DNA of 64,000 nucleotides, from positions 3,410,001 through 3,474,000 of the forward strand of contig NZ_CP033969.1 in NCBI RefSeq assembly GCF_003854935.1, in the 5' to 3' direction. Below, piece after piece: positions 1 through 64,000 of the stretch; the stretch's first letter is position 1; the number at the start of each line of letters is the position of its first letter. Source of the DNA: Cupriavidus pauculus (GTDB lineage Bacteria > Pseudomonadota > Gammaproteobacteria > Burkholderiales > Burkholderiaceae). Position numbers and translations under genes: made by a program. Under the pieces are notes generated by a model that was given only the letters and a program-made list of their open reading frames with translations, searched no databases and had not been told where the DNA came from.

Positions 1-111
1 GATGCCGAGCATCGAGATCATCGAGATGAACGAAATGAACGTATTGCGGCTGGCCCGCTTGCTTGCGCGGGTATATCGCCAGCCGATCTGCCACTCGTAG
101 GGGAAGTTCAA
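1..111 (-). CDS. lolC: Lipoprotein-releasing ABC permease, N-terminal fragment
   Basis: These are the first 37 codons of an inner-membrane permease of the LolCDE complex, which extracts lipoproteins from the inner membrane and hands them to LolA. The rest lies beyond the left edge. The peptide begins around FPYEWQIGWRYTRA and continues NTFISFISMISMLG, the usual cytoplasmic start and first membrane segment of LolC/LolE proteins. I chose the TTG at 111-109 because the family N-terminus begins there and AGGA lies about ten bases upstream. The gene is transcribed away from recJ. Whether it is LolC or LolE cannot be settled from the fragment; LolC is the more likely label. Confidence 0.82.
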   Translation of the reverse strand, partial: MNFPYEWQIGWRYTRASKRASRNTFISFISMISMLGI

Positions 112-216
112 GAGGAGAGTCCTGTTGTTCTGGGAATGCGCCGGGCGGCAGTCTACCCTGTCACGGGTGACGGAAAACTGGCGCCAGCCAGCCGGAAGTT
201 TACAATCTCGCGAACC

Positions 217-1344
217 ATGATGACGCACCTGACCCTGATTGTGCCCTTTTCCGTCCCGCCTGGCGCCGGCGACGACGCCACGGACGACGTCGTCCCCGGC
301 GCGCTGCTGCGCCAGTTGGAGTTGCCCGCGCTCGGAAAGTTGCTGACGCGCGCCACCCCGGGACCCCGCGAAACGCACGACGACCCGTACCTGCGATCGC
401 TGCCGCAGGAACGCTGGCTGGCCGCCCGCGCCGGGCTGGACACGGCCCGGGTGCCGACTGCGCCCTTTATGCGGCTGGCCGACCGCGCCGCCGCCGGTCT
501 GCCGGCCACGCCCGATGCGCCCGATGCCGCCCCGGCCGGCTGGGCCTGCCTGCAGCCGGTGCACATCCATGCCGCGCGCGACCACCTGGTGCTGCTGCAT
601 CCCGACCAGATCGCCATCCGCCCGAACGAGGCCGACGCGCTGCGCGCCGCCATTGCCGACCTGATGGCCGAGACCGGCATCCCGCTGGAGGCGCCCCACC
701 CGGCCCGCTGGTACGTGCCGGCCGACGTGTTCGGCGACCTGGAAGCCACCACGCCGGTGCGCGCCACCGGCCGCAATATCGACATCTGGATGCAGGCCGG
801 CCCGCGCGCCCGCGACTGGCGCCGGCTGCAGAACGAGATCCAGATGACCTGGCACGCCCATCCCGTGAACGCGGCCCGCGAGGACGCCGGCGAGCTGCCG
901 GTCAACTCGGTCTGGCTCCATGGCGGCGGCCAGGCCGGCACGGTGCGCAAGCTGGCCGACACGGTGCTGACCGACGACCCGTTCATGGCCGGCCTGGCGC
1001 TGGCCGCCGGCAGCCGGACGGGCCCGGCGCCGGCCCGCTTTGCCGCGCTGGACGCCACGGACGGCAGCGCGATGGTGATGCTCGACGGCGCCACGCAGGC
1101 CCATATCGCATCGGACTGGGGCCTGTGGCTGGACCAGATGCACGCGCTCGATGCCGACTGGTTCCAGCCCGTGCTCGACGCGCTGGCCGCCGGCCGGCTC
1201 CAGGCCGTCACGCTGGTGCTGGGCGGGGAAAACCACTTTGCCGAATTCACCGTCACGCGCGCCGACCTGCGCAAGTTCTGGCGCGGCATGGGTGCCCGGG
1301 GCGACTGGCGCGCGCTGCTTTCGAACCTGGCCATGGCCGCCTGA
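217..1344 (+). CDS. Conserved protein of unknown function upstream of recJ
   Basis: A 375-residue soluble protein with no signal peptide or membrane segment. The family is widespread in betaproteobacteria and is loosely annotated as an RpfE-type regulator or a phosphoglycerate-mutase-like protein; I see no evidence for either activity. The most conserved-looking block is at about residues 185-245, with RNIDIW, then QMTWHAHPVN, then PVNSVWLHGGG. The ATG at 217 is preferred over an in-frame start at 136 because the hydrophobic strand THLTLIVPF then opens the protein. The stop lies 15 bases before recJ on the same strand, so co-transcription with recJ is likely. Confidence 0.7.
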   Translation: MMTHLTLIVPFSVPPGAGDDATDDVVPGALLRQLELPALGKLLTRATPGPRETHDDPYLRSLPQERWLAARAGLDTARVPTAPFMRLADRAAAGLPATPDAPDAAPAGWACLQPVHIHAARDHLVLLHPDQIAIRPNEADALRAAIADLMAETGIPLEAPHPARWYVPADVFGDLEATTPVRATGRNIDIWMQAGPRARDWRRLQNEIQMTWHAHPVNAAREDAGELPVNSVWLHGGGQAGTVRKLADTVLTDDPFMAGLALAAGSRTGPAPARFAALDATDGSAMVMLDGATQAHIASDWGLWLDQMHALDADWFQPVLDALAAGRLQAVTLVLGGENHFAEFTVTRADLRKFWRGMGARGDWRALLSNLAMAA

Positions 1345-1359
1345 CCGACTTATCCAGAC

Positions 1360-3060
1360 ATGACCCGGATCGCCATTCGCTCCCATTCCCACGAACACGC
1401 CGGCGTGCTGGCCGCGGCCGGCCTGCATCCCACGCTGGCCCGCATCCTGTCGGCGCGCGGCGTGCTGCATCCGTCCGAACTGGCCACCGACCTGCCGGAA
1501 CTGGTGCCGCCGTCGCGGATGAAAGGCATCGGCCACGCGGCCACCTACCTGGCCGACGCCATCGCCGCGGGCCGCAAGCTGCTGATCGTGGCCGACTACG
1601 ACTGCGACGGCGCCACCGCCTGCGCGGTGGGCGTACGCGGCCTGCGCATGCTGGGCGCGCGCGTGGACTACATCGTGCCGAACCGGTTCGAGTACGGCTA
1701 CGGGCTGACGCCCGAGATCGTCGAACTGGCGGCCCGGCAGCAGCCCGACGTGATCGTCACGGTCGACAACGGCATCGCCAGCGTCGACGGCGTGGCGGCC
1801 GCCAATGCGCGCGGCATCGACGTCGTGGTGACCGACCACCACCTGCCCGGCGCGGTGCTGCCCGACGCGGCCGTGATCGTCAACCCGAACCAGCCCGGCT
1901 GCGAGTTCCCGAGCAAGAACCTGGCCGGCGTGGGCGTGATGTTCTACGTGCTGCTGGCGCTGCGCGCCGAGCTGCGCCAGCGCGGCGTCTACACGAAGGA
2001 CACGCAGCCGCCGCTGCAGACGCTGCTGGACCTGGTGGCGCTGGGCACCGTGGCCGACGTGGTCAAGCTGGACACGAACAACCGGATCCTGGTGGCGCAG
2101 GGGCTCAAGCGGATGCGCGCGGGGCGCATGCACCCGGGCGTGGCCGCGCTGTTCCGGGCGGCCGGCCGCGAGGCGGCGCGCGCCAACACGTTCGACCTCG
2201 GCTTCGGGCTGGGCCCGCGGCTCAATGCGGCCGGGCGGCTGGCGGACATGTCGCTGGGCATCGAATGCCTGCTGACCGACGACGCCAACCGCGCGTGGGA
2301 AATCGCCCAGGAACTGGACGGGATGAACCGCGAGCGGCGCGACATCGAGGCCGGCATGCAGCAGGAGGCGCTGCAGATCCTGGAGCAGCCGCTGGACGGG
2401 CTGGACCCGGCGTCGCGCTACACGGTGAGCGTGTTCCACGAGACGTGGCACCAGGGCGTGATCGGCATCGTCGCGTCGCGGCTCAAGGAGAAATACCACC
2501 GCCCGACCATCACGTTCGCGCGCGGGGACGACGACCACATCAAGGGCTCCGGCCGCTCGATCCCGGGCTTCCACCTGCGCGACGCGCTGGACCTGGTGTC
2601 CAAGCGCCATCCGGGGTTGCTGGTGAAATTCGGCGGCCATGCGATGGCGGCCGGGCTGACCGTCCGCGCCGAGCATTTCGACACATTCGTGGCGGCCTTC
2701 GAGGCCGTCGGCCGCGAATGGCTCAACGACGATCAGCTTGCCCGCGTGATCGAGACCGACGGCGACATCGAGGACGCCTGCTTCAGCCCGGAATTCGTGA
2801 CGCTGCTGGAGGGCCACGTGTGGGGCCAGGGCTTTCCGCCGCCGACGTTCTCGGGCGAATTCGAGGTGCTGCGCCAGACCGTGCTCAAGGGCAAGCACCT
2901 GAAGCTGCAGCTTGGGCGCGGCAGCCAGCGCTTCGACGCGATCTGGTTCAACCACGCCGACGCGCTGGACGGCGCCAGCGCACTGGTCGCCTACCGGCTC
3001 GACAACAACACGTTCAACGGCGTGACGCGCGTGCAGTTGGTGGTGGAACACGCGCAGTAG
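1360..3060 (+). CDS. recJ: Single-stranded-DNA-specific exonuclease RecJ
   Basis: RecJ degrades single-stranded DNA 5' to 3' in recombination and mismatch repair. The 566-residue length is normal for the family. The DHH-phosphoesterase metal motifs are visible: DYDCDG at about residues 79-84, VDNG near 135 and VTDHH near 157-161. The DHHA1 domain follows with a GSGRSIPGFHL segment and GGHAMAAGL, and the C-terminal OB-type domain carries FSGEFEVLRQ. The gene starts 15 bases after the preceding unknown gene. Identity is secure from the motif order and length. Confidence 0.96.
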   Translation: MTRIAIRSHSHEHAGVLAAAGLHPTLARILSARGVLHPSELATDLPELVPPSRMKGIGHAATYLADAIAAGRKLLIVADYDCDGATACAVGVRGLRMLGARVDYIVPNRFEYGYGLTPEIVELAARQQPDVIVTVDNGIASVDGVAAANARGIDVVVTDHHLPGAVLPDAAVIVNPNQPGCEFPSKNLAGVGVMFYVLLALRAELRQRGVYTKDTQPPLQTLLDLVALGTVADVVKLDTNNRILVAQGLKRMRAGRMHPGVAALFRAAGREAARANTFDLGFGLGPRLNAAGRLADMSLGIECLLTDDANRAWEIAQELDGMNRERRDIEAGMQQEALQILEQPLDGLDPASRYTVSVFHETWHQGVIGIVASRLKEKYHRPTITFARGDDDHIKGSGRSIPGFHLRDALDLVSKRHPGLLVKFGGHAMAAGLTVRAEHFDTFVAAFEAVGREWLNDDQLARVIETDGDIEDACFSPEFVTLLEGHVWGQGFPPPTFSGEFEVLRQTVLKGKHLKLQLGRGSQRFDAIWFNHADALDGASALVAYRLDNNTFNGVTRVQLVVEHAQ

Positions 3061-3100
3061 GGATTACGTCCCCAACCTCAACAAAGGTCGGCCAACCCGC

Positions 3101-3847
3101 CTACCCCCTCGGCGGCAGATAGCTTGCCGGATTCACCGGCTTGCCGTTGCCACGCACCTCGAAGTGCAGTTCGCTGGCGCGGCTCATGCTGCCGATGTCC
3201 TGGCCGGCCGCCACGCGGTCGTTTTCCTTGACCAGCGGGCGGTCCAGGTTGCCGTAGACGGTCAGCCAGTCGTCGTTGTGCTTGATGATGACCAGCTGGC
3301 CGTAGCCGCGCAGCGTGCCCACATGGATGGCCCAGCCCGGCGCGGCGGCGCGCACCTTGCCGCCGGCCGGTACCTCGATGCGCAGGCCCTTTTCGGCCGG
3401 GGGCGAGAAACTGCCCGTGACGCGCCCGTCGGCCGGCCATTGCAGCCGGATGGCGCTGGCGGGCGGCCGGGACGGGGCCGGCTCGGACGCCGTGCCGCGC
3501 GGCGGCGTGGCCTGCGTGGCGGGCCGGTCGTTGGCCTTGGCCGCCGAAATGCCAGCGCCGGCGGGCGGCTTGACCCGGACAAGCTGGCCGACCTCGATCT
3601 GGCTGGTATCGGAAATGTTGCTCCAGCGCGCCAGTTCGGACACCGAGCGGTTGTGGCGCCGGGCGATCGAGTACAGCGTGTCGCCGCGCTCGACGCGGTA
3701 GTAGCCCTCGGGCGCCGGCTCGCTGGGCGTGGTGCCGCAGGCGGCCAGCGCGGCGGCCAGCGAGAGCGCCGCCAGGCGCCCCAGCAAACGGCGGCGGGCG
3801 CCCGGGCGATGCCGGGCGTGGGGATGGACTGCGTGGATTCCTGTCAT
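3101..3847 (-). CDS. nlpD: NlpD-like lipoprotein, LysM plus degenerate LytM (M23) domain
   Basis: A 248-residue lipoprotein with an Arg-rich N-terminus, a hydrophobic stretch and the lipobox LAAC (Cys37). A LysM peptidoglycan-binding domain (about residues 49-92, YYRVERGDTLYSIA) is followed by an M23/LytM domain (about 130-248). The zinc-ligand positions of active LytM enzymes are replaced: the first His/Asp motif reads KGLRIEV and the HxH motif reads LHFEV. That is the pattern of NlpD/EnvC-type activators, which switch on amidases rather than cut peptidoglycan. The ATG at 3847 is chosen for AGGAG 13 bases upstream and its position before the signal sequence. It is not next to surE, pcm or rpoS here. 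Confidence 0.8.
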   Translation of the reverse strand: MTGIHAVHPHARHRPGARRRLLGRLAALSLAAALAACGTTPSEPAPEGYYRVERGDTLYSIARRHNRSVSELARWSNISDTSQIEVGQLVRVKPPAGAGISAAKANDRPATQATPPRGTASEPAPSRPPASAIRLQWPADGRVTGSFSPPAEKGLRIEVPAGGKVRAAAPGWAIHVGTLRGYGQLVIIKHNDDWLTVYGNLDRPLVKENDRVAAGQDIGSMSRASELHFEVRGNGKPVNPASYLPPRG

Positions 3848-4016
3848 GCGTACGGGGAAACTCCTGATCGTGGCCGCCATTGTCGCCGAAGTCACACCAA
3901 AAATCGGCAACTGCCGGCCACCAATGTCTGGCAACAGACAGTTCGCCTCCCGAACAGTTCAGCGAAAAGGTGCCGCCCATCGTGCAGGCGGCGGCGGAAT
4001 CGGGCCGCCGATCCGC

Positions 4017-4022
4017 TATAAT
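4017..4022 (+). promoter_or_regulatory. Probable -10 element of prfB
   Basis: A perfect TATAAT lies 36 bases before the prfB start. The sequence 17 bases upstream (GCGGAA) is a poor -35 element, so the call rests on the -10 box alone. Confidence 0.4.
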
Positions 4023-4057
4023 TCCGTGTTTTGCAAGCGCAGAATCTAGGAATCTCC

Positions 4058-5162
4058 ATGGAAGCAGAACGCCTCAACGCCATCTCCGGTGCCATCTCCG
4101 ATCTCCGTTCCCGGACGGAAGATCTACGGGGGTATCTTTGACTACGATGTCAAAGCAAACCGCCTAGACGAAGTCAACGGACTGCTGGAAGACCCGGACG
4201 TCTGGAACAACCCCAAGCGCGCCCAGGACCTGGGCAAGGAAAAGAAGGCGCTGGAAGCCGTGGTGCAGACCCTCGGCAAGCTCACCGACGACCTGAGCGG
4301 CGCCGACGAGCTGTTCGAGCTGGCGCGCGAGGAAGGTGACGACGACACGCTGGTGTCGATCGAGACCGACGTGCAGGGCTTCGAGGCCATCGTGGCCGAC
4401 ATGGAATTCCGGCGCATGTTCTCGGGCGAGATGGACCAGGCCAACGCGTTCATCGACATCCAGGCCGGCGCGGGCGGTACCGAGGCGTGCGACTGGGCGT
4501 CGATGCTGCTGCGCCAGTACCTGAAGTACTGCGAGCGCAAGGGCTTCAAGGCCGAGGTGCTGGAAGAGTCCGAAGGCGACGTGGCCGGCATCAAGAGCGC
4601 GACGATCAAGATCGAGGGCGACTACGCGTTCGGCTACCTGCGCACCGAGACCGGCGTGCACCGCCTGGTCCGCAAGTCGCCGTTCGATTCGTCGGGCGGG
4701 CGCCACACGTCGTTCTCGTCAGTGTTCGTCTACCCCGAGGTGGACGACTCGTTCGAGGTCGAGGTCAACCCGGCCGACCTGCGCGTGGATACGTACCGCG
4801 CGTCGGGCGCCGGCGGGCAGCACATCAACAAGACCGATTCGGCCGTGCGGATCACGCACATCCCGACCGGCATCGTCGTGCAGTGCCAGAACGACCGCTC
4901 GCAGCACCGCAACCGTGCCGAGGCCATGTCGATGCTGAAATCGCGGCTTTACGAGCACGAGATGCGCAAGCGCCAGGCCGAGGCCGACAAGCTCGAAGCC
5001 GGCAAGACCGACGTGGGCTGGGGCCACCAGATCCGCTCGTACGTGCTGGACCAGAGCCGCATCAAGGACCTGCGCACCAACGTGGAAATGTCCAACACGC
5101 AGAAGGTGCTGGACGGCGACCTCGACCCGTTCATCGAGGCCAGCCTGAAACAGGGCCTGTAA
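4058..5162 (+). CDS. prfB: Peptide chain release factor 2, read through a programmed +1 frameshift
   Basis: RF2 releases the finished peptide at UGA and UAA codons. Translation starts at ATG 4058 and reads 27 codons to an in-frame TGA at 4139-4141. The ribosome must skip T4139 and continue with GAC at 4140 to make a 367-residue protein. The mature part has the stop-codon-reading SPF tripeptide ([10 protein letters not shown]) and the catalytic GGQ loop ([11 protein letters not shown]). The frameshift is the well-known autoregulation: scarce RF2 favours shifting and more RF2. The gene is followed by a dehydrogenase and lysS on the same strand. Confidence 0.96.
4128..4142 (+). promoter_or_regulatory. 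Programmed +1 frameshift site of prfB
   Basis: GGGGG (4128-4132), a Shine-Dalgarno-like stimulator, is followed by TAT, then the slippery CTT (4136-4138) and the in-frame stop TGA with C after it (4139-4142). This matches the conserved prfB recoding signal. Confidence 0.93.
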
Positions 5163-5274
5163 CGCCGCAAGACCCCGAGCCCCGCCCGCCGGCCCCCAAG
5201 CCGGCGGGGCGGTGCGACGACAACCCAGAGTCTCCACCCCCGAAGCCGCTGTCTCATTCGAACAGGTCCTCGCC

Positions 5275-6045
5275 ATGTCCAACGGATCGCCCCGCTCCAC
5301 CCACCTCTACATCGTCACCGGCGCCTCGCGCGGCCTGGGCGCCGCGCTGGTGCGCGCGCTGCTCAAGCCGGGCAACCGCGTCATCGGCGTGGCCCGCAGC
5401 CGCAACACCGACCTGGAACGCGAAGCCGCGGCCAGCGGCGTGCCGGTGGCGTGGCACCTGCAGGACCTGTCGCAGCCCGGCCCGTCGGCCGGCTGGCTGG
5501 CGAGCGTGCTGGAGGCCGTCGACGATACCCCGGCCAGCGTGACGCTGATCCTGAACGCCGGCGTGGTCGAGCCGATCGGCCCGATCACGGCGCTGCACGA
5601 GAACACGCTGGTGCCGCACCTGCAGACCAACCTGGTCACGCCGATGACGATGACCGGCGCGTTCATCGACGCCACCGCGCGCTTCGACTGCCCGCGCAAG
5701 GTGCTGGCGATCTCGTCGGGCGCGGCCCGCAACCCGGTGCAGGGCTGGAGCGCCTACTGCGCCGGCAAGGCTGGCCTGGACATGTTCATCCGCTCGGTCA
5801 ACGCCGAATACGCGGGCCTGCCGGGCGACCGGGCGGTGCGCGCCGTGGCGCTGGCCCCGGGCGTGGTGGACACCGGCATGCAGGAAACCATCCGCGGCGC
5901 CGACTTTGCGCAGGTGCAGCGCTTCCGCGACCTGAAGGCCAACGAGCAGCTCGCTTCGCCGGACGACGTCGCGCAGCGCATCGCCGCCTACCTGGACCGC
6001 CCCGACTTCGGCCAGACCGAGCTCGACGACATCCGCAACCATTGA
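5275..6045 (+). CDS. Short-chain dehydrogenase/reductase (SDR)
   Basis: A 256-residue NAD(P)-dependent oxidoreductase of the classical SDR family. The Rossmann glycine motif TGASRGLG lies at about residues 14-21. The catalytic Ser is in ISSGAARN and the YxxxK pair is in SAYCAGKAG. The overall look is that of sepiapterin/benzil reductase-like SDRs; the substrate is unknown. I chose the ATG at 5275, just before the first beta strand (HLYIVTGAS). The gene sits 112 bases after prfB and 49 bases before lysS on the same strand, an insertion into the common prfB-lysS pair, so it probably shares their transcript. Confidence 0.88.
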
Positions 6046-6094
6046 ACCGACCCATCGCGCGGGGCACCCGTCCCGCGCGGCCGAACCTGACATC

Positions 6095-7630
6095 ATGACC
6101 GAACCGACCCGCACGCCCGCCGCCGACGCGCCTGCCGTAGACGAGAACAAGATCATCGCCGAGCGGCGCGAGAAGCTGCAGGCCCTGCGCGAGCAAGGCG
6201 TGGCCTTCCCGAACGATTTCCGCCCGACGCACCAGGCCGGCGCGCTGCACGCCCAGTACGGCGAGACCGACCAGGCCGCGCTGGAGGCAAGCCCCGTGGA
6301 GGTGTCGATCGCCGGGCGCATGATGCTCAAGCGCGTGATGGGCAAGGCCAGCTTTGCCACCGTGCAGGACGGCAGCGGCCAGATCCAGTTCTACATCACG
6401 CGCGACAAGGTGGGCGAGGACGTCTACGCGGCGTTCAAGCACTGGGACCTCGGCGACATCATCAGCGCGCGCGGCGAGTTGTTCCGCACCAACAAGGGCG
6501 AGCTGTCGGTGCAGGTGCGCGAGCTGCGCCTGCTGTCGAAGAGCCTGCGCCCGCTGCCGGACAAGTTCCACGGCCTGGCCGACCAGGAAATGAAGTACCG
6601 CCAGCGGTATGTCGACCTGATCGTCTCGCCGGAAACGCGCGACACGTTCCGCGCCCGCACCAAGGCCATGTCGTCGCTGCGCCGCCACATGGCCGACGCC
6701 GGCTTCATGGAAGTGGAAACGCCGATGCTGCACCCGATTCCGGGCGGCGCCGCGGCCAAGCCGTTCATCACGCACCACAACGCGCTGGACATGCAGATGT
6801 TCCTGCGCATCGCGCCGGAGCTGTACCTGAAGCGGCTGATCGTCGGCGGCTTCGAGCGCGTGTTCGAGATCAACCGCAATTTCCGTAACGAGGGGGTGAG
6901 CCCGCGCCACAACCCCGAGTTCACGATGATGGAGTTCTACGCGGCCTACACGGACTACCGCTGGCTGATGGACTTCACCGAGAACCTGATCCGCGAGGCC
7001 GCCGTGGACGCCAGCGGCAGCGCCGTGCTGACGTACCAGGGCCGCGAGCTGGACCTGAGCAAACCGTTCCACCGCCTGACGATCTGCCAGGCCATCCAGA
7101 AATACGCGCCCGAGTACACCGACGCGCAACTGGCCGACGCCGCCTTCCTGCGCGCCGAGCTGAAGGACAAGTTCAAGATCAACACCAGCGCGCCCCAGTT
7201 CCTGAACGCCGGCCTGGGCACGCTGCAACTGGTGCTGTTCGAGGAAACGGCCGAGTCGCAGCTCTGGGAACCGACCTTCATCGTCGACTACCCGGTCGAG
7301 GTCTCGCCGCTGGCGCGCGGGTCCGACACCCAGCCCGGCATCACCGAGCGCTTCGAGCTGTTCATCACGGGCCGCGAGATTGCCAATGGCTTCTCGGAGC
7401 TGAACGATCCGGAAGACCAGGCCGAACGCTTCCGCAAGCAGGTGGAGCAAAAGGACGCCGGCGACGAGGAAGCGATGTACTTCGACGCCGACTACATCCG
7501 CGCGCTCGAATACGGCATGCCCCCGACCGGCGGCTGCGGCATCGGCATCGACCGCCTGGTCATGCTGCTGACCGACAGCCCGAACATCCGCGACGTCATC
7601 CTGTTCCCGCATCTGCGGCGGGAGGATTGA
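6095..7630 (+). CDS. lysS: Lysyl-tRNA synthetase, class II
   Basis: Charges tRNA-Lys with lysine in the cytoplasm. The 511 residues are the normal class II length. An N-terminal OB-fold anticodon-binding domain (about residues 60-170, with [12 protein letters not shown]) precedes the catalytic domain. Motif 2 reads [20 protein letters not shown] and motif 3 [14 protein letters not shown]. The C-terminus is complete. An inverted repeat of the local family follows 15 bases after the stop and may end the prfB-SDR-lysS transcript. Confidence 0.97.
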
Positions 7631-7645
7631 GCGGCGGTTTTTTTC

Positions 7646-7695
7646 TTTGCTCCCCTCGCCCGCCTGCTGTACAGCCTGCGGGAGAGGGGAGCAAA
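7646..7695. repeat. Intergenic inverted repeat, copy 1
   Basis: The arms TTTGCTCCCCTC (7646-7657) and GAGGGGAGCAAA (7684-7695) are perfectly complementary, with an inner GCCCGC/GCGGGA pairing. It lies just after lysS. It is the longest-looped member of a family found again near 39.8, 50.4 and 61.2 kb. It may act as a terminator or an RNA 3' end. Confidence 0.75.
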
Positions 7696-7889
7696 CCATC
7701 GCGGATTCAGTCACCACCGCCAATTGTTACGCCGCCCTCGTCGGACACCCGCCGACATCCGCCGTAACCCACTGATTCCAAAGCGATTTCCGCGCAACAA
7801 ACCCTTACAAAATCGAACGGAAATCGTCCCGCTGATCGGAGAAACTTCAAGTATTGGCTGCGTCGCTGCAGCAACCTGGAGATTCGACG

Positions 7890-8543
7890 ATGTCTGGTCC
7901 GAACACGCTTCCTTCCCTCCCCCCTTCGCGGCGGATTCATCCGCTGGTGGCGACGGCGGCGATTGCGGTGGTGATTGCCAGCCTGACGGCCGTCGCGGCC
8001 GTGACCGGCGTGCTGCCGGTGGGCAAGGCCACCCCGAACGCCGAGCCGGCGGCATCGCAATATAGCCAGAACTACAGTCAGAACGTGGACCCGCCGGCCG
8101 GAACGCAGCCGGCGCCGGGATCGACCACGCGGCCGCCTGCCTATGACGCTGCGCCGCCGCCCCCCGCCGCCCAGCAGGCGCAGGCCGAGCCCCAGCAGGC
8201 GCCCAAGCCCAGCCACACGGCGGGCCGCGTGACGGGCGTGCAGGTGGTGGAGGCTGAAAAGCCGACCAGCGGCCTGGGTGCGCTCGGTGGCGCGGTGGTT
8301 GGCGGGCTGGTCGGCAACCAGATCGGCAGCGGCAATGGCCGGATCCTTGGCACGGTGGCCGGCGCGGCAGCCGGCGGCTTCGGCGGCAACTACGCCGAGA
8401 AGAAGCTGAACAAGGACAAGAGCTACCGCGTCAGCGTGAAGATGGACGACGGCACGCGCCGCACGTTCACGTACCAGAACCCGCCGGGGGTGGAGGTGGG
8501 CGAGCGCGTCCACCTGGAGCGCGGGGTGCTGGTGCGCGGCTGA
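7890..8543 (+). CDS. Glycine-zipper 2TM-domain envelope protein
   Basis: A 217-residue protein with one N-terminal membrane helix or uncleaved signal (about residues 15-40), a Pro/Ala/Gln-rich linker, and a glycine-zipper domain (about 130-165) with GGAVVGGLVGNQIG and GAAAGGFGG. Such Rick_17kDa/2TM domains occur in envelope proteins related to SlyB. The C-terminal part (KSYRVSVKMDDGTRRTFTYQ) looks like a small beta domain common after these zippers. The ATG at 7890 is preferred to an in-frame ATG at 7854 because CTGGAG lies at a proper distance. Its role is probably envelope integrity; no specific function can be assigned. Confidence 0.75.
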   Translation: MSGPNTLPSLPPSRRIHPLVATAAIAVVIASLTAVAAVTGVLPVGKATPNAEPAASQYSQNYSQNVDPPAGTQPAPGSTTRPPAYDAAPPPPAAQQAQAEPQQAPKPSHTAGRVTGVQVVEAEKPTSGLGALGGAVVGGLVGNQIGSGNGRILGTVAGAAAGGFGGNYAEKKLNKDKSYRVSVKMDDGTRRTFTYQNPPGVEVGERVHLERGVLVRG

Positions 8544-8572
8544 TCCACCGGCGCGCGCCGGTCAAGCAAAAA

Positions 8573-8600
8573 AGCACGGCGATCTGCCGTGCTTTTTTTT
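8573..8600. terminator. Bidirectional rho-independent terminator
   Basis: The stem AGCACGGC / GCCGTGCT (8573-8580 and 8586-8593) has a five-base loop, a T run on the right and an A run on the left. It can end both the glycine-zipper gene and the isc operon that arrives on the other strand. Confidence 0.88.
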
Positions 8601-8633
8601 CGGGCTGACCCGGTGCGGGCCGCAGGGCGGCGG

Positions 8634-8828
8634 TCAGGCCGCCTCTTCGATCCACGCCTGCTGGATCGCCTCCAGGATCTTCTCGCCCGAGCGTTCGGGC
8701 AGGTCGTCGAACCCGTCCAGCTCCAGCACCCACTGGCGCAACTGCGTGAAGCGCACCGTCAGCGGATCGACATCGGGAAACTTGTCATACAGCGCGGCGG
8801 CAACGTCGTAGGTATCGGTCCATTTCAT
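8634..8828 (-). CDS. iscX: Fe-S cluster assembly protein IscX
   Basis: A 64-residue acidic protein, the normal IscX length. IscX binds IscS and modulates cluster assembly, possibly as an iron-dependent regulator. The family signature is clear: MKWTDTYDVA at the start, FPDVDPLTVRFTQL in the middle and a C-terminal Ala/Glu-rich helix. It is the last gene of the isc operon, 22 bases after fdx, and is followed by the shared terminator. Confidence 0.93.
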   Translation of the reverse strand: MKWTDTYDVAAALYDKFPDVDPLTVRFTQLRQWVLELDGFDDLPERSGEKILEAIQQAWIEEAA

Positions 8829-8850
8829 CGGATAACTCCTCGCGCGGGCC

Positions 8851-9189
8851 TTAGTGGCCTTCCTTGGCGTGGTTGATCGTGTATTTCGGGATTTCGACGG
8901 TCAGGTCGGTGTCGGCGACCACGGCCTGGCACGACAGCCGCGAGTTCGGCTCCAGCCCCCACGCCTTGTCCAGCAGGTCTTCTTCCTTTTCCTCGGCGTC
9001 TTCCAGCGAGTTGAACCCCTCGCGCACCACCACGTGGCACGTGGTGCAGGCGCAGGACTTCTCGCAGGCATGCTCGATCTCGATGCCGTTGGCGAGCAGC
9101 GCGTCGCAAATGGTCGTGCCGCTACCGGCTTCGAAAACGGCGCCCTCGGGGCACAACTCTACGTGGGGCAAAACAATGATCTGTGGCAT
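8851..9189 (-). CDS. fdx: ISC-type [2Fe-2S] ferredoxin
   Basis: A 112-residue adrenodoxin-type ferredoxin that supplies electrons for Fe-S cluster assembly. The cluster ligands are in HACEKSCACTTCH (about residues 39-51), with another Cys later in LSCQAV. The C-terminal region ends HAKEGH. It lies between hscA and iscX in the standard operon order. Confidence 0.95.
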   Translation of the reverse strand: MPQIIVLPHVELCPEGAVFEAGSGTTICDALLANGIEIEHACEKSCACTTCHVVVREGFNSLEDAEEKEEDLLDKAWGLEPNSRLSCQAVVADTDLTVEIPKYTINHAKEGH

Positions 9190-9236
9190 TTCTATCCTTA
9201 TTCGCAGGCTTGGCGCGTGTGGTGGCGGTCTGGCGT

Positions 9237-11102
9237 TCAGCCCAGTTCCTGCACCTTCTTCCCGGCCAGCGCGCTCTTGATCGAGCGGTCCATGCGGCGG
9301 GCGGCAAACTCGTCGGTACCGTGCGACAACTGCTCCACGGCGGCCTTGATCGCGCGATGGTCGTCGCCGGTGGCAATCTCGGTCACGCGGGCGATCAGCG
9401 CGTCCACGGCGCCGCGCTCCTCGGCCGACAGCAGGTCGCCGTCCACCTCCAGCGCGCGCCGCGTGGCTTCCACCAGCCGCTCGGCCTCCACGCGCTCCTC
9501 GGCCAGCGCGCGGGTCTTCATGTCGTGCTCGGCCTCGCGGAAGCTGTCCTGCAGCATGCGCGCGATGTCGTCATCGGCCAGCCCGTACGACGGCTTGACC
9601 GACACCGACGCCTCCACGCCCGACAGCGTCTCGCGCGCCGACACCGACAGCAGCCCGTCGGCGTCCACCTGGTACGTCACACGGATGCGCGCGGCGCCGG
9701 CCACCATCGGCGGGATGCCGCGCAGCTCGAAGCGCGCCAGCGAGCGGCAGTCGCTGGCCAGTTCGCGCTCGCCCTGCAGCACGTGGATCGCCATCGCGGT
9801 CTGGCCGTCCTTGAACGTCGTGAATTCCTGCGCGCGCGCCACCGGAATGGTGCTGTTGCGCGGGATGATCTTCTCGACCAGCCCGCCCATCGTCTCCACG
9901 CCCAGCGACAGCGGAATCACGTCGAGCAGCAGCCAGTCCTCGCCCGGCGCGTGGTTGCCGGCCAGCAGGTTGGCCTGCATGGCGGCGCCCAGCGCCACCA
10001 CCTTGTCCGGGTCCAGGTTGGTCAGCGGCTGCTGGCCGAAATACTCGCCCACGGCCTTGCGGATCGCCGGCATGCGCGTCGCGCCGCCCACCAGCACCAC
10101 GCCCTTGACGTCCTCGGGCGTCACGCCGGCATCGCGCAGCGCCTTGCGCACCGGCGCCAGCGTTTTCTGCACCAGATGGGCCGTGATGTCGATGAACGTC
10201 TGCGCGTCCAGCGGCAGGTGCACGATCTCGCCGGTGGTCAGCACCGCGTCGATGACCGTGCTGTCGCTGGCCGACAGCGCTTCCTTGGCGGCCCGGGCGC
10301 GCACCATCAGCAGCCGGGTGTCCTCGGCCGACAGCGGTTGCAGGCCGGCCTGCTCGACGATCCAGCACAGCAGGCGCTGGTCAAAGTCGTCGCCACCCAG
10401 CGCGGAATCGCCGCCGGTGGACATCACCTCGAACACGCCCTTGGTCAGCTTGAGCACCGAGATATCGAACGTGCCGCCGCCCAGGTCGTACACGGCGTAG
10501 ATGCCTTCGGCCGCGTTGTCCAGCCCGTAGGCGATGGCCGCCGCCGTCGGCTCGTTCAGCAGCCGCAGCACGTCCAGCCCGGCAAGCTGGGCCGCATCCT
10601 TGGTGGCCTGGCGCTGCGCGTCGTCGAAGTACGCGGGCACCGTGATCACGGCGCCAACCAGATCGTCGCCCAGCGAATCCTCGGCGCGCTGGCGCAGCGT
10701 GGCCAGGATCTCGGCCGACACCTCGACCGGGCTCTTGATGCCGGCCACGGTCTTCAGTTGCACCATGCCTGGCGCGTCGACAAAGTCGTACGGGCTGTGC
10801 TCGATGTTCGAGACGTCGCGCAGCCCGCGGCCCATGAACCGCTTGGCCGACACGATCGTGTTCTTGGGGTCGCGCACCGCTTCGTCCTGCGCCTTGTAGC
10901 CGATGTGGGCGCGGCCGTCCGGCAGGTAGCGCACCACCGACGGCAGCAGCGCGCGGCCATCGTCGTCGGGCAGGACTTCGGGAATGCTGTTGCGCACGGC
11001 GGCCACCAGGGAATTGGTGGTGCCAAGGTCGATACCGACGGCCAGGCGGCGCTGGTGCGGCGCCGGCGACATGCCGGGTTCGGAAATCTGAAGCAGTGCC
11101 AT
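9237..11102 (-). CDS. hscA: Fe-S protein assembly chaperone HscA (Hsp70 family)
   Basis: A 621-residue Hsp70-type ATPase dedicated to IscU. HscA drives cluster transfer from IscU to acceptor proteins, stimulated by HscB. The nucleotide-binding domain shows GIDLGTTNS near residue 20, YDLGGGTFD near 200 and [10 protein letters not shown] near 335. The substrate-binding domain and helical lid fill the C-terminal third. It begins nine bases after hscB, so the two are translated from one message. Confidence 0.96.
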
Positions 11103-11111
11103 GGGAATCTT

Positions 11112-11630
11112 CTAATCTTCGAGCCGATCGATCGCCTCGCTGGCGTCGTGCTCGATCTTCTCGATAAACATCAACTGGCGCGCGGCGGCGCCGGCGGACT
11201 CGTCGTCGCCGGCATCGAGCAGCGCGCCCAGTGCGGCGTGGCGCTCGCGCTTTTCCTGGCGCAGCTCGCGCAGCAGCGCGTCGAGCCGGTCCACGGCGCG
11301 GGCGTCCACCGCGTCCTGCAGCGCCTCGCGCCATTCCATCTGCTGCATCAGAAAGGCCGGGGCCATCGCCGTGTTGCTCTCGGCCTGGATGTCCACGCCG
11401 CGCAGGTGCAGCAGGTAGATGGCGCGCTTGAGCGGCTGGCGCAGCGTGCGGTACGCCTCGTTGGCGTGCGCGGCCCACTGCATGGCCACGCGGCGCTCGG
11501 CGTCGCCGGCGTTGGCAAAGCGGTCCGGATGGGCCTGCGACTGCACCGTGCGATAGGCCGCGTCCAGCGCGGCCTCGTCCACTTCATACCGGGCAGGCAG
11601 CCCGAACAGCGAGAAAAAATCGTCTTTCAA
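11112..11630 (-). CDS. hscB: Co-chaperone HscB (J-domain protein)
   Basis: A 172-residue J-protein partner of HscA that binds IscU and delivers it. The N-terminal J domain (about residues 1-75) contains the HPD signature in [11 protein letters not shown]. The C-terminal three-helix domain that binds IscU follows. The length matches other HscB proteins. It sits between iscA and hscA in the operon. Confidence 0.94.
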
Positions 11631-11735
11631 AGCACGTGGTTCCCAAACAGTCGCAACAAAAAGGAGCGGTCATGCCGCCCCTTGTCGTGTCGCCGCGCCG
11701 CGTATCGGTAGCCGATCCGCGGCGAGGCCCGGCCC

Positions 11736-12056
11736 TCAGACCCGGAACGACTCGCCGCAGCCGCACTCGTCCTTGACGTTCGGGTTGTTGAAGCGGAAGC
11801 CCTCGTTCAACCCTTCGCGCGCAAAGTCGAGCTCGGTGCCGTCGATGTACGGCAGGCTCTTCGGATCGACGATCACCTTGATGCCATGGGTCTCGAACAC
11901 CTGGTCCTCTGGCTGCAGCTCGTCCACGTACTCAAGCTTGTAGGCCAGGCCGGAGCAGCCGGTGGTCTTCACGCCCAGGCGCAGGCCCAGGCCCTTGCCG
12001 CGGCGTTCCAGGTAACGGGCGACGTGCTTCGCCGCCTTTTCGGTCATCGTGATCAT
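11736..12056 (-). CDS. iscA: A-type Fe-S carrier protein IscA
   Basis: A 106-residue A-type carrier that accepts and delivers Fe-S clusters or iron. The three ligand cysteines are visible: one in TTGCSGLAY and two in the C-terminal CGCGESF. I chose the ATG at 12056 (MITMTEKAA), which gives the family length and has AAGG about eight bases upstream; an in-frame start further up would add 19 unrelated residues. It lies between iscU and hscB. Confidence 0.95.
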
Positions 12057-12137
12057 CTTTGCCTTGCTGTCGAACGCCACGCGCACATGCTGGAGCGCGC
12101 GTGGCCACACCAAACCATCTGACGCGGCAGGCCGCTG

Positions 12138-12539
12138 TCAGGCAGCCTTCTGCTCGGCGCCGCCGTGCTTCTTCTTGTAGTCCTCGACCGCCGCCTTGAT
12201 GGCGTCCTCGGCCAGGATCGAGCAGTGGATCTTCACCGGCGGCAGCGCCAGTTCCTCGGCGATCTGGGTGTTCTTGATCTCCAGCGCCTGGTCCACGGTC
12301 TTGCCCTTGACCCATTCGGTCACCAGCGACGACGACGCGATGGCCGAGCCGCAGCCGTAGGTCTTGAACTTGGCGTCCTCGATCACGCCCGCCTCGTTCA
12401 CCTTGATCTGCAGCTTCATCACGTCGCCGCAGGCCGGGGCGCCGACCATGCCGGTGCCCACCGCGTCGTCGTTCTTGTCGAACGAACCGACGTTGCGCGG
12501 ATTTTCATAGTGGTCGAGAACCTTGTTGCTGTAAGACAT
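12138..12539 (-). CDS. iscU: Fe-S cluster scaffold IscU
   Basis: A 133-residue scaffold on which IscS-derived sulfur and iron are built into [2Fe-2S] and [4Fe-4S] clusters. The three ligand Cys are in PACGDV, YGCGSAIASSS and KIHCSILAED. The HscA-recognition motif LPPVK stands just before the third Cys. A Lys/Ala-rich tail (KKKHGGAEQKAA) closes the protein. It lies between iscS and iscA. Confidence 0.97.
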   Translation of the reverse strand: MSYSNKVLDHYENPRNVGSFDKNDDAVGTGMVGAPACGDVMKLQIKVNEAGVIEDAKFKTYGCGSAIASSSLVTEWVKGKTVDQALEIKNTQIAEELALPPVKIHCSILAEDAIKAAVEDYKKKHGGAEQKAA

Positions 12540-12593
12540 TTTGGTTACCTCTGACGAATCTTTATGGGGTTCTTGTTGTGACGCGGGTCGCGA

Positions 12594-13814
12594 TCAGTGC
12601 GCGGCCCACTGGATCGAATTCAGGTCGACGCCGTCCTTGAACATCTCCCACAGCGGCGACAGGTCGCGCAGCTTGCCGATCTTGCTCTTGAGCAGCTCGA
12701 CGGTGTAGTCGATTTCCGATTCCGTCGTAAAACGTCCAACCGTGAAGCGGATCGAGCTGTGTGCCAGTTCGTCGTTGCGGCCCAGGGCGCGCAGCACGTA
12801 CGACGGCTCCAGCGACGCCGACGTGCACGCCGAACCCGACGACACGGCCACGTCCTTGATGGCCATGATCAGCGATTCACCTTCGACGAAGTTGAAGCTG
12901 ACGTTCAGGTTGTGCGGCACGCGGTGTTCCATCGAACCGTTCAGATACACCTCTTCCATCGACGACAGGCCGTTCCAGAGCCGGTCGCGCAGCATGCGGA
13001 TGCGCTCGTTCTCGGTCGCCATTTCCTCGCGGGCCAGGCGGAACGCCTCGCCCATGCCGACGATCTGGTGCGTGGCCAGCGTGCCCGAGCGCATGCCGCG
13101 CTCGTGGCCGCCGCCGTGCATCTGGGCTTCGATCCGCACGCGCGGCTTGCGGCGCACGTACAGCGCGCCGATACCCTTCGGGCCATAGGTCTTGTGGGCC
13201 GAGAACGACATCAGGTCGCACTTGAGCTTGCCCAGGTCGATACCGACCTTGCCGGTGGCCTGCGCGGCGTCGCAGTGGAAGATGATGCCCTTGTCGCGGC
13301 AGATCTCGCCGATCTGCTCGACGTCCTGGATCACGCCGATCTCGTTGTTGACCAGCATCACCGACACCAGGATCGTGTCCGGGCGCAGCGCCTGCTTGAA
13401 CACGTCCATGTCGATCAGGCCGTCGTCCTTGACGTCGAGGTACGTCACCTCGAAGCCCTGGCGCTCCAGCTCGCGCGTGGTGTCGAGCACGGCCTTGTGC
13501 TCGGTCTTCACGGTGATGATGTGCTTGCCCTTGCCCGAGTAGAAGTTCGCGGCGCCCTTGATGGCCAGGTTGTCCGACTCGGTAGCCCCCGACGTCCACA
13601 CGATCTCGCGCGGATCGGCGCCCACCAGCGCGGCCACCTGCTCGCGCGCCTCTTCCACGGCACGCTCGGCGTCCCAGCCGTAGGCGTGGCTGCGCGAGGC
13701 CGGATTGCCGAACTGCTCGCGCAGATACGGAATCATCTTGTCCGCCACGCGCGGGTCCACCGGCGTGGTGGCCGAGTAATCCATGTAGATCGGGAAATGT
13801 GGGGTGGTGCTCAT
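12594..13814 (-). CDS. iscS: Cysteine desulfurase IscS
   Basis: A 406-residue PLP enzyme that removes sulfur from cysteine and passes it as persulfide to IscU and other acceptors. The PLP lysine is in [12 protein letters not shown]. The catalytic Cys is on the mobile loop [17 protein letters not shown]. The length and C-terminus ([18 protein letters not shown]) are typical. It follows iscR by about 75 bases and precedes iscU by about 55. Confidence 0.97.
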
Positions 13815-13888
13815 CTTATGACTGCCTTATAGGGATCGCTAATCGCGTACTGCCTACCGATAGTTTAATGCAGGTGCCGCAACCTTGC

Positions 13889-14443
13889 TTACGACTGTGC
13901 CAGGCTGAACACCGAATTGACCACGCGGGCGCGCGCCGGCTTTTCCTGCTTGTCCGCCTTGGAGCGCGACACCGTCACCGGCTGCTGCGCGGCGTCGTCG
14001 CGCATGTCGTGCAGCACGGCGGGCTGGCGGGCGCGTTGCTGGTCAACGAGGTTCTTGAGCGAAACGGAATCCAGGTACTCCACCATCTTCTGGTTCAGCG
14101 TGGCCCACAGCTCGTGGGTCATGCAGCGGCCCGATCCGTCGTCGCCATTGCAATTGCCCTTCCCGCCGCACTGCGTGGCGTCCAGCGGCTCGTCGACGGC
14201 GATGATGATGTCCGCCACCGTCACGTCTTCGGCCTTGCGCGCCAGGCTGTAGCCGCCGCCCGGACCGCGCACGCTTTCCACGATCTCGTGACGGCGCAGC
14301 TTGCCAAAAAGCTGCTCCAGGTACGACAGGGAGATCTTCTGACGCTGACTGATGCCTGCCAGGGTGACAGGGCCCTGATCCTGGCGCATGGCCAGGTCGA
14401 TCATGGCGGTTACCGCAAAACGGCCTTTGGTGGTCAGTCTCAT
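13889..14443 (-). CDS. iscR: Fe-S-responsive Rrf2 regulator IscR
   Basis: A 184-residue Rrf2-family repressor. With a [2Fe-2S] cluster it represses its own operon, and the apo form acts on other targets. An N-terminal winged helix (MRLTTKGRFAVTAM) is followed by the cluster-binding region with three Cys and a His in CGGKGNCNGDDGSGRCMTHE, the IscR ligand set. The C-terminal tail of about 40 residues is longer than in the E. coli protein and Arg/Gln-rich. It is first in iscRSUA-hscBA-fdx-iscX, and a matching operator lies directly upstream. Confidence 0.95.
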   Translation of the reverse strand: MRLTTKGRFAVTAMIDLAMRQDQGPVTLAGISQRQKISLSYLEQLFGKLRRHEIVESVRGPGGGYSLARKAEDVTVADIIIAVDEPLDATQCGGKGNCNGDDGSGRCMTHELWATLNQKMVEYLDSVSLKNLVDQQRARQPAVLHDMRDDAAQQPVTVSRSKADKQEKPARARVVNSVFSLAQS

Positions 14444-14481
14444 GATGCTCGGGGAGAGGGAATACTTGAGAATTTCGGTCG

Positions 14482-14515
14482 AGTTTAAGATATCCCGACT
14501 AAATCAGTCAAGTTC
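14482..14515 (-). promoter_or_regulatory. isc operon promoter with type 1 IscR operator
   Basis: Read on the minus strand, CTTGACTGATTTAGTCGGG (positions 14512 down to 14494), followed by ATAT, matches the type 1 IscR consensus closely: GACT, a five-base A/T-rich centre, AGTC, then purines. The -35 box TTGACT (14511-14506) sits inside it, and TTAAAC/TAAACT near 14488-14482 serves as -10 at 17-18 bases. This places [2Fe-2S]-IscR on the -35 region, the usual feedback repression. Confidence 0.8.
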
Positions 14516-14735
14516 CCTGTCCAGCAACGCACTATTCCGCCTGCGATAACGATCCGGGCAACCATACTGGCCGAACGGCCATGGAAAGCGCTCAGGCTTG
14601 ATCGGGGACATGGCAGAAGTGGCGATCAGGTATCGCCAATCGGCGCGCGCCGGCGCCCGCCTGCGGGTATCCCGGCCGTCCGGGCCCGGGATTCTACCGC
14701 TTCGGCAACTTGCAGCCCATCCCGCCGGGAGTGCG
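14516..14735. other. Intergenic stretch, no gene recognised
   Basis: This lies between the isc promoter and a small unknown gene, both on the minus strand. Short reading frames here have no convincing ribosome site or family resemblance. I see no strong terminator or repeat. Confidence 0.4.
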
Positions 14736-14975
14736 CTATAGCCGTTCCGCCAGTTGCTTGCCGCGGGCAAAGCCGGCCGCCTCGGCGGCTTCGGGCGCCT
14801 TGAAGTGTTCCGATGGCGGGGACGATTCGACCAGCGTGTCGGCGGCCCGGATGTTCGTGCCCTTGCGGCACACCCGCACCGTGTAGTCCCACTCGATCGG
14901 CGACCGGGGTTTCACCAGCACCTGGATCTCGTGCGTCTCGAAAACCCTCTTCTTCCATTCACTGCTGTAGGACAT
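14736..14975 (-). CDS. Small conserved-looking hypothetical protein
   Basis: A 79-residue hydrophilic protein starting MSYSSEWKKRVFETHEIQV. AGGAGA lies eight bases before the ATG, a strong ribosome site. There is no signal peptide or membrane segment. A short N-terminal beta-rich part (QVLVKPRSPIEWDYTVRVCRK) is followed by an Ala/Glu-rich C-terminal helix. I do not recognise the family for certain. It lies 33 bases after a second small gene on the same strand, and the two could form an operon. Confidence 0.6.
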   Translation of the reverse strand: MSYSSEWKKRVFETHEIQVLVKPRSPIEWDYTVRVCRKGTNIRAADTLVESSPPSEHFKAPEAAEAAGFARGKQLAERL

Positions 14976-15008
14976 CAGCGTGTCTCCTGATGTGCCGGCT
15001 GTCCGGAA

Positions 15009-15230
15009 TCAACTCACCTCGCCGGCATCTATGGTTCGCATGGCTTCGGCCTCGGCCAGGGCGATGGCCGCCTCGGGCGTCTCCGCCGCGCCGGTTTCCA
15101 CTTCGAACGTCGGCCCGCCGGGCTCGCCGAACGCGTCCGCGATGGTCAGCACCCCGGCAAAACCGCCGCCGGCCCGCGCAACCGCCCGGGCGACCACCGC
15201 ATACCCCCCATATTCGAACTGTGTCACCAC
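15009..15230 (-). CDS. Small hypothetical protein
   Basis: A 73-residue acidic protein starting at GTG (15230), with GAGGAG about six bases upstream. Its beginning (VTQFEYGGYAVVARA) suggests a beta hairpin, and the end is a charged helix (AAIALAEAEAMRTID). Function unknown. It is immediately upstream of the other small gene on the minus strand and may be co-transcribed with it. The start could also be the second GTG. Confidence 0.55.
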   Translation of the reverse strand: MVTQFEYGGYAVVARAVARAGGGFAGVLTIADAFGEPGGPTFEVETGAAETPEAAIALAEAEAMRTIDAGEVS

Positions 15231-15352
15231 GGCACACTCCTCAGGTTCGTGATCCGGCGCGCCCCCGTTCGGGCCGACTGCCTAACCACTATAGGATGCC
15301 GTGGCGCACCGTGCCCATCGGGGCGCGCCCCGGTTGCGGCGGCCGGCAGCGC

Positions 15353-17431
<2,079 letters not shown>

Positions 17432-17638
17432 AAACGTAGGGAAAAACCTGAGGAATGCGGGCGGATTACGCTAGAATCTTGGGGTTGCGCGGATCGGTTC
17501 AAGTCCAGTTTGCCTGAGGTTCCTGTCAGGTTTTGTCAGGAGAGGCAGTCATGCGGGAGCCAGTCGCCGCCGCAGCCAGCGCAGTTCGAAGCATTCTACG
17601 CCCTCCGTTTTGTTACAAAGCTGACCACGAGATCCCAA

Positions 17639-18835
17639 ATGAGTTTGTTTTCTGCCGTCGAGATGGCCCCGCGCGACCCGATCCTGGGCCTGAATGAAGC
17701 GTTCAACGCCGATACCCGCGCCACCAAGGTGAACCTGGGCGTTGGCGTGTACTTCACCGACGAAGGGAAAATTCCGCTGCTGCGCGCCGTGCAGGAAGCC
17801 GAAAAGGCCCGCCTGGCCACCGCCACCCCGCGCGGCTACCTGCCGATCGAGGGCATCGCCGCCTATGACCAGGCCGTGCAGACGCTGCTGTTCGGCAAGG
17901 ACTCGGCACTGATCGCCGAAGGCCGCGTCGTGACGGCCCAGGCACTTGGCGGCACCGGCGCGCTGAAGATCGGCGCCGACTTCCTGAAGCGCCTGTACCC
18001 GGACGCCACGGTCGCCATCAGCGATCCGAGCTGGGAAAACCACCGCGCGCTGTTCGAGTCGGCCGGTTTCCCGGTGGTCAACTATGCCTATTACGACGCC
18101 CCGTCGCACGGCCTGAACTTCGCCGGCATGGTGGCGTCGCTGAAGTCGTACCCGGCCAACACGGTCGTCGTGCTGCACGCGTGCTGCCACAACCCGACCG
18201 GCGTGGACCTGGACGAGGCCCAGTGGAAGCAGGTGGTGGAACTGGTCAAGGAACGCAACCTGATCCCGTTCCTGGACATGGCCTACCAGGGCTTTGCCGA
18301 CGGCATCGAGCCGGACGGCGCGGCCGTGCGCCTGTTTGCCGACTCCGGCCTGCCGTTCTTCGTGTCCAGCTCGTTCTCGAAGAGCTTCTCGCTGTACGGC
18401 GAGCGCGTGGGCGCCCTGTCGATCGTCACCACGGGCAAGGAAGAAGCCCAGCGCGTGATGTCGCAGATCAAGCGCGTGATCCGCACGAACTACTCGAACC
18501 CGCCCACGCACGGCGGCACCGTGGTCGCCACCGTGCTGAACAGCCCGGAACTGCGCGCCATGTGGGAGCAGGAACTGGGCGAGATGCGCGACCGCATCAA
18601 GCTGATGCGCAACGCGCTGGTGGACAAGCTGGCCGCCAAGGGCGTGCCGGGCGACTTCTCGTTCGTCAAGGCGCAGCGCGGCATGTTCTCGTACTCGGGC
18701 CTGACCTCGGACCAGGTGGATCGCCTGCGCAACGAGCACGGCATCTACGCCGTGGGCACGGGCCGCATCTGCGTGGCCGCGCTGAACAGCCGCAACATCG
18801 ACGCCGTGGTCAACGCCATCGCCGCCGTGTACTAA
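17639..18835 (+). CDS. tyrB: Aromatic-amino-acid / aspartate aminotransferase
   Basis: A 398-residue class I PLP aminotransferase of the AspC/TyrB type, which interconverts aspartate or aromatic amino acids with their keto acids. It begins MSLFSAVEMAPRDPILGLNE, the classic opening. The PLP Lys is in SSSFSKSFSLYGER, and HACCHNPTG and the substrate-binding Arg near the C-terminus (GTGRICVAALN) are present. Sequence alone does not separate aspartate from tyrosine preference; the label tyrB is the usual one in this genus. It is divergent from uvrB and followed by its own terminator. Confidence 0.9.
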   Translation: MSLFSAVEMAPRDPILGLNEAFNADTRATKVNLGVGVYFTDEGKIPLLRAVQEAEKARLATATPRGYLPIEGIAAYDQAVQTLLFGKDSALIAEGRVVTAQALGGTGALKIGADFLKRLYPDATVAISDPSWENHRALFESAGFPVVNYAYYDAPSHGLNFAGMVASLKSYPANTVVVLHACCHNPTGVDLDEAQWKQVVELVKERNLIPFLDMAYQGFADGIEPDGAAVRLFADSGLPFFVSSSFSKSFSLYGERVGALSIVTTGKEEAQRVMSQIKRVIRTNYSNPPTHGGTVVATVLNSPELRAMWEQELGEMRDRIKLMRNALVDKLAAKGVPGDFSFVKAQRGMFSYSGLTSDQVDRLRNEHGIYAVGTGRICVAALNSRNIDAVVNAIAAVY

Positions 18836-18866
18836 AAAGCAACACCTGACGCGCGCGTCGGACGCC

Positions 18867-18903
18867 AAAGGCGACCTGGAGGCCACTCCGGTCGCCTTTT
18901 TCT
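18867..18903 (+). terminator. Rho-independent terminator after tyrB
   Basis: AAAGGCGACC (18867-18876) pairs with GGTCGCCTTT (18890-18899) around a 13-base loop, followed by a T-rich tail. Confidence 0.85.
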
Positions 18904-19067
18904 TTCCTGTCAGCCAGTGTCATCCGGAATTAGCGCCAATGTCCTATTGTCTTCGTCGGCTAAAGAAGTAACTTGAAGACATATGCTGCAGAGCACGATC
19001 GTTCGATTGCGGGCATAATCGTTGCGCGACAAGCACTCGCGACAAGAAAGGCTAGACAGGTACCGGC

Positions 19068-20315
19068 ATGCTTTACCAACTGCATGAATTCCAGCGCTCG
19101 ATGCTGAACCCGCTGACCGCGTGGGCCCAGGCGACCGCCAAGACGTTTACAAACCCCCTCAGCCCCCTTTCCCTGCTGCCGGGCGCCCCCCGCATGGCGG
19201 CGGGCTACGAGTTGCTGTACCGGCTCGGCAAGGAGTACGAGAAACCTTCCTTCGACATCAAGGCCGTGCGCTCCAACGGGCGCGACATCCCGATCGTCGA
19301 GCAGGCCGTGCTGGAAAAGCCCTTCTGCAAGCTGATCCGCTTCAAGCGCTACGCGGACGATTCGGAGACCATCAAGCTGCTCAAGGACGAGCCGGTGGTG
19401 CTGGTCTGCGCGCCGCTGTCCGGCCACCATGCCACGCTGCTGCGCGACACCGTGCGCACGCTGCTGCAGGACCACAAGGTTTACGTGACCGACTGGGTCG
19501 ATGCCCGCATGGTGCCGGTGGAAAACGGCAGCTTCCACCTGTCGGACTACATCTACTACATCCAGGAATTCATCCGCCACATCGGCGCCGAGAACCTGCA
19601 CGTGATCTCGGTGTGCCAGCCGACGGTGCCTGTGCTGGCGGCCATCTCGCTGATGGCGTCGGCCGGCGAGAAGACGCCCCGCACGATGACGATGATGGGC
19701 GGCCCGATCGACGCGCGCAAGAGCCCGACGGCCGTCAATTCGCTGGCGACGAACAAGTCGTACGAGTGGTTCGAGAACAACGTCATCTACACGGTGCCGG
19801 CCAACTACCCGGGCCACGGCCGCAAGGTGTACCCGGGCTTCCTGCAGCACGCCGGCTTCGTGGCGATGAACCCGGACCGCCACCTGTCGTCGCACTATGA
19901 CTACTACCTGAGCCTGGTGGAAGGCGACGCCGACGACGCCGAGGCCCACGTGCGCTTCTACGACGAGTACAACGCCGTGCTGGACATGGCTGCCGAGTAC
20001 TACCTCGACACGATCCGCGAGGTGTTCCAGGAATTCCGGCTGGCCAATGGCACGTGGGAAATCGACGGCGCGCCGGTGCGCCCGCAGGACATTAAGAGCA
20101 CCGCGCTGCTGACCATCGAGGGCGAGCTCGACGACATCTCGGGCGCCGGCCAGACCGCCGCGGCGCACGACCTGTGCGCGGGCATTCCGAAGGCCAAGAA
20201 GCACCACATCACCGCGCCGAAGTGCGGCCATTACGGAATTTTCTCGGGCCGCCGCTGGCGCGAGAACATCTACCCGGAGCTGCGCGACTTCATCCGCAAG
20301 GCCGAGAAAGCCTGA
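19068..20315 (+). CDS. phaZ1: Intracellular polyhydroxybutyrate depolymerase PhaZ1
   Basis: A 415-residue enzyme that mobilises stored PHB granules. The nucleophile is a Cys rather than Ser, in VISVCQPTVPV at residue 183. The partner Asp355 (EGELDDISG) and His388 (KCGHYGIF) fall exactly on the triad numbering known for Cupriavidus necator PhaZ1. There is no signal peptide, as expected for a cytoplasmic granule enzyme. The gene stands alone between two terminators. The ATG at 19068 gives the family N-terminus MLYQLHEFQRS. Confidence 0.95.
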   Translation: MLYQLHEFQRSMLNPLTAWAQATAKTFTNPLSPLSLLPGAPRMAAGYELLYRLGKEYEKPSFDIKAVRSNGRDIPIVEQAVLEKPFCKLIRFKRYADDSETIKLLKDEPVVLVCAPLSGHHATLLRDTVRTLLQDHKVYVTDWVDARMVPVENGSFHLSDYIYYIQEFIRHIGAENLHVISVCQPTVPVLAAISLMASAGEKTPRTMTMMGGPIDARKSPTAVNSLATNKSYEWFENNVIYTVPANYPGHGRKVYPGFLQHAGFVAMNPDRHLSSHYDYYLSLVEGDADDAEAHVRFYDEYNAVLDMAAEYYLDTIREVFQEFRLANGTWEIDGAPVRPQDIKSTALLTIEGELDDISGAGQTAAAHDLCAGIPKAKKHHITAPKCGHYGIFSGRRWRENIYPELRDFIRKAEKA

Positions 20316-20335
20316 CCGGCAGGCCGGGCAAAGCA

Positions 20336-20369
20336 AAAACGCCCGCGATGTGGAAGTCGCGGGCGTTTT
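20336..20369 (+). terminator. Rho-independent terminator after phaZ1
   Basis: AAAACGCCCGCGA (20336-20348) and TCGCGGGCGTTTT (20357-20369) form a perfect 13-bp stem with an eight-base loop. The A/T ends make it usable from both sides, so it may also stop the convergent TetR gene. Confidence 0.9.
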
Positions 20370-20402
20370 CGTTTGCGGCGGCGGGTGCCGGTCAGCGGTC
20401 GG

Positions 20403-21038
20403 TCAGCGGTTGGTCAGGTACGACAGCAGCATGTCGGTGTGCAGCTCGGCAAAGCGCGCGTGCTCCTCTTCCGACGCCACGTCGCGCCCGATCACGGCGC
20501 TGATCGTGTACCGGTTCGACAGCACGTAGTAGCCCAGCGCCGAAATCGTCAGGTAGAACTGCGGCACGTCGATGTTGTCGCGGAACACGCCCTGGTCCTG
20601 GCCGCGCCGGATGATGTCGGCCAGCACGTCCACCACGGGGTTGATGAGCTGGTGGAGCTGCGCCGATTTCTTCAGGTGCCGCGCCTCGTGCAGGTTCTCG
20701 CTGTTCACCAGCCGGATGAACTCGGGGTGGGCGTAGTACCAGTCCCAGACAAAGCGGGCCAGCGTGCGCACGGCCGCCACGGGGTCCTCGTCGGTGATGT
20801 GCAGTTGCTCCTCGGCGGCGCGGAACTCGGCGTACTGTTTTTCCAGCACGGCCAGGAACAGCCCTTCCTTGCTGCCGTAGTAGTAATAGAGCATCCGCTC
20901 GTTGGTTTCGGCACGGCGCGCGATCTGGTCGACGCGTGCGCCGGCCAGCCCGCCCTTGGCAAATTCCTCGGTGGCGGCGGCCATGATGCGCCGGCGCGTG
21001 CCCTCTGGATCCCGCTTGGTTTTTGGCTCGTTCGACAT
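20403..21038 (-). CDS. TetR-family transcriptional regulator
   Basis: A 211-residue one-component repressor. The N-terminal helix-turn-helix (about residues 12-60) contains RRRIMAAATEEFAKGGLAGARVDQIARRA followed by NERMLYYYYGSKEGLF, a typical TetR recognition helix and start of helix 4. The C-terminal ligand domain (about 75-211) resembles the TetR_C subgroup with WDWYYAHPEFIRLVNSEN. Ligand unknown. It is divergent from rnfB with about 200 bases between; I see no clear palindromic operator there. Confidence 0.88.
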   Translation of the reverse strand: MSNEPKTKRDPEGTRRRIMAAATEEFAKGGLAGARVDQIARRAETNERMLYYYYGSKEGLFLAVLEKQYAEFRAAEEQLHITDEDPVAAVRTLARFVWDWYYAHPEFIRLVNSENLHEARHLKKSAQLHQLINPVVDVLADIIRRGQDQGVFRDNIDVPQFYLTISALGYYVLSNRYTISAVIGRDVASEEEHARFAELHTDMLLSYLTNR

Positions 21039-21188
21039 GAATATCTGATCTGTCAGTTGCGCGGATTATGGCACAGCCCGCCACCTCGTCCGGGCTCCCC
21101 TCCCGAATGGGTGACGCGGCATGATCGCCTTTTCTGCACTGCCGCGAAATCGGGGATAATCCTTGCCGCGCACACGCCCGATAGAGGC

Positions 21189-21242
21189 ATGCCCGACGCC
21201 ACAGTCGTCCCCCCGAATCCCTTTGCAGTCTTGCTGTCGTGA
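21189..21242 (+). CDS. Possible 17-codon upstream ORF coupled to rnfB
   Basis: The frame encodes [17 protein letters not shown], and its TGA (21240-21242) overlaps the GTG start of rnfB (21239). AGAGG precedes the ATG. rnfB itself has no visible ribosome site, so translational coupling is possible. There is no other evidence that it is a gene. Confidence 0.25.
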
Positions 21243-22081
21243 CTCGTTCTTCCCCACCCGCCGCCGGCGCCCCCAGCCTGGCGGACCGCCTTGAAGCCCT
21301 GCTGCCGCAGACCCAGTGCACCAAGTGCGGGTTCGACGGCTGCCGCCCGTACGCCGAGGCCATGGCCGCGGGCGAGGCGGCCAGCAACCGCTGCCCGCCC
21401 GGCGGCGCCCAGGGCATCGTGCGGCTGTCGGCGCTGCTCGATGCGCCGCCCCAGCCGCTGGACCCCGCGCGCGGCGTGGAACAGCCGCGCGCCGTGGCCC
21501 GCATCGACGAATCGCGTTGCATCGGCTGCACGCTGTGCATCCAGGCATGCCCGGTCGACGCCATCGTCGGCGCCCCCAAGCAGATGCACACCGTGCTGCC
21601 CGACTGGTGCACCGGCTGCGACCTCTGCGTGGCGCCCTGCCCCGTCGACTGCATCGACATGATTCCCGTGACCGGCGCCAGCACCGGCTGGGCCGCGTGG
21701 TCGCAGGCCCAGGCCGACGCGGCCCATGCGCGCTACGTCGCACGCAAGGCCCGGCTGGTGCGCGAGCGCGAGGAAAACGACGCGCGGCTGGCCGCCAAGG
21801 CCGCTGCCAAGCTCGAAGCGCTGCAGGCCGAAGCCGCCGCCAGCGAAGCCGCCGCCAGCGAAGCCGAGCAGGCCGCCCAGGCGCGCAAGAAGGCGATCAT
21901 CCAGGCCGCCATCGAGCGCGCGCGCCAGAAAGCCGCCGCCGTGCAGCCGCGCAACACCGACAACGTGTCGCCGGCCGTCCAGGCCCAGATCGACGCTGCC
22001 GAAGCCCGTCGCGCCAGGCTTGGCCTGGCTGGCACGCCCGACCGGAACGATACCAGCGATACCGACGATTCCCACCGATGA
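21239..22081 (+). CDS. rnfB: RnfB/RsxB-type ferredoxin with a long Ala-rich tail
   Basis: A 280-residue iron-sulfur protein of the RnfB family. The N-terminal domain has CTKCGFDGC and a later Cys in NRCPPGG (the [4Fe-4S] Fes domain). Two ferredoxin-type motifs follow: [14 protein letters not shown] and [14 protein letters not shown]. The usual N-terminal membrane helix of E. coli RsxB is missing. After residue 170 a charged Ala/Glu/Lys-rich, probably coiled-coil tail of over 100 residues is present. No other rnf genes are nearby. It starts at GTG and its stop overlaps the ATG of nth (ATGA). Confidence 0.88.
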
Positions 22082-22722
22082 ATCCTGCGAAGCGCCTCGC
22101 CATTTTCGAGACCTTGAGGGAGGTCAACCCCAATCCGGAGACGGAGCTCGAATACAGCTCGCCGTTCGAGCTGCTGATCGCGGTGCTGCTGTCCGCGCAG
22201 GCCACCGACGTCGGCGTGAACAAGGCCACGCGCAAGCTGTTTCCGGTCGCGCACACGCCGCAGCAGATCCTCGATCTCGGTGAAGCCGGGCTGATCGAGT
22301 ACATCAAGACCATCGGCCTGTTCAAGACCAAGGCCAGGCACGTGATGGAAACCTGCCGGATCCTCGTGGCGCAGCACGGCGGCAAGGTGCCGCCCGTGCG
22401 CGAGGCGCTGGAAGCGCTGCCCGGCGTGGGCCGCAAGACGGCCAATGTGGTGCTGAACGTGGCATTCGGCCAGCCGACCATCGCGGTGGACACGCACATC
22501 TTCCGCGTGGCCAACCGGACCGGGCTGGCGCCTGGCAAGAACCCCGACGCGGTGGAACAGAAGCTGCTGAAGGTGACGCCGACCGAATTCCTGCACGACG
22601 CCCACCACTGGCTGATCCTGCACGGCCGCTACGTCTGCAAGGCGCGCAAGCCCGAGTGCTGGCATTGCGCGATCGAGCCGCTCTGCGAATTCCGGCCCAA
22701 GACGCCGGCGCCGAACGTCTAG
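22078..22722 (+). CDS. nth: Endonuclease III
   Basis: A 214-residue base-excision repair glycosylase and AP lyase for oxidised pyrimidines. The helix-hairpin-helix [13 protein letters not shown] contains the catalytic Lys, and the catalytic Asp is in AVDTHIFRV. The [4Fe-4S] ligands are in [17 protein letters not shown] (spacing 6-2-5). It starts at ATG 22078, overlapping the rnfB stop by four bases. Its own stop shares CTAG with the stop of the convergent TetR gene. Confidence 0.96.
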
Positions 22723-23339
22723 CGCTGGCCGAGCACCCGCGCCAGTTGCAGCGCGGTCTGCGCGACGGCATCCACGCCGGGCGCATGGCCGTTGCGGATC
22801 CAGTACAGCGCCACGTGCACCACGCCGCCCGCCACGCCGGCGGCCAGCATCGGGTCGACCGGCGTGCCCGGCGGCGCCAGCGTGCGGGCCAGCAGCGCGC
22901 CAAAATCGCATAGCGAGACGGCCAGCGCCTCGTCGACGAGCTTGCTGACGCCCCGGATCTCCACCAGGAACACACGCGCCGAGCGCGGCTCGCACTGCAG
23001 CGCGCCAAAGTACGCGCGCAGCATGGCCAGCGCGCGATGCTCGCCGTCGCCGCCGGCCTCGTCCCCGGCGCGCGCCAGCGTCTGCAGCAGCCGGTGGGTG
23101 ACCGTTTCATACGACGCCAGCAGCAGCGCCTCGGAGTTGGCGAACGATTCGTAGAAGTAGCGCTCGGTCAGCCCGGCCGCCTCGCACACGGCCTTGACCG
23201 TGGCGTTCTGGTAGCCGCGCTCGCCGTAGACCTGCACGGCGGCGGCAATGAGCTGCGCGCGCCGCTGGGCGCGGCGCTCCTCGGCTTCGGCACCGCGGTA
23301 GCGGCGGGCGGGAGAGAGCTCGGTGGTCATGGCGGCCAT
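22719..23339 (-). CDS. TetR-family regulator of the BVMO operon
   Basis: A 206-residue TetR repressor. The DNA-binding domain (about residues 22-70) shows RAQLIAAAVQVYGERGYQNATVKAVCEAAGLTERYFYESFANSEALL. The ligand-binding part is Ala/Leu-rich. A second in-frame ATG at 23330 (MTTELS) is an equally good start. It is divergent from the Baeyer-Villiger monooxygenase gene, and a perfect palindrome between the two is the likely operator, so it probably represses both itself and the operon. Its inducer is unknown, perhaps a ketone or ester. Confidence 0.88.
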   Translation of the reverse strand: MAAMTTELSPARRYRGAEAEERRAQRRAQLIAAAVQVYGERGYQNATVKAVCEAAGLTERYFYESFANSEALLLASYETVTHRLLQTLARAGDEAGGDGEHRALAMLRAYFGALQCEPRSARVFLVEIRGVSKLVDEALAVSLCDFGALLARTLAPPGTPVDPMLAAGVAGGVVHVALYWIRNGHAPGVDAVAQTALQLARVLGQR

Positions 23340-23353
23340 TATGACATTCCCTA

Positions 23354-23388
23354 TTGTCAGATGGCGTCTGACAACCTATGTTGTCAGA
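23354..23388. promoter_or_regulatory. Palindromic operator overlapping the BVMO promoter
   Basis: TTGTCAGA (23354-23361) and TCTGACAA (23367-23374) are perfect inverted arms around five bases, and a third TTGTCAGA half-site lies at 23381-23388. On the plus strand TTGTCA (23354-23359), 17 bases and TATGTT (23377-23382) make a plausible promoter, so bound repressor would cover both boxes. Confidence 0.72.
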
Positions 23389-23414
23389 ATACCCACTCGC
23401 CTCCGGTCCCTGAC

Positions 23415-24941
23415 ATGCGCCCTCCCCCGCCCGAAGACGATGTCCTCGACGTGCTGATCGTCGGCGCCGGCCTGTCCGGCATCGGCGCCGCCCGGCAGTT
23501 GCAGCAGCGCTGTCCGGACAAGCGTTTCGCCATCCTGGAGGCGCGCGACGCCATCGGCGGCACCTGGGACCTGTTCCGCTACCCGGGCATCCGGTCCGAC
23601 TCCGACATGTACACGCTCGGCTACCGCTTCAAGCCCTGGCGCGGCGCCAAGGCCATCGCCGACGGCCCGTCGATCCTGGCCTACATCCGCGAGACCGCCG
23701 AGGAGACGGGCATTACCCGCCACATCCGCTTCGGGCACAAGGTCGTCGCGGCGGCCTGGCACAGCGCCGAGGCGTGCTGGACCGTCGATGCCGAGCGCAC
23801 CGCCGACGGCAGCCGCCAGCGCCTGCGCGCCCGCCTGCTCTACGTCTGCGCCGGCTACTACAGCTACGCCGAGGGCCACCGCCCGAGCTTCCCGGACGAG
23901 GCCGCCTTCCGTGGCCAGATGGTCCATCCGCAGTTCTGGGACCCGTCGATCGACTATGCCGGCAAGCGCGTGGTCGTGATCGGCAGCGGCGCCACGGCCG
24001 TCACGCTGGTGCCGGCGATGGCCGAGACCGCCGCGCACGTGACAATGCTGCAGCGATCGCCGACCTACATCGTCACCCGCCCCGGCGAGGACGCCATCGC
24101 CCGCAAGCTGCGCGACGTGCTGCCCGAACGGCTGGCCTACCGCGCCACGCGCTGGAAGAACGTGCTGCTCGGCATGTTCTTCTTCCAGCTCGCGCGGCGC
24201 CGCCCGGCCAAGGTCAAGGCGCGGCTGGTGGAGATGGCTGCCGCGCAGCTGGCGCCGGGCTTCGACGTCGCCACGCATTTCACGCCGCGCTACAACCCGT
24301 GGGACCAGCGCGTCTGCCTGGTGCCCGACGGCGACCTGTTCCGCGAACTCCGCAACGGCCGTGCCTCGGTGGTGACTGACCAGATCAAGCGCTTCACGGC
24401 CGACGGCATCGTGCTGCAATCGGGCCAGACGCTGCCGGCCGACGTGGTGGTCGTGGCCACCGGCCTGAAGCTGAACATGCTCGGCGACATCGCCCTGACC
24501 GTCGATGGCCAGCCGCGCCGCCCGTCGGAATCGCTCGCGTACAAGGGCATGATGCTCGGCAACGTGCCGAACCTGTTGCTGGCGTTCGGCTATACCAATG
24601 CGTCGTGGACGCTCAAGGCCGACCTGACCGCCGAGTACGCCTGCCGGCTGCTGCGCTTCATGGACCGCCGCGGCTACCGCATCGCCATGCCCGCGCCAGA
24701 CCCAACCGTGCAGGCCGTGCCGTTCCTGGATTTCACGTCGGGCTACGTGCAGCGCGCCGCGTCGGTGCTGCCGCGCCAGGGCCACCGCAAGCCGTGGCGC
24801 GTGTATCAGAATTACCTGATGGACATGCTGACGATCCGCCATGGCCGCATCGACGACGGCGTGCTGCGCTTTGCCCGCGCGCCGGCCACCGCCGTGCCGG
24901 CCACCGCCCCCAACGACCCACTCGCCGAGGCCCAACCTTGA
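23415..24941 (+). CDS. Flavin-containing Baeyer-Villiger monooxygenase
   Basis: A 508-residue FAD/NADPH enzyme that inserts oxygen next to a ketone to make an ester or lactone (known of the family). The FAD-binding GAGLSGIG lies at residues 17-24. The family fingerprint FxGxxxHxxxW(P/D) is exact at residues 165-176 (FRGQMVHPQFWD). A second Rossmann motif, GSGATA, is at 190-195. The substrate is not readable from sequence. It is the first gene of an operon, overlapping the next gene by four bases, and faces a TetR regulator. Confidence 0.92.
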   Translation: MRPPPPEDDVLDVLIVGAGLSGIGAARQLQQRCPDKRFAILEARDAIGGTWDLFRYPGIRSDSDMYTLGYRFKPWRGAKAIADGPSILAYIRETAEETGITRHIRFGHKVVAAAWHSAEACWTVDAERTADGSRQRLRARLLYVCAGYYSYAEGHRPSFPDEAAFRGQMVHPQFWDPSIDYAGKRVVVIGSGATAVTLVPAMAETAAHVTMLQRSPTYIVTRPGEDAIARKLRDVLPERLAYRATRWKNVLLGMFFFQLARRRPAKVKARLVEMAAAQLAPGFDVATHFTPRYNPWDQRVCLVPDGDLFRELRNGRASVVTDQIKRFTADGIVLQSGQTLPADVVVVATGLKLNMLGDIALTVDGQPRRPSESLAYKGMMLGNVPNLLLAFGYTNASWTLKADLTAEYACRLLRFMDRRGYRIAMPAPDPTVQAVPFLDFTSGYVQRAASVLPRQGHRKPWRVYQNYLMDMLTIRHGRIDDGVLRFARAPATAVPATAPNDPLAEAQP

Positions 24942-25915
24942 CCCTCCTGCCGACGCTGATCGCCGCCGTGGCCGTGCTGGCCGCCGCGCTGCTGATCCTG
25001 CTTGCCCTGCTCTACCTGTTTACCCGCCACACCGTCGGCAAGATCGAGGCGGGGCTGCCGCCCACGGGCCGCTTCGTCGATGTGCCGGGCGCGCGGCTGC
25101 ATGTCGTCGAACAGGGCCAGGGCCAGCCCGTGCTGCTGGTCCATGGCCTGTCGGGCCAGCTTGCCAACTTCGACTACGGGATGATCGCGCCGCTGGCGCG
25201 CGACTTCCGCGTGGTGGCGGTCGATCGGCCCGGCGCCGGCTGGTCCACGCGCGATGCCGGCGCCCCGGCCGACCTGCGCGCGCAGGCCGACACGCTCGCG
25301 GCACTGATCTACCAACTCGGGCTGCACCAGCCGCTCGTGGTCGGCCATTCCCTCGGCGGCGCCATCGCGCTGGCGCTGGCCGCCTACCACCCCCAGCGCG
25401 TGGGCGGCCTGGCGCTGATTGCGCCGCTGACGCACCCGCCCGAGCAGATCTCGCCGGTGTTCAAGGCCATGACGATCCCCAGCCCGGCCCTGCGCAAGCT
25501 GATCGCGTGGACGCTGCTGATTCCGATGTCGATCCGCAATCGCGCGCAGGTCATGGACATCGTGTTCGGCCCCGACGCCGTGCCGGCCGACTTTCCCGTG
25601 CGCGGCGGCGGCCTGCTGGCGCTGCGGCCGGGCCATTTCCTTGGCGCGTCCGAAGACCTGATCGGCGCCGCGCACAGCCTGCCGCCGCTGGTGGCGCAGT
25701 ACGCCGACCTGCGCGTGCCGGTGAGCATCCTCTACGGCCGCGACGACCGCATCCTCGACTACCGCAAGAACGGCGAAGCATTTGTCGCCCGCGTGCCCGC
25801 CGCACAACTGACGCTGGTGCCGGGCGGGCATATGCTGCCCGTGACGGCCATCGACACCAGCGTGGATTTCGTGCGCACGGCCGCCGCCCGGCTGCGCGAG
25901 CCGGCCACCGCCTGA
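24938..25915 (+). CDS. Membrane-anchored alpha/beta hydrolase
   Basis: A 325-residue alpha/beta-fold hydrolase with an N-terminal membrane anchor (about residues 3-28, LIAAVAVLAAALLILLALL). The oxyanion strand is VLLVHGLSG. The nucleophile elbow is VVGHSLGGAI, the Asp is in YGRDDRI and the His in PGGHMLPV, a complete triad. I chose the TTG at 24938, which overlaps the stop of the monooxygenase gene (TTGA), suggesting coupling. An esterase next to a Baeyer-Villiger enzyme would fit hydrolysis of its ester product (inference). Confidence 0.87.
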   Translation: MTLLPTLIAAVAVLAAALLILLALLYLFTRHTVGKIEAGLPPTGRFVDVPGARLHVVEQGQGQPVLLVHGLSGQLANFDYGMIAPLARDFRVVAVDRPGAGWSTRDAGAPADLRAQADTLAALIYQLGLHQPLVVGHSLGGAIALALAAYHPQRVGGLALIAPLTHPPEQISPVFKAMTIPSPALRKLIAWTLLIPMSIRNRAQVMDIVFGPDAVPADFPVRGGGLLALRPGHFLGASEDLIGAAHSLPPLVAQYADLRVPVSILYGRDDRILDYRKNGEAFVARVPAAQLTLVPGGHMLPVTAIDTSVDFVRTAAARLREPATA

Positions 25916-25946
25916 CCCATCGCCCTCCCGCCGAAAGGACCCGTCC

Positions 25947-26672
25947 ATGGCTACCTCCACAGGCTCCAACCCGTACCGGCGCGACCTGCCCACCGCGTTC
26001 CAGGCCATCCGCAAGCTGCTGGCCGATGGCAACGACACCGAACAGGTGTTCCGCATCATGCGCGCGCTGAACGGGCCGTCGATGCCGCGCAACTACAGCC
26101 GCCTGCTGAGCACGCCCGACGGCCGCCGCATGGCCTACCAGCGCATCGAACTGGCCGAAAAACTATCGGACCCGGCCTATATCGCCAGCTTCGCGCCGGG
26201 CACGGTGGGCGCCGCGTACCGTGGCTTCCTGGAAGCCACCGGTTACAGCGCCGACGGGCTGGCCAAGGTGTCGAACCTGAACCAGGAGCCGATCGTCGAG
26301 GACGCCTACATGTGGTTTGGCCGCCGGACGCGCGACGTGCACGACATCTGGCACGTGCTGACCGGCTACCGTGCCGACGAGAGCCTGGGCGAAGCCGCGC
26401 TCGTGGCGTTCAGCTACGCGCAGACCGACGGCAAGGGCTGGGCTTTCATCGCCATCGCCGCCTCGCTGAAAAGCTGGCGCGTGACGCGCAGCCTGGCCTT
26501 TGCGCGAGCCGTGCTGGAAGGCTACCGCCGGGGCCGCCGTGCCGGCTGGCTGCTGGGCGAGGACTACGAGAGGCTGCTGCACGAACCGCTGGACGCGGCC
26601 CGCGCGCGGCTGGGCATTGCCGATCCGGTGCGCTATCTGGCCTGCAGCCCCATGCAGGCGTGGACGGCCTGA
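25947..26672 (+). CDS. Coq4-family protein
   Basis: A 241-residue protein of the Coq4 family, which in eukaryotes is needed for ubiquinone synthesis. The metal-binding signature is present as HDIWH, with a Glu 13 residues after the second His (SLGEAAL). Earlier blocks read PAYIASFAPGTVGAAYRGFL and EDAYMWFGRRTRDVHD. It follows the hydrolase by 31 bases and has GAAAGGA about ten bases before its ATG. Its place in a monooxygenase operon, away from ubi genes, suggests a pathway-specific role; what that is cannot be read here. Confidence 0.85.
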   Translation: MATSTGSNPYRRDLPTAFQAIRKLLADGNDTEQVFRIMRALNGPSMPRNYSRLLSTPDGRRMAYQRIELAEKLSDPAYIASFAPGTVGAAYRGFLEATGYSADGLAKVSNLNQEPIVEDAYMWFGRRTRDVHDIWHVLTGYRADESLGEAALVAFSYAQTDGKGWAFIAIAASLKSWRVTRSLAFARAVLEGYRRGRRAGWLLGEDYERLLHEPLDAARARLGIADPVRYLACSPMQAWTA

Positions 26673-26700
26673 GCAGCCAACCCATCGTCCGTGGACGCAA

Positions 26701-26727
26701 AAAAGGCGACCCGAGGGTCGCCTTTTT
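26701..26727 (+). terminator. Rho-independent terminator after the BVMO operon
   Basis: AAAAGGCGACCC (26701-26712) pairs with GGGTCGCCTTTT (26715-26726). The top of the stem must open to form a loop. It is symmetric enough to serve the convergent reductase gene too. Confidence 0.87.
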
Positions 26728-26745
26728 CCATGGCGCAAGGGCCGG

Positions 26746-27333
26746 TCAGACGATGCGGCAGGCTTCGTCGAACGACAGGCGCGGCAGGCGCGGGTGCAGC
26801 TTGTCGGCGTCGCCGTAGCCCAGGTTCACCAGGAAGTTGACCGACCACTTGCCGTCCGGGAAGAACGCGGCGTTGACCTTGTCGGCATCGAAACCGGCCA
26901 TCGGGCCGCAGTCCAGGCCCAGCGCGCGGGCGGCCAGGATGAAGTAGGCGCCTTGCAGCGAGCTGTTCATCAGCGCGTCGCGGGCAATCTTCTCGTCGTT
27001 GCCGGCGTACCAGGCGCGGGCGTCGGCATGCGGGAACAGCTTCGGAAGCTGGTCGTGGAACGCGTTGTCGAAGGCGATGATGGCCGTCACCGGCGCCGAG
27101 CGCGTCTTTTCGACGTTGCCGGCGGACACGCACTCCACCAGGCGGGCCTTCTGCTCGGCCGACTTCACGAACACGATGCGGGCCGGCGAGCCATTGGCGG
27201 CCGTCGGGCCGAACTTCATCGCCTCGTAGACCTGCTGCAGCAGGGCATCGTCCACGTGCTTGTCCTGCCACACGTTATGGGTGCGGGCTTCGGTGAACAA
27301 TTGTGCAATCACGGCCTGATCGACGGGTTTCAT
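26746..27333 (-). CDS. rutE: RutE-like malonic semialdehyde reductase / nitroreductase
   Basis: A 195-residue FMN-dependent nitroreductase-fold enzyme. It resembles E. coli RutE along its whole length: ARTHNVW near the start, [39 protein letters not shown] and the C-terminal [11 protein letters not shown]. RutE-type enzymes reduce malonic semialdehyde in pyrimidine degradation, but no other rut genes are nearby, so the physiological substrate is open. The ATG at 27333 (MKPVDQAV) gives the family length; an earlier in-frame start would add 16 unlikely residues. Confidence 0.87.
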
Positions 27334-27420
27334 TGCGCGGTTTCCGGGTTTTGTGAAGGAAGAAGGCGCGATTGTACCCAAGCAGGGCGTCGCCGTAGAC
27401 AGCCGGTTTGACGAAGCCGT

Positions 27421-28359
27421 TCAATTCCGTTCGTCGGCGGACTCCAGCGGCGGCGTAGCACTGGCCCGCCGTGTGAGCCACAGGACACCCAGCACGATCA
27501 GCCCGCCGCCCTCGGCCTGCGTCGGCCCGATGTGCTCGCCCAGCAGCAGGGCGGCCAGCACCACGGTCACCACGGGTTCCAGCGTCGACAGCATCGACGC
27601 CCGCGCCGCGCCCAGCTTCTGCAACCCGGCGAAAAACGTCAGGATGGCCAGCACCGTCGACACCAGCGCAATGGCCACCAGCGCCAGCCAGCCGCCGGCC
27701 GTGGCCGGGAACTGGGGCGGCACGCCGGCGCCGCTGCGCAGGATGCCCACCGTCACGTAGACCAGCGCGGCCGCCGTGCAGATCACCGTGGTCGTGGCGA
27801 TGGCATTGACGCCGGCCGTCACCCGCGCGCCGACGACGATGTAGACCGAATAGATCACCGCCGCCGCCACGCCCAGCGCAATGCCGATCGGCTCGCCTTC
27901 GCCACCGCCCACCGTCAGCCCCGCGCCGACCGAGCACAGCACCAGCGCGATCACGGCCGGCGTGGTCAGCGCCTCCTTCAGGAAGACCGCCGCCAGCAGC
28001 GTCACGAACAGCGGATAGAGATAGAGCAGCAGCGCCACGAGGCTGGCCTGCGCATGGTTCAGCGCGGTAAAGAAGCAGTACGACTGCCCGACGTAGCCGA
28101 TGCCGCCCATCGCCGCCAGCGCCAGCACCCGGCGCCACGGCGGCAGGCGGATCCCGCGCGCGCGCATCACCAGCGCCATCGCCACCGCCGCCACCACGAA
28201 CCGGACCGCCAGCAGGCCGTAGACATCGGCGCCAGCCGCATACGCAAAGCGGGCGAAGATGGCCATGGCGCCAAAGGCGCTGGCGGACAGCGCGATCAGC
28301 AGCACGCCCGCGAGCTTGTCGCGGGCCTGGCCACGGGCGGCGGCGGCAGAGACGGTCAT
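27421..28359 (-). CDS. DMT-superfamily transporter (EamA type)
   Basis: A 312-residue inner-membrane protein with about ten hydrophobic segments in two EamA repeats, the usual drug/metabolite exporter layout. Repeat 1 has AIFARFAYAAGADVYGLLAVRF and repeat 2 VLAILTFFAGLQKLGAARASMLSTLEPV, the typical end-of-repeat motif. The substrate cannot be predicted. It is divergent from the DUF1841 gene and about 90 bases upstream of the reductase, which runs the same way. Confidence 0.9.
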   Translation of the reverse strand: MTVSAAAARGQARDKLAGVLLIALSASAFGAMAIFARFAYAAGADVYGLLAVRFVVAAVAMALVMRARGIRLPPWRRVLALAAMGGIGYVGQSYCFFTALNHAQASLVALLLYLYPLFVTLLAAVFLKEALTTPAVIALVLCSVGAGLTVGGGEGEPIGIALGVAAAVIYSVYIVVGARVTAGVNAIATTTVICTAAALVYVTVGILRSGAGVPPQFPATAGGWLALVAIALVSTVLAILTFFAGLQKLGAARASMLSTLEPVVTVVLAALLLGEHIGPTQAEGGGLIVLGVLWLTRRASATPPLESADERN

Positions 28360-28450
28360 GGTGGCGGCAAGGGATCGAAACCTCGCATTCTACGCACGCG
28401 CCGGGCCCGGCCGGCAGCGCCCGGACCGCTGCACTACAATAGCGGCCATC

Positions 28451-28882
28451 ATGTTCAATCCCTCAAGAGAAGAAGTCCGCCGGTTCTTCTGCGAAGCGTG
28501 GCAGAAGCGCGTTGCGGGCAGTGTCCTGACGCCGCTGGAGGCGATCGCGGTCGACTGGATCGACCAACATCCCGAGTACCACGCGCAGCTTGACGACACC
28601 GAAGGCGCCCTGGCGCGCGACTACACGCCCGAGGCCGGCCAGACCAACCCGTTCCTGCACCTGGCGATGCACCTGTCGATCTCCGAACAGGTGTCGATCG
28701 ACCAGCCGCCCGGCATCCGCGCCGCCTACGAGGCGCTGAGCCGCCGGCTCGACTCGCCGCACGACGCCCAGCACGAGATCATGGAAGCGCTGGGCCAGAT
28801 GCTCTGGAACGCACAGCGCACCGGCATGCCGCCCGACGGTCAGGCCTACGTCGACGATATCCAGCGCCGCGCCAAAGGCTGA
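28451..28882 (+). CDS. DUF1841-family protein
   Basis: A 143-residue soluble protein of a betaproteobacterial and gammaproteobacterial family of unknown function. The family pattern is clear: MFNPSREEVRRFFCEAW at the start, HPEYHAQL, then NPFLHLAMHLSISEQVSID and a C-terminal LGQMLWNAQRTG. The His-rich central helices might bind a ligand, which is speculation. The gene stands alone between a transporter and a phospholipase. Confidence 0.85.
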   Translation: MFNPSREEVRRFFCEAWQKRVAGSVLTPLEAIAVDWIDQHPEYHAQLDDTEGALARDYTPEAGQTNPFLHLAMHLSISEQVSIDQPPGIRAAYEALSRRLDSPHDAQHEIMEALGQMLWNAQRTGMPPDGQAYVDDIQRRAKG

Positions 28883-29026
28883 TTTGTCCGACGCACACTG
28901 ACAAGCGGCGCGGGCGGCGCATGCTAATCTCTGCCGGTTGCCATTCCTTGCCACGCCTGCCCGTCTCGTCGGCGCCACCGGAGCCCGCTCCGTGGATGCC
29001 GCGCGGCGCCGGCGTGCCGATGTCCC

Positions 29027-30337
29027 ATGTCCTACCCTCTTTCCCCGCGCGCGGGCAGCCGCCGCGCCGCCGCGCTGTTGTCCGCGCTGACCGCCACCAC
29101 CGCGCTTGGCACGCTGGCCATGCCGATGACCGCGCAGGCGGCCGTCTCGCTGCTGCAGCCGCCGCGCCAGATCGACGGCACCCGGCCGCTCACGCTGACG
29201 CTGCTGGCCACCGGTGACGAAGACCTGCGCCGCTACGCCGTGCCCGATACGCTCGAAGCCACGGTCTCCGGCGACCTTGCCGCGCCGGTGCGCGTCACGC
29301 TGCGGCGCGTTGGCAGCGGCCCGGCCATCCTGAACCTGCGGCGCGGCGAGAACCGCACCATCAGCTACACCGCCGAATGGCCCGCCACGCTGCGCGGCCT
29401 GGTGCGGATCGACGTCACCGGCATCGACGCCGCGCCGGTCCTGGTCACGCTGAACCGCGCGCCCGTACCGGGCGAGACCCCGGCCCGGCCGCCCGTGGTG
29501 GCGGCGGCACCAGCCGATGGCGCCACCGCGCCAGCCCCGGTGGCCAACCCGGCCGCCACGCCGGTCACGCCCATCGTCACCGCCGATGGCGGCGCCCCGC
29601 CGCCCGCCCCGGTCGACCTGCGCGACGCCCAGCGGCTGTCGTTCAACGAGCCGATGTACATCATGTTCGGCGGCCACAACGGCGCCAACGCCAAGTTCCA
29701 GATCAGCTTCAAGTACCGGATCTTCGAGGGCGAGGACCCCAAGTCGAAGTCGGTGCTGGACAACCTGTACTTCGCCTACACGCAGTTCTCGCTGTGGGAC
29801 CTGGCCAGCGAATCGCGCCCGTTCAAGGACACGAACTACCGGCCCAGCCTGTACTACTACCTGTCGGACACGGGCGTGAAGAACAGCGTGATCAGCCGGA
29901 TGTCGATCGCCACCGGCTTCGAGCACGAATCGAACGGCCGCGACGGCGACAACTCGCGCGCCGTCAACACGCTGTTCGTCAAGCCGACGATGTATTTCGG
30001 GGACCAGACCGACTTCCACTGGCGCGTGGCGCCCAAGCTGTACGCCTACGTGGGCAAGAGCGACAACGAGGACATCGCCCACTACCGGGGCTACATGGAC
30101 CTGAACATCGCCTACGGCCGGCCCGATTCGTGGGAGGTGGCCGCCACGCTGCGCAAGGGCACGCGCAAGGGCTATGGCAGCGTCGACACGCAGCTCACCT
30201 ACCCGCTGGCGCGGCTGCTGCCCGGCACGGCCGGCTATCTGATGGCCGGCTTCTTCTACGGCTACGGCGAGAGCCTGCTGTACTACAACCAAAAGACGCC
30301 GTGGCAGTTCCGCGTGGGCTACGCGCTGTCGCGCTGA
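29027..30337 (+). CDS. pldA: Outer-membrane phospholipase A (OMPLA family)
   Basis: A 436-residue outer-membrane beta-barrel enzyme that hydrolyses misplaced phospholipids. A signal peptide (about residues 1-38, ending TAQAA) is followed by a long N-terminal extension with a Pro/Ala-rich linker (about 150-195), absent from the compact E. coli protein. The barrel carries the catalytic signature GFEHESNGRDG with the active His and Ser, then NTLFVKPTMYFG. The barrel ends in an aromatic-rich strand (WQFRVGYALSR). The stop abuts the stop of the convergent thioredoxin-like gene. Confidence 0.9.
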   Translation: MSYPLSPRAGSRRAAALLSALTATTALGTLAMPMTAQAAVSLLQPPRQIDGTRPLTLTLLATGDEDLRRYAVPDTLEATVSGDLAAPVRVTLRRVGSGPAILNLRRGENRTISYTAEWPATLRGLVRIDVTGIDAAPVLVTLNRAPVPGETPARPPVVAAAPADGATAPAPVANPAATPVTPIVTADGGAPPPAPVDLRDAQRLSFNEPMYIMFGGHNGANAKFQISFKYRIFEGEDPKSKSVLDNLYFAYTQFSLWDLASESRPFKDTNYRPSLYYYLSDTGVKNSVISRMSIATGFEHESNGRDGDNSRAVNTLFVKPTMYFGDQTDFHWRVAPKLYAYVGKSDNEDIAHYRGYMDLNIAYGRPDSWEVAATLRKGTRKGYGSVDTQLTYPLARLLPGTAGYLMAGFFYGYGESLLYYNQKTPWQFRVGYALSR

Positions 30338-30772
30338 TCAGCCCGCCAGCGGCTTGCCCTCGGCCTTGAGCCGGGCGTTGGCCACCGCCGCCGCGAACTG
30401 GCCGTAGCCGTGCCAGCCCGTGGCGCGGCCCAGCCGCTTGCCGCGGTGGAAGAACATGAACACCGGAATGCCGTGCAGGCCGAAGCGGCGGCCCAGTTCG
30501 GGATGGGCGTAGACGTTGGTGTGCAGCCAGCGCAGGTTCAGCACGCGCAGCTTGTCCGGATCGGCCAGGATCGCCTTCTTGGCCATTTCGCAGTTGAAGC
30601 AGTCCACGCCCCAGAAGAACACGCAGACCAGGTCGTCGCCAGCGGACGCGATGGCCGGGTCGATGGTGGCCGGATCCACGGCCTGCATGGCCAGCGCGTC
30701 GAAGGCGCGATGGTCCAGGTGCGGGGCGTCGCCCTGGGTGTCTGATGCGGTGTGCGATGCGTTGTCCGCCAT
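30338..30772 (-). CDS. Thioredoxin-like protein with a CFNC active site
   Basis: A 144-residue protein with a thioredoxin fold. The redox pair is in WGVDCFNCEMAKKAI, an unusual CFNC rather than CGPC. The cis-Pro segment GIPVFMFFHRGKRLGR is present. About 45 N-terminal residues, polar and His/Asp-rich, precede the fold; there is no signal peptide. The ATG at 30772 is chosen as the shortest start that keeps the fold. A terminator lies between grpE and this gene, so it may also have its own promoter. Confidence 0.78.
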   Translation of the reverse strand: MADNASHTASDTQGDAPHLDHRAFDALAMQAVDPATIDPAIASAGDDLVCVFFWGVDCFNCEMAKKAILADPDKLRVLNLRWLHTNVYAHPELGRRFGLHGIPVFMFFHRGKRLGRATGWHGYGQFAAAVANARLKAEGKPLAG

Positions 30773-30791
30773 GGCGGTATCTCCAGAAACG

Positions 30792-30828
30792 ACGACGCCC
30801 GGGCAGCCTTGCGGCCCCCGGGCGTCGT
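30792..30828 (-). terminator. Hairpin between grpE and the thioredoxin-like gene
   Basis: ACGACGCCCGGG (30792-30803) and CCCGGGCGTCGT (30817-30828) form a perfect 12-bp stem. On the minus strand it is followed by CGTTTC, a weak T run, so termination may be partial. Confidence 0.65.
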
Positions 30829-30851
30829 TCGAACCATTCACATCGTGCCGG

Positions 30852-31412
30852 TCAGCGCGGCGCCGAGACGGTCACCAGCGCCGGACGCAGCACGCGGTCG
30901 GCAATCGTGTAGCCCCGTTGCAGCACCGACACCACGGTGTTCGGCTCCTGCTCGGACGGCACCATCGAGATGGCCTGGTGGCGGTGCGGATCGAACTTCT
31001 CGCCCACCGGATTGACCTCGACGATCTTGCCGCGCTCGAAGGCGGCGGCCAGCTGGCGGGCGGTCAGCTCCACGCCCTCGCGCAGTTTCTTCAGGTCGCC
31101 GGTATTGTCGGCCAGCGCGGCCTGCAGGCTGTCCATGACGGGCACGAGGTTGTCGGCAAAATTCTCGATCGCGAACTTGTGGGCCTTGGCCACTTCGTCC
31201 TGCGAGCGGCGGCGGATGTTCTCGCCTTCGGCCGTGGCGCGCAGGAACATGTCGTAGTGCTCCTTGGCCTTGGCTTCCAGCTCGGCCACCTGCTGGGTCA
31301 GGCGTGCGATCTCGTCAGCACCGGCGGCCGCAGCCTCGGGCGCCGGCGCAGCCGCGGCGGCATTGGCCGCCTGCTGCGGGTTCTGGTCTGGCGTCAGATT
31401 CTGTTCTTCCAT
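30852..31412 (-). CDS. grpE: Nucleotide exchange factor GrpE
   Basis: A 186-residue exchange factor that releases ADP from DnaK. An Ala/Glu-rich N-terminal tail leads into a long coiled-coil ([21 protein letters not shown], about residues 45-90). The four-helix bundle and C-terminal beta wing carry the conserved [17 protein letters not shown] and [17 protein letters not shown]. The ATG at 31412 is the natural start (MEEQNLTP). dnaK and dnaJ are not next to it in this window. I see no CIRCE element upstream. Confidence 0.95.
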
Positions 31413-31599
31413 GTCGATTCGTATCAAATAGCTAAAACCGCGGCCGCTCAAGGCAACGACGTGGCCACGGGATGGATCGGATGCCAACCGGCAAGTCTAG
31501 CCGCAGATGGCGACACGGTTCCACTTTTTCAAGGTGTGCGCGTTCAGGGACCCGGAAATACGCCGTTACAAAGGGGCGTTTCATGACATCTGGTGTTTA

Positions 31600-31628
31600 T
31601 TGCTTTGCTGCAACGCAAACACTAAGAT
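31600..31628 (+). promoter_or_regulatory. Sigma-70-like promoter upstream of a small membrane-protein gene
   Basis: TTGCTT (31600-31605), a 17-base spacer and TAAGAT (31623-31628), within a stretch noticeably richer in A and T than its surroundings. It points at the 51-codon gene starting at 31705. Confidence 0.5.
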
Positions 31629-31704
31629 TCATAGCAGGAAAAATGACAAAAATAACGGGAGCAAGAAGGTGGATCACATTGGTGCATCTTTGGGACGCTT
31701 CACC

Positions 31705-31860
31705 ATGCACAAGTTGCCTGTCGTGACGTTATGCCTGATTGCCGCGCTGTCGGCGATGACGGCCTTCATCTGCCTGTCAGAGGCGGTCGCCCCGCGCGAT
31801 ACCGAATATGGCAGCGGCAAGGCCGTGTTCAAGCACTACATCGTCCAGTACGTCCGCTGA
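31705..31860 (+). CDS. Possible 51-residue single-pass membrane protein
   Basis: The frame starts MHKLPVVTLCLIAALSAMTAF and ends in a polar tail HYIVQYVR. The first 28 residues form a membrane helix or signal sequence. A sigma-70-like promoter lies about 80 bases upstream, but the ribosome site is weak. The gene is embedded in the most A/T-rich intergenic DNA of the window. I do not recognise a family. A longer in-frame start at 31507 exists but would add a Cys/Lys-rich segment with no support. Confidence 0.45.
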   Translation: MHKLPVVTLCLIAALSAMTAFICLSEAVAPRDTEYGSGKAVFKHYIVQYVR

Positions 31861-31927
31861 CCCCTCTTCATCCGCCAGCCGAGGCCAAGCGCTCCGGCTG
31901 GCCCGCCGCGTTTCCTTTCCTGCCTCA

Positions 31928-32323
31928 TCAACTTCTGAAGTCGTCGATGCGGCGCCGGTCGCGCTTGGTCGGCCGGCCCTGCAACTGCGCCGCCGGTTCC
32001 GGCTGCAGGCGCCGCCGGTCGGCCTCCTGCTGGCGCCGGGCCTGGCTTTCCGGCGTTTCCGCGTAGGTCGTCTGGGCGATCGGCGCCGATCCGCGCGACG
32101 CCGGCACGCCCTTGACCACCACCTCCCAGCGCTGCTCGTGGGCGTCCAGCACCACCGTGTCGCCGGGCTTTACCTCGCGCGAATTCTTGACCGGCTGGCC
32201 GTTGACCGTCACCCGCCCGCGCTCCACCGCATCGGCCGCCAGCGAGCGCGTCTTGAAGAACCGCGCGCACCACAGCCACTTGTCGATCCGCATCCGCGCA
32301 TCGGCGTCGAAATCCACTTGCAT
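31928..32323 (-). CDS. hslR: S4-domain RNA-binding protein (Hsp15/HslR type)
   Basis: A 131-residue basic protein. The S4 RNA-binding domain spans about residues 10-70 with RIDKWLWCARFFKTRSLAADAV and GRVTVNGQPVKNSREVKPGD. The C-terminal tail is rich in Arg, Gln and Pro (RRQQEADRRRLQPE). E. coli Hsp15 binds stalled 50S subunits carrying nascent chains, and this gene is its likely counterpart. The ATG at 32323 (MQVDFDADARM) has AAGGAGAGCA before it. It lies 22 bases after hemH on the same strand. Confidence 0.88.
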   Translation of the reverse strand: MQVDFDADARMRIDKWLWCARFFKTRSLAADAVERGRVTVNGQPVKNSREVKPGDTVVLDAHEQRWEVVVKGVPASRGSAPIAQTTYAETPESQARRQQEADRRRLQPEPAAQLQGRPTKRDRRRIDDFRS

Positions 32324-32345
32324 CTTGCTCTCCTTCCTGCCGCCG

Positions 32346-33461
32346 TCAGGCCGCCGCGCCGCGCGTCTGCGCCCGCGTCCGCCGTGCCTCCAGTTCATGT
32401 GGATGCGGCAGGTCCAGCGGCCAGCCCTGCAGATGCTGCAACGCGATGTCGGCCAGCCCGGCAATCCACGGCTCCGAATCATTCAGGCACGGAATGAAAT
32501 GGAAATCCTGCCCGCCGGCCACGCGGAACTCGCTCTGGCCTTCCATGGCGATTTCTTCCAGCGTCTCGATGCAGTCGGCCGGAAAGCCGGGGCAGAACAC
32601 GTCCACCCGCTGCGTGCCGACCTTGCCCAGTTCCACCAGCGTCGGCGCGGTATAGGGCTGCAGCCATTCGGCCTTGCCGAAACGAGACTGGAACGTCACC
32701 TGGTACTGGCCCGGCTGGAGTCCCAGCGCCTCGCCCAGCAGCCGGCCCGTCTTCAGGCATTCGCAATGGTAGGGATCGCCCAGGTCCAGCAGCCTGCGCG
32801 GCAGGCCGTGGAAGGACAGGATCAGCCGGTCGCCGCGCGCAAAGTCGGGCAGGCCGTGCGCCGCCCAGTATTCCCGCACGCGGGCCGCCAGCGCCGCGAT
32901 GTAGGCCGGGTGATCGTGGAAATGCTTGACCAGCCGCAGTTCCGGCTGGTTGCGCCAGCCGGCCAGCACGCGGAACAGTTCGTCGAACGCGGTGGCCGTG
33001 GTCGTGCCGGAGAACTGCGGATACAGCGGCAGCACCAGCACGCGCTCGGTGCCCTGCCGGCGCAGCGCCTCCATGACCGAGTCGATCGACGGATTGCCGT
33101 AGCGCATGGCGCAGGCCACGGTCACGTCGTGGCCAAGCTTGTGCAGCAGCAACTGCAGCGCGTGGGCCTGGCGCTCGGTGTGCACCAGCAGTGGCGACCC
33201 CGTCATATGGGCCTCGCGCAGCCAGATCGACTCGTACTTCATGGCCGATGCCCGCGAGCGGAACGGCAGAATCACGCCGTGCAGAATCGGCAGCCACGCC
33301 AGCCGCGGGATTTCCACCACGCGTGGGTCGGACAGGAACGCCTTCAGGTAGCGGCCCACCGCCTTGGGCGTGGGGGCGTCGGGGGTGCCGAGGTTGATCA
33401 GCAGGATTGCGGTGCGCGGCGGCTGGCCGTGCTGGTATGCCGGTTCAGGCGAAAACGTCAT
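32346..33461 (-). CDS. hemH: Ferrochelatase
   Basis: Inserts iron into protoporphyrin IX, the last step of protoheme synthesis. The 371-residue protein shows [13 protein letters not shown] near residue 20, [14 protein letters not shown] near 150, the catalytic His in [11 protein letters not shown] and the acidic helix [18 protein letters not shown] near 290. The C-terminal tail is Arg-rich. It lies about 110 bases after hrcA and is closely followed by hslR. Confidence 0.96.
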
Positions 33462-33574
33462 GGAGGTTCCGGGTCGGGTGCCGGGGCGCTGGCAACAAGT
33501 CGCATCATACGACGGGGGACGCACGCGGGCGGCCGCGAGGCGCCGCCTCGCAGGGTACAGATCCTGGCGGCGCG

Positions 33575-34627
33575 TCAGGAGTTCTGGCTCAGGGCGCTGG
33601 ACAGCAGCCGGGCCGTGATGTCGACGATCGGGATCACCCGTTCGTAGGCCATGCGCGTGGGGCCGATCACGCCGAGCGTGCCGACGATCTGCCCATCCAC
33701 CTCGTACGGCGCCGTGATCACGGCCATGTCCTCCAGCGGCACGAGCTGGCTTTCGCCGCCGATGAAGATCTGCACGCCCTGCGCGTGGCTGGACACGTCC
33801 AGCAGTTGCAGCAGGCTGGTCTTGTGCTCGAAGACATCGAACAGCCGGCGCAGCTTGTCCATGCTGGACGACAGGTCTTCCACCTCCAGCAGCCGCCGCT
33901 CGCCCGAGATGAACACCTGCTCGGTGTTGTCCTCGGCCATGGCGCTGCTGCCGGCTTCCACGGCGGCCTGCATCAGCGACGACATGTCGCGCCGCAGCGC
34001 CTGCAGCTCGCCGCGCAGGTGGTCGCGCACCGCGTCGAAGCTCATGCCCGCGTAGTGCGTGTTGAAGAAGTTGGCCGCCTCGATCAGCTGGGCCGGCGTG
34101 TAGGACAGCTCGGTCTGGATGATGCGGTTCTGGACGTCGCCCTCGGGGCTCACGATGATCAGCAGGATGCGCTTGTCCGACAACCGCATGAATTCCACCT
34201 GCCGGAACGCCTGCGCGCGCCGTGGCGTCATCACCACGCCCGCGAACCGCGACAGGTTCGACAGCGTGTGCGCCGCCGCCGTGATCATCCGCTGCGGCCC
34301 CAGCTGCTGGCTGGCCATCTGGCCCTGGATCTGGTCCTTGAGCCCGGCCAGCTCGGCGCTGAGCCCGGTCTGGCCCTCCAGCGGCCGCGCCGTGAGCATC
34401 GTGTCGACGAACAGCCGATAGCCGCGCGGCGTGGGGATGCGGCCCGCCGACGTGTGCGGGCTGGCAATGAACCCCATCTCCTCGAGGTCGGACATCACAT
34501 TGCGAATGGTCGCCGGCGACAGGTCCAGACCCGAGTACTTCGACAGGGTCCGCGAGCCCACCGGCTGCCCTTCGGCGATGTACCGCTCGATCAGGGTCTT
34601 GAGAAGGGTTTTCGAACGTTCGTCCAT
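33575..34627 (-). CDS. hrcA: Heat-inducible transcription repressor HrcA
   Basis: A 350-residue repressor that in other bacteria binds CIRCE elements in front of groESL and dnaK operons. The N-terminal winged helix reads [24 protein letters not shown], and the GAF-like core and C-terminal part have [13 protein letters not shown] and [21 protein letters not shown]. No CIRCE repeat (TTAGCACTC-N9-GAGTGCTAA) is visible in front of hrcA, grpE or anything else here. It is divergent from nadK, with about 100 bases between. Confidence 0.95.
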
Positions 34628-34726
34628 GATGCATCGGATTTTAATCAAATCTGGCCCGTTCGGGCGCCGGCCGCACCGATCCTGCCGACGCTGGCAATGG
34701 TCATGCCGGTATGGTCTAATCCCGCC

Positions 34727-35644
34727 ATGTCTGCCCCCTCCAAGCCCAGCGCCACGCGCGCGCCGTTCAAGACCGTCGCCCTGGTGGGCAGGCATTCGAC
34801 CGCCGGTATCGAAGGCCCGCTGGAGGAACTGGCGTCCTGCATCTCCCGCAACGGCCAGGACGTGGTGTTCGAGCGCGAGACCGCCGCGGCCACCGGCCTG
34901 ACCGGCTACCCGGTGCTGACGCCCGAGGAAATCGGCCGCGAGGCCGACGTGGCCGTGGTGCTGGGCGGCGACGGCACGCTGCTGGGCCTGGCCCGCCAGC
35001 TTGCCGGCCACGACGTGCCGGTGATCGGCGTGAACCACGGCCGGCTGGGCTTCATGACCGACATCCCGCTCGAAGACGTCACCCGCACGCTGCCCGAGAT
35101 GCTGGCCGGCCGCTACGAGGCCGAGACCCGCATGCTGCTGGAATCGCGCGTGATCCGCGACGATGGGGTAATTTTCTCGGCGTTGGCGTTCAACGACGTG
35201 GTCGTCAACCGGTCCGGCATCTCGGGCATGGTCGAACTGGCCGTCTCGGTGGACGGCTACTTCATGTACAACCAGCGGTCCGACGGCCTGATCGTCTCCA
35301 CGCCCACCGGCTCCACCGCCTACGCGCTGGCCGCCGGCGGGCCGATCCTGCATCCCACGCTGTCCGGCCTGGTGCTGGTGCCAATTGCCCCGCACGCGCT
35401 GTCCAACCGCCCGATCGTGCTGCCGCACGACGCGGAGGTGACGATCGAGGTGGCCAGCGCGCGCGATGTCAGCGTCAACTTCGACATGCAGTCGCTGGCG
35501 TCGCTGCTGCCGGGCGACCGCATCGTGGTGCGCCGCTCGGCCAAGACCGTCAACCTGCTGCATCCGGTGGGCTACAACTACTACGCCACGCTGCGCAAGA
35601 AGCTGCACTGGCACGAGTACCCCACCGAAGACAACCGGCTCTGA
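34727..35644 (+). CDS. nadK: NAD kinase
   Basis: Phosphorylates NAD to NADP in the cytoplasm. The 305-residue protein has the GGDGT motif ([11 protein letters not shown], about residue 80), [14 protein letters not shown], the NDVVVNR segment and the glycine-rich [15 protein letters not shown]. The ATG at 34727 is the only start close to the first beta strand ([11 protein letters not shown]). It is followed by recN after 42 bases on the same strand, a common arrangement. Confidence 0.96.
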
Positions 35645-35686
35645 GCCGCCCGTATCCAACCCCTCCGCCTGACGCCCCGGTCCAAG

Positions 35687-37435
35687 ATGCTGCGCAGCCT
35701 GTCCATCCGCGATTTCGTCATCGTCGATACGCTCGACCTCGACTTCACCGGCGGCTTCACCGTCTTCACCGGCGAGACCGGCGCGGGCAAGTCGATCCTG
35801 ATCGATGCGCTGGCCCTGGTGCTGGGCGAGCGCGCCGATGCCGGTGTGGTCCGTGAAGGCGCGGCCCGGGCCGGCATCAGCGCCACGTTCCACACCCATG
35901 CCGCGCTCGACGCCTGGCTGGCCGACCGCGAACTGGCCGGCGACGACGACACCGTGCTGCTGCGCCGGACCGTCGACGCGTCGGGCCGCAGCAAGGCGTT
36001 CATCAACGGCGCCGCCGCCACGCTGGCCCAGTTGCGCGAGGTGGGCGACCAGCTCGTCGACATCCACGGCCAGCACGCGCACCAGCAACTGCTGCGCCCG
36101 GACGCCCAGCGCCAGCTGTTCGACGCCCACGCCGGGCTGACCGAGCAGGCCGGCGCCGTGGCCGAGGCGTGGCGCGCGTGGCGGGCCTGCGTCAAGCAGC
36201 GCGAGGCCGTGGAGCACCAGTCGCGCGAGATGCAGCTCGAACGCGAGCGGCTGGAATGGCAGGTGGGCGAACTCGACAAGCTGGCCCCGCAGCCGGGCGA
36301 GTGGGACGAGATCCAGTCCGAATACAACCGGCTGTCGCATGCCGCCGGCCTGATCGACGGCAGCCGCGCCGCGCTGGACGCGCTGTCCGAAGCCGACGGC
36401 GCCGTGGCGTCGGTGCTGAACGGCGTGGTGCACCGGCTGCAGCAACTGGCCGATGTCGACCCGGCGCTGCGCGACGTGCTGGCGGCGCTGGAACCGGCGC
36501 TGGTGCAGGTCGAGGAAGCCGCGCATTCGCTGAACCGCTACGTCGACCGGCTCGAACTTGATCCCGAGCGGCTGCAGGCCGTGGAGGAACGGATGCAGGC
36601 GCTGCACGCCACGGCGCGCAAGTACCGCCTGCCGCCCGAGCAGCTGGCCGACGAACTGCTGGCACGCCGGCAGCAGCTCGACGACCTGCAGGCCGCGCAG
36701 GACATCAACAAGGTGCTGGCCCGCGAGGCCGCATCGCGCGCCGCCTACCTGACGCTGGCCCAGCACCTGTCGGCCGCGCGCAAGGTGGCCGCCGACGCGC
36801 TGTCGGCCGCCGTGACCGACGCCATGCAGGGCCTGTCGATGGCCGGCGGGGCGTTCGCCGTGGCGCTGCACCCGCTGGACGAAGGCCAGAGCCACGGGCT
36901 CGAACAGGTGGAATTCCTCGTGGCCGGCCATGCCGGCGTGAGCCCGCGCCCGCTGGCGCGCGTGGCCTCCGGCGGCGAACTGGCGCGGATCAGCCTGGCG
37001 ATCTCGGTGATCACCAGCGAGGCCGCGCCCACGCCGACGCTGATCTTCGACGAGGTGGATACCGGCATCGGCGGCGCGGTGGCCGAGGTGGTGGGCCGCC
37101 GGCTGCAGGAACTGGGCCGGTCGCGCCAGGTGCTGTGCGTAACCCACCTGCCCCAGGTGGCCGCGCAGGCCGGCACGCACCTGCTGGTCAGCAAGGAAAG
37201 CAAGGCCGACAAGTCGGGCGCCGTGACGCGGTCCCGCATCCGCGTGCTCGACGCCGAGGGCCGCGTCAGCGAGACGGCGCGGATGCTCGGCGGCGCCACG
37301 GTGACTGCCACAACCATGCAACATGCCGAGGAGATGCTGGCCCAGGGGCTGGCCCAGGGCGCCCGCACGGCGGCCCAGGCCGCCAATGCGCCGCGCGACG
37401 GCGGCGGCCGCAAGCCGCGCCGCGCGGCGGGCTGA
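35687..37435 (+). CDS. recN: DNA repair protein RecN
   Basis: A 582-residue SMC-like ATPase for double-strand break repair. Walker A GETGAGKS is at about residues 28-35, coiled-coil arms fill about 150-360, the signature motif [16 protein letters not shown] and Walker [13 protein letters not shown] follow, and the switch His is in [13 protein letters not shown]. The Ala/Arg-rich C-terminus ([12 protein letters not shown]) is a local extension. It is probably co-transcribed with nadK; no LexA box is visible in the short gap. Confidence 0.95.
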
Positions 37436-37475
37436 CACCATGCCACGGCGATCCGGAAACAGGAGTTTGAAACCG

Positions 37476-37952
37476 ATGACACATGGCAAGCTGCCATTGC
37501 CCCGCCCCCACTGCCTGCGCCGCCTGCAGCCGCTGCACCCGGGCGTGCGCCGCGCCGCCGCCACCGCGCTGGCCGCGGTGACGCTGACCGCGCTGAGCGC
37601 CGTGTCCGGCTGCGCGTCGGAGTCGAAATCGTTCGCGCCGCCGCGCGGCAGCATCACCGACGACCGCGCCATCGGCGACATCCTCGTCCAGTTCTCGCCG
37701 CCCGAGGTGACGGTGTCCGAGGATGCCGGCAAGCTGCTGGCCGCCATCCCCGGTCCGGTGCGCTACGTGGTCAAGCGGCCGATGTCGGGCGGCACGTGGC
37801 TGGTCACCGCCATCACGGCATCGGCCGACGTGACGCTGGACCAGGCCGTGGCAACGCTGCAGGCCGCGCCGCGCGTGACCTCGGCCACGCCGGACCGCCT
37901 GCTGCGGCCCCATCGCGACCGCCCGGTCAGCCGGGACATGCCCAAGCCGTAG
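37476..37952 (+). CDS. Lipoprotein resembling a detached subtilase propeptide
   Basis: A 158-residue protein with a long Arg-rich signal sequence and lipobox (SAVSGC, Cys46). The mature part (about residues 60-145) lines up with the propeptide of the next gene's protease. GDILVQF matches [20 protein letters not shown] matches VKRPMAGTMDLVT, and [15 protein letters not shown] matches PRVADAVPDRWLRLH. Inhibitor-I9-type propeptides act as intramolecular chaperones and inhibitors, so this could be a membrane-tethered inhibitor or foldase for the protease (inference). It lies 40 bases after recN and about 120 before the protease. Confidence 0.75.
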
Positions 37953-38075
37953 ACGGCGGGCTGACATGACCGGAGGCACCAACCCGAGACATTGAGCACC
38001 GAGAGATCGCCCAGACGAAGTCCGATTCACCGTTCGCCGTAGCAACCGCATCACCAGAACTCCACAGGAGCAGAG

Positions 38076-39704
38076 ATGCCGCGCCCCCAGATGAATCCCC
38101 GCCACCGGTCCCGGCTGCCCGCGCTGCTGGCCGTCGTCGGCTCGTTGCTGAGCCTGGCCCCCGCCGCGCAGGCGGACACCACGCCCACCGCGCGCCCCGC
38201 GCCGGTCTACACCGGCAACTACATCGTGCGCTGGCGCGACGGCGGCCAGTCGCTCGATACCGACGCCAGCGCCACGCGCATGAAGCGGGTGGCGTCGAAC
38301 ACGGGCCTGTCGCTGTCGGTCAAGCGGCCGATGGCCGGCACCATGGACCTCGTCACGGTCAAGGACAGCCGCGGCGAGACCCCCGACGCCGTGGCAAAAC
38401 GGCTGCGCGACGACCCGCGCGTGGCCGACGCCGTGCCCGACCGCTGGCTGCGGCTGCACGATACGGTGCCCAACGACGCCGATTTTGCCAACCAGGTCTA
38501 TATGAATGCGCCCGCCACCGTGGTCGGCGGCGCCAACCTGCCGCGCGCGTGGGACCGCTCGCGCGGCAGCACCGGCATCGTGATCGCCGTGGTCGACACG
38601 GGCTACCTGCCGCACCCTGACCTGGCGCCCCGGCTTGTGGCCGGCTACGACTTCATCTCGACGACCACGGTTTCAGCCGATGGCGACGGCCGCGACAGCG
38701 ATCCGACCGATCCGGGCGACTACGTGCCGGCCGGCACGACCTGCCCCGACGGCAGCGGCGCCACCAACAGCACCTGGCATGGCACGCGCGTAGCGAGCGT
38801 GCTGGGCGCGGCGACCAACAACGTGTCGGGCATCGCCGGCGTCGACTGGAGCGCGCGGATCCAGCCGGTGCGCGTATCGGGCCGCTGCGGCGCGCTGCTG
38901 TCGGACACCGTCGACGGCATGCGCTGGGCCGGCGGCCTGGCCGTGCCGGGCGTGCCGAACAACGCCACGCCAGCGCGCGTGGTCAACGTCAGCCTGGGCG
39001 GCGGCACCTGCTCGACCATCGAGCAGCAGGCCGTCAACGACCTGAACGCGGCGGGCGTGATCGTCGTGGCCGCGGCCGGCAACTCGGCCGGCGCGGTCGA
39101 GGCCCCGGCCGACTGCTCGGGCGTGATCGCCGTGACGGCCCACGCCAACGACGGCGAGAACGCCAGCTTTGCCAACGTGGGCCCGCAGGTGGCGCTGAGC
39201 GCGCCGGGCGGCGGCTGCGGCAACTCGAAGGTCATCGTCAACAACAACGTGGCCACCGGCTGCACGGGCGGCCAGTCGTTCATCCGCACGCTGACCAACG
39301 CGGGCGCCGCCAGCCCCACCACCTACGGCATCGTCGGCTCGCAGGGCACCAGCTTTGCCGCGCCGATGGTTTCGGGCGTGGTGTCGCTGATGCTGTCGCT
39401 CAACCCGGCGCTGTCGCCGGCGCAGGTCACGCAGGTGCTCAAGGCCACGGCTCGACCGCATCCGGCCGGCACCTATTGCACAGCGAGCGGCAACACGGGC
39501 AAGTGCGGCGCCGGCCTGCTCGACGCCGACCAGGCACTGGCGGCGGCACCGAACCCGGCCACCGCCGGCGCAGCCCCCGGATCGACCGGGTCGTCGGCCG
39601 CCGACAGTGGCGGTGACGGCGGCGGCGGCGCATTCGCGCCGTGGAGCGCGGTGCTGCTGCTGGGGATTGGCTTGGCGGGATTTGTGACGCGGCGGCGGGG
39701 GTAG
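38076..39704 (+). CDS. Secreted subtilisin-type (S8) protease with GlyGly-CTERM tail
   Basis: A 542-residue serine protease. After a signal peptide (about residues 1-33) comes an I9-like propeptide (about 45-130). The catalytic triad is Asp174 (AVVDTGYLPHPDL), His235 (STWHGTRVAS) and Ser426 (SQGTSFAAPMVSG). Several Cys suggest disulfides. The C-terminus (about 511-542) has a Gly-rich stretch (GGDGGGG), a hydrophobic helix (WSAVLLLGIGLAGFV) and a final TRRRG, the three-part GlyGly-CTERM sorting signal. A rhombosortase gene lies immediately downstream on the other strand, so the tail is probably cleaved there. Confidence 0.92.
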   Translation: MPRPQMNPRHRSRLPALLAVVGSLLSLAPAAQADTTPTARPAPVYTGNYIVRWRDGGQSLDTDASATRMKRVASNTGLSLSVKRPMAGTMDLVTVKDSRGETPDAVAKRLRDDPRVADAVPDRWLRLHDTVPNDADFANQVYMNAPATVVGGANLPRAWDRSRGSTGIVIAVVDTGYLPHPDLAPRLVAGYDFISTTTVSADGDGRDSDPTDPGDYVPAGTTCPDGSGATNSTWHGTRVASVLGAATNNVSGIAGVDWSARIQPVRVSGRCGALLSDTVDGMRWAGGLAVPGVPNNATPARVVNVSLGGGTCSTIEQQAVNDLNAAGVIVVAAAGNSAGAVEAPADCSGVIAVTAHANDGENASFANVGPQVALSAPGGGCGNSKVIVNNNVATGCTGGQSFIRTLTNAGAASPTTYGIVGSQGTSFAAPMVSGVVSLMLSLNPALSPAQVTQVLKATARPHPAGTYCTASGNTGKCGAGLLDADQALAAAPNPATAGAAPGSTGSSAADSGGDGGGGAFAPWSAVLLLGIGLAGFVTRRRG

Positions 39705-39759
39705 TCGGGGGGCTGCGGCGTGAACACGTCGCGGCTCGACGGCTGGCCCTCTCCCCCAA

Positions 39760-39785
39760 CCCCTCTCCCGCAAGCGGGAGAGGGG
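39760..39785. repeat. Intergenic inverted repeat, copy 2
   Basis: CCCCTCTCCCGC (39760-39771) and GCGGGAGAGGGG (39774-39785) are perfect arms separated by AA. It lies just after the subtilase stop. Confidence 0.8.
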
Positions 39786-39832
39786 AGCAAGACCGTGGGA
39801 TCGGGCAATTCCTCAAGTACAGATTGTTGTCT

Positions 39833-39859
39833 CCCCTCTCCCGCATCGCGGGAGAGGGG
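39833..39859. repeat. Intergenic inverted repeat, copy 3
   Basis: The same two 12-base arms as copy 2 (39833-39844 and 39848-39859) around ATC, 73 bases further on. With copy 2 it fills the space between the convergent subtilase and rhombosortase genes. Confidence 0.8.
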
Positions 39860-39898
39860 CCGGGGGTGAGGGCCGGCGCCTCATCCCCTGTCAACGCA

Positions 39899-40564
39899 TC
39901 AATCCCGCCGCCCCCGCTGCCCCCACCACTCCTGCAGCAGCCAGCAAGCCAGCCCCGCCACCGCCCCCGCCGCATGGGCGCCGCGCACGACGCCGAAGCC
40001 CCATGACGGGTCGAAAACGATGGCCGCGAGCCACGACTGTTCGATCCACACCTTGCCCAGCACGATCACGCACGTAACCACGCCGATCAGCCGTGACCAG
40101 CCGGGGACGGGCAGCAGCCGCAGCGCTGTCCACAGCGCCAGGCCGTGGGCGGCGCCGGACAGCCCCCCGTACCAGCCGACCGCCGGCATCCGCAGCAGCG
40201 CCACCTGGGCGGCCACGCCGCAGATCAGCAGCACCGTCACCATCTCGCGCACGCGCGTCACGCGGCCGGCCAGCAGCAGCAGCCCGGCCGTCGCGGCCAC
40301 GTCGGCCAGGTAGTGTTGCCAGCCAAGATGAACCCACATCGCCGTGACCAGCCGCCACCACTGGTGGTCCAGCCGCACGGCGTCGCGCACGTACAGGCCG
40401 TGCGCATGCATCCATGGGACGAACGAAAACAGCGCGGCCACCGCCGCCATGCCGGCCACCGTGGCCAGCATGGCCGGCCAGCCGGGCAGGCGCGCCGGCG
40501 GCAGGACGGCGGGCACAGGTTCGGGCGGTCGCTCTGGCGGCACGACGGGCACGGCGCGCGTCAC
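39899..40564 (-). CDS. rrtA: Rhombosortase (rhomboid-family intramembrane protease)
   Basis: A 221-residue protein with about six membrane segments. The rhomboid catalytic Ser is in YGGLSGAAHG (Ser136) and the catalytic His in RGAHAAGAVAG (His197). The HLGWQHYLAD segment (His79, His84) matches the rhomboid H-x4-H-x3-N loop with Asp88 in place of Asn. The small size and this motif order fit rhombosortases, which cleave GlyGly-CTERM proteins. It starts at GTG (40564), overlapping the glnE stop by four bases (GTGA), so it may be translated by coupling. Its likely substrate is the adjacent convergent subtilase. Confidence 0.82.
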   Translation of the reverse strand: MTRAVPVVPPERPPEPVPAVLPPARLPGWPAMLATVAGMAAVAALFSFVPWMHAHGLYVRDAVRLDHQWWRLVTAMWVHLGWQHYLADVAATAGLLLLAGRVTRVREMVTVLLICGVAAQVALLRMPAVGWYGGLSGAAHGLALWTALRLLPVPGWSRLIGVVTCVIVLGKVWIEQSWLAAIVFDPSWGFGVVRGAHAAGAVAGLACWLLQEWWGQRGRRD

Positions 40565-43560
40565 CCCTGCCCGAACACGGCGTGCCAGAGCGCGCGCACC
40601 GATGCGGCCTGCTCGGCCACGCTGTCCGGCGCCACGCGCGCCTGGTCCTGGCCGTCCAGCCGCAGCTTGTGCTGGCGCGCGCGGAACAGCCGGTAGGCGT
40701 CGCCGACGGCCAGCCCCAGCCCGGCGTCGATCAGGTTCAGCACGCCGGCCATCCGCAGCAGCGCGATGTTGCCCGCGTTGCGCGTCAGCTCCGGGTGGGC
40801 GCCGCTGTGCAGCAGCACCAGGTACTGCACCGTGAACTCGATGTCGACCATGCCGCCCCGGTCGTGCTTGAGATCGAACAGCGCGGTCGGGTTCGGATGC
40901 CCCTCCGCCACCTTGGCCCGCATCTGGGCGATTTCCTCGCGCAGCGCCACGGCGTCGCGCGGCTGGCGCAGGATCTCGTCGCGCAAGTCCTCGAACCGGT
41001 TGCCGATCTCGCGGTCGCCGGCGCAGAAGCGCGCGCGTGTGAGCGCCTGGTGCTCCCAGACCCACGCCGTGTTGTCGCCCTCGCGCAGCTGGTAGCGGCG
41101 GAACGCGTCGAAGCTGGTCACCAGCAGCCCGGCCGCGCCATTGGGCCGCAGCCGCGTGTCCACGTCGAACAGCATGCCGGCCGCCGTATGGCTCGTGAGC
41201 CAGGTGATCAGCCGGCGCGCATAGGCGGCGTAGACGTCGGGCGCCCGCTCGTGGTCGTCGTCGTAGAGAAAGATCAGGTCCAGGTCCGACGCGTAGCCCA
41301 GTTCCTTGCCGCCCAGCCGGCCGTAGGCGATCACCGCGAAGCGCGGCGTCTCGCAGTGGCGCGTGGCCAGCTGGCGCCAGACCGCCTGCATCGTGACTTC
41401 CAGCATCGCGTCGGCCAGGTCCGACAGGCGGTCGGCCACCTGCTCGACGGTCAGCATGCCTTGCAGGTCCTGCAGCAGGATGCGGAAAATCTCGGCATGG
41501 TGCTCGCGGCGCAGGATGTCCATCTGCGTCTCGACCTGTCCGTCCGACGCCTGCAGCCGCTCCGCCAGCCGCTGGCGGAAGCCGGGCCAGTCCGGCGCGC
41601 TGGCCAGCGCGTCGCTGTCCAGCAGTTCATCCAGCAGTTGCGGATGGCGCGTCAGGTAGGTGGCCGCCCAGCGCGACGCGTGCAGCGTCTGCGCCACGCG
41701 GTCCATGGCCTGCGGATACTCGGACAGCAGCGACAGGTACGACGCGCGCCGGCTGATCGCATCCAGAAAGTCCAGGAAGCGGGCGATGGTGGCGTCGGCG
41801 TCGTCCTGGCGCGCGGCCAGGTCCAGCGCGCGGTTGACCAGCAGGTCGAAGCGCCCACGGCTGGTTTCCGACAGCGCGCGGTAGCGCAGCGACGTGCCGA
41901 TGGCGCGCAGGCGGTCGTACAGGCCGGTGCAGTCGGCAAACCCGGCGGCCTGCAGCGCCTGGCACGGCGACGACTGCGGATCGGTCTCGTCCTCGTCGCC
42001 GGGGTTGGCCTGCGTGGCGCGCGACGCCATTTCCTCGCGCACCAGCGCCGGCCAGAGCGGCTCGCTTTGCCCCGACTCGCCATCGGCGAACGGATCGGCA
42101 AAGGTGGCCTCGAACTGCTGCGCCACCGGCGCCATCAGCGCCGACATCTGCGCGGCCAGCGCGTCCCAGTCGGCGCAGCCCATCATCTCGGCCACGGCCT
42201 GGCGCTCGTCGTCGGACGTCGGCAGGTGGTGCGTCTGGGCGTCGTCGCGGTACTGCAGCCGGTGTTCCAGTTGCCGCAGGAAGCGGTAGGCATCGGCCAG
42301 CTGCTCGGCCTGGCCGGCTGGCAGCAGGTTGCGCGCCACGGCCACGTCCAGCACTTCCAGCGTGGGCCGCACGCGCAGCGCCGGGTCCTGGCCGCCGCGG
42401 ATCAGCTGGAATACCTGCGCCATGAACTCGATCTCGCGGATGCCGCCGCGCCCGAGCTTGATATTGAACGAGCGCTGGTTCACGCCGTGCCCGGCCAGCC
42501 CGCCGCTACGCTTGGCCGCTTCCGCGCGGATCTGCGCGTGCAGCGAGCGGATGGCGGCAATCACGCCATAGTCCAGGTAGCGGCGGAACACGAACGGCGT
42601 GGTCATGCGGCCCAGCAGCGCGGCGGCACGCTGGGCGTGCGGCGTGTCGACGGCCGACACCACGCGGCCCTTGATCCAGGCGTAGCGCTCCCATTCGCGG
42701 CCCTGCACCACCAGGTATTCCTCCAGCATCCCAAAGCTGCAGACCAGCGGGCCGGCATCGCCATTGGGCCGCAGCCGCATGTCCACGCGGAACACGTAGC
42801 CGTCGCCGGTGACTTCCGACAGCAGCGTAATCAGCCGCCGGCCCAGCCGGATGAAGTATTCGTGGTTCGACAGGCTGCGCGACCCGCCCTGGGTGTCGCC
42901 GTCCTCGTCATACAGAAAGATCAGGTCGATGTCGGACGACACGTTCAGCTCGCGCCCGCCGAGCTTGCCCATGCCCACCACCACCAGTTCCTGCACCTCG
43001 CCGCCCTGCGCGCCCGTGGGGCGGCCATAGGTGGCGGCCAGGTCGTCGCCCAGCACGCGCAGGCCGTACTGGATGGCCAGTTCGGCCAGGTCGGTCATCG
43101 CGCCGGTGATCTCGGCCAGCGTGGCCAGCCCGCGCAGGTCGCGCTCGATGACCGTGCACATCACCTCGGCGCGCAGCCGGCGCAGCGCCTGGCCGGCGGC
43201 GGCCTCGGCGTCGGCCGACGGCGCGTGCAGCGCCTGCAGGCGCGCTTCCATCCAGTCGCGGGTGATGGGGCCCACGGCGGCGTCCGCCACGATGGCCGGC
43301 AGCCCGGGCCGCGCGGCCAGCACGCGGCGCGCGTAATGCGAGTACGCCGCCGAGTACAATGTGTGGCCCTCGCAGTCGGCGGGGGTCAGTCCCTGCGCCG
43401 TCATCGTGGCAAAGGCCCCGTGGGCCATGTTGCCGAGCGGTCCGGCGGCGCCCGCCGAGGCTGGCAGCGAAGTGGTGCCGGCGCCATCCATCGGGTGCTG
43501 CGGGCCGGTCGATGCCGGGGCGGTGCCCGCGGCGGAACTCGTCGGATCAGGGACAGTCAT
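40561..43560 (-). CDS. glnE: Glutamine synthetase adenylyltransferase / adenylyl-removing enzyme
   Basis: A bifunctional enzyme of about 999 residues that adds or removes AMP on glutamine synthetase in response to PII. Two nucleotidyltransferase domains are visible: VGMGKLGGRELNVSSDIDLIF (N-terminal half, adenylyl-removing) and AYGRLGGKELGYASDLDLIF (C-terminal half, adenylylating). Both carry the G-G and D-x-D residues. The first 50 residues are Ala/Pro/Ser-rich and not conserved-looking, so the exact start (ATG 43560 or a later one) is uncertain. The stop overlaps the GTG of the rhombosortase gene. Confidence 0.94.
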   Translation of the reverse strand: MTVPDPTSSAAGTAPASTGPQHPMDGAGTTSLPASAGAAGPLGNMAHGAFATMTAQGLTPADCEGHTLYSAAYSHYARRVLAARPGLPAIVADAAVGPITRDWMEARLQALHAPSADAEAAAGQALRRLRAEVMCTVIERDLRGLATLAEITGAMTDLAELAIQYGLRVLGDDLAATYGRPTGAQGGEVQELVVVGMGKLGGRELNVSSDIDLIFLYDEDGDTQGGSRSLSNHEYFIRLGRRLITLLSEVTGDGYVFRVDMRLRPNGDAGPLVCSFGMLEEYLVVQGREWERYAWIKGRVVSAVDTPHAQRAAALLGRMTTPFVFRRYLDYGVIAAIRSLHAQIRAEAAKRSGGLAGHGVNQRSFNIKLGRGGIREIEFMAQVFQLIRGGQDPALRVRPTLEVLDVAVARNLLPAGQAEQLADAYRFLRQLEHRLQYRDDAQTHHLPTSDDERQAVAEMMGCADWDALAAQMSALMAPVAQQFEATFADPFADGESGQSEPLWPALVREEMASRATQANPGDEDETDPQSSPCQALQAAGFADCTGLYDRLRAIGTSLRYRALSETSRGRFDLLVNRALDLAARQDDADATIARFLDFLDAISRRASYLSLLSEYPQAMDRVAQTLHASRWAATYLTRHPQLLDELLDSDALASAPDWPGFRQRLAERLQASDGQVETQMDILRREHHAEIFRILLQDLQGMLTVEQVADRLSDLADAMLEVTMQAVWRQLATRHCETPRFAVIAYGRLGGKELGYASDLDLIFLYDDDHERAPDVYAAYARRLITWLTSHTAAGMLFDVDTRLRPNGAAGLLVTSFDAFRRYQLREGDNTAWVWEHQALTRARFCAGDREIGNRFEDLRDEILRQPRDAVALREEIAQMRAKVAEGHPNPTALFDLKHDRGGMVDIEFTVQYLVLLHSGAHPELTRNAGNIALLRMAGVLNLIDAGLGLAVGDAYRLFRARQHKLRLDGQDQARVAPDSVAEQAASVRALWHAVFGQG

Positions 43561-43621
43561 TCCAGTTACGTTGCAATTGGGCAGGCGCCGGGGAACCGCC
43601 GTGGCGCTTGCACGCACCACT

Positions 43622-43650
43622 TTGGAGAGCGGCTAGTATTGTCGGATAAT
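43622..43650 (+). promoter_or_regulatory. Candidate promoter directly before yhdP
   Basis: TTGGAG (43622-43627), a 17-base spacer and GATAAT (43645-43650). The predicted transcription start would fall at or next to the ATG at 43657, which would leave almost no 5' untranslated region. Confidence 0.45.
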
Positions 43651-43656
43651 CTGCGC

Positions 43657-46600
43657 ATGTCCAGCCGCTCCACCGCCCCCGACGACGGTTCCACAGCCCC
43701 ACGCGCGGGCGGTGACCGCACCGCGCCGGCCGCCGCTTCCGTCGCGCCCCCGGTGGCCGCTTCCCAAGTCCCGCATCCGCACGTCCCCGGCCGTGGCCGC
43801 CGGGCGCTGGCGCACGTCCGGCGCTGGCCGCGCGCCGTCTGGGACGGCCTGGGCACGCTGGCGCGGCATCCCGCCTGGCGGCGGCTCTGGCGCATGCTCG
43901 CCCGCATCGTCGCGGTGCTGGCCGCGCTGGCCGTCGTCGCCGTCCTGCTGATCCGCTTCGTGCTCTGGCCACAGGCCCATGCCGCGCGGCAGTGGCTGGA
44001 ACGCCAGGGTTCGGCCGCGCTGTCGGCCCAGCTCACGATCGGCCAGCTCGACACCTACTGGGACGGCTGGCATCCCGCGTTCCGCGCCAGCAACGTGCAG
44101 GCCGTGGACGACCAGCGCCGCATGCTGCTGTCGACGGCCACGCTGGAAGGCCGGCTGTCGTGGCAGTCGGTGCCCGCGCTGGCGCTGCAGTTCGCCAGCC
44201 TGACCGCCGACCGCGCCGACGTGCTGGTGCGCCGCACGCCGGCCGGCCGGGTGCTGGTGGCCGGCATGCCGATCGAGGCGTCGCAGCAGTCGACCGACAA
44301 CGACCCGTTCCTGAACTGGCTGCTGTCGCAGGGCCGCATCGAACTCAAGAGCGGCAACCTGCGCTGGCTCGACGAGAAAGCCGGCCTGCCACAGCTTGAA
44401 GTGGCCGACATCCACTTCCTGGCCAGCCGCCACGGCGCCCAGCACACGGTGCGGCTCGATGCCAGCAGCACGTCGCTGGCGCCCCAGCCGCTGGTATTCC
44501 AGGCCAGCCTGCGGCACGACTACCTGTACGGCGCCGGCAACTGGCAGCACTGGACCGGCCAGGCCAACTGGGCCTTCAACCAGTTGCAGTTGCCCGTGGT
44601 GCAGCGCTACCTGGCCATCTTCGATCGCGTCGACAGCGGCGTGTTCAGCACCGACGGCACCATCGACTTCCGCGGCGGACACGTGCTGCGCAGCCAGACC
44701 CGGCTGCGCGCCAGCGGCGTGGACCTGCGGCTGACCGGCGCGCCGGAGCCGCTGAAGCTGGCCAACGCGCAGGCGCTGCTGCTGCACAAGGGCGACCGCA
44801 ACGGCAACCATTCGCTGACCATCGACACGCTGCTGTGGCAGGCCGAGCCCCAGGCCGGCCCGCCGTCCGCCACCGATCCGTCGTGGCGCGAAGGCATGCG
44901 CAAGGTGACCGTGGACTGGGCGCGCGACAACGACGGCCAGCTCCGCAAGTTCGCGCTGCGGGCGCCGACGTTCGACCTGAACACGGTGCGCGCGCTGGCC
45001 ACGTCGCTGCCGATCGACACGGCCGTGCTGCGCCAGCTACGCGCGCTGCAGCCGGCCGGCCATATCGACAACCTCGACGTGGCATGGGCCCGCGAGCGCG
45101 CCGGGCTGCTGGCGCGCGCGCCCGGCACGCCGCACTACACGGTGCAGGGCACGCTGCGCGGGGTATCGGTCAACAGCCAGCCGGCCGTGCCGGCCGTGGG
45201 CCCGGACGGCAAGCCGCACACCGGCACGCCCGGCTTTACCCGGCTGTCCGGCAATTTCAGCTTCGATGACCGCCAGGGCAGCGCGCGCGTGGACAGCACC
45301 GGCGCCACGCTGAGCTTTCCGGGCGTGTTCGACGACCCGCTGGTGCCGTTCGACGAACTGCGCGGCGAGGTGCGCTGGCGCCGCGACAACGGCAAGCTCG
45401 TGGTCACCACCGACGGCATCCGCTTTGCCAATGCCGACACGGCCGGCACCGTGCGCGGCAACTGGCGCGAGGGCGGCGACGGCCACAGCGGCATCGCCGA
45501 CCTGTCCGGCGAGCTGGACCGCGCGCTGGCGCACCGCGTGCCGCGCTACCTGCCGTCGACGATGCCGGCCACGCGCCACTACCTGGAAGGCGCGCTGGTG
45601 GGCGGCGAAGCCTACAACGTCAAGTTCCTGGTCAAGGGCGACCTGTACCACTTTCCGTTCCACCCGCCGTTCGCCAAGGCCGGCGACTTCCGCGTGGAAG
45701 TGCCGATCCGCAACGTCAGCTACCAGATCGCCCCGCACGAGACCGGCCCCAACGTGGGCGGCGCGGCCAATGGCACCGGCAACGGCACCGGCAATGGCAA
45801 TGGCCCCCCCGGCATGGCGTGGCCCGATTTCACCGACATCTCCGGCACGCTGCTGTTCGAGCGCAGCACGATGTCGTTCCAGGCAAAGCAGGCCGGCGTG
45901 CGCGGCATCCCCGGCATCGTGCTGCGCGACGTCAACGGCCAGATCGACGACCTGAGCGACCACGGCCACCTGATGGTCGATGGCGGCGCCACCGGGCCCG
46001 TGCAGGGCTTCCTGCGCTACGTCGCGGCCACCCCGGTCAAGGGCTGGACCGGCAACGTCACCGAAGCCGCGCACGCGCCCGGCCAGGGCGAGCTGCGGCT
46101 CAAGCTGGACCTGCCGCTGAGCCACGCGGCGGGCGCCAAGGTCAACGGCGAGTTCCGCTTTCCCGGCAACGACGTGACGCTGATGCCCGAGCTGCCCACG
46201 CTGTTCGGCGCCACCGGCGCGGTGGCCTTCGACGAGCATGGCTTCCAGCTCCACAACGTGCGCGGCCGCTTTGTCGGCGGCGAGACGCGCATCACGGGCG
46301 GCACCCAGCCGGACGGCACGACGCGCGTGGCGATTGGCGGCACGGCCACGGCGCAGGGCCTGCGCGATGCGCTGGGCGCCGGCGCCGGCGGGCTGGGCGC
46401 CCGGATCGACGGCACCACGCCCTACACGGCCGTGGTGGGCGTGCGCGACAAGCGCCTGCAGGTGCAGGTGGCGTCCGACCTCAACGGGCTGGCGCTGAAC
46501 CTGCCCGCCCCGCTGGGCAAGCCGGCCGGGCAGGACCTGCCGCTGCGTTTCGACCTGCGGCCATCGGCCAGCCGGCCCGCGCTGGACGACATGACGATCC

Positions 46601-47991
46601 AGGCCGGCAACGTCGCCAGCGTGCGCTACGTGCTGCGTCGGGGCGAGACGACCGACGTGGTGTCGGGCGGCATCGGCATCGGCCAGCCCGCGCCGCAGCC
46701 GGCCAGCGGCGTGACCGCCGCGATCACGGCCGACAAGCTCGACCTTGACGGCTGGCGCATGGTGCTCGACACGGGTTCGGGCGAGCGCAAGCCTGCCGAT
46801 ACGGTCGACCGCTCGTCGCCGTTCCTGCCCGAGCGCGTGGGCGTGCGCGCGCGGACGCTGGACGCGTTCGGCCGCAGCCTGGACGACGTGTCGATCGACG
46901 CCGCCCGCGAGGCCGCCGGCTGGAACCTGCAGATGGCGTCGCGCCAGATCACCGGCAACGGCCAGTGGCGCCGCGACAGCAGCAACCCCACCGGCGCGCT
47001 GACGGTGCGGCTGTCGCACCTGGACATCCCCGAGGCCACCGACGACGGCCACGCGGCCGAGGCCATCACGCGCAGCGTCGAGGAGATGCCGGCGCTGGAC
47101 CTGGTGGTCGACCGCTTCGTGCTGCACGGCCGCGACTTCGGCAAGCTGGCGGTCAAGGCCCACACCAGCCATACCGACAACCAGCCGGTCTGGACGCTGG
47201 ACAGCCTGAGCATCGAGCAGCCCGGCGCCACGCTGACCGGCAGCGGTAGCTGGCGCCTGCCGCGCCGGCTGCGCGAGGCCGCCGCGCAGGGCAATGTGTC
47301 GCCCACGGAAGGCCGCCGCACGCTGCTGAACTTCAAGCTCGACATCCGCAACGCCGGCGACGTGCTGGACCGCTTTGGCCTGCCGCACACCGTGCGCGAC
47401 GGCAACGGCGCGCTGGAAGGCCGCATCGCGTGGCGCGGGTCGCCCATGTCGATCGACTACCCGACGCTGTCCGGCCGGCTGAACCTGAAGCTGGAAAACG
47501 GCCAGATCCTCAGCGTGGAGCCGGGCGCCGCGCGACTGCTGGGCGTGCTGAGCCTGCAGAGCCTGCTGCGCTTTGCCACGCTGGACTTCCGGTCGCTGTC
47601 GAGCAAGGGCCTGGTGTTCGACGACATCAGCGGGTCGGGCACGATCGAGAACGGCGTGGGCAAGATCGACGAGTTCCGCTTCAAGAGCAGCCAGGTGATG
47701 GCGTCGATGACCGGCACGGCCGACCTGCTGCGCGAGACGCAGGACGTGCAGGTGGACGTGGTGCCGCGCATCAACGCCACCACCACGTCGGTGGCGGCCG
47801 CGTTCATCAACCCGGTGCTCGGCATCGGCACGCTGGCCGCGCAGTTGCTGTTCGCCGACGAGTTCTCGAAGGTGTTCACCCAGCACTACCACGTGAGCGG
47901 ATCGTGGGCCGACCCCAAGGTCAGCAAAGTGGAGGACAATAAGTCGCGCCCGGCGCCGGTGCAGGACCGCTCCAGCGTGTTCCCGCGCTGA
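43657..47991 (+). CDS. yhdP: YhdP-family AsmA-like envelope protein
   Basis: A 1444-residue inner-membrane-anchored protein of the YhdP/AsmA-like family. In E. coli, YhdP with TamB and YdbH moves phospholipids to the outer membrane. After about 80 low-complexity Pro/Ala/Arg-rich residues comes one membrane helix (about 88-110, RIVAVLAALAVVAVLLIRFVLW), then a very long beta-rich periplasmic region of repeated groove-forming strands. The C-terminal DUF3971/AsmA part has LNLKLENGQILSVEPGAARLLG and ends in FSKVFTQHYHVSGSWADP. It is divergent from glnE. The start is the first ATG, but the N-terminal stretch is odd. Confidence 0.9.
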   Translation: MSSRSTAPDDGSTAPRAGGDRTAPAAASVAPPVAASQVPHPHVPGRGRRALAHVRRWPRAVWDGLGTLARHPAWRRLWRMLARIVAVLAALAVVAVLLIRFVLWPQAHAARQWLERQGSAALSAQLTIGQLDTYWDGWHPAFRASNVQAVDDQRRMLLSTATLEGRLSWQSVPALALQFASLTADRADVLVRRTPAGRVLVAGMPIEASQQSTDNDPFLNWLLSQGRIELKSGNLRWLDEKAGLPQLEVADIHFLASRHGAQHTVRLDASSTSLAPQPLVFQASLRHDYLYGAGNWQHWTGQANWAFNQLQLPVVQRYLAIFDRVDSGVFSTDGTIDFRGGHVLRSQTRLRASGVDLRLTGAPEPLKLANAQALLLHKGDRNGNHSLTIDTLLWQAEPQAGPPSATDPSWREGMRKVTVDWARDNDGQLRKFALRAPTFDLNTVRALATSLPIDTAVLRQLRALQPAGHIDNLDVAWARERAGLLARAPGTPHYTVQGTLRGVSVNSQPAVPAVGPDGKPHTGTPGFTRLSGNFSFDDRQGSARVDSTGATLSFPGVFDDPLVPFDELRGEVRWRRDNGKLVVTTDGIRFANADTAGTVRGNWREGGDGHSGIADLSGELDRALAHRVPRYLPSTMPATRHYLEGALVGGEAYNVKFLVKGDLYHFPFHPPFAKAGDFRVEVPIRNVSYQIAPHETGPNVGGAANGTGNGTGNGNGPPGMAWPDFTDISGTLLFERSTMSFQAKQAGVRGIPGIVLRDVNGQIDDLSDHGHLMVDGGATGPVQGFLRYVAATPVKGWTGNVTEAAHAPGQGELRLKLDLPLSHAAGAKVNGEFRFPGNDVTLMPELPTLFGATGAVAFDEHGFQLHNVRGRFVGGETRITGGTQPDGTTRVAIGGTATAQGLRDALGAGAGGLGARIDGTTPYTAVVGVRDKRLQVQVASDLNGLALNLPAPLGKPAGQDLPLRFDLRPSASRPALDDMTIQAGNVASVRYVLRRGETTDVVSGGIGIGQPAPQPASGVTAAITADKLDLDGWRMVLDTGSGERKPADTVDRSSPFLPERVGVRARTLDAFGRSLDDVSIDAAREAAGWNLQMASRQITGNGQWRRDSSNPTGALTVRLSHLDIPEATDDGHAAEAITRSVEEMPALDLVVDRFVLHGRDFGKLAVKAHTSHTDNQPVWTLDSLSIEQPGATLTGSGSWRLPRRLREAAAQGNVSPTEGRRTLLNFKLDIRNAGDVLDRFGLPHTVRDGNGALEGRIAWRGSPMSIDYPTLSGRLNLKLENGQILSVEPGAARLLGVLSLQSLLRFATLDFRSLSSKGLVFDDISGSGTIENGVGKIDEFRFKSSQVMASMTGTADLLRETQDVQVDVVPRINATTTSVAAAFINPVLGIGTLAAQLLFADEFSKVFTQHYHVSGSWADPKVSKVEDNKSRPAPVQDRSSVFPR

Positions 47992-48040
47992 TCGCCCCGC
48001 CCCCGCGCCCCCGCCCCACCCGCCGAGAAAGGAAGCCACG

Positions 48041-48865
48041 ATGACCGCAGCCCATCCGTTCCGCGTCGCCGCCATCCAGACCGTGACGGGCACGTCGCTC
48101 GACGACAACCTCGCGCGCGCCGACGCGCTGATCGCCGATGCCGCGCGCGGCGGCGCCGAGCTGGTGCTGCTGCCCGAGTACTTCTGCATGATGGGCCGGC
48201 ATGAATCGGACAAGGTGGCCATCCGCGAGCGCGACGGCGACGGGCCCGTGCAGCGCTTTCTGGCCGACGCGGCCCGCCGGCACCGGCTGTGGCTGGTGGG
48301 CGGCACGCTGCCGATGTGGTGCGGCGACGACAACCGCGTCTACAACAGCTCGCTGGCATTCGACCCGCACGGTGAACGCGTGGCCCGCTACGACAAGATT
48401 CACCTGTTCGGCTTTACCAAGGGCGAGGAAAACTTCGACGAGTCGCGCACCATCCTGGCCGGCAAGACGCCCGTGACGTTCGAGGCGCCCTGCGGCCGCG
48501 TGGCGATGTCGGTCTGCTACGACCTGCGCTTTCCCGAGCTGTACCGGGGGCTGGCGCGCGGCGCCAACGGCGTGAGCTTGATTCTGATGCCGGCCGCCTT
48601 CACCTACACCACCGGGCAGGCCCACTGGGAAATCCTGCTGCGCGCCCGCGCCATCGAGAACCAGTGTTATGTGCTGGCGGCGGCACAGGGCGGGCGGCAC
48701 GAGAATGGCCGGCGCACGTGGGGCCATTCGATGCTGGTGGACCCATGGGGCGAGCTGATGGGCGTGCTGCCCGAGGGCGAGGGCGTGGTGTCGGGCCTGG
48801 TGGACCCGGCGCGGCTGGCCGAGGTGCGTCAGAACCTGCCGGCGCTGCGGCATCGCGTGCTGTAG
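48041..48865 (+). CDS. Nitrilase-superfamily amidase (Nit1/YbeM type)
   Basis: A 274-residue carbon-nitrogen hydrolase. The catalytic triad is visible: Glu46 (LLPEYF), Lys119 (RYDKIHLF) and Cys159 (MSVCYDLRFPELYR). The last motif is typical of the Nit1/YbeM branch, which includes deaminated-glutathione amidases and omega-amidases. There is no signal peptide. It follows yhdP by 49 bases and precedes tldD by 69 on the same strand, an arrangement common in this group; the exact substrate is inferred only. Confidence 0.9.
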   Translation: MTAAHPFRVAAIQTVTGTSLDDNLARADALIADAARGGAELVLLPEYFCMMGRHESDKVAIRERDGDGPVQRFLADAARRHRLWLVGGTLPMWCGDDNRVYNSSLAFDPHGERVARYDKIHLFGFTKGEENFDESRTILAGKTPVTFEAPCGRVAMSVCYDLRFPELYRGLARGANGVSLILMPAAFTYTTGQAHWEILLRARAIENQCYVLAAAQGGRHENGRRTWGHSMLVDPWGELMGVLPEGEGVVSGLVDPARLAEVRQNLPALRHRVL

Positions 48866-48934
48866 CATGCAGGGCATTACCGTTTGCTTTTCGCCATGGC
48901 CGCGCGCCGTGGCGCTTCAAGACCAAGGACAATC

Positions 48935-50395
48935 ATGAACGCCGGAGATCTCGGAATTCGCAACCTGGCCACGGCGCAAGAGCTGCTGCTGGCGCCCTAC
49001 GGCCTGGACGAGGCGGCGCTCCAGCGCGTGCTGGCCGACGTCTTCACGCACAAGGTGGACTACGCCGACCTTTACTTCCAGCACACGCGCAACGAGGCGT
49101 GGAGCCTGGAGGAAGGCATCGTCAAGTCGGGCAGCTTCAGCATCGACCAGGGCGTGGGTGTGCGCGCCGTGTCGGGCGACCGCACCGCCTTTGCCTATTC
49201 CGACGACATCAGCCTGGCCGCGCTGTCGCAGGCCGCGGCGGCCACCCGCACGATCGGCCGCGCCGGCAGCGGGCGTGTCAAGGTGGCCAGCGCGATGGCG
49301 TCGCAGGGCGGGCGCAGCCTGTACGCCCCGAACGATCCGCTGGATTCGATGACGGCCACCGAGAAGGTGGCGCTGCTGGAAAAGATCGAGAAGATGGCCC
49401 GCGCCAAGGACCCGCGCGTGGTGCAGGTCATGGCCGGGCTGGCCGGCGAGTACGACGTGGTGCTGGTGGCGCGCAGCGACGGCATCATCGCGGCCGACGT
49501 CCGCCCGCTGGTGCGCGTGTCGGTGACGGTCATCGCCGAGCAGAACGGCCGGCGCGAGATTGGCTCGTCGGGCGGCGGCGGCCGCTACGCCTACGGCTAT
49601 TTCACCGACGACCTGCTGCGCAAGTACGTGGACGAAGCCGTGGCATCGGCGCTGGTCAACCTGGAGGCGCGCCCCGCCCCGGCCGGCGCGATGACCGTGG
49701 TGCTGGGCCCGGGCTGGCCCGGCGTGCTGCTGCACGAGGCGGTGGGCCACGGCCTGGAGGGGGATTTCAACCGCAAGGGTTCGTCGGCGTTCGCCGGCCG
49801 CATGGGCGAGCGCGTGGCCGCCAAGGGCGTGACCGTGGTGGACGACGGCACGATCGAGAACCGCCGCGGATCGCTGAACCTTGACGACGAGGGCAACCCG
49901 ACCCAGTGCACGACGCTGATCGAGGACGGCATCCTGACCGGCTACATCCAGGACACGCTCAACGCGCGCCTGATGAAGATGCCGGTCACCGGCAACGCCC
50001 GCCGCGAAAGCTACGCCGCGCTGCCGATGCCGCGCATGACCAACACGTACATGCTCAACGGCGACCGCGACCCGCAGGAAATCATCGCCAGCGTCAAGCG
50101 CGGCCTCTACGCCGTGAACTTCGGCGGCGGCCAGGTGGACATCACCAACGGCAAGTTCGTGTTCTCGGCCAGCGAGGCGTACATGATCGAGGACGGCAAG
50201 ATCACGTACCCGGTCAAGGGCGCCACGCTGGTGGGCAACGGCCCGGAATCGCTCAAGGACGTGACGATGATCGGCAACGACATGCGCCTGGATTCGGGCG
50301 TAGGCGTCTGCGGCAAGGAAGGACAGAGCGTACCCGTGGGCGTGGGCCAGCCGACGCTGCGCATCGAAAACATGACGGTGGGCGGCACGGCCTGA
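48935..50395 (+). CDS. tldD: Metalloprotease TldD
   Basis: A 486-residue subunit of the TldD/TldE (PmbA) protease, which degrades unfolded peptides and matures some peptides such as microcins. The zinc motif HExxxH is at residues 267-272 ([13 protein letters not shown]). The C-terminal segment with Cys ([23 protein letters not shown]) is the normal family end. The ATG at 48935 is chosen because it gives the common TldD N-terminus; an earlier in-frame start has no ribosome site. Its partner pmbA is not in this window. Confidence 0.95.
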
Positions 50396-50410
50396 TGGGT
50401 TGACGTCTTT

Positions 50411-50438
50411 CTCCCCTCTCCCGCGCGGGAGAGGGGAG
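50411..50438. repeat. Intergenic inverted repeat, copy 4
   Basis: CTCCCCTCTCCCGC (50411-50424) is followed immediately by its exact reverse complement (50425-50438), a perfect 28-base palindrome between the convergent tldD and methyltransferase genes. Confidence 0.85.
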
Positions 50439-50457
50439 CACACCGGACGGCCTTTTT

Positions 50458-51513
50458 CTACGGCCTCACCTCATACACCAGATTGAACGGCGTCTGCGCC
50501 GCGCGGCGGAAGCTGCCGAAGCCGCCCTGCTCGGTCACGCCGCGCATGCGGGCCTCGCCGGCCTGGGCGCCCAGGCACATCGCGCCGTCCTGCGCCCGCG
50601 ATCCCGGCGTGCAGATGAACGTCGACGCCGAATAGAACACGCGGCCGACGGGATTCAGGTTGTCCTGCAGGCTGTCGTTGGCAAACGGTTCCACGATCAT
50701 CCAGCAGCCGTCGGGCTTCAGCGTCTCGCGGACGTGGCGCGCCGCGCCCACGGGGTCGCCCATGTCGTGCAGGCAGTCGAACACGGCCACGAGGTCGTAG
50801 TCGCGGCCCGGGTAGTCCTTGGCCGATGCCACCTCGAACTGCACGCGGTCGGCCACGCCGGCGCGGCGGGCGGCCTCGGTGGCGTAGCGGATCGACGGCT
50901 CGTGGTAGTCGAAGCCGCGGAACGTGGCGTGCGGGAACGCCTGGGCCATGATGATCGTCGACGCGCCGTGGCCGCAGCCGACGTCGGCCACCACGGCCCC
51001 GGCCGCGAGCCGGGCCGCCATGCCTTCGAGCGCCGGAATCCATTCGCTGACCAGATGCGCGGCATAGCCGGGCCGGAAGAACCGCTCGGTGCCGTGGAAC
51101 AGCGCCGGATCGTGCTCGTGCCAGCCCAGGCCTCGGCCGTTGCGGAAGATCTCGATCATGCGCGGGATGGCCCGGAACTGGGCCACCGCAATCTGGAACG
51201 CGCCCGGGATGAAGGCCGGGCTGCCTTCCTGGGCCAGCGCGAACGCCTGTTCCTCGGTCAGCGAGAACTGGTCGGTCGCCGGGTCGTACTCCACGTAGCC
51301 GCTCGCGGCCTGGGCGGACAGCCACTCGCGCACGTAGCGCCCGTCGGTCCGGGTCTTGGCGGCCAGCGTGTCGCTGGTCATCGGTTTTTCGGCCAGCGCC
51401 TTGTACAGGCCCAGCTCGTCACCCACCACCACGGTGGCCGCGTGCATCACGGCCCCGATGTCATGCACGAACTTCTCCATAAAGGCATTCAGCCTTGCTT
51501 CATCGACTGACAT
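50458..51513 (-). CDS. SAM-dependent methyltransferase with winged-helix N-terminus
   Basis: A 351-residue class I methyltransferase. The first 90 residues form a dimerisation/winged-helix domain (GLYKALAEKPMTSDTLAAKT, YVREWLSAQAASGYVEYD), as in O-methyltransferase-like and Rv2258c-like proteins. The SAM-binding motif is VVADVGCGHGAST (about residue 180) followed by GFDYHEPSI. The acidic post-II motif is AVFDCLHDMGDP. The substrate is unknown. I chose the ATG at 51513 with GGAGG eight bases upstream, not the GTG that sits on top of that ribosome site. Confidence 0.85.
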   Translation of the reverse strand: MSVDEARLNAFMEKFVHDIGAVMHAATVVVGDELGLYKALAEKPMTSDTLAAKTRTDGRYVREWLSAQAASGYVEYDPATDQFSLTEEQAFALAQEGSPAFIPGAFQIAVAQFRAIPRMIEIFRNGRGLGWHEHDPALFHGTERFFRPGYAAHLVSEWIPALEGMAARLAAGAVVADVGCGHGASTIIMAQAFPHATFRGFDYHEPSIRYATEAARRAGVADRVQFEVASAKDYPGRDYDLVAVFDCLHDMGDPVGAARHVRETLKPDGCWMIVEPFANDSLQDNLNPVGRVFYSASTFICTPGSRAQDGAMCLGAQAGEARMRGVTEQGGFGSFRRAAQTPFNLVYEVRP

Positions 51514-51628
51514 GATCGGCACCTCCGCCTGCTGATTATTGTTCGCCGCCCCTTCGTACCAGGGCTTGCCTTTGTAATATAGGCAGCCGGAATATCCTGC
51601 ATCGGCTTAAAACTGTTGCGGTTGCCGC

Positions 51629-51657
51629 TTGCAAGGCCCCGGGAAAAGCGCTATAAA
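51629..51657 (+). promoter_or_regulatory. Candidate promoter of the aroG leader transcript
   Basis: TTGCAA (51629-51634), a 17-base spacer and TATAAA (51652-51657). The transcript would start near 51664, about 145 bases before the leader-peptide ATG. Confidence 0.55.
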
Positions 51658-51808
51658 GATGCTTCGTTGTCGCACGGGCGGCGACCGCGCCCGCAGAATC
51701 TGCAGGCCGCGGCGCAATTAAATGCCACGCCACCCCGCGCCGCAGCATTAATTTCACGCCTCGGCGTCAAACCGACACAAGCTCGCTACAGCCAGACCGT
51801 TTCCCGCC

Positions 51809-51880
51809 ATGTCCGCCAAGTTTTACTTTTACTTCTTTTGGCATCTCACACCGCTGGCGGATAGAGAGGGACGGCTGTAG
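51809..51880 (+). CDS. aroG leader peptide rich in aromatic residues
   Basis: A 23-codon frame from ATG 51809 to TAG 51878-51880. Residues 5-11 are Phe-Tyr-Phe-Tyr-Phe-Phe-Trp, seven aromatic codons in a row. It lies 114 bases before aroG, which makes the first intermediate of aromatic amino acid synthesis. That composition is very unlikely by chance and is the hallmark of an attenuation leader peptide. No strong ribosome site is visible, only short purine runs. Its role would be to sense charged tRNA-Phe/Tyr (and perhaps Trp) by ribosome stalling. Confidence 0.82.
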   Translation: MSAKFYFYFFWHLTPLADREGRL

Positions 51881-51929
51881 GCAGACCCCCAATGCAAGAG
51901 AAACCGCCAGCGACCCTGGCGGTTTTTTT
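51811..51929 (+). promoter_or_regulatory. Transcription attenuator of aroG
   Basis: Four pairing segments can be read. Segment 1 (GTCCGCCA, 51811-51818) can pair with segment 2 (TGGCGGAT, 51855-51862; one G-U). Segment 2 (CGCTGGCGG, 51852-51860) pairs perfectly with segment 3 (CCGCCAGCG, 51904-51912), the antiterminator. Segment 3 (AAACCGCCAG, 51901-51910) pairs perfectly with segment 4 (CTGGCGGTTT, 51916-51925), followed by T's to 51929, the terminator. A ribosome stalled at the aromatic codons 51821-51841 would free segment 2 and let aroG be transcribed. Confidence 0.82.
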
Positions 51930-51994
51930 ATGTCCGCCACGACCGCGACGCACCATCCCAACAGAATCAAGACCTCACAAGACCCGGAGCCATC

Positions 51995-53074
51995 ATGCTG
52001 AAGAACACCGACGACCTGCGTATTCGAGAACTCAAGGAGCTGCTGCCCCCGGCGCACCTGATCCGCGAGTTCGCCTGCTCGGAAGCCGCGTCCGACGTGA
52101 TCTATGGCGCCCGCCAGGCCATGCACCGTATCCTGCACGGCATGGATGACCGGCTGATCGTGATCATCGGGCCGTGCTCGATCCACGACACCCGCGCGGC
52201 GCTGGAATACGCCAAGCTGCTCAAGGTGCAGCGCGAGCGGTTTGCGGGCGAGCTGGAGGTCGTGATGCGGGTCTACTTCGAAAAGCCGCGCACCACGGTG
52301 GGCTGGAAGGGCCTGATCAACGACCCGCACATGGATGGCAGCTTCAAGATCAACGACGGCCTGCGCACGGCCCGCGAACTGCTGCTGAACATCAGCGAGA
52401 TGGGCGTGCCCACCGGCACCGAATACCTGGACATGATCAGCCCGCAATACATTGCCGACCTGGTGAGCTGGGGCGCCATCGGGGCGCGCACGACCGAGTC
52501 GCAGGTGCACCGCGAGCTGGCGTCGGGGCTGTCCTGCCCGGTCGGCTTCAAGAACGGCACGGACGGCAACGTGAAGATCGCGGTCGACGCCATCAAGGCC
52601 GCGTCGCAGCCGCACCATTTCCTCTCGGTGACCAAGGGCGGCCACTCGGCCATCGTGTCGACGGCCGGCAACGAGGACTGCCACATCATCCTGCGCGGCG
52701 GCAAGGCGCCGAACTACGACGCCGCGAGCGTGCAGGAAGCCTGCGACGCCATCGCCAAGGCCGGCCTGGCCGCCCGCCTGATGATCGATGCCTCGCACGC
52801 CAACAGCAGCAAGAAGCACGAGAACCAGTTGCCGGTGTGCCAGGACATCGGCAACCAGATCGCCGGCGGCGACCAGCGCATCGTCGGCGTCATGGTGGAA
52901 TCGCACCTCGTGGCCGGCCGCCAGGATCACGTGCAGGGCACGCCCGTGGAGAACCTGACCTACGGCCAGTCTGTGACCGACGCCTGCATCGGCTGGGACG
53001 ATTCGATCGGGATCCTGGAAACACTGGCCAACGCGGTCAAGCAGCGCCGGCTCGTGTCCGGCAGCGGCAACTGA
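51995..53074 (+). CDS. aroG: 3-deoxy-7-phosphoheptulonate (DAHP) synthase, class I
   Basis: Condenses phosphoenolpyruvate and erythrose 4-phosphate, the entry to the shikimate pathway. The 359-residue protein is a full AroG/AroF/AroH-type enzyme: IGPCSIHD near residue 58, MRVYFEKPRTTVGWKG near 91, GARTTESQVHRELASGLS near 165, the GFKNGTDGN motif, and DASHANSSKK with metal-binding residues near 265. GGAG lies eight bases before the ATG. The upstream attenuator suggests control by aromatic amino acid supply; which amino acid inhibits the enzyme itself cannot be read with certainty. Confidence 0.96.
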   Translation: MLKNTDDLRIRELKELLPPAHLIREFACSEAASDVIYGARQAMHRILHGMDDRLIVIIGPCSIHDTRAALEYAKLLKVQRERFAGELEVVMRVYFEKPRTTVGWKGLINDPHMDGSFKINDGLRTARELLLNISEMGVPTGTEYLDMISPQYIADLVSWGAIGARTTESQVHRELASGLSCPVGFKNGTDGNVKIAVDAIKAASQPHHFLSVTKGGHSAIVSTAGNEDCHIILRGGKAPNYDAASVQEACDAIAKAGLAARLMIDASHANSSKKHENQLPVCQDIGNQIAGGDQRIVGVMVESHLVAGRQDHVQGTPVENLTYGQSVTDACIGWDDSIGILETLANAVKQRRLVSGSGN

Positions 53075-53091
53075 GCCTGGCCCCGGATACG

Positions 53092-53120
53092 AAAACGCCG
53101 ACCCACGGGTCGGCGTTTTT
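53092..53120 (+). terminator. Rho-independent terminator after aroG
   Basis: AAAACGCCGACCC (53092-53104) and GGGTCGGCGTTTT (53107-53119) form a perfect 13-bp stem ending in T's. It is symmetric and may also serve the convergent cytochrome gene. Confidence 0.9.
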
Positions 53121-53152
53121 CATGGGGCTGGCGCGGCCAGCGCGCCGGCCGC

Positions 53153-53551
53153 CTACTTCTTCAGCACCAGGTCACCCTTGAGCGAGCCGATATAGGCGGC
53201 AATGTCCTTGAGCTCGGCCTTGGTGAACGGGCGCGGCTTGCCGTCCTTGCCGGTCACGGCCGGGTTGCTGTTGACCTGCCCGGCCATGATCGCGTTGGTG
53301 CGGCCCACCAGCGGGTTGCCGCTGACCTGGTACGACGTCAGCGCGTGGTACAGGTAGTCCGGATGCTGGCCGGCCAGCTTCGGGTAATCGGGCGAGATCG
53401 GCGCGTTCATGTCCTTGCCGTGGCAGGCCACGCAGCCACCCTTCTCGACCAGCGCCTTGCCCGCCGCGATATCGGCGGCCTGCGCGGACAGCGCGGCGGC
53501 GCCCAGCACCGCGGCGGCCAGCGCGTACGACACAACGTTCAGCTTCTTCAT
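53153..53551 (-). CDS. Periplasmic class I cytochrome c
   Basis: A 132-residue monoheme cytochrome. A Sec signal peptide (about residues 1-25, ending LSAQAA) is followed by the heme site GGCVACHGKD (CxxCH). A likely Met axial ligand is in NAIMAGQVN. The C-terminal helix KDIAAYIGSLKGD is typical. It lies 14 bases after a second cytochrome c gene on the same strand, so the two form an operon. It resembles small c-type electron carriers of the c553/c4 kind; the redox partner is unknown. Confidence 0.87.
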   Translation of the reverse strand: MKKLNVVSYALAAAVLGAAALSAQAADIAAGKALVEKGGCVACHGKDMNAPISPDYPKLAGQHPDYLYHALTSYQVSGNPLVGRTNAIMAGQVNSNPAVTGKDGKPRPFTKAELKDIAAYIGSLKGDLVLKK

Positions 53552-53565
53552 GGTTTGCGGCCTTC

Positions 53566-53910
53566 CTACTTGAGCGTGTTGTTCTGGGTACCCGGCTTCT
53601 GCTGCGCGTAGTACGCCGCCACGGCGGCGATGTCCTTGTCGGTCAGGCTGGCCGCGATGGCGCGCATGGTGGGATGCTTGCGATCGCCCTTCTTATAGCC
53701 GTTGAGCGCATTCTCGATGTACTTGGCGCTCTGGCCGCCCAGCATCGGTACCTCGTAGGTCTCCGGAAACGAGGCGCGATACCCGGGAATGCCATGGCAG
53801 CCGATGCACATGGCAACCTTGTCCTTGGCGGCGTCGACAGTGCCCGTGTCCTGGGCATGCGCAGCCGTTGCGGCAGCGCCCAACACTACCGTCGTGAGGA
53901 GCTTTTTCAT
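53566..53910 (-). CDS. Periplasmic class I cytochrome c
   Basis: A 114-residue monoheme cytochrome with a signal peptide (about residues 1-19, ending AHAQ). The heme site is AMCIGCHGIPG and the likely Met ligand is in HPTMRAIA; a second Met is in VPMLGGQ. The end of the C-terminal helix is AAVAAYYAQQ. The ATG at 53910 is directly before the signal sequence. It is the first of the two-cytochrome operon and is separated by about 500 bases from the divergent moxR gene. Confidence 0.87.
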   Translation of the reverse strand: MKKLLTTVVLGAAATAAHAQDTGTVDAAKDKVAMCIGCHGIPGYRASFPETYEVPMLGGQSAKYIENALNGYKKGDRKHPTMRAIAASLTDKDIAAVAAYYAQQKPGTQNNTLK

Positions 53911-54371
53911 TGTCGTAGCTGATTGGGAAGTGTTAAACCGCGTGTGACCTGCCCTCGTTTGGGGCGCCAGACGGCCGGGCGGAAATGGGGATATGGAGCG
54001 GATCGCCGCTGGGCCGGCCGGGCATTGCCGGTCGGGCCCGGGGCGCAGCCGGGGCGTGTGCTGATGTGCCGCGGTGCTCGAACACCATTCTGCAACCATC
54101 TCGCGCTGTTGCCGCCTCCCGATGCTCTGCCATGTCTCTGGTGGCAGAACTGCCGGGCTTGAGGAGGATATTGACTGGGGGCGCGTCAAACCGGCGCATT
54201 GTACCGCAGCGTGCACGCGGCGGTCCACGCCACCCGCCTTCGGGTGTGCCCCACTGAACACGAATGCCGATCTGCTCTTATACTGGCCCATTCCGGCCGG
54301 ATTTCGGGTTGTCGAGGCCCGTTGTCGGCGCGCTCCGGCCCCGCCGGTTGTCGCTTCCCATTGTCATTCGA
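53911..54371. other. Long intergenic region without a recognised gene
   Basis: About 460 bases between divergent cytochrome c and moxR genes. Several short frames cross it but none has both a ribosome site and a recognisable product. A TATACT-like -10 (near 54278) facing moxR is a weak promoter candidate. I see no repeat of the local family here. Confidence 0.4.
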
Positions 54372-54392
54372 CCGGCCTGCCAGGCAGGCCGG
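54372..54392. other. Perfect hairpin just before moxR
   Basis: CCGGCCTGCC (54372-54381) and GGCAGGCCGG (54383-54392) are inverted around a single A, ending 22 bases before the moxR ATG. In RNA it could shield the ribosome site; there is no T run, so it is not a normal terminator. Confidence 0.5.
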
Positions 54393-54414
54393 CCGCGTTC
54401 CGCCAGGTTGCCCC

Positions 54415-55299
54415 ATGTCCACCACCGCCACCGCCAACGCCAATCCGTCCCAGCAGGCCAAGTTCGAAGGCAGCGCCCAGTACGTTGCCACCGACGACCT
54501 GAAGCTCGCCGTCAACGCCGCGCGCACGCTGCAGCGGCCGCTGCTGATCAAGGGCGAGCCCGGCACCGGCAAGACCATGCTGGCCGAGGAAGTGGCCGCC
54601 GCGCTGGGCATGCCGCTGTTGCAGTGGCACATCAAGTCCACCACCAAGGCGCAGCAGGGCCTGTACGAGTACGACGCCGTGTCGCGCCTGCGCGACTCCC
54701 AGCTGGGAGACGACCGCGTGCACGACATCCGCAACTACATCGTCAAGGGCGTGCTCTGGCAGGCGTTCGAGGCCGACGCGCCCGTGGTGCTGCTGATCGA
54801 CGAGATCGACAAGGCCGACATCGAATTCCCGAACGACCTGCTGCGCGAACTGGACCGCATGGAGTTCTACGTCTACGAGACGCGCGAGCTGGTCAAGGCC
54901 CGCCACCGCCCGCTCGTGATCATCACGTCGAACAACGAGAAGGAGCTGCCCGACGCCTTCCTGCGCCGCTGCTTCTTCCACTACATCAAGTTCCCGGACG
55001 CCGAGACGATGCAGCAGATCGTCGACGTCCACTACCCCGGCATCAAGCGCGAACTGGTGGCCGCGGCGCTGGAGGCGTTCTACGAGATGCGCAACCTGCC
55101 GGGCCTGAAGAAGAAGCCGAGCACGTCGGAGCTGATCGACTGGCTCAAGCTGCTGATGGCCGAGGACATCCCGGCCGAGGCGCTGCGCAGCCCGGACCGC
55201 AAGGCCGCCATCCCGCCGCTGCACGGCGCGCTGCTCAAGAACGAGCAGGACGTGCACCTGTTCGAGCGGCTGGTGTTCATGAACCGCGCCAACCGCTGA
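54415..55299 (+). CDS. MoxR-family AAA+ ATPase
   Basis: A 294-residue AAA+ chaperone-like ATPase. Walker A is GEPGTGKT (about residues 47-54), Walker B LLIDEIDKAD, sensor 1 IITSNNEKELPDA and the arginine-finger region DAFLRRCFFHYI. MoxR proteins pair with von Willebrand factor A proteins to load metals or assemble enzyme complexes. Here the VWA partner lies one gene downstream, after an acetyltransferase. The three genes are 14 and 13 bases apart and surely form an operon. The client is unknown. Confidence 0.93.
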   Translation: MSTTATANANPSQQAKFEGSAQYVATDDLKLAVNAARTLQRPLLIKGEPGTGKTMLAEEVAAALGMPLLQWHIKSTTKAQQGLYEYDAVSRLRDSQLGDDRVHDIRNYIVKGVLWQAFEADAPVVLLIDEIDKADIEFPNDLLRELDRMEFYVYETRELVKARHRPLVIITSNNEKELPDAFLRRCFFHYIKFPDAETMQQIVDVHYPGIKRELVAAALEAFYEMRNLPGLKKKPSTSELIDWLKLLMAEDIPAEALRSPDRKAAIPPLHGALLKNEQDVHLFERLVFMNRANR

Positions 55300-55313
55300 G
55301 CGGAGCCGGCACG

Positions 55314-55907
55314 ATGACGAAGTTTGTCCAGCCCGTCACGCTGACCGGGCAACACGCCACGCTGGCGCCGCTGTCGACGGACCACCTGGCCGGCCTGCAG
55401 GCCGCCGCCGCCGATGGCGCGCTGCACCGGCTCTGGTACACCAGCGTGCCGGCGCCCGAGGCGATGGCCGCCGAGATCGAGCGCCGCCTGGGGCTGCAGG
55501 CGCAGGACACGATGCAGCCGTTTACGGTGCTGGACGCCGCCGGCCGCGTGGCCGGCATGACCACGTACATGAACATCGACGGCAAGCACCGCCGCGTCGA
55601 GATTGGTTCCACCTGGTACGCGCAGCGCGTGCAGCGCACCGCGCTGAACACCGAATGCAAGCTGATGCTGCTGCGCCACGCGTTCGAGACGCTGGACTGC
55701 ATCGCCGTGGAATTCCGCACGCACTGGATGAACCACCAGAGCCGCACGGCCATCGCCCGGCTGGGCGCCAGGCAGGACGGCGTGCTGCGCAACCACCAGC
55801 GCATGCCCGACGGGTCGTTCCGCGACACGGTGGTCTTCTCGATCATCGCCAGCGAGTGGCCGGCCGTGCGCGCCCACCTGCAATTCCAGCTCGACCGCCC
55901 GCGTTGA
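55314..55907 (+). CDS. GNAT-family N-acetyltransferase (RimJ/RimL-like)
   Basis: A 197-residue GNAT acetyltransferase. The fold elements are readable: VTLTGQHATLAPL at the start, VAGMTTYMNID and VEIGSTWYA in the core, the acetyl-CoA-binding helix TECKLMLLRHAFETL, and FRTHWMNHQSRTAIARLGARQDG, the typical RimJ/RimL-like end. There is no signal peptide. It lies between moxR and the VWA gene, with GGAGCC before the ATG. The target could be a protein or a small molecule. Confidence 0.9.
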   Translation: MTKFVQPVTLTGQHATLAPLSTDHLAGLQAAAADGALHRLWYTSVPAPEAMAAEIERRLGLQAQDTMQPFTVLDAAGRVAGMTTYMNIDGKHRRVEIGSTWYAQRVQRTALNTECKLMLLRHAFETLDCIAVEFRTHWMNHQSRTAIARLGARQDGVLRNHQRMPDGSFRDTVVFSIIASEWPAVRAHLQFQLDRPR

Positions 55908-55920
55908 TCGGAGGCCCGCC

Positions 55921-57096
55921 ATGCTGATCGACTTCTTCTTCTCGCTGCGCCACGCCAAGCTGCCCGTATCGGTCAAGGAATACCTGACGATGCTCGAAGC
56001 GCTGCGCGCCCAGGTGATCTCGCCGTCGATCGACGAGTTCTACTACCTGTCGCGCATGACGCTGGTCAAGGACGAGAAACATTTCGACAAGTTCGACCAG
56101 ACCTTCGCCGCGTACTTCCAGGGCGTGCAGAGCCTGGTGGACGGGAAGAGCGACATCCCGCTGGACTGGCTGCAGAAGACGCTGGAACGCGAGCTGTCGG
56201 CCGAGGAGAAGGCGAAGATCGAGGCCATGGGCGGCCTGGACAAGCTCATGGAGCGGCTCAGGCAGCTGCTGGACGAGCAGAAGGAAAAGCACGAGGGCGG
56301 CAACAAGTGGATCGGCACCGGGGGCACGTCGCCGTTCGGCCACGGCGGCTACAACCCCGAGGGCATCCGCATCGGCGGGCCGTCCAAGGGCAACCGCACC
56401 GCGATCAAGGTCTGGGAAAGCCGCGCCTACAAGGACTACGACGACCAGGTGGAACTGGGCACGCGCAACATCAAGGTGGCGCTGCGCCGGCTGCGCCGCT
56501 TTGCGCGCGAGGGCGCCGACACCGAGCTGGACCTGGACGACACCATCCACGCCACGGCCGCCAACGCCGGCCTGCTCGACATCAAGCTGCGGCCCGAGCG
56601 CCACAACAAGGTCAAGGTGCTGATGCTGATGGACGTGGGCGGCTCGATGGACGACCACATCAAGCGCGTGGAGGAGCTGTTCTCGGCCGCCAAGACCGAG
56701 TTCAAGCACCTGGAGTACTACTACTTCCACAACTGCCTGTACGACTACGTCTGGAAGAACAACCGGCGCCGCCACGCCGAAAAGATCGCCACGTGGGACC
56801 TGATGCACAAGTACACGCCCGACTACAAGGTGATCTTCGTCGGCGACGCGACGATGAGCCCCTACGAGATCCTGCAGCCGGGCGGATCGGTCGAGTACAA
56901 CAATCCGGAGGCCGGCGCGGTCTGGCTGAACCGGATGATCGAGCAGTTCCCGCGCTTCGTCTGGCTCAATCCCGAGCCGGAGGGCCTGTGGCAGTACCGC
57001 CAGTCGATCACGGTCATCAACCAGATCATGAAGAACCGGATGTATCCGGTAACGCTGGCCGGGCTGGAAGAAGCCATGAAGGTGCTGACCAAGTAA
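55921..57096 (+). CDS. CoxE-like VWA-domain protein
   Basis: A 391-residue soluble protein. The N-terminal half is helical (VSVKEYLTMLEALRAQV, FDQTFAAYFQGVQ). The von Willebrand A domain begins about residue 235 with VLMLMDVGGSMDDHI. The MIDAS motif is DVGGS, so the first Ser of the canonical DxSxS is Gly; later metal-site residues such as GDATMSPYE are present. This form is seen in CoxE-like partners of MoxR ATPases. It is the third gene of the MoxR operon. Confidence 0.88.
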   Translation: MLIDFFFSLRHAKLPVSVKEYLTMLEALRAQVISPSIDEFYYLSRMTLVKDEKHFDKFDQTFAAYFQGVQSLVDGKSDIPLDWLQKTLERELSAEEKAKIEAMGGLDKLMERLRQLLDEQKEKHEGGNKWIGTGGTSPFGHGGYNPEGIRIGGPSKGNRTAIKVWESRAYKDYDDQVELGTRNIKVALRRLRRFAREGADTELDLDDTIHATAANAGLLDIKLRPERHNKVKVLMLMDVGGSMDDHIKRVEELFSAAKTEFKHLEYYYFHNCLYDYVWKNNRRRHAEKIATWDLMHKYTPDYKVIFVGDATMSPYEILQPGGSVEYNNPEAGAVWLNRMIEQFPRFVWLNPEPEGLWQYRQSITVINQIMKNRMYPVTLAGLEEAMKVLTK

Positions 57097-57120
57097 CCGG
57101 GCACCGGGCCGCCCGCCCGG

Positions 57121-58023
57121 TCACGCGACGACGTCCACGCCTTCCATCACCCACTGCCGGAACGTCTGCAGCGCCGGCAGGTGCGCCTTCTGCTCCGGAT
57201 AGCACAGGTAATACCCCTTGCGGGCCAGCACGCGCGCCGGATGCGCGACGATCAGCGTGCCGGTGGCCAGTTCCTCCTCGATCAGGCAGCGCGGGATCAG
57301 CGCGATGCCCAGCCCCGACATGGCCGCCTGCGTGAGCAGCGTGAACTGGTCGAAGCGCGCGCCGGCCCAGGCTTCGCGCGTGGAGATGCCCAGCGCGGCC
57401 AGCCAGTCGGGCCACGCCTCGGGCACCGTCGTATGGTGCAGCAGCGGATAACGCAGCAGCGCCGCTGGCGTTTTGGCCACGCCGTCGGGCTCGTGCACGA
57501 GCAGGCCAGGCCGGCAGACCGGCAATACTTCGCGCCCAGTCATGTAGTCGGCCTGCGTGCCGGGCCAGACGCCGTCGCCAAAGCGGATGGCCGCGTCCAG
57601 ATCGGGCTGGGAAAAGTCGTAGCCCTGCGCGTGCGGCACGAATTCCAGGGTGACTTCGGGATGCCGGGCAAAGAACTGCGGCAGCCGGGGGATCAGCCAT
57701 TTGGCGCCCAGCGTCGGCATGCTGGCGATATGCAGGATGCCGCCGCGCCCCTGCCGCGCGATCAACTCCACGCTGGCCGACTCGATGGCCGCCAGGCTCG
57801 GGCCGATCCGCTCCAGGTAGCGGGCGCCGGCCTCGGTCAGCAGCAGCCGCTGGCGCACCCGCTCGAACAGCTCGACGCCCAGAAACGCCTCCAGGCTTCG
57901 TACCTGCTTGCTGACGGCGCCCTGCGTCACATGCAGCTCGCGGGCCGCCACCGTAAAACTGCTATGCCGCGCCGCCGCCTCGAAAGCCACCAGTTCGGTC
58001 ATCGACGGACATAAGCGCCGCAT
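57121..58023 (-). CDS. LysR-family transcriptional regulator (GcvA-like)
   Basis: A 300-residue LysR regulator. The helix-turn-helix is at about residues 8-65 (LVAFEAAARHSSFTVAARELHVTQGAVSKQVRSLE). The effector domain resembles the GcvA subgroup with DLDAAIRFGDGVWPG and GLGIALIPRCLIEEEL. It is divergent from the Bug-type gene and convergent with the MoxR operon, so it probably controls the Bug/amidohydrolase pair. A/T-rich DNA near 58035-58075 could hold its binding site; I could not define a clear T-N11-A repeat. Confidence 0.9.
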   Translation of the reverse strand: MRRLCPSMTELVAFEAAARHSSFTVAARELHVTQGAVSKQVRSLEAFLGVELFERVRQRLLLTEAGARYLERIGPSLAAIESASVELIARQGRGGILHIASMPTLGAKWLIPRLPQFFARHPEVTLEFVPHAQGYDFSQPDLDAAIRFGDGVWPGTQADYMTGREVLPVCRPGLLVHEPDGVAKTPAALLRYPLLHHTTVPEAWPDWLAALGISTREAWAGARFDQFTLLTQAAMSGLGIALIPRCLIEEELATGTLIVAHPARVLARKGYYLCYPEQKAHLPALQTFRQWVMEGVDVVA

Positions 58024-58236
58024 GATGCACTCCTACTTCAATACCAAATGGAATGAGCCTGGGATTTTAAATCGTTTGCCAGCCGCGTGCTCGGGCGCGC
58101 AGAATCGAAAAGCGCTCGACACATGGATTTCCTACGATGCCGATGGGCCCGCCGGCCCGCCGCGTCCCGCGATCCATCCGGTCGCCAGGTCCGCCAGAGA
58201 CCGTCCTTCCTCTCTTCTTTCAACGGAATCCCTTCG

Positions 58237-59220
58237 ATGCAACGCCGTCCCCTGCTGAAAGTCCTTGCCGCCGCCACCGCCTTCGCGGCCGCCAGCCTGA
58301 CCCTGCCCGCCTTTGCCGAGGGCTATCCGACCAAGCCGATCACGCTCGTCGTGCCGTTCCCGGCCGGCGGCACTACCGACATCGTCGCGCGCATCGTGGC
58401 CGACAAGCTCGGCCAGCAACTGGGCCAGGCCGTGGTCGTGGACAACCGCGGCGGCGCCGGCGGCAGCATCGGCACGGGCTACCTGGCCAAGGCCGCGCCG
58501 GACGGCTACACGCTCGGCATCGCCACCGCATCGACGCACGGCATCAACCCGGCCGTCTACCCGCGCCTGCAGTACGACGCGACCAAGGATTTCACGACGA
58601 TCACGAACCTGGCCTCGGTGCCGAACGTGATGAGCATCAACCCGGCGGTCAAGGCCACCGACATGAAGTCGTTCATCGCGCTGGCCAAGTCCGAGCCGAA
58701 CAAGCTGGCCTATGGCTCGGCCGGCAACGGCAGCGTGTCGCACATGATGGGCGAGCTGTTCAAGATGAGCAGCAAGACCGAACTGCTGCACGTGCCGTAC
58801 AAGGGTGTGGGCCCGGCGCTGAACGACGCGCTGGCCGGCCAGGTCCAGATCCTGTTCGACAACCTGCCGTCGTCGCTGCCATTCATCGAAGGCGGCAAGC
58901 TGCGCGCGCTGGCCGTGGCCGCCCCGAAGCGCGTGGCCGCCCTGCCGAACGTGCCTACCTTTGCCGAACTGGGCTTGCCCGAGGTCAATGACGCCGCCTG
59001 GTTTGGCCTGATCGCCCCGGCCAAGCTGCCGGCCGACATCCAGGCCAAGCTGAACGCGGCCGCGATCAAGGTGCTGGCCATGCCCGAGGTCAAGGCCAAG
59101 CTGGAAAAGCTCGGCGCGACCCCGGTGGGCGACACGCCGCAGCACTTCGCGCAGCAGATCACCGCCGAGGTGGCCAAGAACAAGAAGGTGGCCGCCGCCG
59201 CCAAGATCTCGCTCGACTAA
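58237..59220 (+). CDS. Bug-type periplasmic solute-binding protein (TctC family)
   Basis: A 327-residue periplasmic receptor of the tripartite tricarboxylate transporter family. A signal peptide (about residues 1-27, ending PAFAEG) is followed by YPTKPITLVVPFPAGGTTDIVAR, the characteristic first strand. VVVDNRGGAGGSIGTGYLAKA and GVGPALNDALAGQVQILFDNL are also typical. Bug proteins are very numerous in Cupriavidus and Bordetella and often lack cognate membrane genes, as here. The ligand is unknown, but the next gene suggests an acylated amino acid or dicarboxylate (inference). Confidence 0.93.
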   Translation: MQRRPLLKVLAAATAFAAASLTLPAFAEGYPTKPITLVVPFPAGGTTDIVARIVADKLGQQLGQAVVVDNRGGAGGSIGTGYLAKAAPDGYTLGIATASTHGINPAVYPRLQYDATKDFTTITNLASVPNVMSINPAVKATDMKSFIALAKSEPNKLAYGSAGNGSVSHMMGELFKMSSKTELLHVPYKGVGPALNDALAGQVQILFDNLPSSLPFIEGGKLRALAVAAPKRVAALPNVPTFAELGLPEVNDAAWFGLIAPAKLPADIQAKLNAAAIKVLAMPEVKAKLEKLGATPVGDTPQHFAQQITAEVAKNKKVAAAAKISLD

Positions 59221-59244
59221 CCCGATCCACGACTGGCAGTCCGT

Positions 59245-60117
59245 ATGACCGAAGCAGACCGAAAGACCGCGGAAAGCCCGTACTTCCTGCAGATGCCGGA
59301 AGGCGAGTGCGGCCCGCTCTTTCTTGATTCCCCGCATAGCTGCACCACGTACCCGGCCGATTTTCGCTTTGCGGCCAACCTGCCCCTGCCGCTGCTGCGG
59401 CAGGCGGAAGACACGTTCGTGGACGAGCTCTACGCCGGCGCGCCCGCGCGCGGCATTCCGCTGCTGGCCGCCGGCTTTCCGCGCAGCTACCTCGACGCCA
59501 ACCGCGGCCTGACGGAAATTGACGAGGCGCTGCTGGACGCGCCGTGGCCGGGCCTGAAGCAGGAAACGTCCAAGACGCGCCTGGGCAAGGGCCTGGTCTG
59601 GCGCGTGCTGGACACCGGCGAGCCGATCTACGACCGCAAGCTCGGCGTGGCCGAGCTGCAGGCGCGCATCGACACGTACTACCTGCCGTACTACGCCCAG
59701 CTGCAGCGGCTGTCGGACGCGGCCGTGGCGCGCCACGGGCATATGTTCCACATCAATTGCCACTCGATGCCCAGCGAGGCCGCTAAGTTTGCGACCGAGC
59801 ATCCGGGGCTGCAGCATCCGGACTTCGTCGTGGGCGACCGCGACGGCACCACCTGCGACACCCGGTTCACCGACCGCGTGGAGGCCGTGCTCAAGGAGAT
59901 GGGCTACGACGTGTGGCGCAACCACCCGTACAAGGGCGTGGAGATCGTGCGCGTGGTGGGCCAGCCGCAGGCCAGCCGCCACAGCCTGCAGCTGGAGGTC
60001 AACCGCAAGCTCTACATGGACGAGGTGGGGCTGGCAAAATCGGCCGGCTTCGACAAGCTCCAGCGCGACCTCGACGCGCTGATGGACGACCTGCTGCGCT
60101 TCGCGCGCACGTTCTGA
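59245..60117 (+). CDS. N-formylglutamate amidohydrolase-family protein
   Basis: A 290-residue member of the N-formylglutamate amidohydrolase (HutG-like) family. Typical elements are LDSPHSCTTYPADF near the start, DTFVDELYAG, PRSYLDANRG and HMFHINCHSMP, with likely metal-binding His residues, then DGTTCDTRFTD and NHPYKGVEIVR. The enzyme would cleave an N-acyl or N-formyl amino acid. It starts 24 bases after the Bug gene and is likely co-transcribed. No other hut genes are near, so histidine degradation is not implied. Confidence 0.88.
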   Translation: MTEADRKTAESPYFLQMPEGECGPLFLDSPHSCTTYPADFRFAANLPLPLLRQAEDTFVDELYAGAPARGIPLLAAGFPRSYLDANRGLTEIDEALLDAPWPGLKQETSKTRLGKGLVWRVLDTGEPIYDRKLGVAELQARIDTYYLPYYAQLQRLSDAAVARHGHMFHINCHSMPSEAAKFATEHPGLQHPDFVVGDRDGTTCDTRFTDRVEAVLKEMGYDVWRNHPYKGVEIVRVVGQPQASRHSLQLEVNRKLYMDEVGLAKSAGFDKLQRDLDALMDDLLRFARTF

Positions 60118-60137
60118 CCGGCGGTCATCGACGGAAC

Positions 60138-60156
60138 GGGCGCCGCAAGGGCGCCC
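60138..60156 (+). terminator. Possible terminator hairpin
   Basis: GGGCGCC (60138-60144) and GGCGCCC (60150-60156) form a stem with a five-base loop after the amidohydrolase gene. There is no T run, so it is only a weak candidate. Confidence 0.35.
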
Positions 60157-60329
60157 GCTGCACACTCCGGGACACGCTGCATGCGTGTCTCGGGGTTCCT
60201 CTCAGTTGCAACATCCCGGACACTTCTGCTATTGCGCGCGGATAATCGCATCCAATGCGCGCAAGATGTAAGCAATTAGAACGAAGGGTAACAACATTTA
60301 GGAACTTCACGGCGGGGGATTCCTCTATC

Positions 60330-60383
60330 ATGGCAATCCTTCACCCACCCTCCTTGCTTGCACGAGCAAAGACGTTCCCGTGA
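60330..60383 (+). CDS. Possible 17-codon upstream ORF before the lipoprotein gene
   Basis: The frame encodes MAILHPPSLLARAKTFP and its TGA (60381-60383) overlaps the GTG start at 60380. The lipoprotein has only a weak ribosome site, so coupling is conceivable. Nothing else supports it. Confidence 0.22.
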   Translation: MAILHPPSLLARAKTFP

Positions 60384-61147
60384 TCAGACGAATTTCCGAA
60401 CTGTTTGGCAGCCAGCTCCGCATGCTGACTGCCGCAGTGGCAGGCGCCATCGCGCTGGCCGGCTGCGCCACCGCGCCGACCGACGACAACGCCACGGCCG
60501 CCACGCCGGCCGCTTCGCCCACCGCCACACCCGCCACCGCGCCCACCCCGGCATCGGCCGTCAAGCCGCCTCCGATCGTCAACAAGACGCCACCGCCGAC
60601 CACCACGGTCACCCTGCCCGACAAGGGCCGCGTCAGCCTGGCCGAGTACCGGACCCAGATGCGCCAGCAGTTGATGAAATCGGAAAATGCCGCGGCCGAT
60701 GTGGCCGACTGCGCCGCCCACGCGAGCTGGGTGGTGCCGCGATCGGCCACCTACGACGCCCTGAAGATTCCCACCGGCGCGCTGTCCGCCGGCCAGGCCA
60801 TGGAAGAACGCTGGGAAGGCCGCTTCTCGCCCGGCAAGCAGGCCGTGCCGGTCAGCTCCGTGGTCACGTTCAACGCCACCGCGCACAAGCGCCGCGGCGA
60901 GGCCCAATGGCAGCCCGTGCGCGTCCGCTGCGGCTACAACGACGGCATGATGCTCGCGTACGAACTGCTGGACAGCAACGGCGACACGATCATCGAACCC
61001 GCCGCCGCACCGGCCGTGGCCACGTCGGCCACGCAGAGCAAGAAGAAAGGCAAGAGCAGCGCCAAGTCGACGACATCGAAGTCGAAGGCCAAGTCGACGT
61101 CATCGACGAAGAACTCGGCGTCGTCGAAGACGAAGAAGAAGCAGTAG
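60380..61147 (+). CDS. Lipoprotein with Lys/Ser-rich tail (possible BspC domain)
   Basis: A 255-residue lipoprotein. The lipobox is AIALAGC (Cys29), followed by an Ala/Thr/Pro-rich linker (about 30-75). The central domain (about 80-190) has SENAAADVADCAAHASWVVP, YDALKIPTGALSAGQ and RRGEAQWQPVRVRCGYNDG. Two Cys may form a disulfide. The family is probably the BspC-domain group of unknown function, though I am not certain. The last 45 residues are almost only Lys, Ser, Thr and Ala, unusual for an exported protein. The start is GTG 60380; a shorter start at 60422 is possible. Confidence 0.68.
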   Translation: MIRRISELFGSQLRMLTAAVAGAIALAGCATAPTDDNATAATPAASPTATPATAPTPASAVKPPPIVNKTPPPTTTVTLPDKGRVSLAEYRTQMRQQLMKSENAAADVADCAAHASWVVPRSATYDALKIPTGALSAGQAMEERWEGRFSPGKQAVPVSSVVTFNATAHKRRGEAQWQPVRVRCGYNDGMMLAYELLDSNGDTIIEPAAAPAVATSATQSKKKGKSSAKSTTSKSKAKSTSSTKNSASSKTKKKQ

Positions 61148-61157
61148 CTTTGTCGCT

Positions 61158-61183
61158 CCCCTCTCCCGCACGCGGGAGAGGGG
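61158..61183. repeat. Intergenic inverted repeat, copy 5
   Basis: CCCCTCTCCCGC (61158-61169) and GCGGGAGAGGGG (61172-61183) around AC, ten bases after the lipoprotein stop. Confidence 0.8.
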
Positions 61184-61252
61184 CCGCGGGTAAGGGCAAG
61201 CGGCTCAAGTTGCCGACCACAGCAATCTGAAACGCCGGGCCCGCACCCCCAA

Positions 61253-61279
61253 CCCGTCTCCCACCGTGTGGGAGACGGG
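61253..61279. repeat. Intergenic inverted repeat, copy 6 with compensatory changes
   Basis: CCCGTCTCCCAC (61253-61264) and GTGGGAGACGGG (61268-61279) are perfect arms around CGT. Relative to the other copies both arms differ at two positions, and the changes keep the pairing. Confidence 0.78.
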
Positions 61280-61301
61280 AGCAAACCATCCTGAATCTTT
61301 C

Positions 61302-62444
61302 CTAGCCTAGATACTCCAGCACCGCCTGCAGCATTGCCGTGCCCAGCAGCGCGCTGCGCGCGCCGTTCCAGCCCACTTCCGGGTCCGGCAGGTCGGCGTT
61401 GTCCTTGAACGGCATTTCCAGCGTCAGCGCCAGGCAGCCGAAGGTGTGGCCGATGTACTTCGAGGCCAGCTTCAGCGCGTCGGCGTTGTACTTGCTGGCC
61501 GCGTAGCCGTGCACGTCCTGGAAATCGGGCGAGACGCGCTTGAATGCATCGATGAAGCGCGACTGCTGCGCGCGCTGGGCCTCGGTGAAGCCGGGCAGCA
61601 TCTCGCTGCCGGCCACGAAGTTGTAGGGCAGCGCCTCGTCGCCGTGGATGTCGAAGAACAGGTCCACGCCGGTCCGTTCGATGGCGCGGCGCACGTGGTA
61701 GACCTCGGGGCTGGTCTCCAGGCTCGGCTGCATCCATTCACGATTCAGGTTCGCGCCGGCCGCGTTGGTCCGCAGGTTGCCGCGCGACGACCCGTCCGGG
61801 TTCATGTTCGGCACGATGTGGAACACCGCGCGCTCCAGCAGCTTGCGCGCCACCGGGTCACCGTGCCACGTGCCGGTGCCGGTCAGACGCTGCAGCACGC
61901 CTTCGCAGAACCATTCGGCCATGCTCTCGCCCGGGTGCTGGCGCGCAATCATCCAGACGGTCTTCTTGCCCGGCCCGGGCTCGCCCAGCGTCACGCAGGT
62001 CAGGTCGCGGCCGTCCACGGTGCTGCCCAGGTGCGACAGCCTGGCCACCGGCGAGCGCTGGCACGACGCCAGCAGCGCCAGGTGACGCTCATCGGAATAC
62101 GGCTCGAAATAGGCAAACCAGACGCTGTCGTGCGACGGCGTGAAGTCGACGGTCATGGTCTGGCCGTCGTACTGGGTCGGCACGCGGAACCAGTGCGCGC
62201 GGTCGTACGACGCCACGGCGCGATAGTCGCGCCAGCCGTCCGGGTACGTGCACTCGCCCGCGTTCAGGAACCGCAGCCGGCAGGCCTGCCCGGCCGCGCC
62301 CTGCAGCCGGAAGTGGAACCACTGGCGAAAGTCGGCGTGGGAATCGGCGCGGATGCGCAGGCGGATGTCGTCGGCGCGGTCGATCGATTCGACTTCGATC
62401 GCGCCGGAATCGAACATTGACGAGATATGGAGTGCCGAGGTCAT
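61302..62444 (-). CDS. M14-family zinc carboxypeptidase (cytosolic carboxypeptidase-like)
   Basis: A 380-residue enzyme of the M14 family, close to the cytosolic carboxypeptidase/AGBL branch. The N-terminal beta domain (about residues 1-125) ends in WFAYFEPYSDERH. The zinc motif HxxE is in RQHPGESMAEWF, the third ligand His is in FDIHGDEALPYN, the substrate-binding NMNPDGSSRGN and LNREW are present, and the catalytic Glu is in LTLEMPFKDN. There is no signal peptide. Substrates of bacterial members are mostly unknown. It lies 26 bases after yaaA on the same strand. Confidence 0.9.
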   Translation of the reverse strand: MTSALHISSMFDSGAIEVESIDRADDIRLRIRADSHADFRQWFHFRLQGAAGQACRLRFLNAGECTYPDGWRDYRAVASYDRAHWFRVPTQYDGQTMTVDFTPSHDSVWFAYFEPYSDERHLALLASCQRSPVARLSHLGSTVDGRDLTCVTLGEPGPGKKTVWMIARQHPGESMAEWFCEGVLQRLTGTGTWHGDPVARKLLERAVFHIVPNMNPDGSSRGNLRTNAAGANLNREWMQPSLETSPEVYHVRRAIERTGVDLFFDIHGDEALPYNFVAGSEMLPGFTEAQRAQQSRFIDAFKRVSPDFQDVHGYAASKYNADALKLASKYIGHTFGCLALTLEMPFKDNADLPDPEVGWNGARSALLGTAMLQAVLEYLG

Positions 62445-62470
62445 GGGGATAGGGTCCTGTTTGTCTCGGG

Positions 62471-63256
62471 TCAGTCTTCCAGGCGGCGGCGGAACACCCA
62501 GCGCGCGTCGTCCGAGGCGGCCTTGTCGAAAGCGTAGCCGTCCTCGTTGAAGCGCTTGAGCCGGGTGGCGTCGGTCACGCGGTGCGTGACCGCGTAGCGT
62601 GCCATCGTACCGCGCGCCCGCTTGGCATGGAACGAGATGATCTTGTAGCGGCCGCCCTTCCAGTCCTCGAACACGGGCGTGATGACCCGCGCGTCGAGCA
62701 CCTTCGGACGCACCACCTTGAAATATTCCTCGGACGCCAGGTTCACCAGCGTCGGCGCGCCCTCGTGCTTGAGCGCGGCCATGTCCTTGTTGAGCAGCTG
62801 GGTGACGTCGTCGCCCCAGAACGCGTACAGGTCGCGGCCGGCGGCGTTGTCCAGCCGGGTGCCCATTTCCAGCCGGTAGGGCTGCATCCAGTCCATCGGC
62901 CGCAGCAGGCCGTACAGCCCGGACAGGATGCGCAGGTGCTTCTGCGCGAACGCCAGGTCGTCGGTGGACAGCGATTTCGCGTCCAGCCCGTCGTAGACGT
63001 CGCCGTTGAACGCCAGCACCGCCTGCTTGCTGTTGGCGGCCGTGAACTCGGGCGACCAGTCGGCGTAGCGGGTCACGTTGAGCACGGCGAGCTTGTCGGA
63101 GATGTCCATCAGCGACGCCACGTCCTGCGGCGCCAGCTTGCGCAGGCGGTCGATCAACGTGGCCGAACGGTCGATGAAACGCGGCATCGTGTGGGTCTTG
63201 ACGCGCGGCGGTGTCTCGTAGTCCAGGGACTTGGCGGGAGACAGGACGATGAGCAT
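62471..63256 (-). CDS. yaaA: Peroxide stress protein YaaA
   Basis: A 261-residue member of the YaaA/DUF328 family, which in E. coli lowers free iron during peroxide stress and binds DNA. The family pattern is complete: [16 protein letters not shown] at the start, [52 protein letters not shown] and the C-terminal [15 protein letters not shown]. The ATG at 63256 gives the standard N-terminus. It is divergent from the PIN-domain gene, with only 40 bases between the starts. Confidence 0.95.
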
Positions 63257-63296
63257 GGCAAAATCGCGGGCAGAAACAAAGCTGAGATTGTAGCGA

Positions 63297-63869
63297 ATGC
63301 CCACCGAAGCCACCGCCGGCGCCCTGCCCCGCACCCCCGCGCCTGCCCCCGGCGCCACCTCCGACACCCCCGCCGGCGCGCCGCGCGTGGTGCTTGATTC
63401 CAACGTCTGGGTGGACCTGTTGGTCTTCCGGGACCCCCACGTCGAGCCGATCCGGGCCGCGCTGGCCACGGGCGCCATCGCGCCGGTGATCCGGGCCGAC
63501 TGCCGCGAGGAACTGCGCCGCGTGCTGGCCTATCCGCAGTTTGCGCGGTTCGCGGTCGACATCGACGCGGCGCTGGCCGAGGTAGACCGCCTGGCCACGC
63601 TCGAACCGCTGCCGCCGGCCGCCGAGGCCGACGCCGTCCGCCTGCCGAAGTGCCGCGACACCGACGACCAGAAGTTCATCGAACTGGCCCACTTCGCGCG
63701 CGCCGTGCTGCTGGTGTCGAAGGACAAGGCCGTGCTGAAGCTCAGGAGCCGCCTGCGCCGCACCAGCGGCGTGGACGTGCTGCCGCCGCTGGCCTTTGCC
63801 GGCTGGCTCGGCGGCTGGCAGGCCAGCGGGCGGGCGCCCGCAGCCGCCGCCGGAACCCCGCTAGAATGA
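63297..63869 (+). CDS. PIN-domain protein, putative toxin type
   Basis: A 190-residue protein with a PIN ribonuclease-like domain. The acidic site begins [14 protein letters not shown] (about residue 34), continues with REELRRVL, and ends [13 protein letters not shown] and LVSKDKAVL, the four acidic positions of the fold. The first 30 residues are Pro/Ala-rich and unconserved-looking. The family is often labelled a toxin-antitoxin PIN toxin, but no antitoxin gene lies next to it, so a chromosomal RNA-processing role is equally possible. It is followed after 43 bases by an aminotransferase gene. Confidence 0.82.
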
Positions 63870-63912
63870 CGCTCTGCCTGCCTGCCCGAGACCTTTTCCG
63901 CCTTCGTCCCAC

Positions 63913-64000
63913 ATGTCCGAATCGACCCTTGCCCCGCTGAATCCGCCGCTGTCCCGCCTGCCCAACGTGGGCACCACGATCTTCACCGTGATGTCGGCGC
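63913..64000 (+). CDS. PLP-dependent aminotransferase, N-terminal fragment
   Basis: The first 29 codons of a class I/II aminotransferase cut by the right edge. The peptide starts MSESTLAPLNPPLSRLPNVG and continues TTIFTVMSA, the opening of the methionine aminotransferase (YbdL-like) group, which transaminates methionine with its keto acid. The identity beyond that group rests on this short stretch only. It follows the PIN gene by 43 bases on the same strand. Confidence 0.7.
   Translation, partial: MSESTLAPLNPPLSRLPNVGTTIFTVMSA

Follow-up and report, generated by a model that had tools for sequence, protein, structure and literature searches.

The aroG locus and its leader

The window, a 64,000-nucleotide stretch of Cupriavidus pauculus DNA, contains aroG, encoding a DAHP synthase, preceded by a promoter, a short leader ORF rich in aromatic codons and an intrinsic terminator (Table 1). 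DAHP synthase governs the flow of carbon into all the aromatic amino acids, and the E. coli enzyme is the textbook case of repressor and feedback control. The aroG product scores 595.5 bits against the AroG equivalog model NF006723 (cut-off 568), and the solved structures closest to it include a Phe-regulated DAHP synthase. A candidate terminator-like repeat can be read in the sequence 3' of the aroG stop, at about 53094–53122. The gene upstream of the leader, 50458–51522, is on the opposite strand.

Table 1. Features of the aroG leader region, in window coordinates.
Feature	Coordinates	Strand	Basis or remark
Sigma-70-type promoter TTGCAA-17-TATAAA	51629–51657	+	sequence read; conserved in relatives
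Promoter −35 TTGCAA	51629–51634		spacer 17 nt; TATAAA 51652–51657
Leader ORF MSAKFYFYFFWHLTPLADREGRL, 23 codons, without Shine–Dalgarno-like motif	51809–51880	+	sequence, relatives
Segment 1 GTCCGCCA	51811–51818	+	able to pair with 51855–51862, one G-U
Regulatory codons 5–11, Phe-Tyr-Phe-Tyr-Phe-Phe-Trp (FYFYFFW)	51821–51841	+	codon counts; Phe/Tyr conserved, Trp optional
Local hairpin UCUC..CCG-CUGG-CGG..GAGA over segment 2	51844–51867	+	candidate pause or protector hairpin
Segment 2 CGCTGGCGG, antiterminator 5' arm, within leader ORF	51852–51860	+	perfect 9-bp complement of 51904–51912
Intrinsic terminator, hairpin 51901–51925 and T run to 51929	51901–51929	+	kept pairing, two-sided changes
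Segment 3, common to antiterminator and terminator	51904–51912	+	pair counts; own versus cross duplex test
aroG, DAHP synthase, 359 aa	51995–53074	+	NCBIfam NF006723 AroG equivalog

The promoter, the 23-codon leader ORF with its FYFYFFW run and the terminator hairpin with its T run had been recognized in the initial annotation, and all are present. The distance from the T run to the aroG ATG (51995) is 65 bases rather than the 66 given there; the terminator itself stands. Its hairpin reads AAACCGCCAG-CGACC-CTGGCGGTTT, with a computed energy of −15.1 kcal/mol. The perfect 9-bp pairing proposed to compete with it, segment 2 with segment 3, was confirmed in the sequence, and the isolated helix has a computed energy of −15.4 kcal/mol. 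In the window, the leader stop codon begins at 51878, 18 nt 3' of segment 2.

Conservation and distribution of the leader

The initial annotation had named the loss of leader codons or stems in relatives as the sign against an attenuator. Instead, an aromatic-rich leader together with a terminator is kept at 79 of 81 aroG loci, the window and the best 80 of 592 matching relatives, a sample which is therefore biased to close kin. The exceptions are L067, which has no leader, and L069, where the rule used finds no T run to go with the leader, and both are thus outside our alignments. The 79 loci were split by titled family and leader type into a Burkholderiaceae group (n = 59, including the window; alignment A1) and an Oxalobacteraceae group (n = 20; alignment A2). 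L014 and L073 have no titled family, and L074, titled Burkholderiaceae, was put in the Oxalobacteraceae group by its leader. Pairs were counted over distinct rows, 58 in A1 and 19 in A2.

A simple promoter and terminator scan listed neither the aroG promoter, since its rule requires a final T in the −10 hexamer, nor the terminator hairpin, so both elements rest on conservation instead. The blocks CTTGC and TATAAAG are invariant in 12 of 12 aligned loci, the window and 11 of the Cupriavidus/Ralstonia group. A loose promoter pattern precedes the leader at 52 of 59 Burkholderiaceae-group and 10 of 20 Oxalobacteraceae-group loci; one of the seven Burkholderiaceae-group misses, L003, has just 29 bases ahead of its leader. 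None of the 59 Burkholderiaceae-group leaders, the window included, has a Shine–Dalgarno-like motif, so efficient translation of the leader is not self-evident.

In an order-wide sample of 80 regions, hand-picked to span 28 family codes, leader and terminator were found in 24 regions and not in the other 56, nor in 19 of the 28 family codes. Four of the positives (L123, L134, L151 and L152) have a terminator only under a laxer rule, L086 was counted as positive from its sequence, and at least three of the 80 regions (L084, L086 and L088) appear to come from the contigs already represented by L036, L059 and L067. Aromatic leaders are present in seven further family codes beyond the Burkholderiaceae and Oxalobacteraceae groups. 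Ten of the 80 regions are second DAHP synthase copies, and the script found leader and terminator at none of these, six of which are in genomes whose first copy has both. When 24 of the 79 named loci and 17 of the 24 order-wide positives were taken as 41 diverse representatives, the terminator followed the leader in all 41.

A search of the window's genome with model R1 gave one match at E = 1e-23, the next being at 0.37. Of 121 family genomes, 89 have a match at E ≤ 0.01, and in 88 of these it is a single one. One R1 match, G000:C2:490378 (E = 0.79), was judged by eye to be a plain terminator after an upstream gene. A strict DNA pattern run against 143 genomes of the class matched only the window's genome and is too narrow to inform the distribution. 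Among Rfam matches up to E = 1 in 51000–52600, there was no amino acid leader family, T-box or riboswitch; the only two families, a nematode snoRNA and H19, were below threshold. Elsewhere in the same genome, the script found no aromatic-rich short ORF upstream of the pheA-type gene, and a Trp-rich short ORF ahead of a TrpE-like gene has no five-T run after it in the stretch inspected.

Codon and pairing constraints

Only one ORF of 10–60 codons in the window has at least six aromatics in eight residues, and it is the leader. Sixty first-order Markov windows of the same composition contain none; at a threshold of at least five in eight, the window has two such ORFs and the simulated mean is 0.07. 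Judged from the sequences, the arrangement of leader and terminator before aroG is not due to chance.

All 96 leaders contain Phe, 93 contain Tyr and 54 contain Trp, tallies that describe leaders detected by their aromatic content. Codons were counted in the 57 in-frame Burkholderiaceae-group leaders, leaving out L018 and L040, which an indel puts out of frame. At codon 11, 45 of the 57 have Trp, 6 have Ser, 5 have Ala and 1 has Phe. Trp lies within the run in 2 of 20 Oxalobacteraceae-group leaders and in 8 of 17 divergent leaders. Thus, of the proposal that the leader senses more than one aromatic tRNA, the codon record bears out Phe and Tyr, whereas Trp appears to be optional and is not a generally conserved signal.

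The leader ORF has two regimes of constraint, on the amino acid at codons 5–10 and on the nucleotides around segment 2. In the 57 leaders, codon 6 is TAT in 27 and TAC in 26, and codon 9 is TTT in 34 and TTC in 21. The 16 variant codon types at codons 5–10 comprise 6 silent changes, 7 from aromatic to aromatic, and 3 to Leu, His or Ala. Around segment 2, all 57 leaders share CTC (codon 13) and GCG (17), CTG (16) and GAG (20) are each kept in 56 of 57, and CCG (15) in 54 of 56, while codons 14, 18 and 19 vary.

The initial annotation had suggested examining relatives for covarying stems as well as conserved codons. In the terminator, 99.8% of A1 cells and 96.8% of A2 cells are paired, and each alignment has two pairs with two-sided changes. 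Cells with such changes are more numerous than in shuffles (none of 500 shuffles reaches the count in A1, and 1 of 500 does in A2), but the number of two-sided pairs in A1 does not exceed shuffles (74 of 500 as high). The antiterminator is paired in 94.8% of cells in A1 and 85.7% in A2, with no covariation beyond chance inside either group because GGCGG/CCGCC hardly varies. Segment 2 nevertheless pairs better with its own segment 3 (mean −16.1 kcal/mol) than with those of others (−14.5 kcal/mol), none of 5000 permutations being as stable in a test that ignores relatedness. The own duplex beats at least 95 of 100 shuffled tails in 32 of the 41 representatives, and does not clearly do so in 9.

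The potential of segment 1 to pair with segment 2, and so perhaps to sequester it, is a feature of one group only. Pairing of at least seven bases can form in 52 of 59 Burkholderiaceae-group loci and in 1 of 20 of the Oxalobacteraceae group; it beats at least 95 of 100 shuffles at 49 of the 59 loci and 0 of the 20, respectively. Over the seven pairs counted, 94.6% of cells are paired, with no covariation. RNAalifold predicts the local hairpin over segment 2 for both groups, with its register shifted in the Oxalobacteraceae group; 99.5% of its cells are paired in A1 and 96.7% in A2, with no two-sided changes inside either group.

Folding was also modelled around a ribosome. When pairs across the ribosome were allowed, codon 5 was the only stall site with a clear effect in the window, and with the ribosome on the stop codon the antiterminator probability was 1.00 in the window and 0.74 as the group mean. 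This model discriminated weakly, which we count as evidence against the attenuator, and downstream-only folding was then assumed. With that assumption, a ribosome stalled on the aromatic codons gives a mean antiterminator probability >0.5 in 79 of 79 loci; in the window, it is 1.00 with the ribosome on codons 3–12 and 0.58 at codon 13. With the ribosome 4–7 codons beyond the run, the mean is still 0.42 in the group of 59 and 0.60 in the group of 20, and just 20 of the 59 loci and 5 of the 20 fall below 0.3, by a measure that counts any segment 3 pairing with the leader tail. Without a ribosome, the minimum-energy fold of 51795–51915 is the antiterminator. Before segment 4 is made, the antiterminator is favored without a ribosome in 28 of 59 Burkholderiaceae-group and 1 of 20 Oxalobacteraceae-group loci; in this ribosome-free model, 31 of the 59 loci and 19 of the 20 have an antiterminator probability <0.5. 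Folding in these models gives a poor account of the OFF state.

Proposed mechanism and its alternatives

We consider it highly probable that the leader is a ribosome-mediated transcription attenuator, in which the supply of charged Phe- and Tyr-tRNA sets how many transcripts reach aroG. The parts, their conservation, the constraint on Phe/Tyr codons, the nucleotide constraint around segment 2, and the register of the stall site with the antiterminator arm come from this analysis; leader translation, stalling, termination and the amino acid response are what we infer. RNA polymerase would start at the promoter, and a ribosome would translate the leader. If Phe-tRNA or Tyr-tRNA were short, the ribosome would stall within codons 5–11 with its front edge before segment 2, which could then pair with the emerging segment 3, blocking the terminator so that aroG is transcribed. 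If both tRNAs were charged, the ribosome would pass segment 2, reach the stop codon and leave. Segment 2 would then be masked by the ribosome or folded back, in the local hairpin or, in Burkholderiaceae, with segment 1. Segment 3 would pair with segment 4, and transcription would end at about 51929.

Could the hairpin be an ordinary terminator ending an upstream transcript, with a chance ORF and a coincidental aromatic run? Intergenic intrinsic terminators are generally known to be common, and many GC-rich hairpins look alike. However, with the upstream gene on the other strand, no obvious transcript arrives from upstream for the hairpin to end. Furthermore, the window has only this one such run and the 60 simulated windows have none, and the Phe/Tyr residues mostly persist despite silent variation, in leaders that occur together with the terminator at nearly all of the 81 loci. 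We regard this explanation as extremely unlikely. It is also very unlikely that the leader is a general translation sensor, responding whenever translation of the leader slows, whether through poor initiation, antibiotics, ppGpp or anything else, with the aromatic codons playing a minor part. The lack of a Shine–Dalgarno-like motif in the Burkholderiaceae group would suit such a sensor, and U-rich TTT/TAC codons may also keep the stretch unstructured, but it is amino acid identity that is kept and not U-richness alone, TAT/TAC and TTT/TTC exchanging freely. Most length differences ahead of the stop are whole codons, except in L018 and L040, and the leader precedes aroG, whose enzyme begins Phe/Tyr synthesis.

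A true three-way sensor, reading Trp as well, seems doubtful to us. Trp stands at codon 11 in most Burkholderiaceae-group leaders and in the run of nearly half of the divergent ones, and in the window a ribosome on the Trp codon leaves segment 2 free under downstream-only folding. Set against this are the 11 of 57 leaders whose codon 11 is Ser or Ala, including five from named Cupriavidus, and the rarity of Trp in Oxalobacteraceae-group runs, with Phe in every leader. A terminated leader RNA or peptide acting mainly in trans has a precedent in S. meliloti, where, as reported in PMC7298713, the leader peptide peTrpL is required to regulate another operon. In the window, the predicted length of the leader RNA is about 265 nt, and 5' of the ORF there are blocks that Cupriavidus relatives have in common. 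Yet the peptide tail is lost where the frame shifts (L018 and L040), and a role in cis accounts for the anatomy; we think action mainly in trans highly unlikely. We also entertain, as a whole and as quite improbable, a broader reading: an old betaproteobacterial switch that pools Phe and Tyr codons into one 'aromatic shortage' signal at pathway entry, replacing TyrR/TrpR, with a leader start lacking a Shine–Dalgarno motif (in some families almost at the transcript 5' end, by eye) and a leader RNA of about 265 nt whose conserved 5' blocks act in trans.

The attenuator that we prefer is, as predicted, of a classical kind, but a new and widespread instance of it; the comparative evidence supports the trp/phe-type architecture that the initial annotation had proposed for a DAHP synthase gene. 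The E. coli pheL-pheA and trpL-trpE leaders likewise have a short ORF with a run of end-product codons and mutually exclusive antiterminator and terminator, followed by a T run and a biosynthetic gene. The aroG leader differs in controlling DAHP synthase and not a branch enzyme, in its mixed Phe/Tyr codons, in having segment 2 inside the leader ORF, and in matching no Rfam leader family. Leyn et al. 2016 (PMC5343134) describe TrpR and TyrR as conserved in many gammaproteobacterial groups and absent in other classes, and E. coli trpEDCBA and pheA as under attenuation. The contrast that had been drawn with E. coli is therefore apt: TyrR/TrpR control acts on the same enzymatic step and also responds to aromatic amino acids, but through repressor proteins, whereas aroG here has a predicted RNA switch.

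Two predicted systems also resemble the aroG leader. The uORFC-13-1 motif before aroF of Acholeplasma, as its description in PMC8632094 has it, also places a predicted Phe-coding uORF and a terminator before a DAHP synthase gene; compared by that description alone, it differs in being reported from Acholeplasma and environmental sequences only, and in having an RBS and at least one Phe codon. The putative Vibrio aroA(I-alpha)-tyrA attenuators in Table 7 of PMC1173090 likewise concern a proteobacterial DAHP synthase gene, but are Merino database predictions for a two-gene operon. That table covers only tyrA-linked attenuators, so betaproteobacterial aroG is outside its scope. No betaproteobacterial aroG attenuator is described in the open-licence literature searched, and an earlier prediction may exist in the 2004 proteobacterial survey or the Merino database.

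The DAHP synthase step thus appears, from the leaders found, to be attenuator-controlled in Burkholderiaceae, Oxalobacteraceae and further families of the order, and attenuation would explain how lineages without TyrR/TrpR match aroG expression to demand. In production strains of Cupriavidus and Paraburkholderia, the leader may be a point at which to deregulate the shikimate pathway. Codon 11 as Trp versus Ser or Ala, and segment 1 present versus absent, are natural variants for testing the rules of attenuation.

The aroG leader and its place among known attenuators

The features are listed in the table below. The aroG leader is the sole ORF of 10 to 60 codons in the window with at least six aromatics in eight residues, and no such ORF was found in 60 simulated windows. 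A check of the sequence bore out the initial annotation's perfect 9-bp antiterminator, formed by segment 2 (51852-51860, inside the leader ORF) and segment 3 (51904-51912). In the terminator, segment 3 is instead paired with segment 4, and the isolated helices have similar computed stabilities, -15.4 kcal/mol for the antiterminator and -15.1 kcal/mol for the terminator stem. The neighbouring gene upstream of the leader, with methyltransferase domains, is in the opposite orientation, which leaves no evident transcript from upstream for the terminator to stop.

Features of the aroG leader region (window positions)
Feature	Position	Strand	Remark
Promoter	51629-51657	+	upstream of the aroG leader ORF
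23-codon leader ORF	51809-51880	+	reads MSAKFYFYFFWHLTPLADREGRL
Intrinsic terminator	51901-51929	+	65 bases ahead of the aroG start
aroG	51995-53074	+	AroG equivalog

The proposed mechanism is that of a classical leader-peptide attenuator. The leader region matches no Rfam family, and we found no report of the present element among the papers listed in searches of the open-licence literature. A DAHP synthase gene under a leader has a precedent in uORFC-13-1 of Acholeplasma, described in a paper that also mentions an earlier hypothesis for E. coli aroF (PMC8632094), and database-predicted leaders precede the DAHP synthase gene in Vibrio operons (PMC1173090). TrpR and TyrR are reported to be absent outside gammaproteobacteria (PMC5343134). 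Term searches found neither aroG nor DAHP in the main text of a 2010 attenuator survey (PMC2965389), nor aroG in a 2013 survey of RNA regulons (PMC3766115). We class the putative aroG attenuator as new as an element, with a mechanism that is already known.

Distribution and amino acids probably sensed

Conservation of the leader codons and stems in relatives had been proposed as a check, and an aromatic-rich leader and terminator are found before aroG in 79 of 81 loci (the window and the best 80 of 592 relatives) by one script. By our own split, these are the window with 58 Burkholderiaceae-group loci (the first group) and 20 Oxalobacteraceae-group loci (the second). Locus L069 has the leader and lacks the T run by the rule used; L067 lacks both. 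Searched with a covariance model built from the 59 first-group sequences, the window's genome shows a single clear site (E 1e-23; the next match is at 0.37). Among 121 family genomes, some of which had supplied sequences to the model, sites with E of 0.01 or less occur in 89, and the site is single in 88 of these; the exception has a second, weak match (G362:C1:2653064-2653186, E 0.008). The strict filters of this search can lose weak matches, and at least 20 of the 32 genomes with no site are small (0.2 to 2.8 Mb for all 20 listed).

In the order as a whole, a DAHP synthase match at 1e-100 is present in 147 of 200 genomes. From these, 80 upstream regions were picked by hand to cover 28 family codes, 10 of the regions belonging to second copies. 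Leader and terminator are present in 24 of the 80, and these come from nine family codes: f1 (that of the window), f8 and seven more. The script found them before none of the second copies, six of which sit in genomes whose first copy has both. In family f49, the copies that bear the leader share just 63% identity with the window's AroG, so the leader extends beyond the closest AroG orthologues. The window's genome also has a second DAHP synthase (L082, G000:C3:297787-298839), likewise 63% identical, with no aromatic leader seen by eye in about 430 bases upstream.

The leader was proposed to sense several aromatic tRNAs. In the best eight-residue stretch of each of 96 leaders, Phe occurs in 96 and Tyr in 93 (first group, 59/59 for both; second, 20/20 for both; divergent leaders, 17/17 and 14/17), which is in line with the proposal for these two, but Trp is optional, at 54/96 (44/59, 2/20 and 8/17, respectively). 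As judged from the codons, the signal is likely Phe and Tyr. The region upstream of the pheA-type gene in the window's genome yielded no short ORF rich in aromatic codons. Upstream of a TrpE-like gene (L178, G000:C2 about 1248700, minus strand) lies a short ORF, MFLNRKRNFFGSDRQAWPWRRWRASEQA, that carries three Trp codons within seven; no run of five T follows it within the stretch inspected.

Alternative pairings and the proposed switch

Codons 5-10 of 57 in-frame first-group leaders vary silently (codon 6, TAT 27/TAC 26; codon 9, TTT 34/TTC 21) and seldom depart from Phe or Tyr. Their 16 variant codon types are 6 silent, 7 aromatic-for-aromatic and 3 non-aromatic (Leu, His and Ala, five codon occurrences in total). 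Later silent sites are held: CTC at codon 13 (57/57), CCG at 15 (54/56), CTG at 16 (56/57), GCG at 17 (57/57) and GAG at 20 (56/57), with codons 14, 18 and 19 variable. This pattern argues that selection preserves the peptide in the first part of the ORF, whereas in much of the second part, which includes segment 2, it preserves the RNA. In L018 and L040, a one-base indel in or adjoining the Phe run alters the tail peptide and leaves the segment 2 RNA intact; these indels may reflect decay or an error in sequencing, or they may be a natural hint that the tail matters only as RNA.

At the terminator pairs, 99.8% of alignment cells remain paired in the first group and 96.8% do so in the second; each group has two pairs with two-sided changes. 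The cells with such changes exceed shuffles (0/500 and 1/500 as high, respectively); the number of pairs does so in the second group (14/500) and not in the first (74/500). The antiterminator pairs are kept in 94.8% and 85.7% of cells, with no covariation beyond chance in either group. Across 41 diverse representatives, the pairing of segment 2 is more stable with the segment 3 of the same locus than with those of other loci (0/5000 permutations as stable, kinship uncontrolled), and in 32 it beats at least 95 of 100 shuffled tails.

The potential of the leader-proximal segment 1 (51811-51818) to sequester segment 2, as initially suggested, is seen in the first group but not the second: a complementary 5' stretch of at least seven pairs is present at 52/59 and 1/20 loci, and outperforms at least 95 of 100 shuffles at 49/59 and 0/20. 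In the first group, 94.6% of cells retain the pairing with segment 1, again with no covariation. The consensus fold predicted by RNAalifold contains, in both groups, a local hairpin that covers segment 2 (51844-51867 in the window), with UCUC/GAGA around CC/GG in the first and GC/GC, UUC/GAG and an inner helix containing CC in the second. Its pairs are kept in 99.5% and 96.7% of cells. Since neither group has two-sided changes in it, the hairpin rests on silent-site invariance and parallel prediction.

When just the RNA ahead of the ribosome is folded, the antiterminator probability for the window is 1.00 with the ribosome on codons 3-12 and 0.58 on codon 13. The drop tracks the end of the aromatic run: in the Ralstonia pickettii leader, whose run ends at codon 12, the probability falls at codon 14, and in a Trinickia leader that has gained two codons and whose run ends at codon 13, it falls at codon 15. 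The mean over aromatic codons exceeds 0.5 in 79/79 loci, which suggests that a stall on Phe or Tyr would free segment 2, and aroG would be transcribed. A ribosome moving on would translate across segment 2 and reach the stop codon 18 nt beyond.

The OFF state is less certain than the ON state in these models. The ribosome-free model gives antiterminator below 0.5 in 31/59 first-group and 19/20 second-group loci. With the ribosome 4-7 codons beyond the run, a measure that includes every pairing between segment 3 and the leader tail averages 0.42 and 0.60, and it lies below 0.3 in 20/59 and 5/20 loci. The ribosome-free minimum-energy fold of 51795-51915 is the antiterminator. In a model that permits pairing across the ribosome, only a stall at codon 5 produces a clear response in the window, and the antiterminator is favoured when the ribosome sits on the stop codon. 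The folding models thus explain the OFF state poorly, and prompt release together with kinetic folding, both beyond the reach of the models used, is probably required for termination.

Promoter and leader start

CTTGC and TATAAAG are invariant in 12/12 aligned Cupriavidus/Ralstonia-group sequences, and a loose promoter pattern is present at 52/59 first-group loci, where the end of the -10 box lies 35 to 152 nt (median 38) from the leader ATG. An SD-like motif precedes the leader in 0/59 first-group and 4/20 second-group loci. The gap between -10 box and leader is unusually long in the window's lineage, 151 nt, and the stretch 51664-51808 contains two blocks, GCGCAATTnnATGCC and GCAGCATAAAT, common to most aligned Cupriavidus loci and not seen in two aligned Ralstonia-type loci. 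This stretch may hold a second promoter, a binding site or an RNA element. At five loci from several distant families (L091, L094, L111, L141 and L151), a -10-like hexamer seen by eye ends only some 5-15 nt upstream of the leader ATG, which would fit a leader mRNA that has little or no 5' untranslated region.
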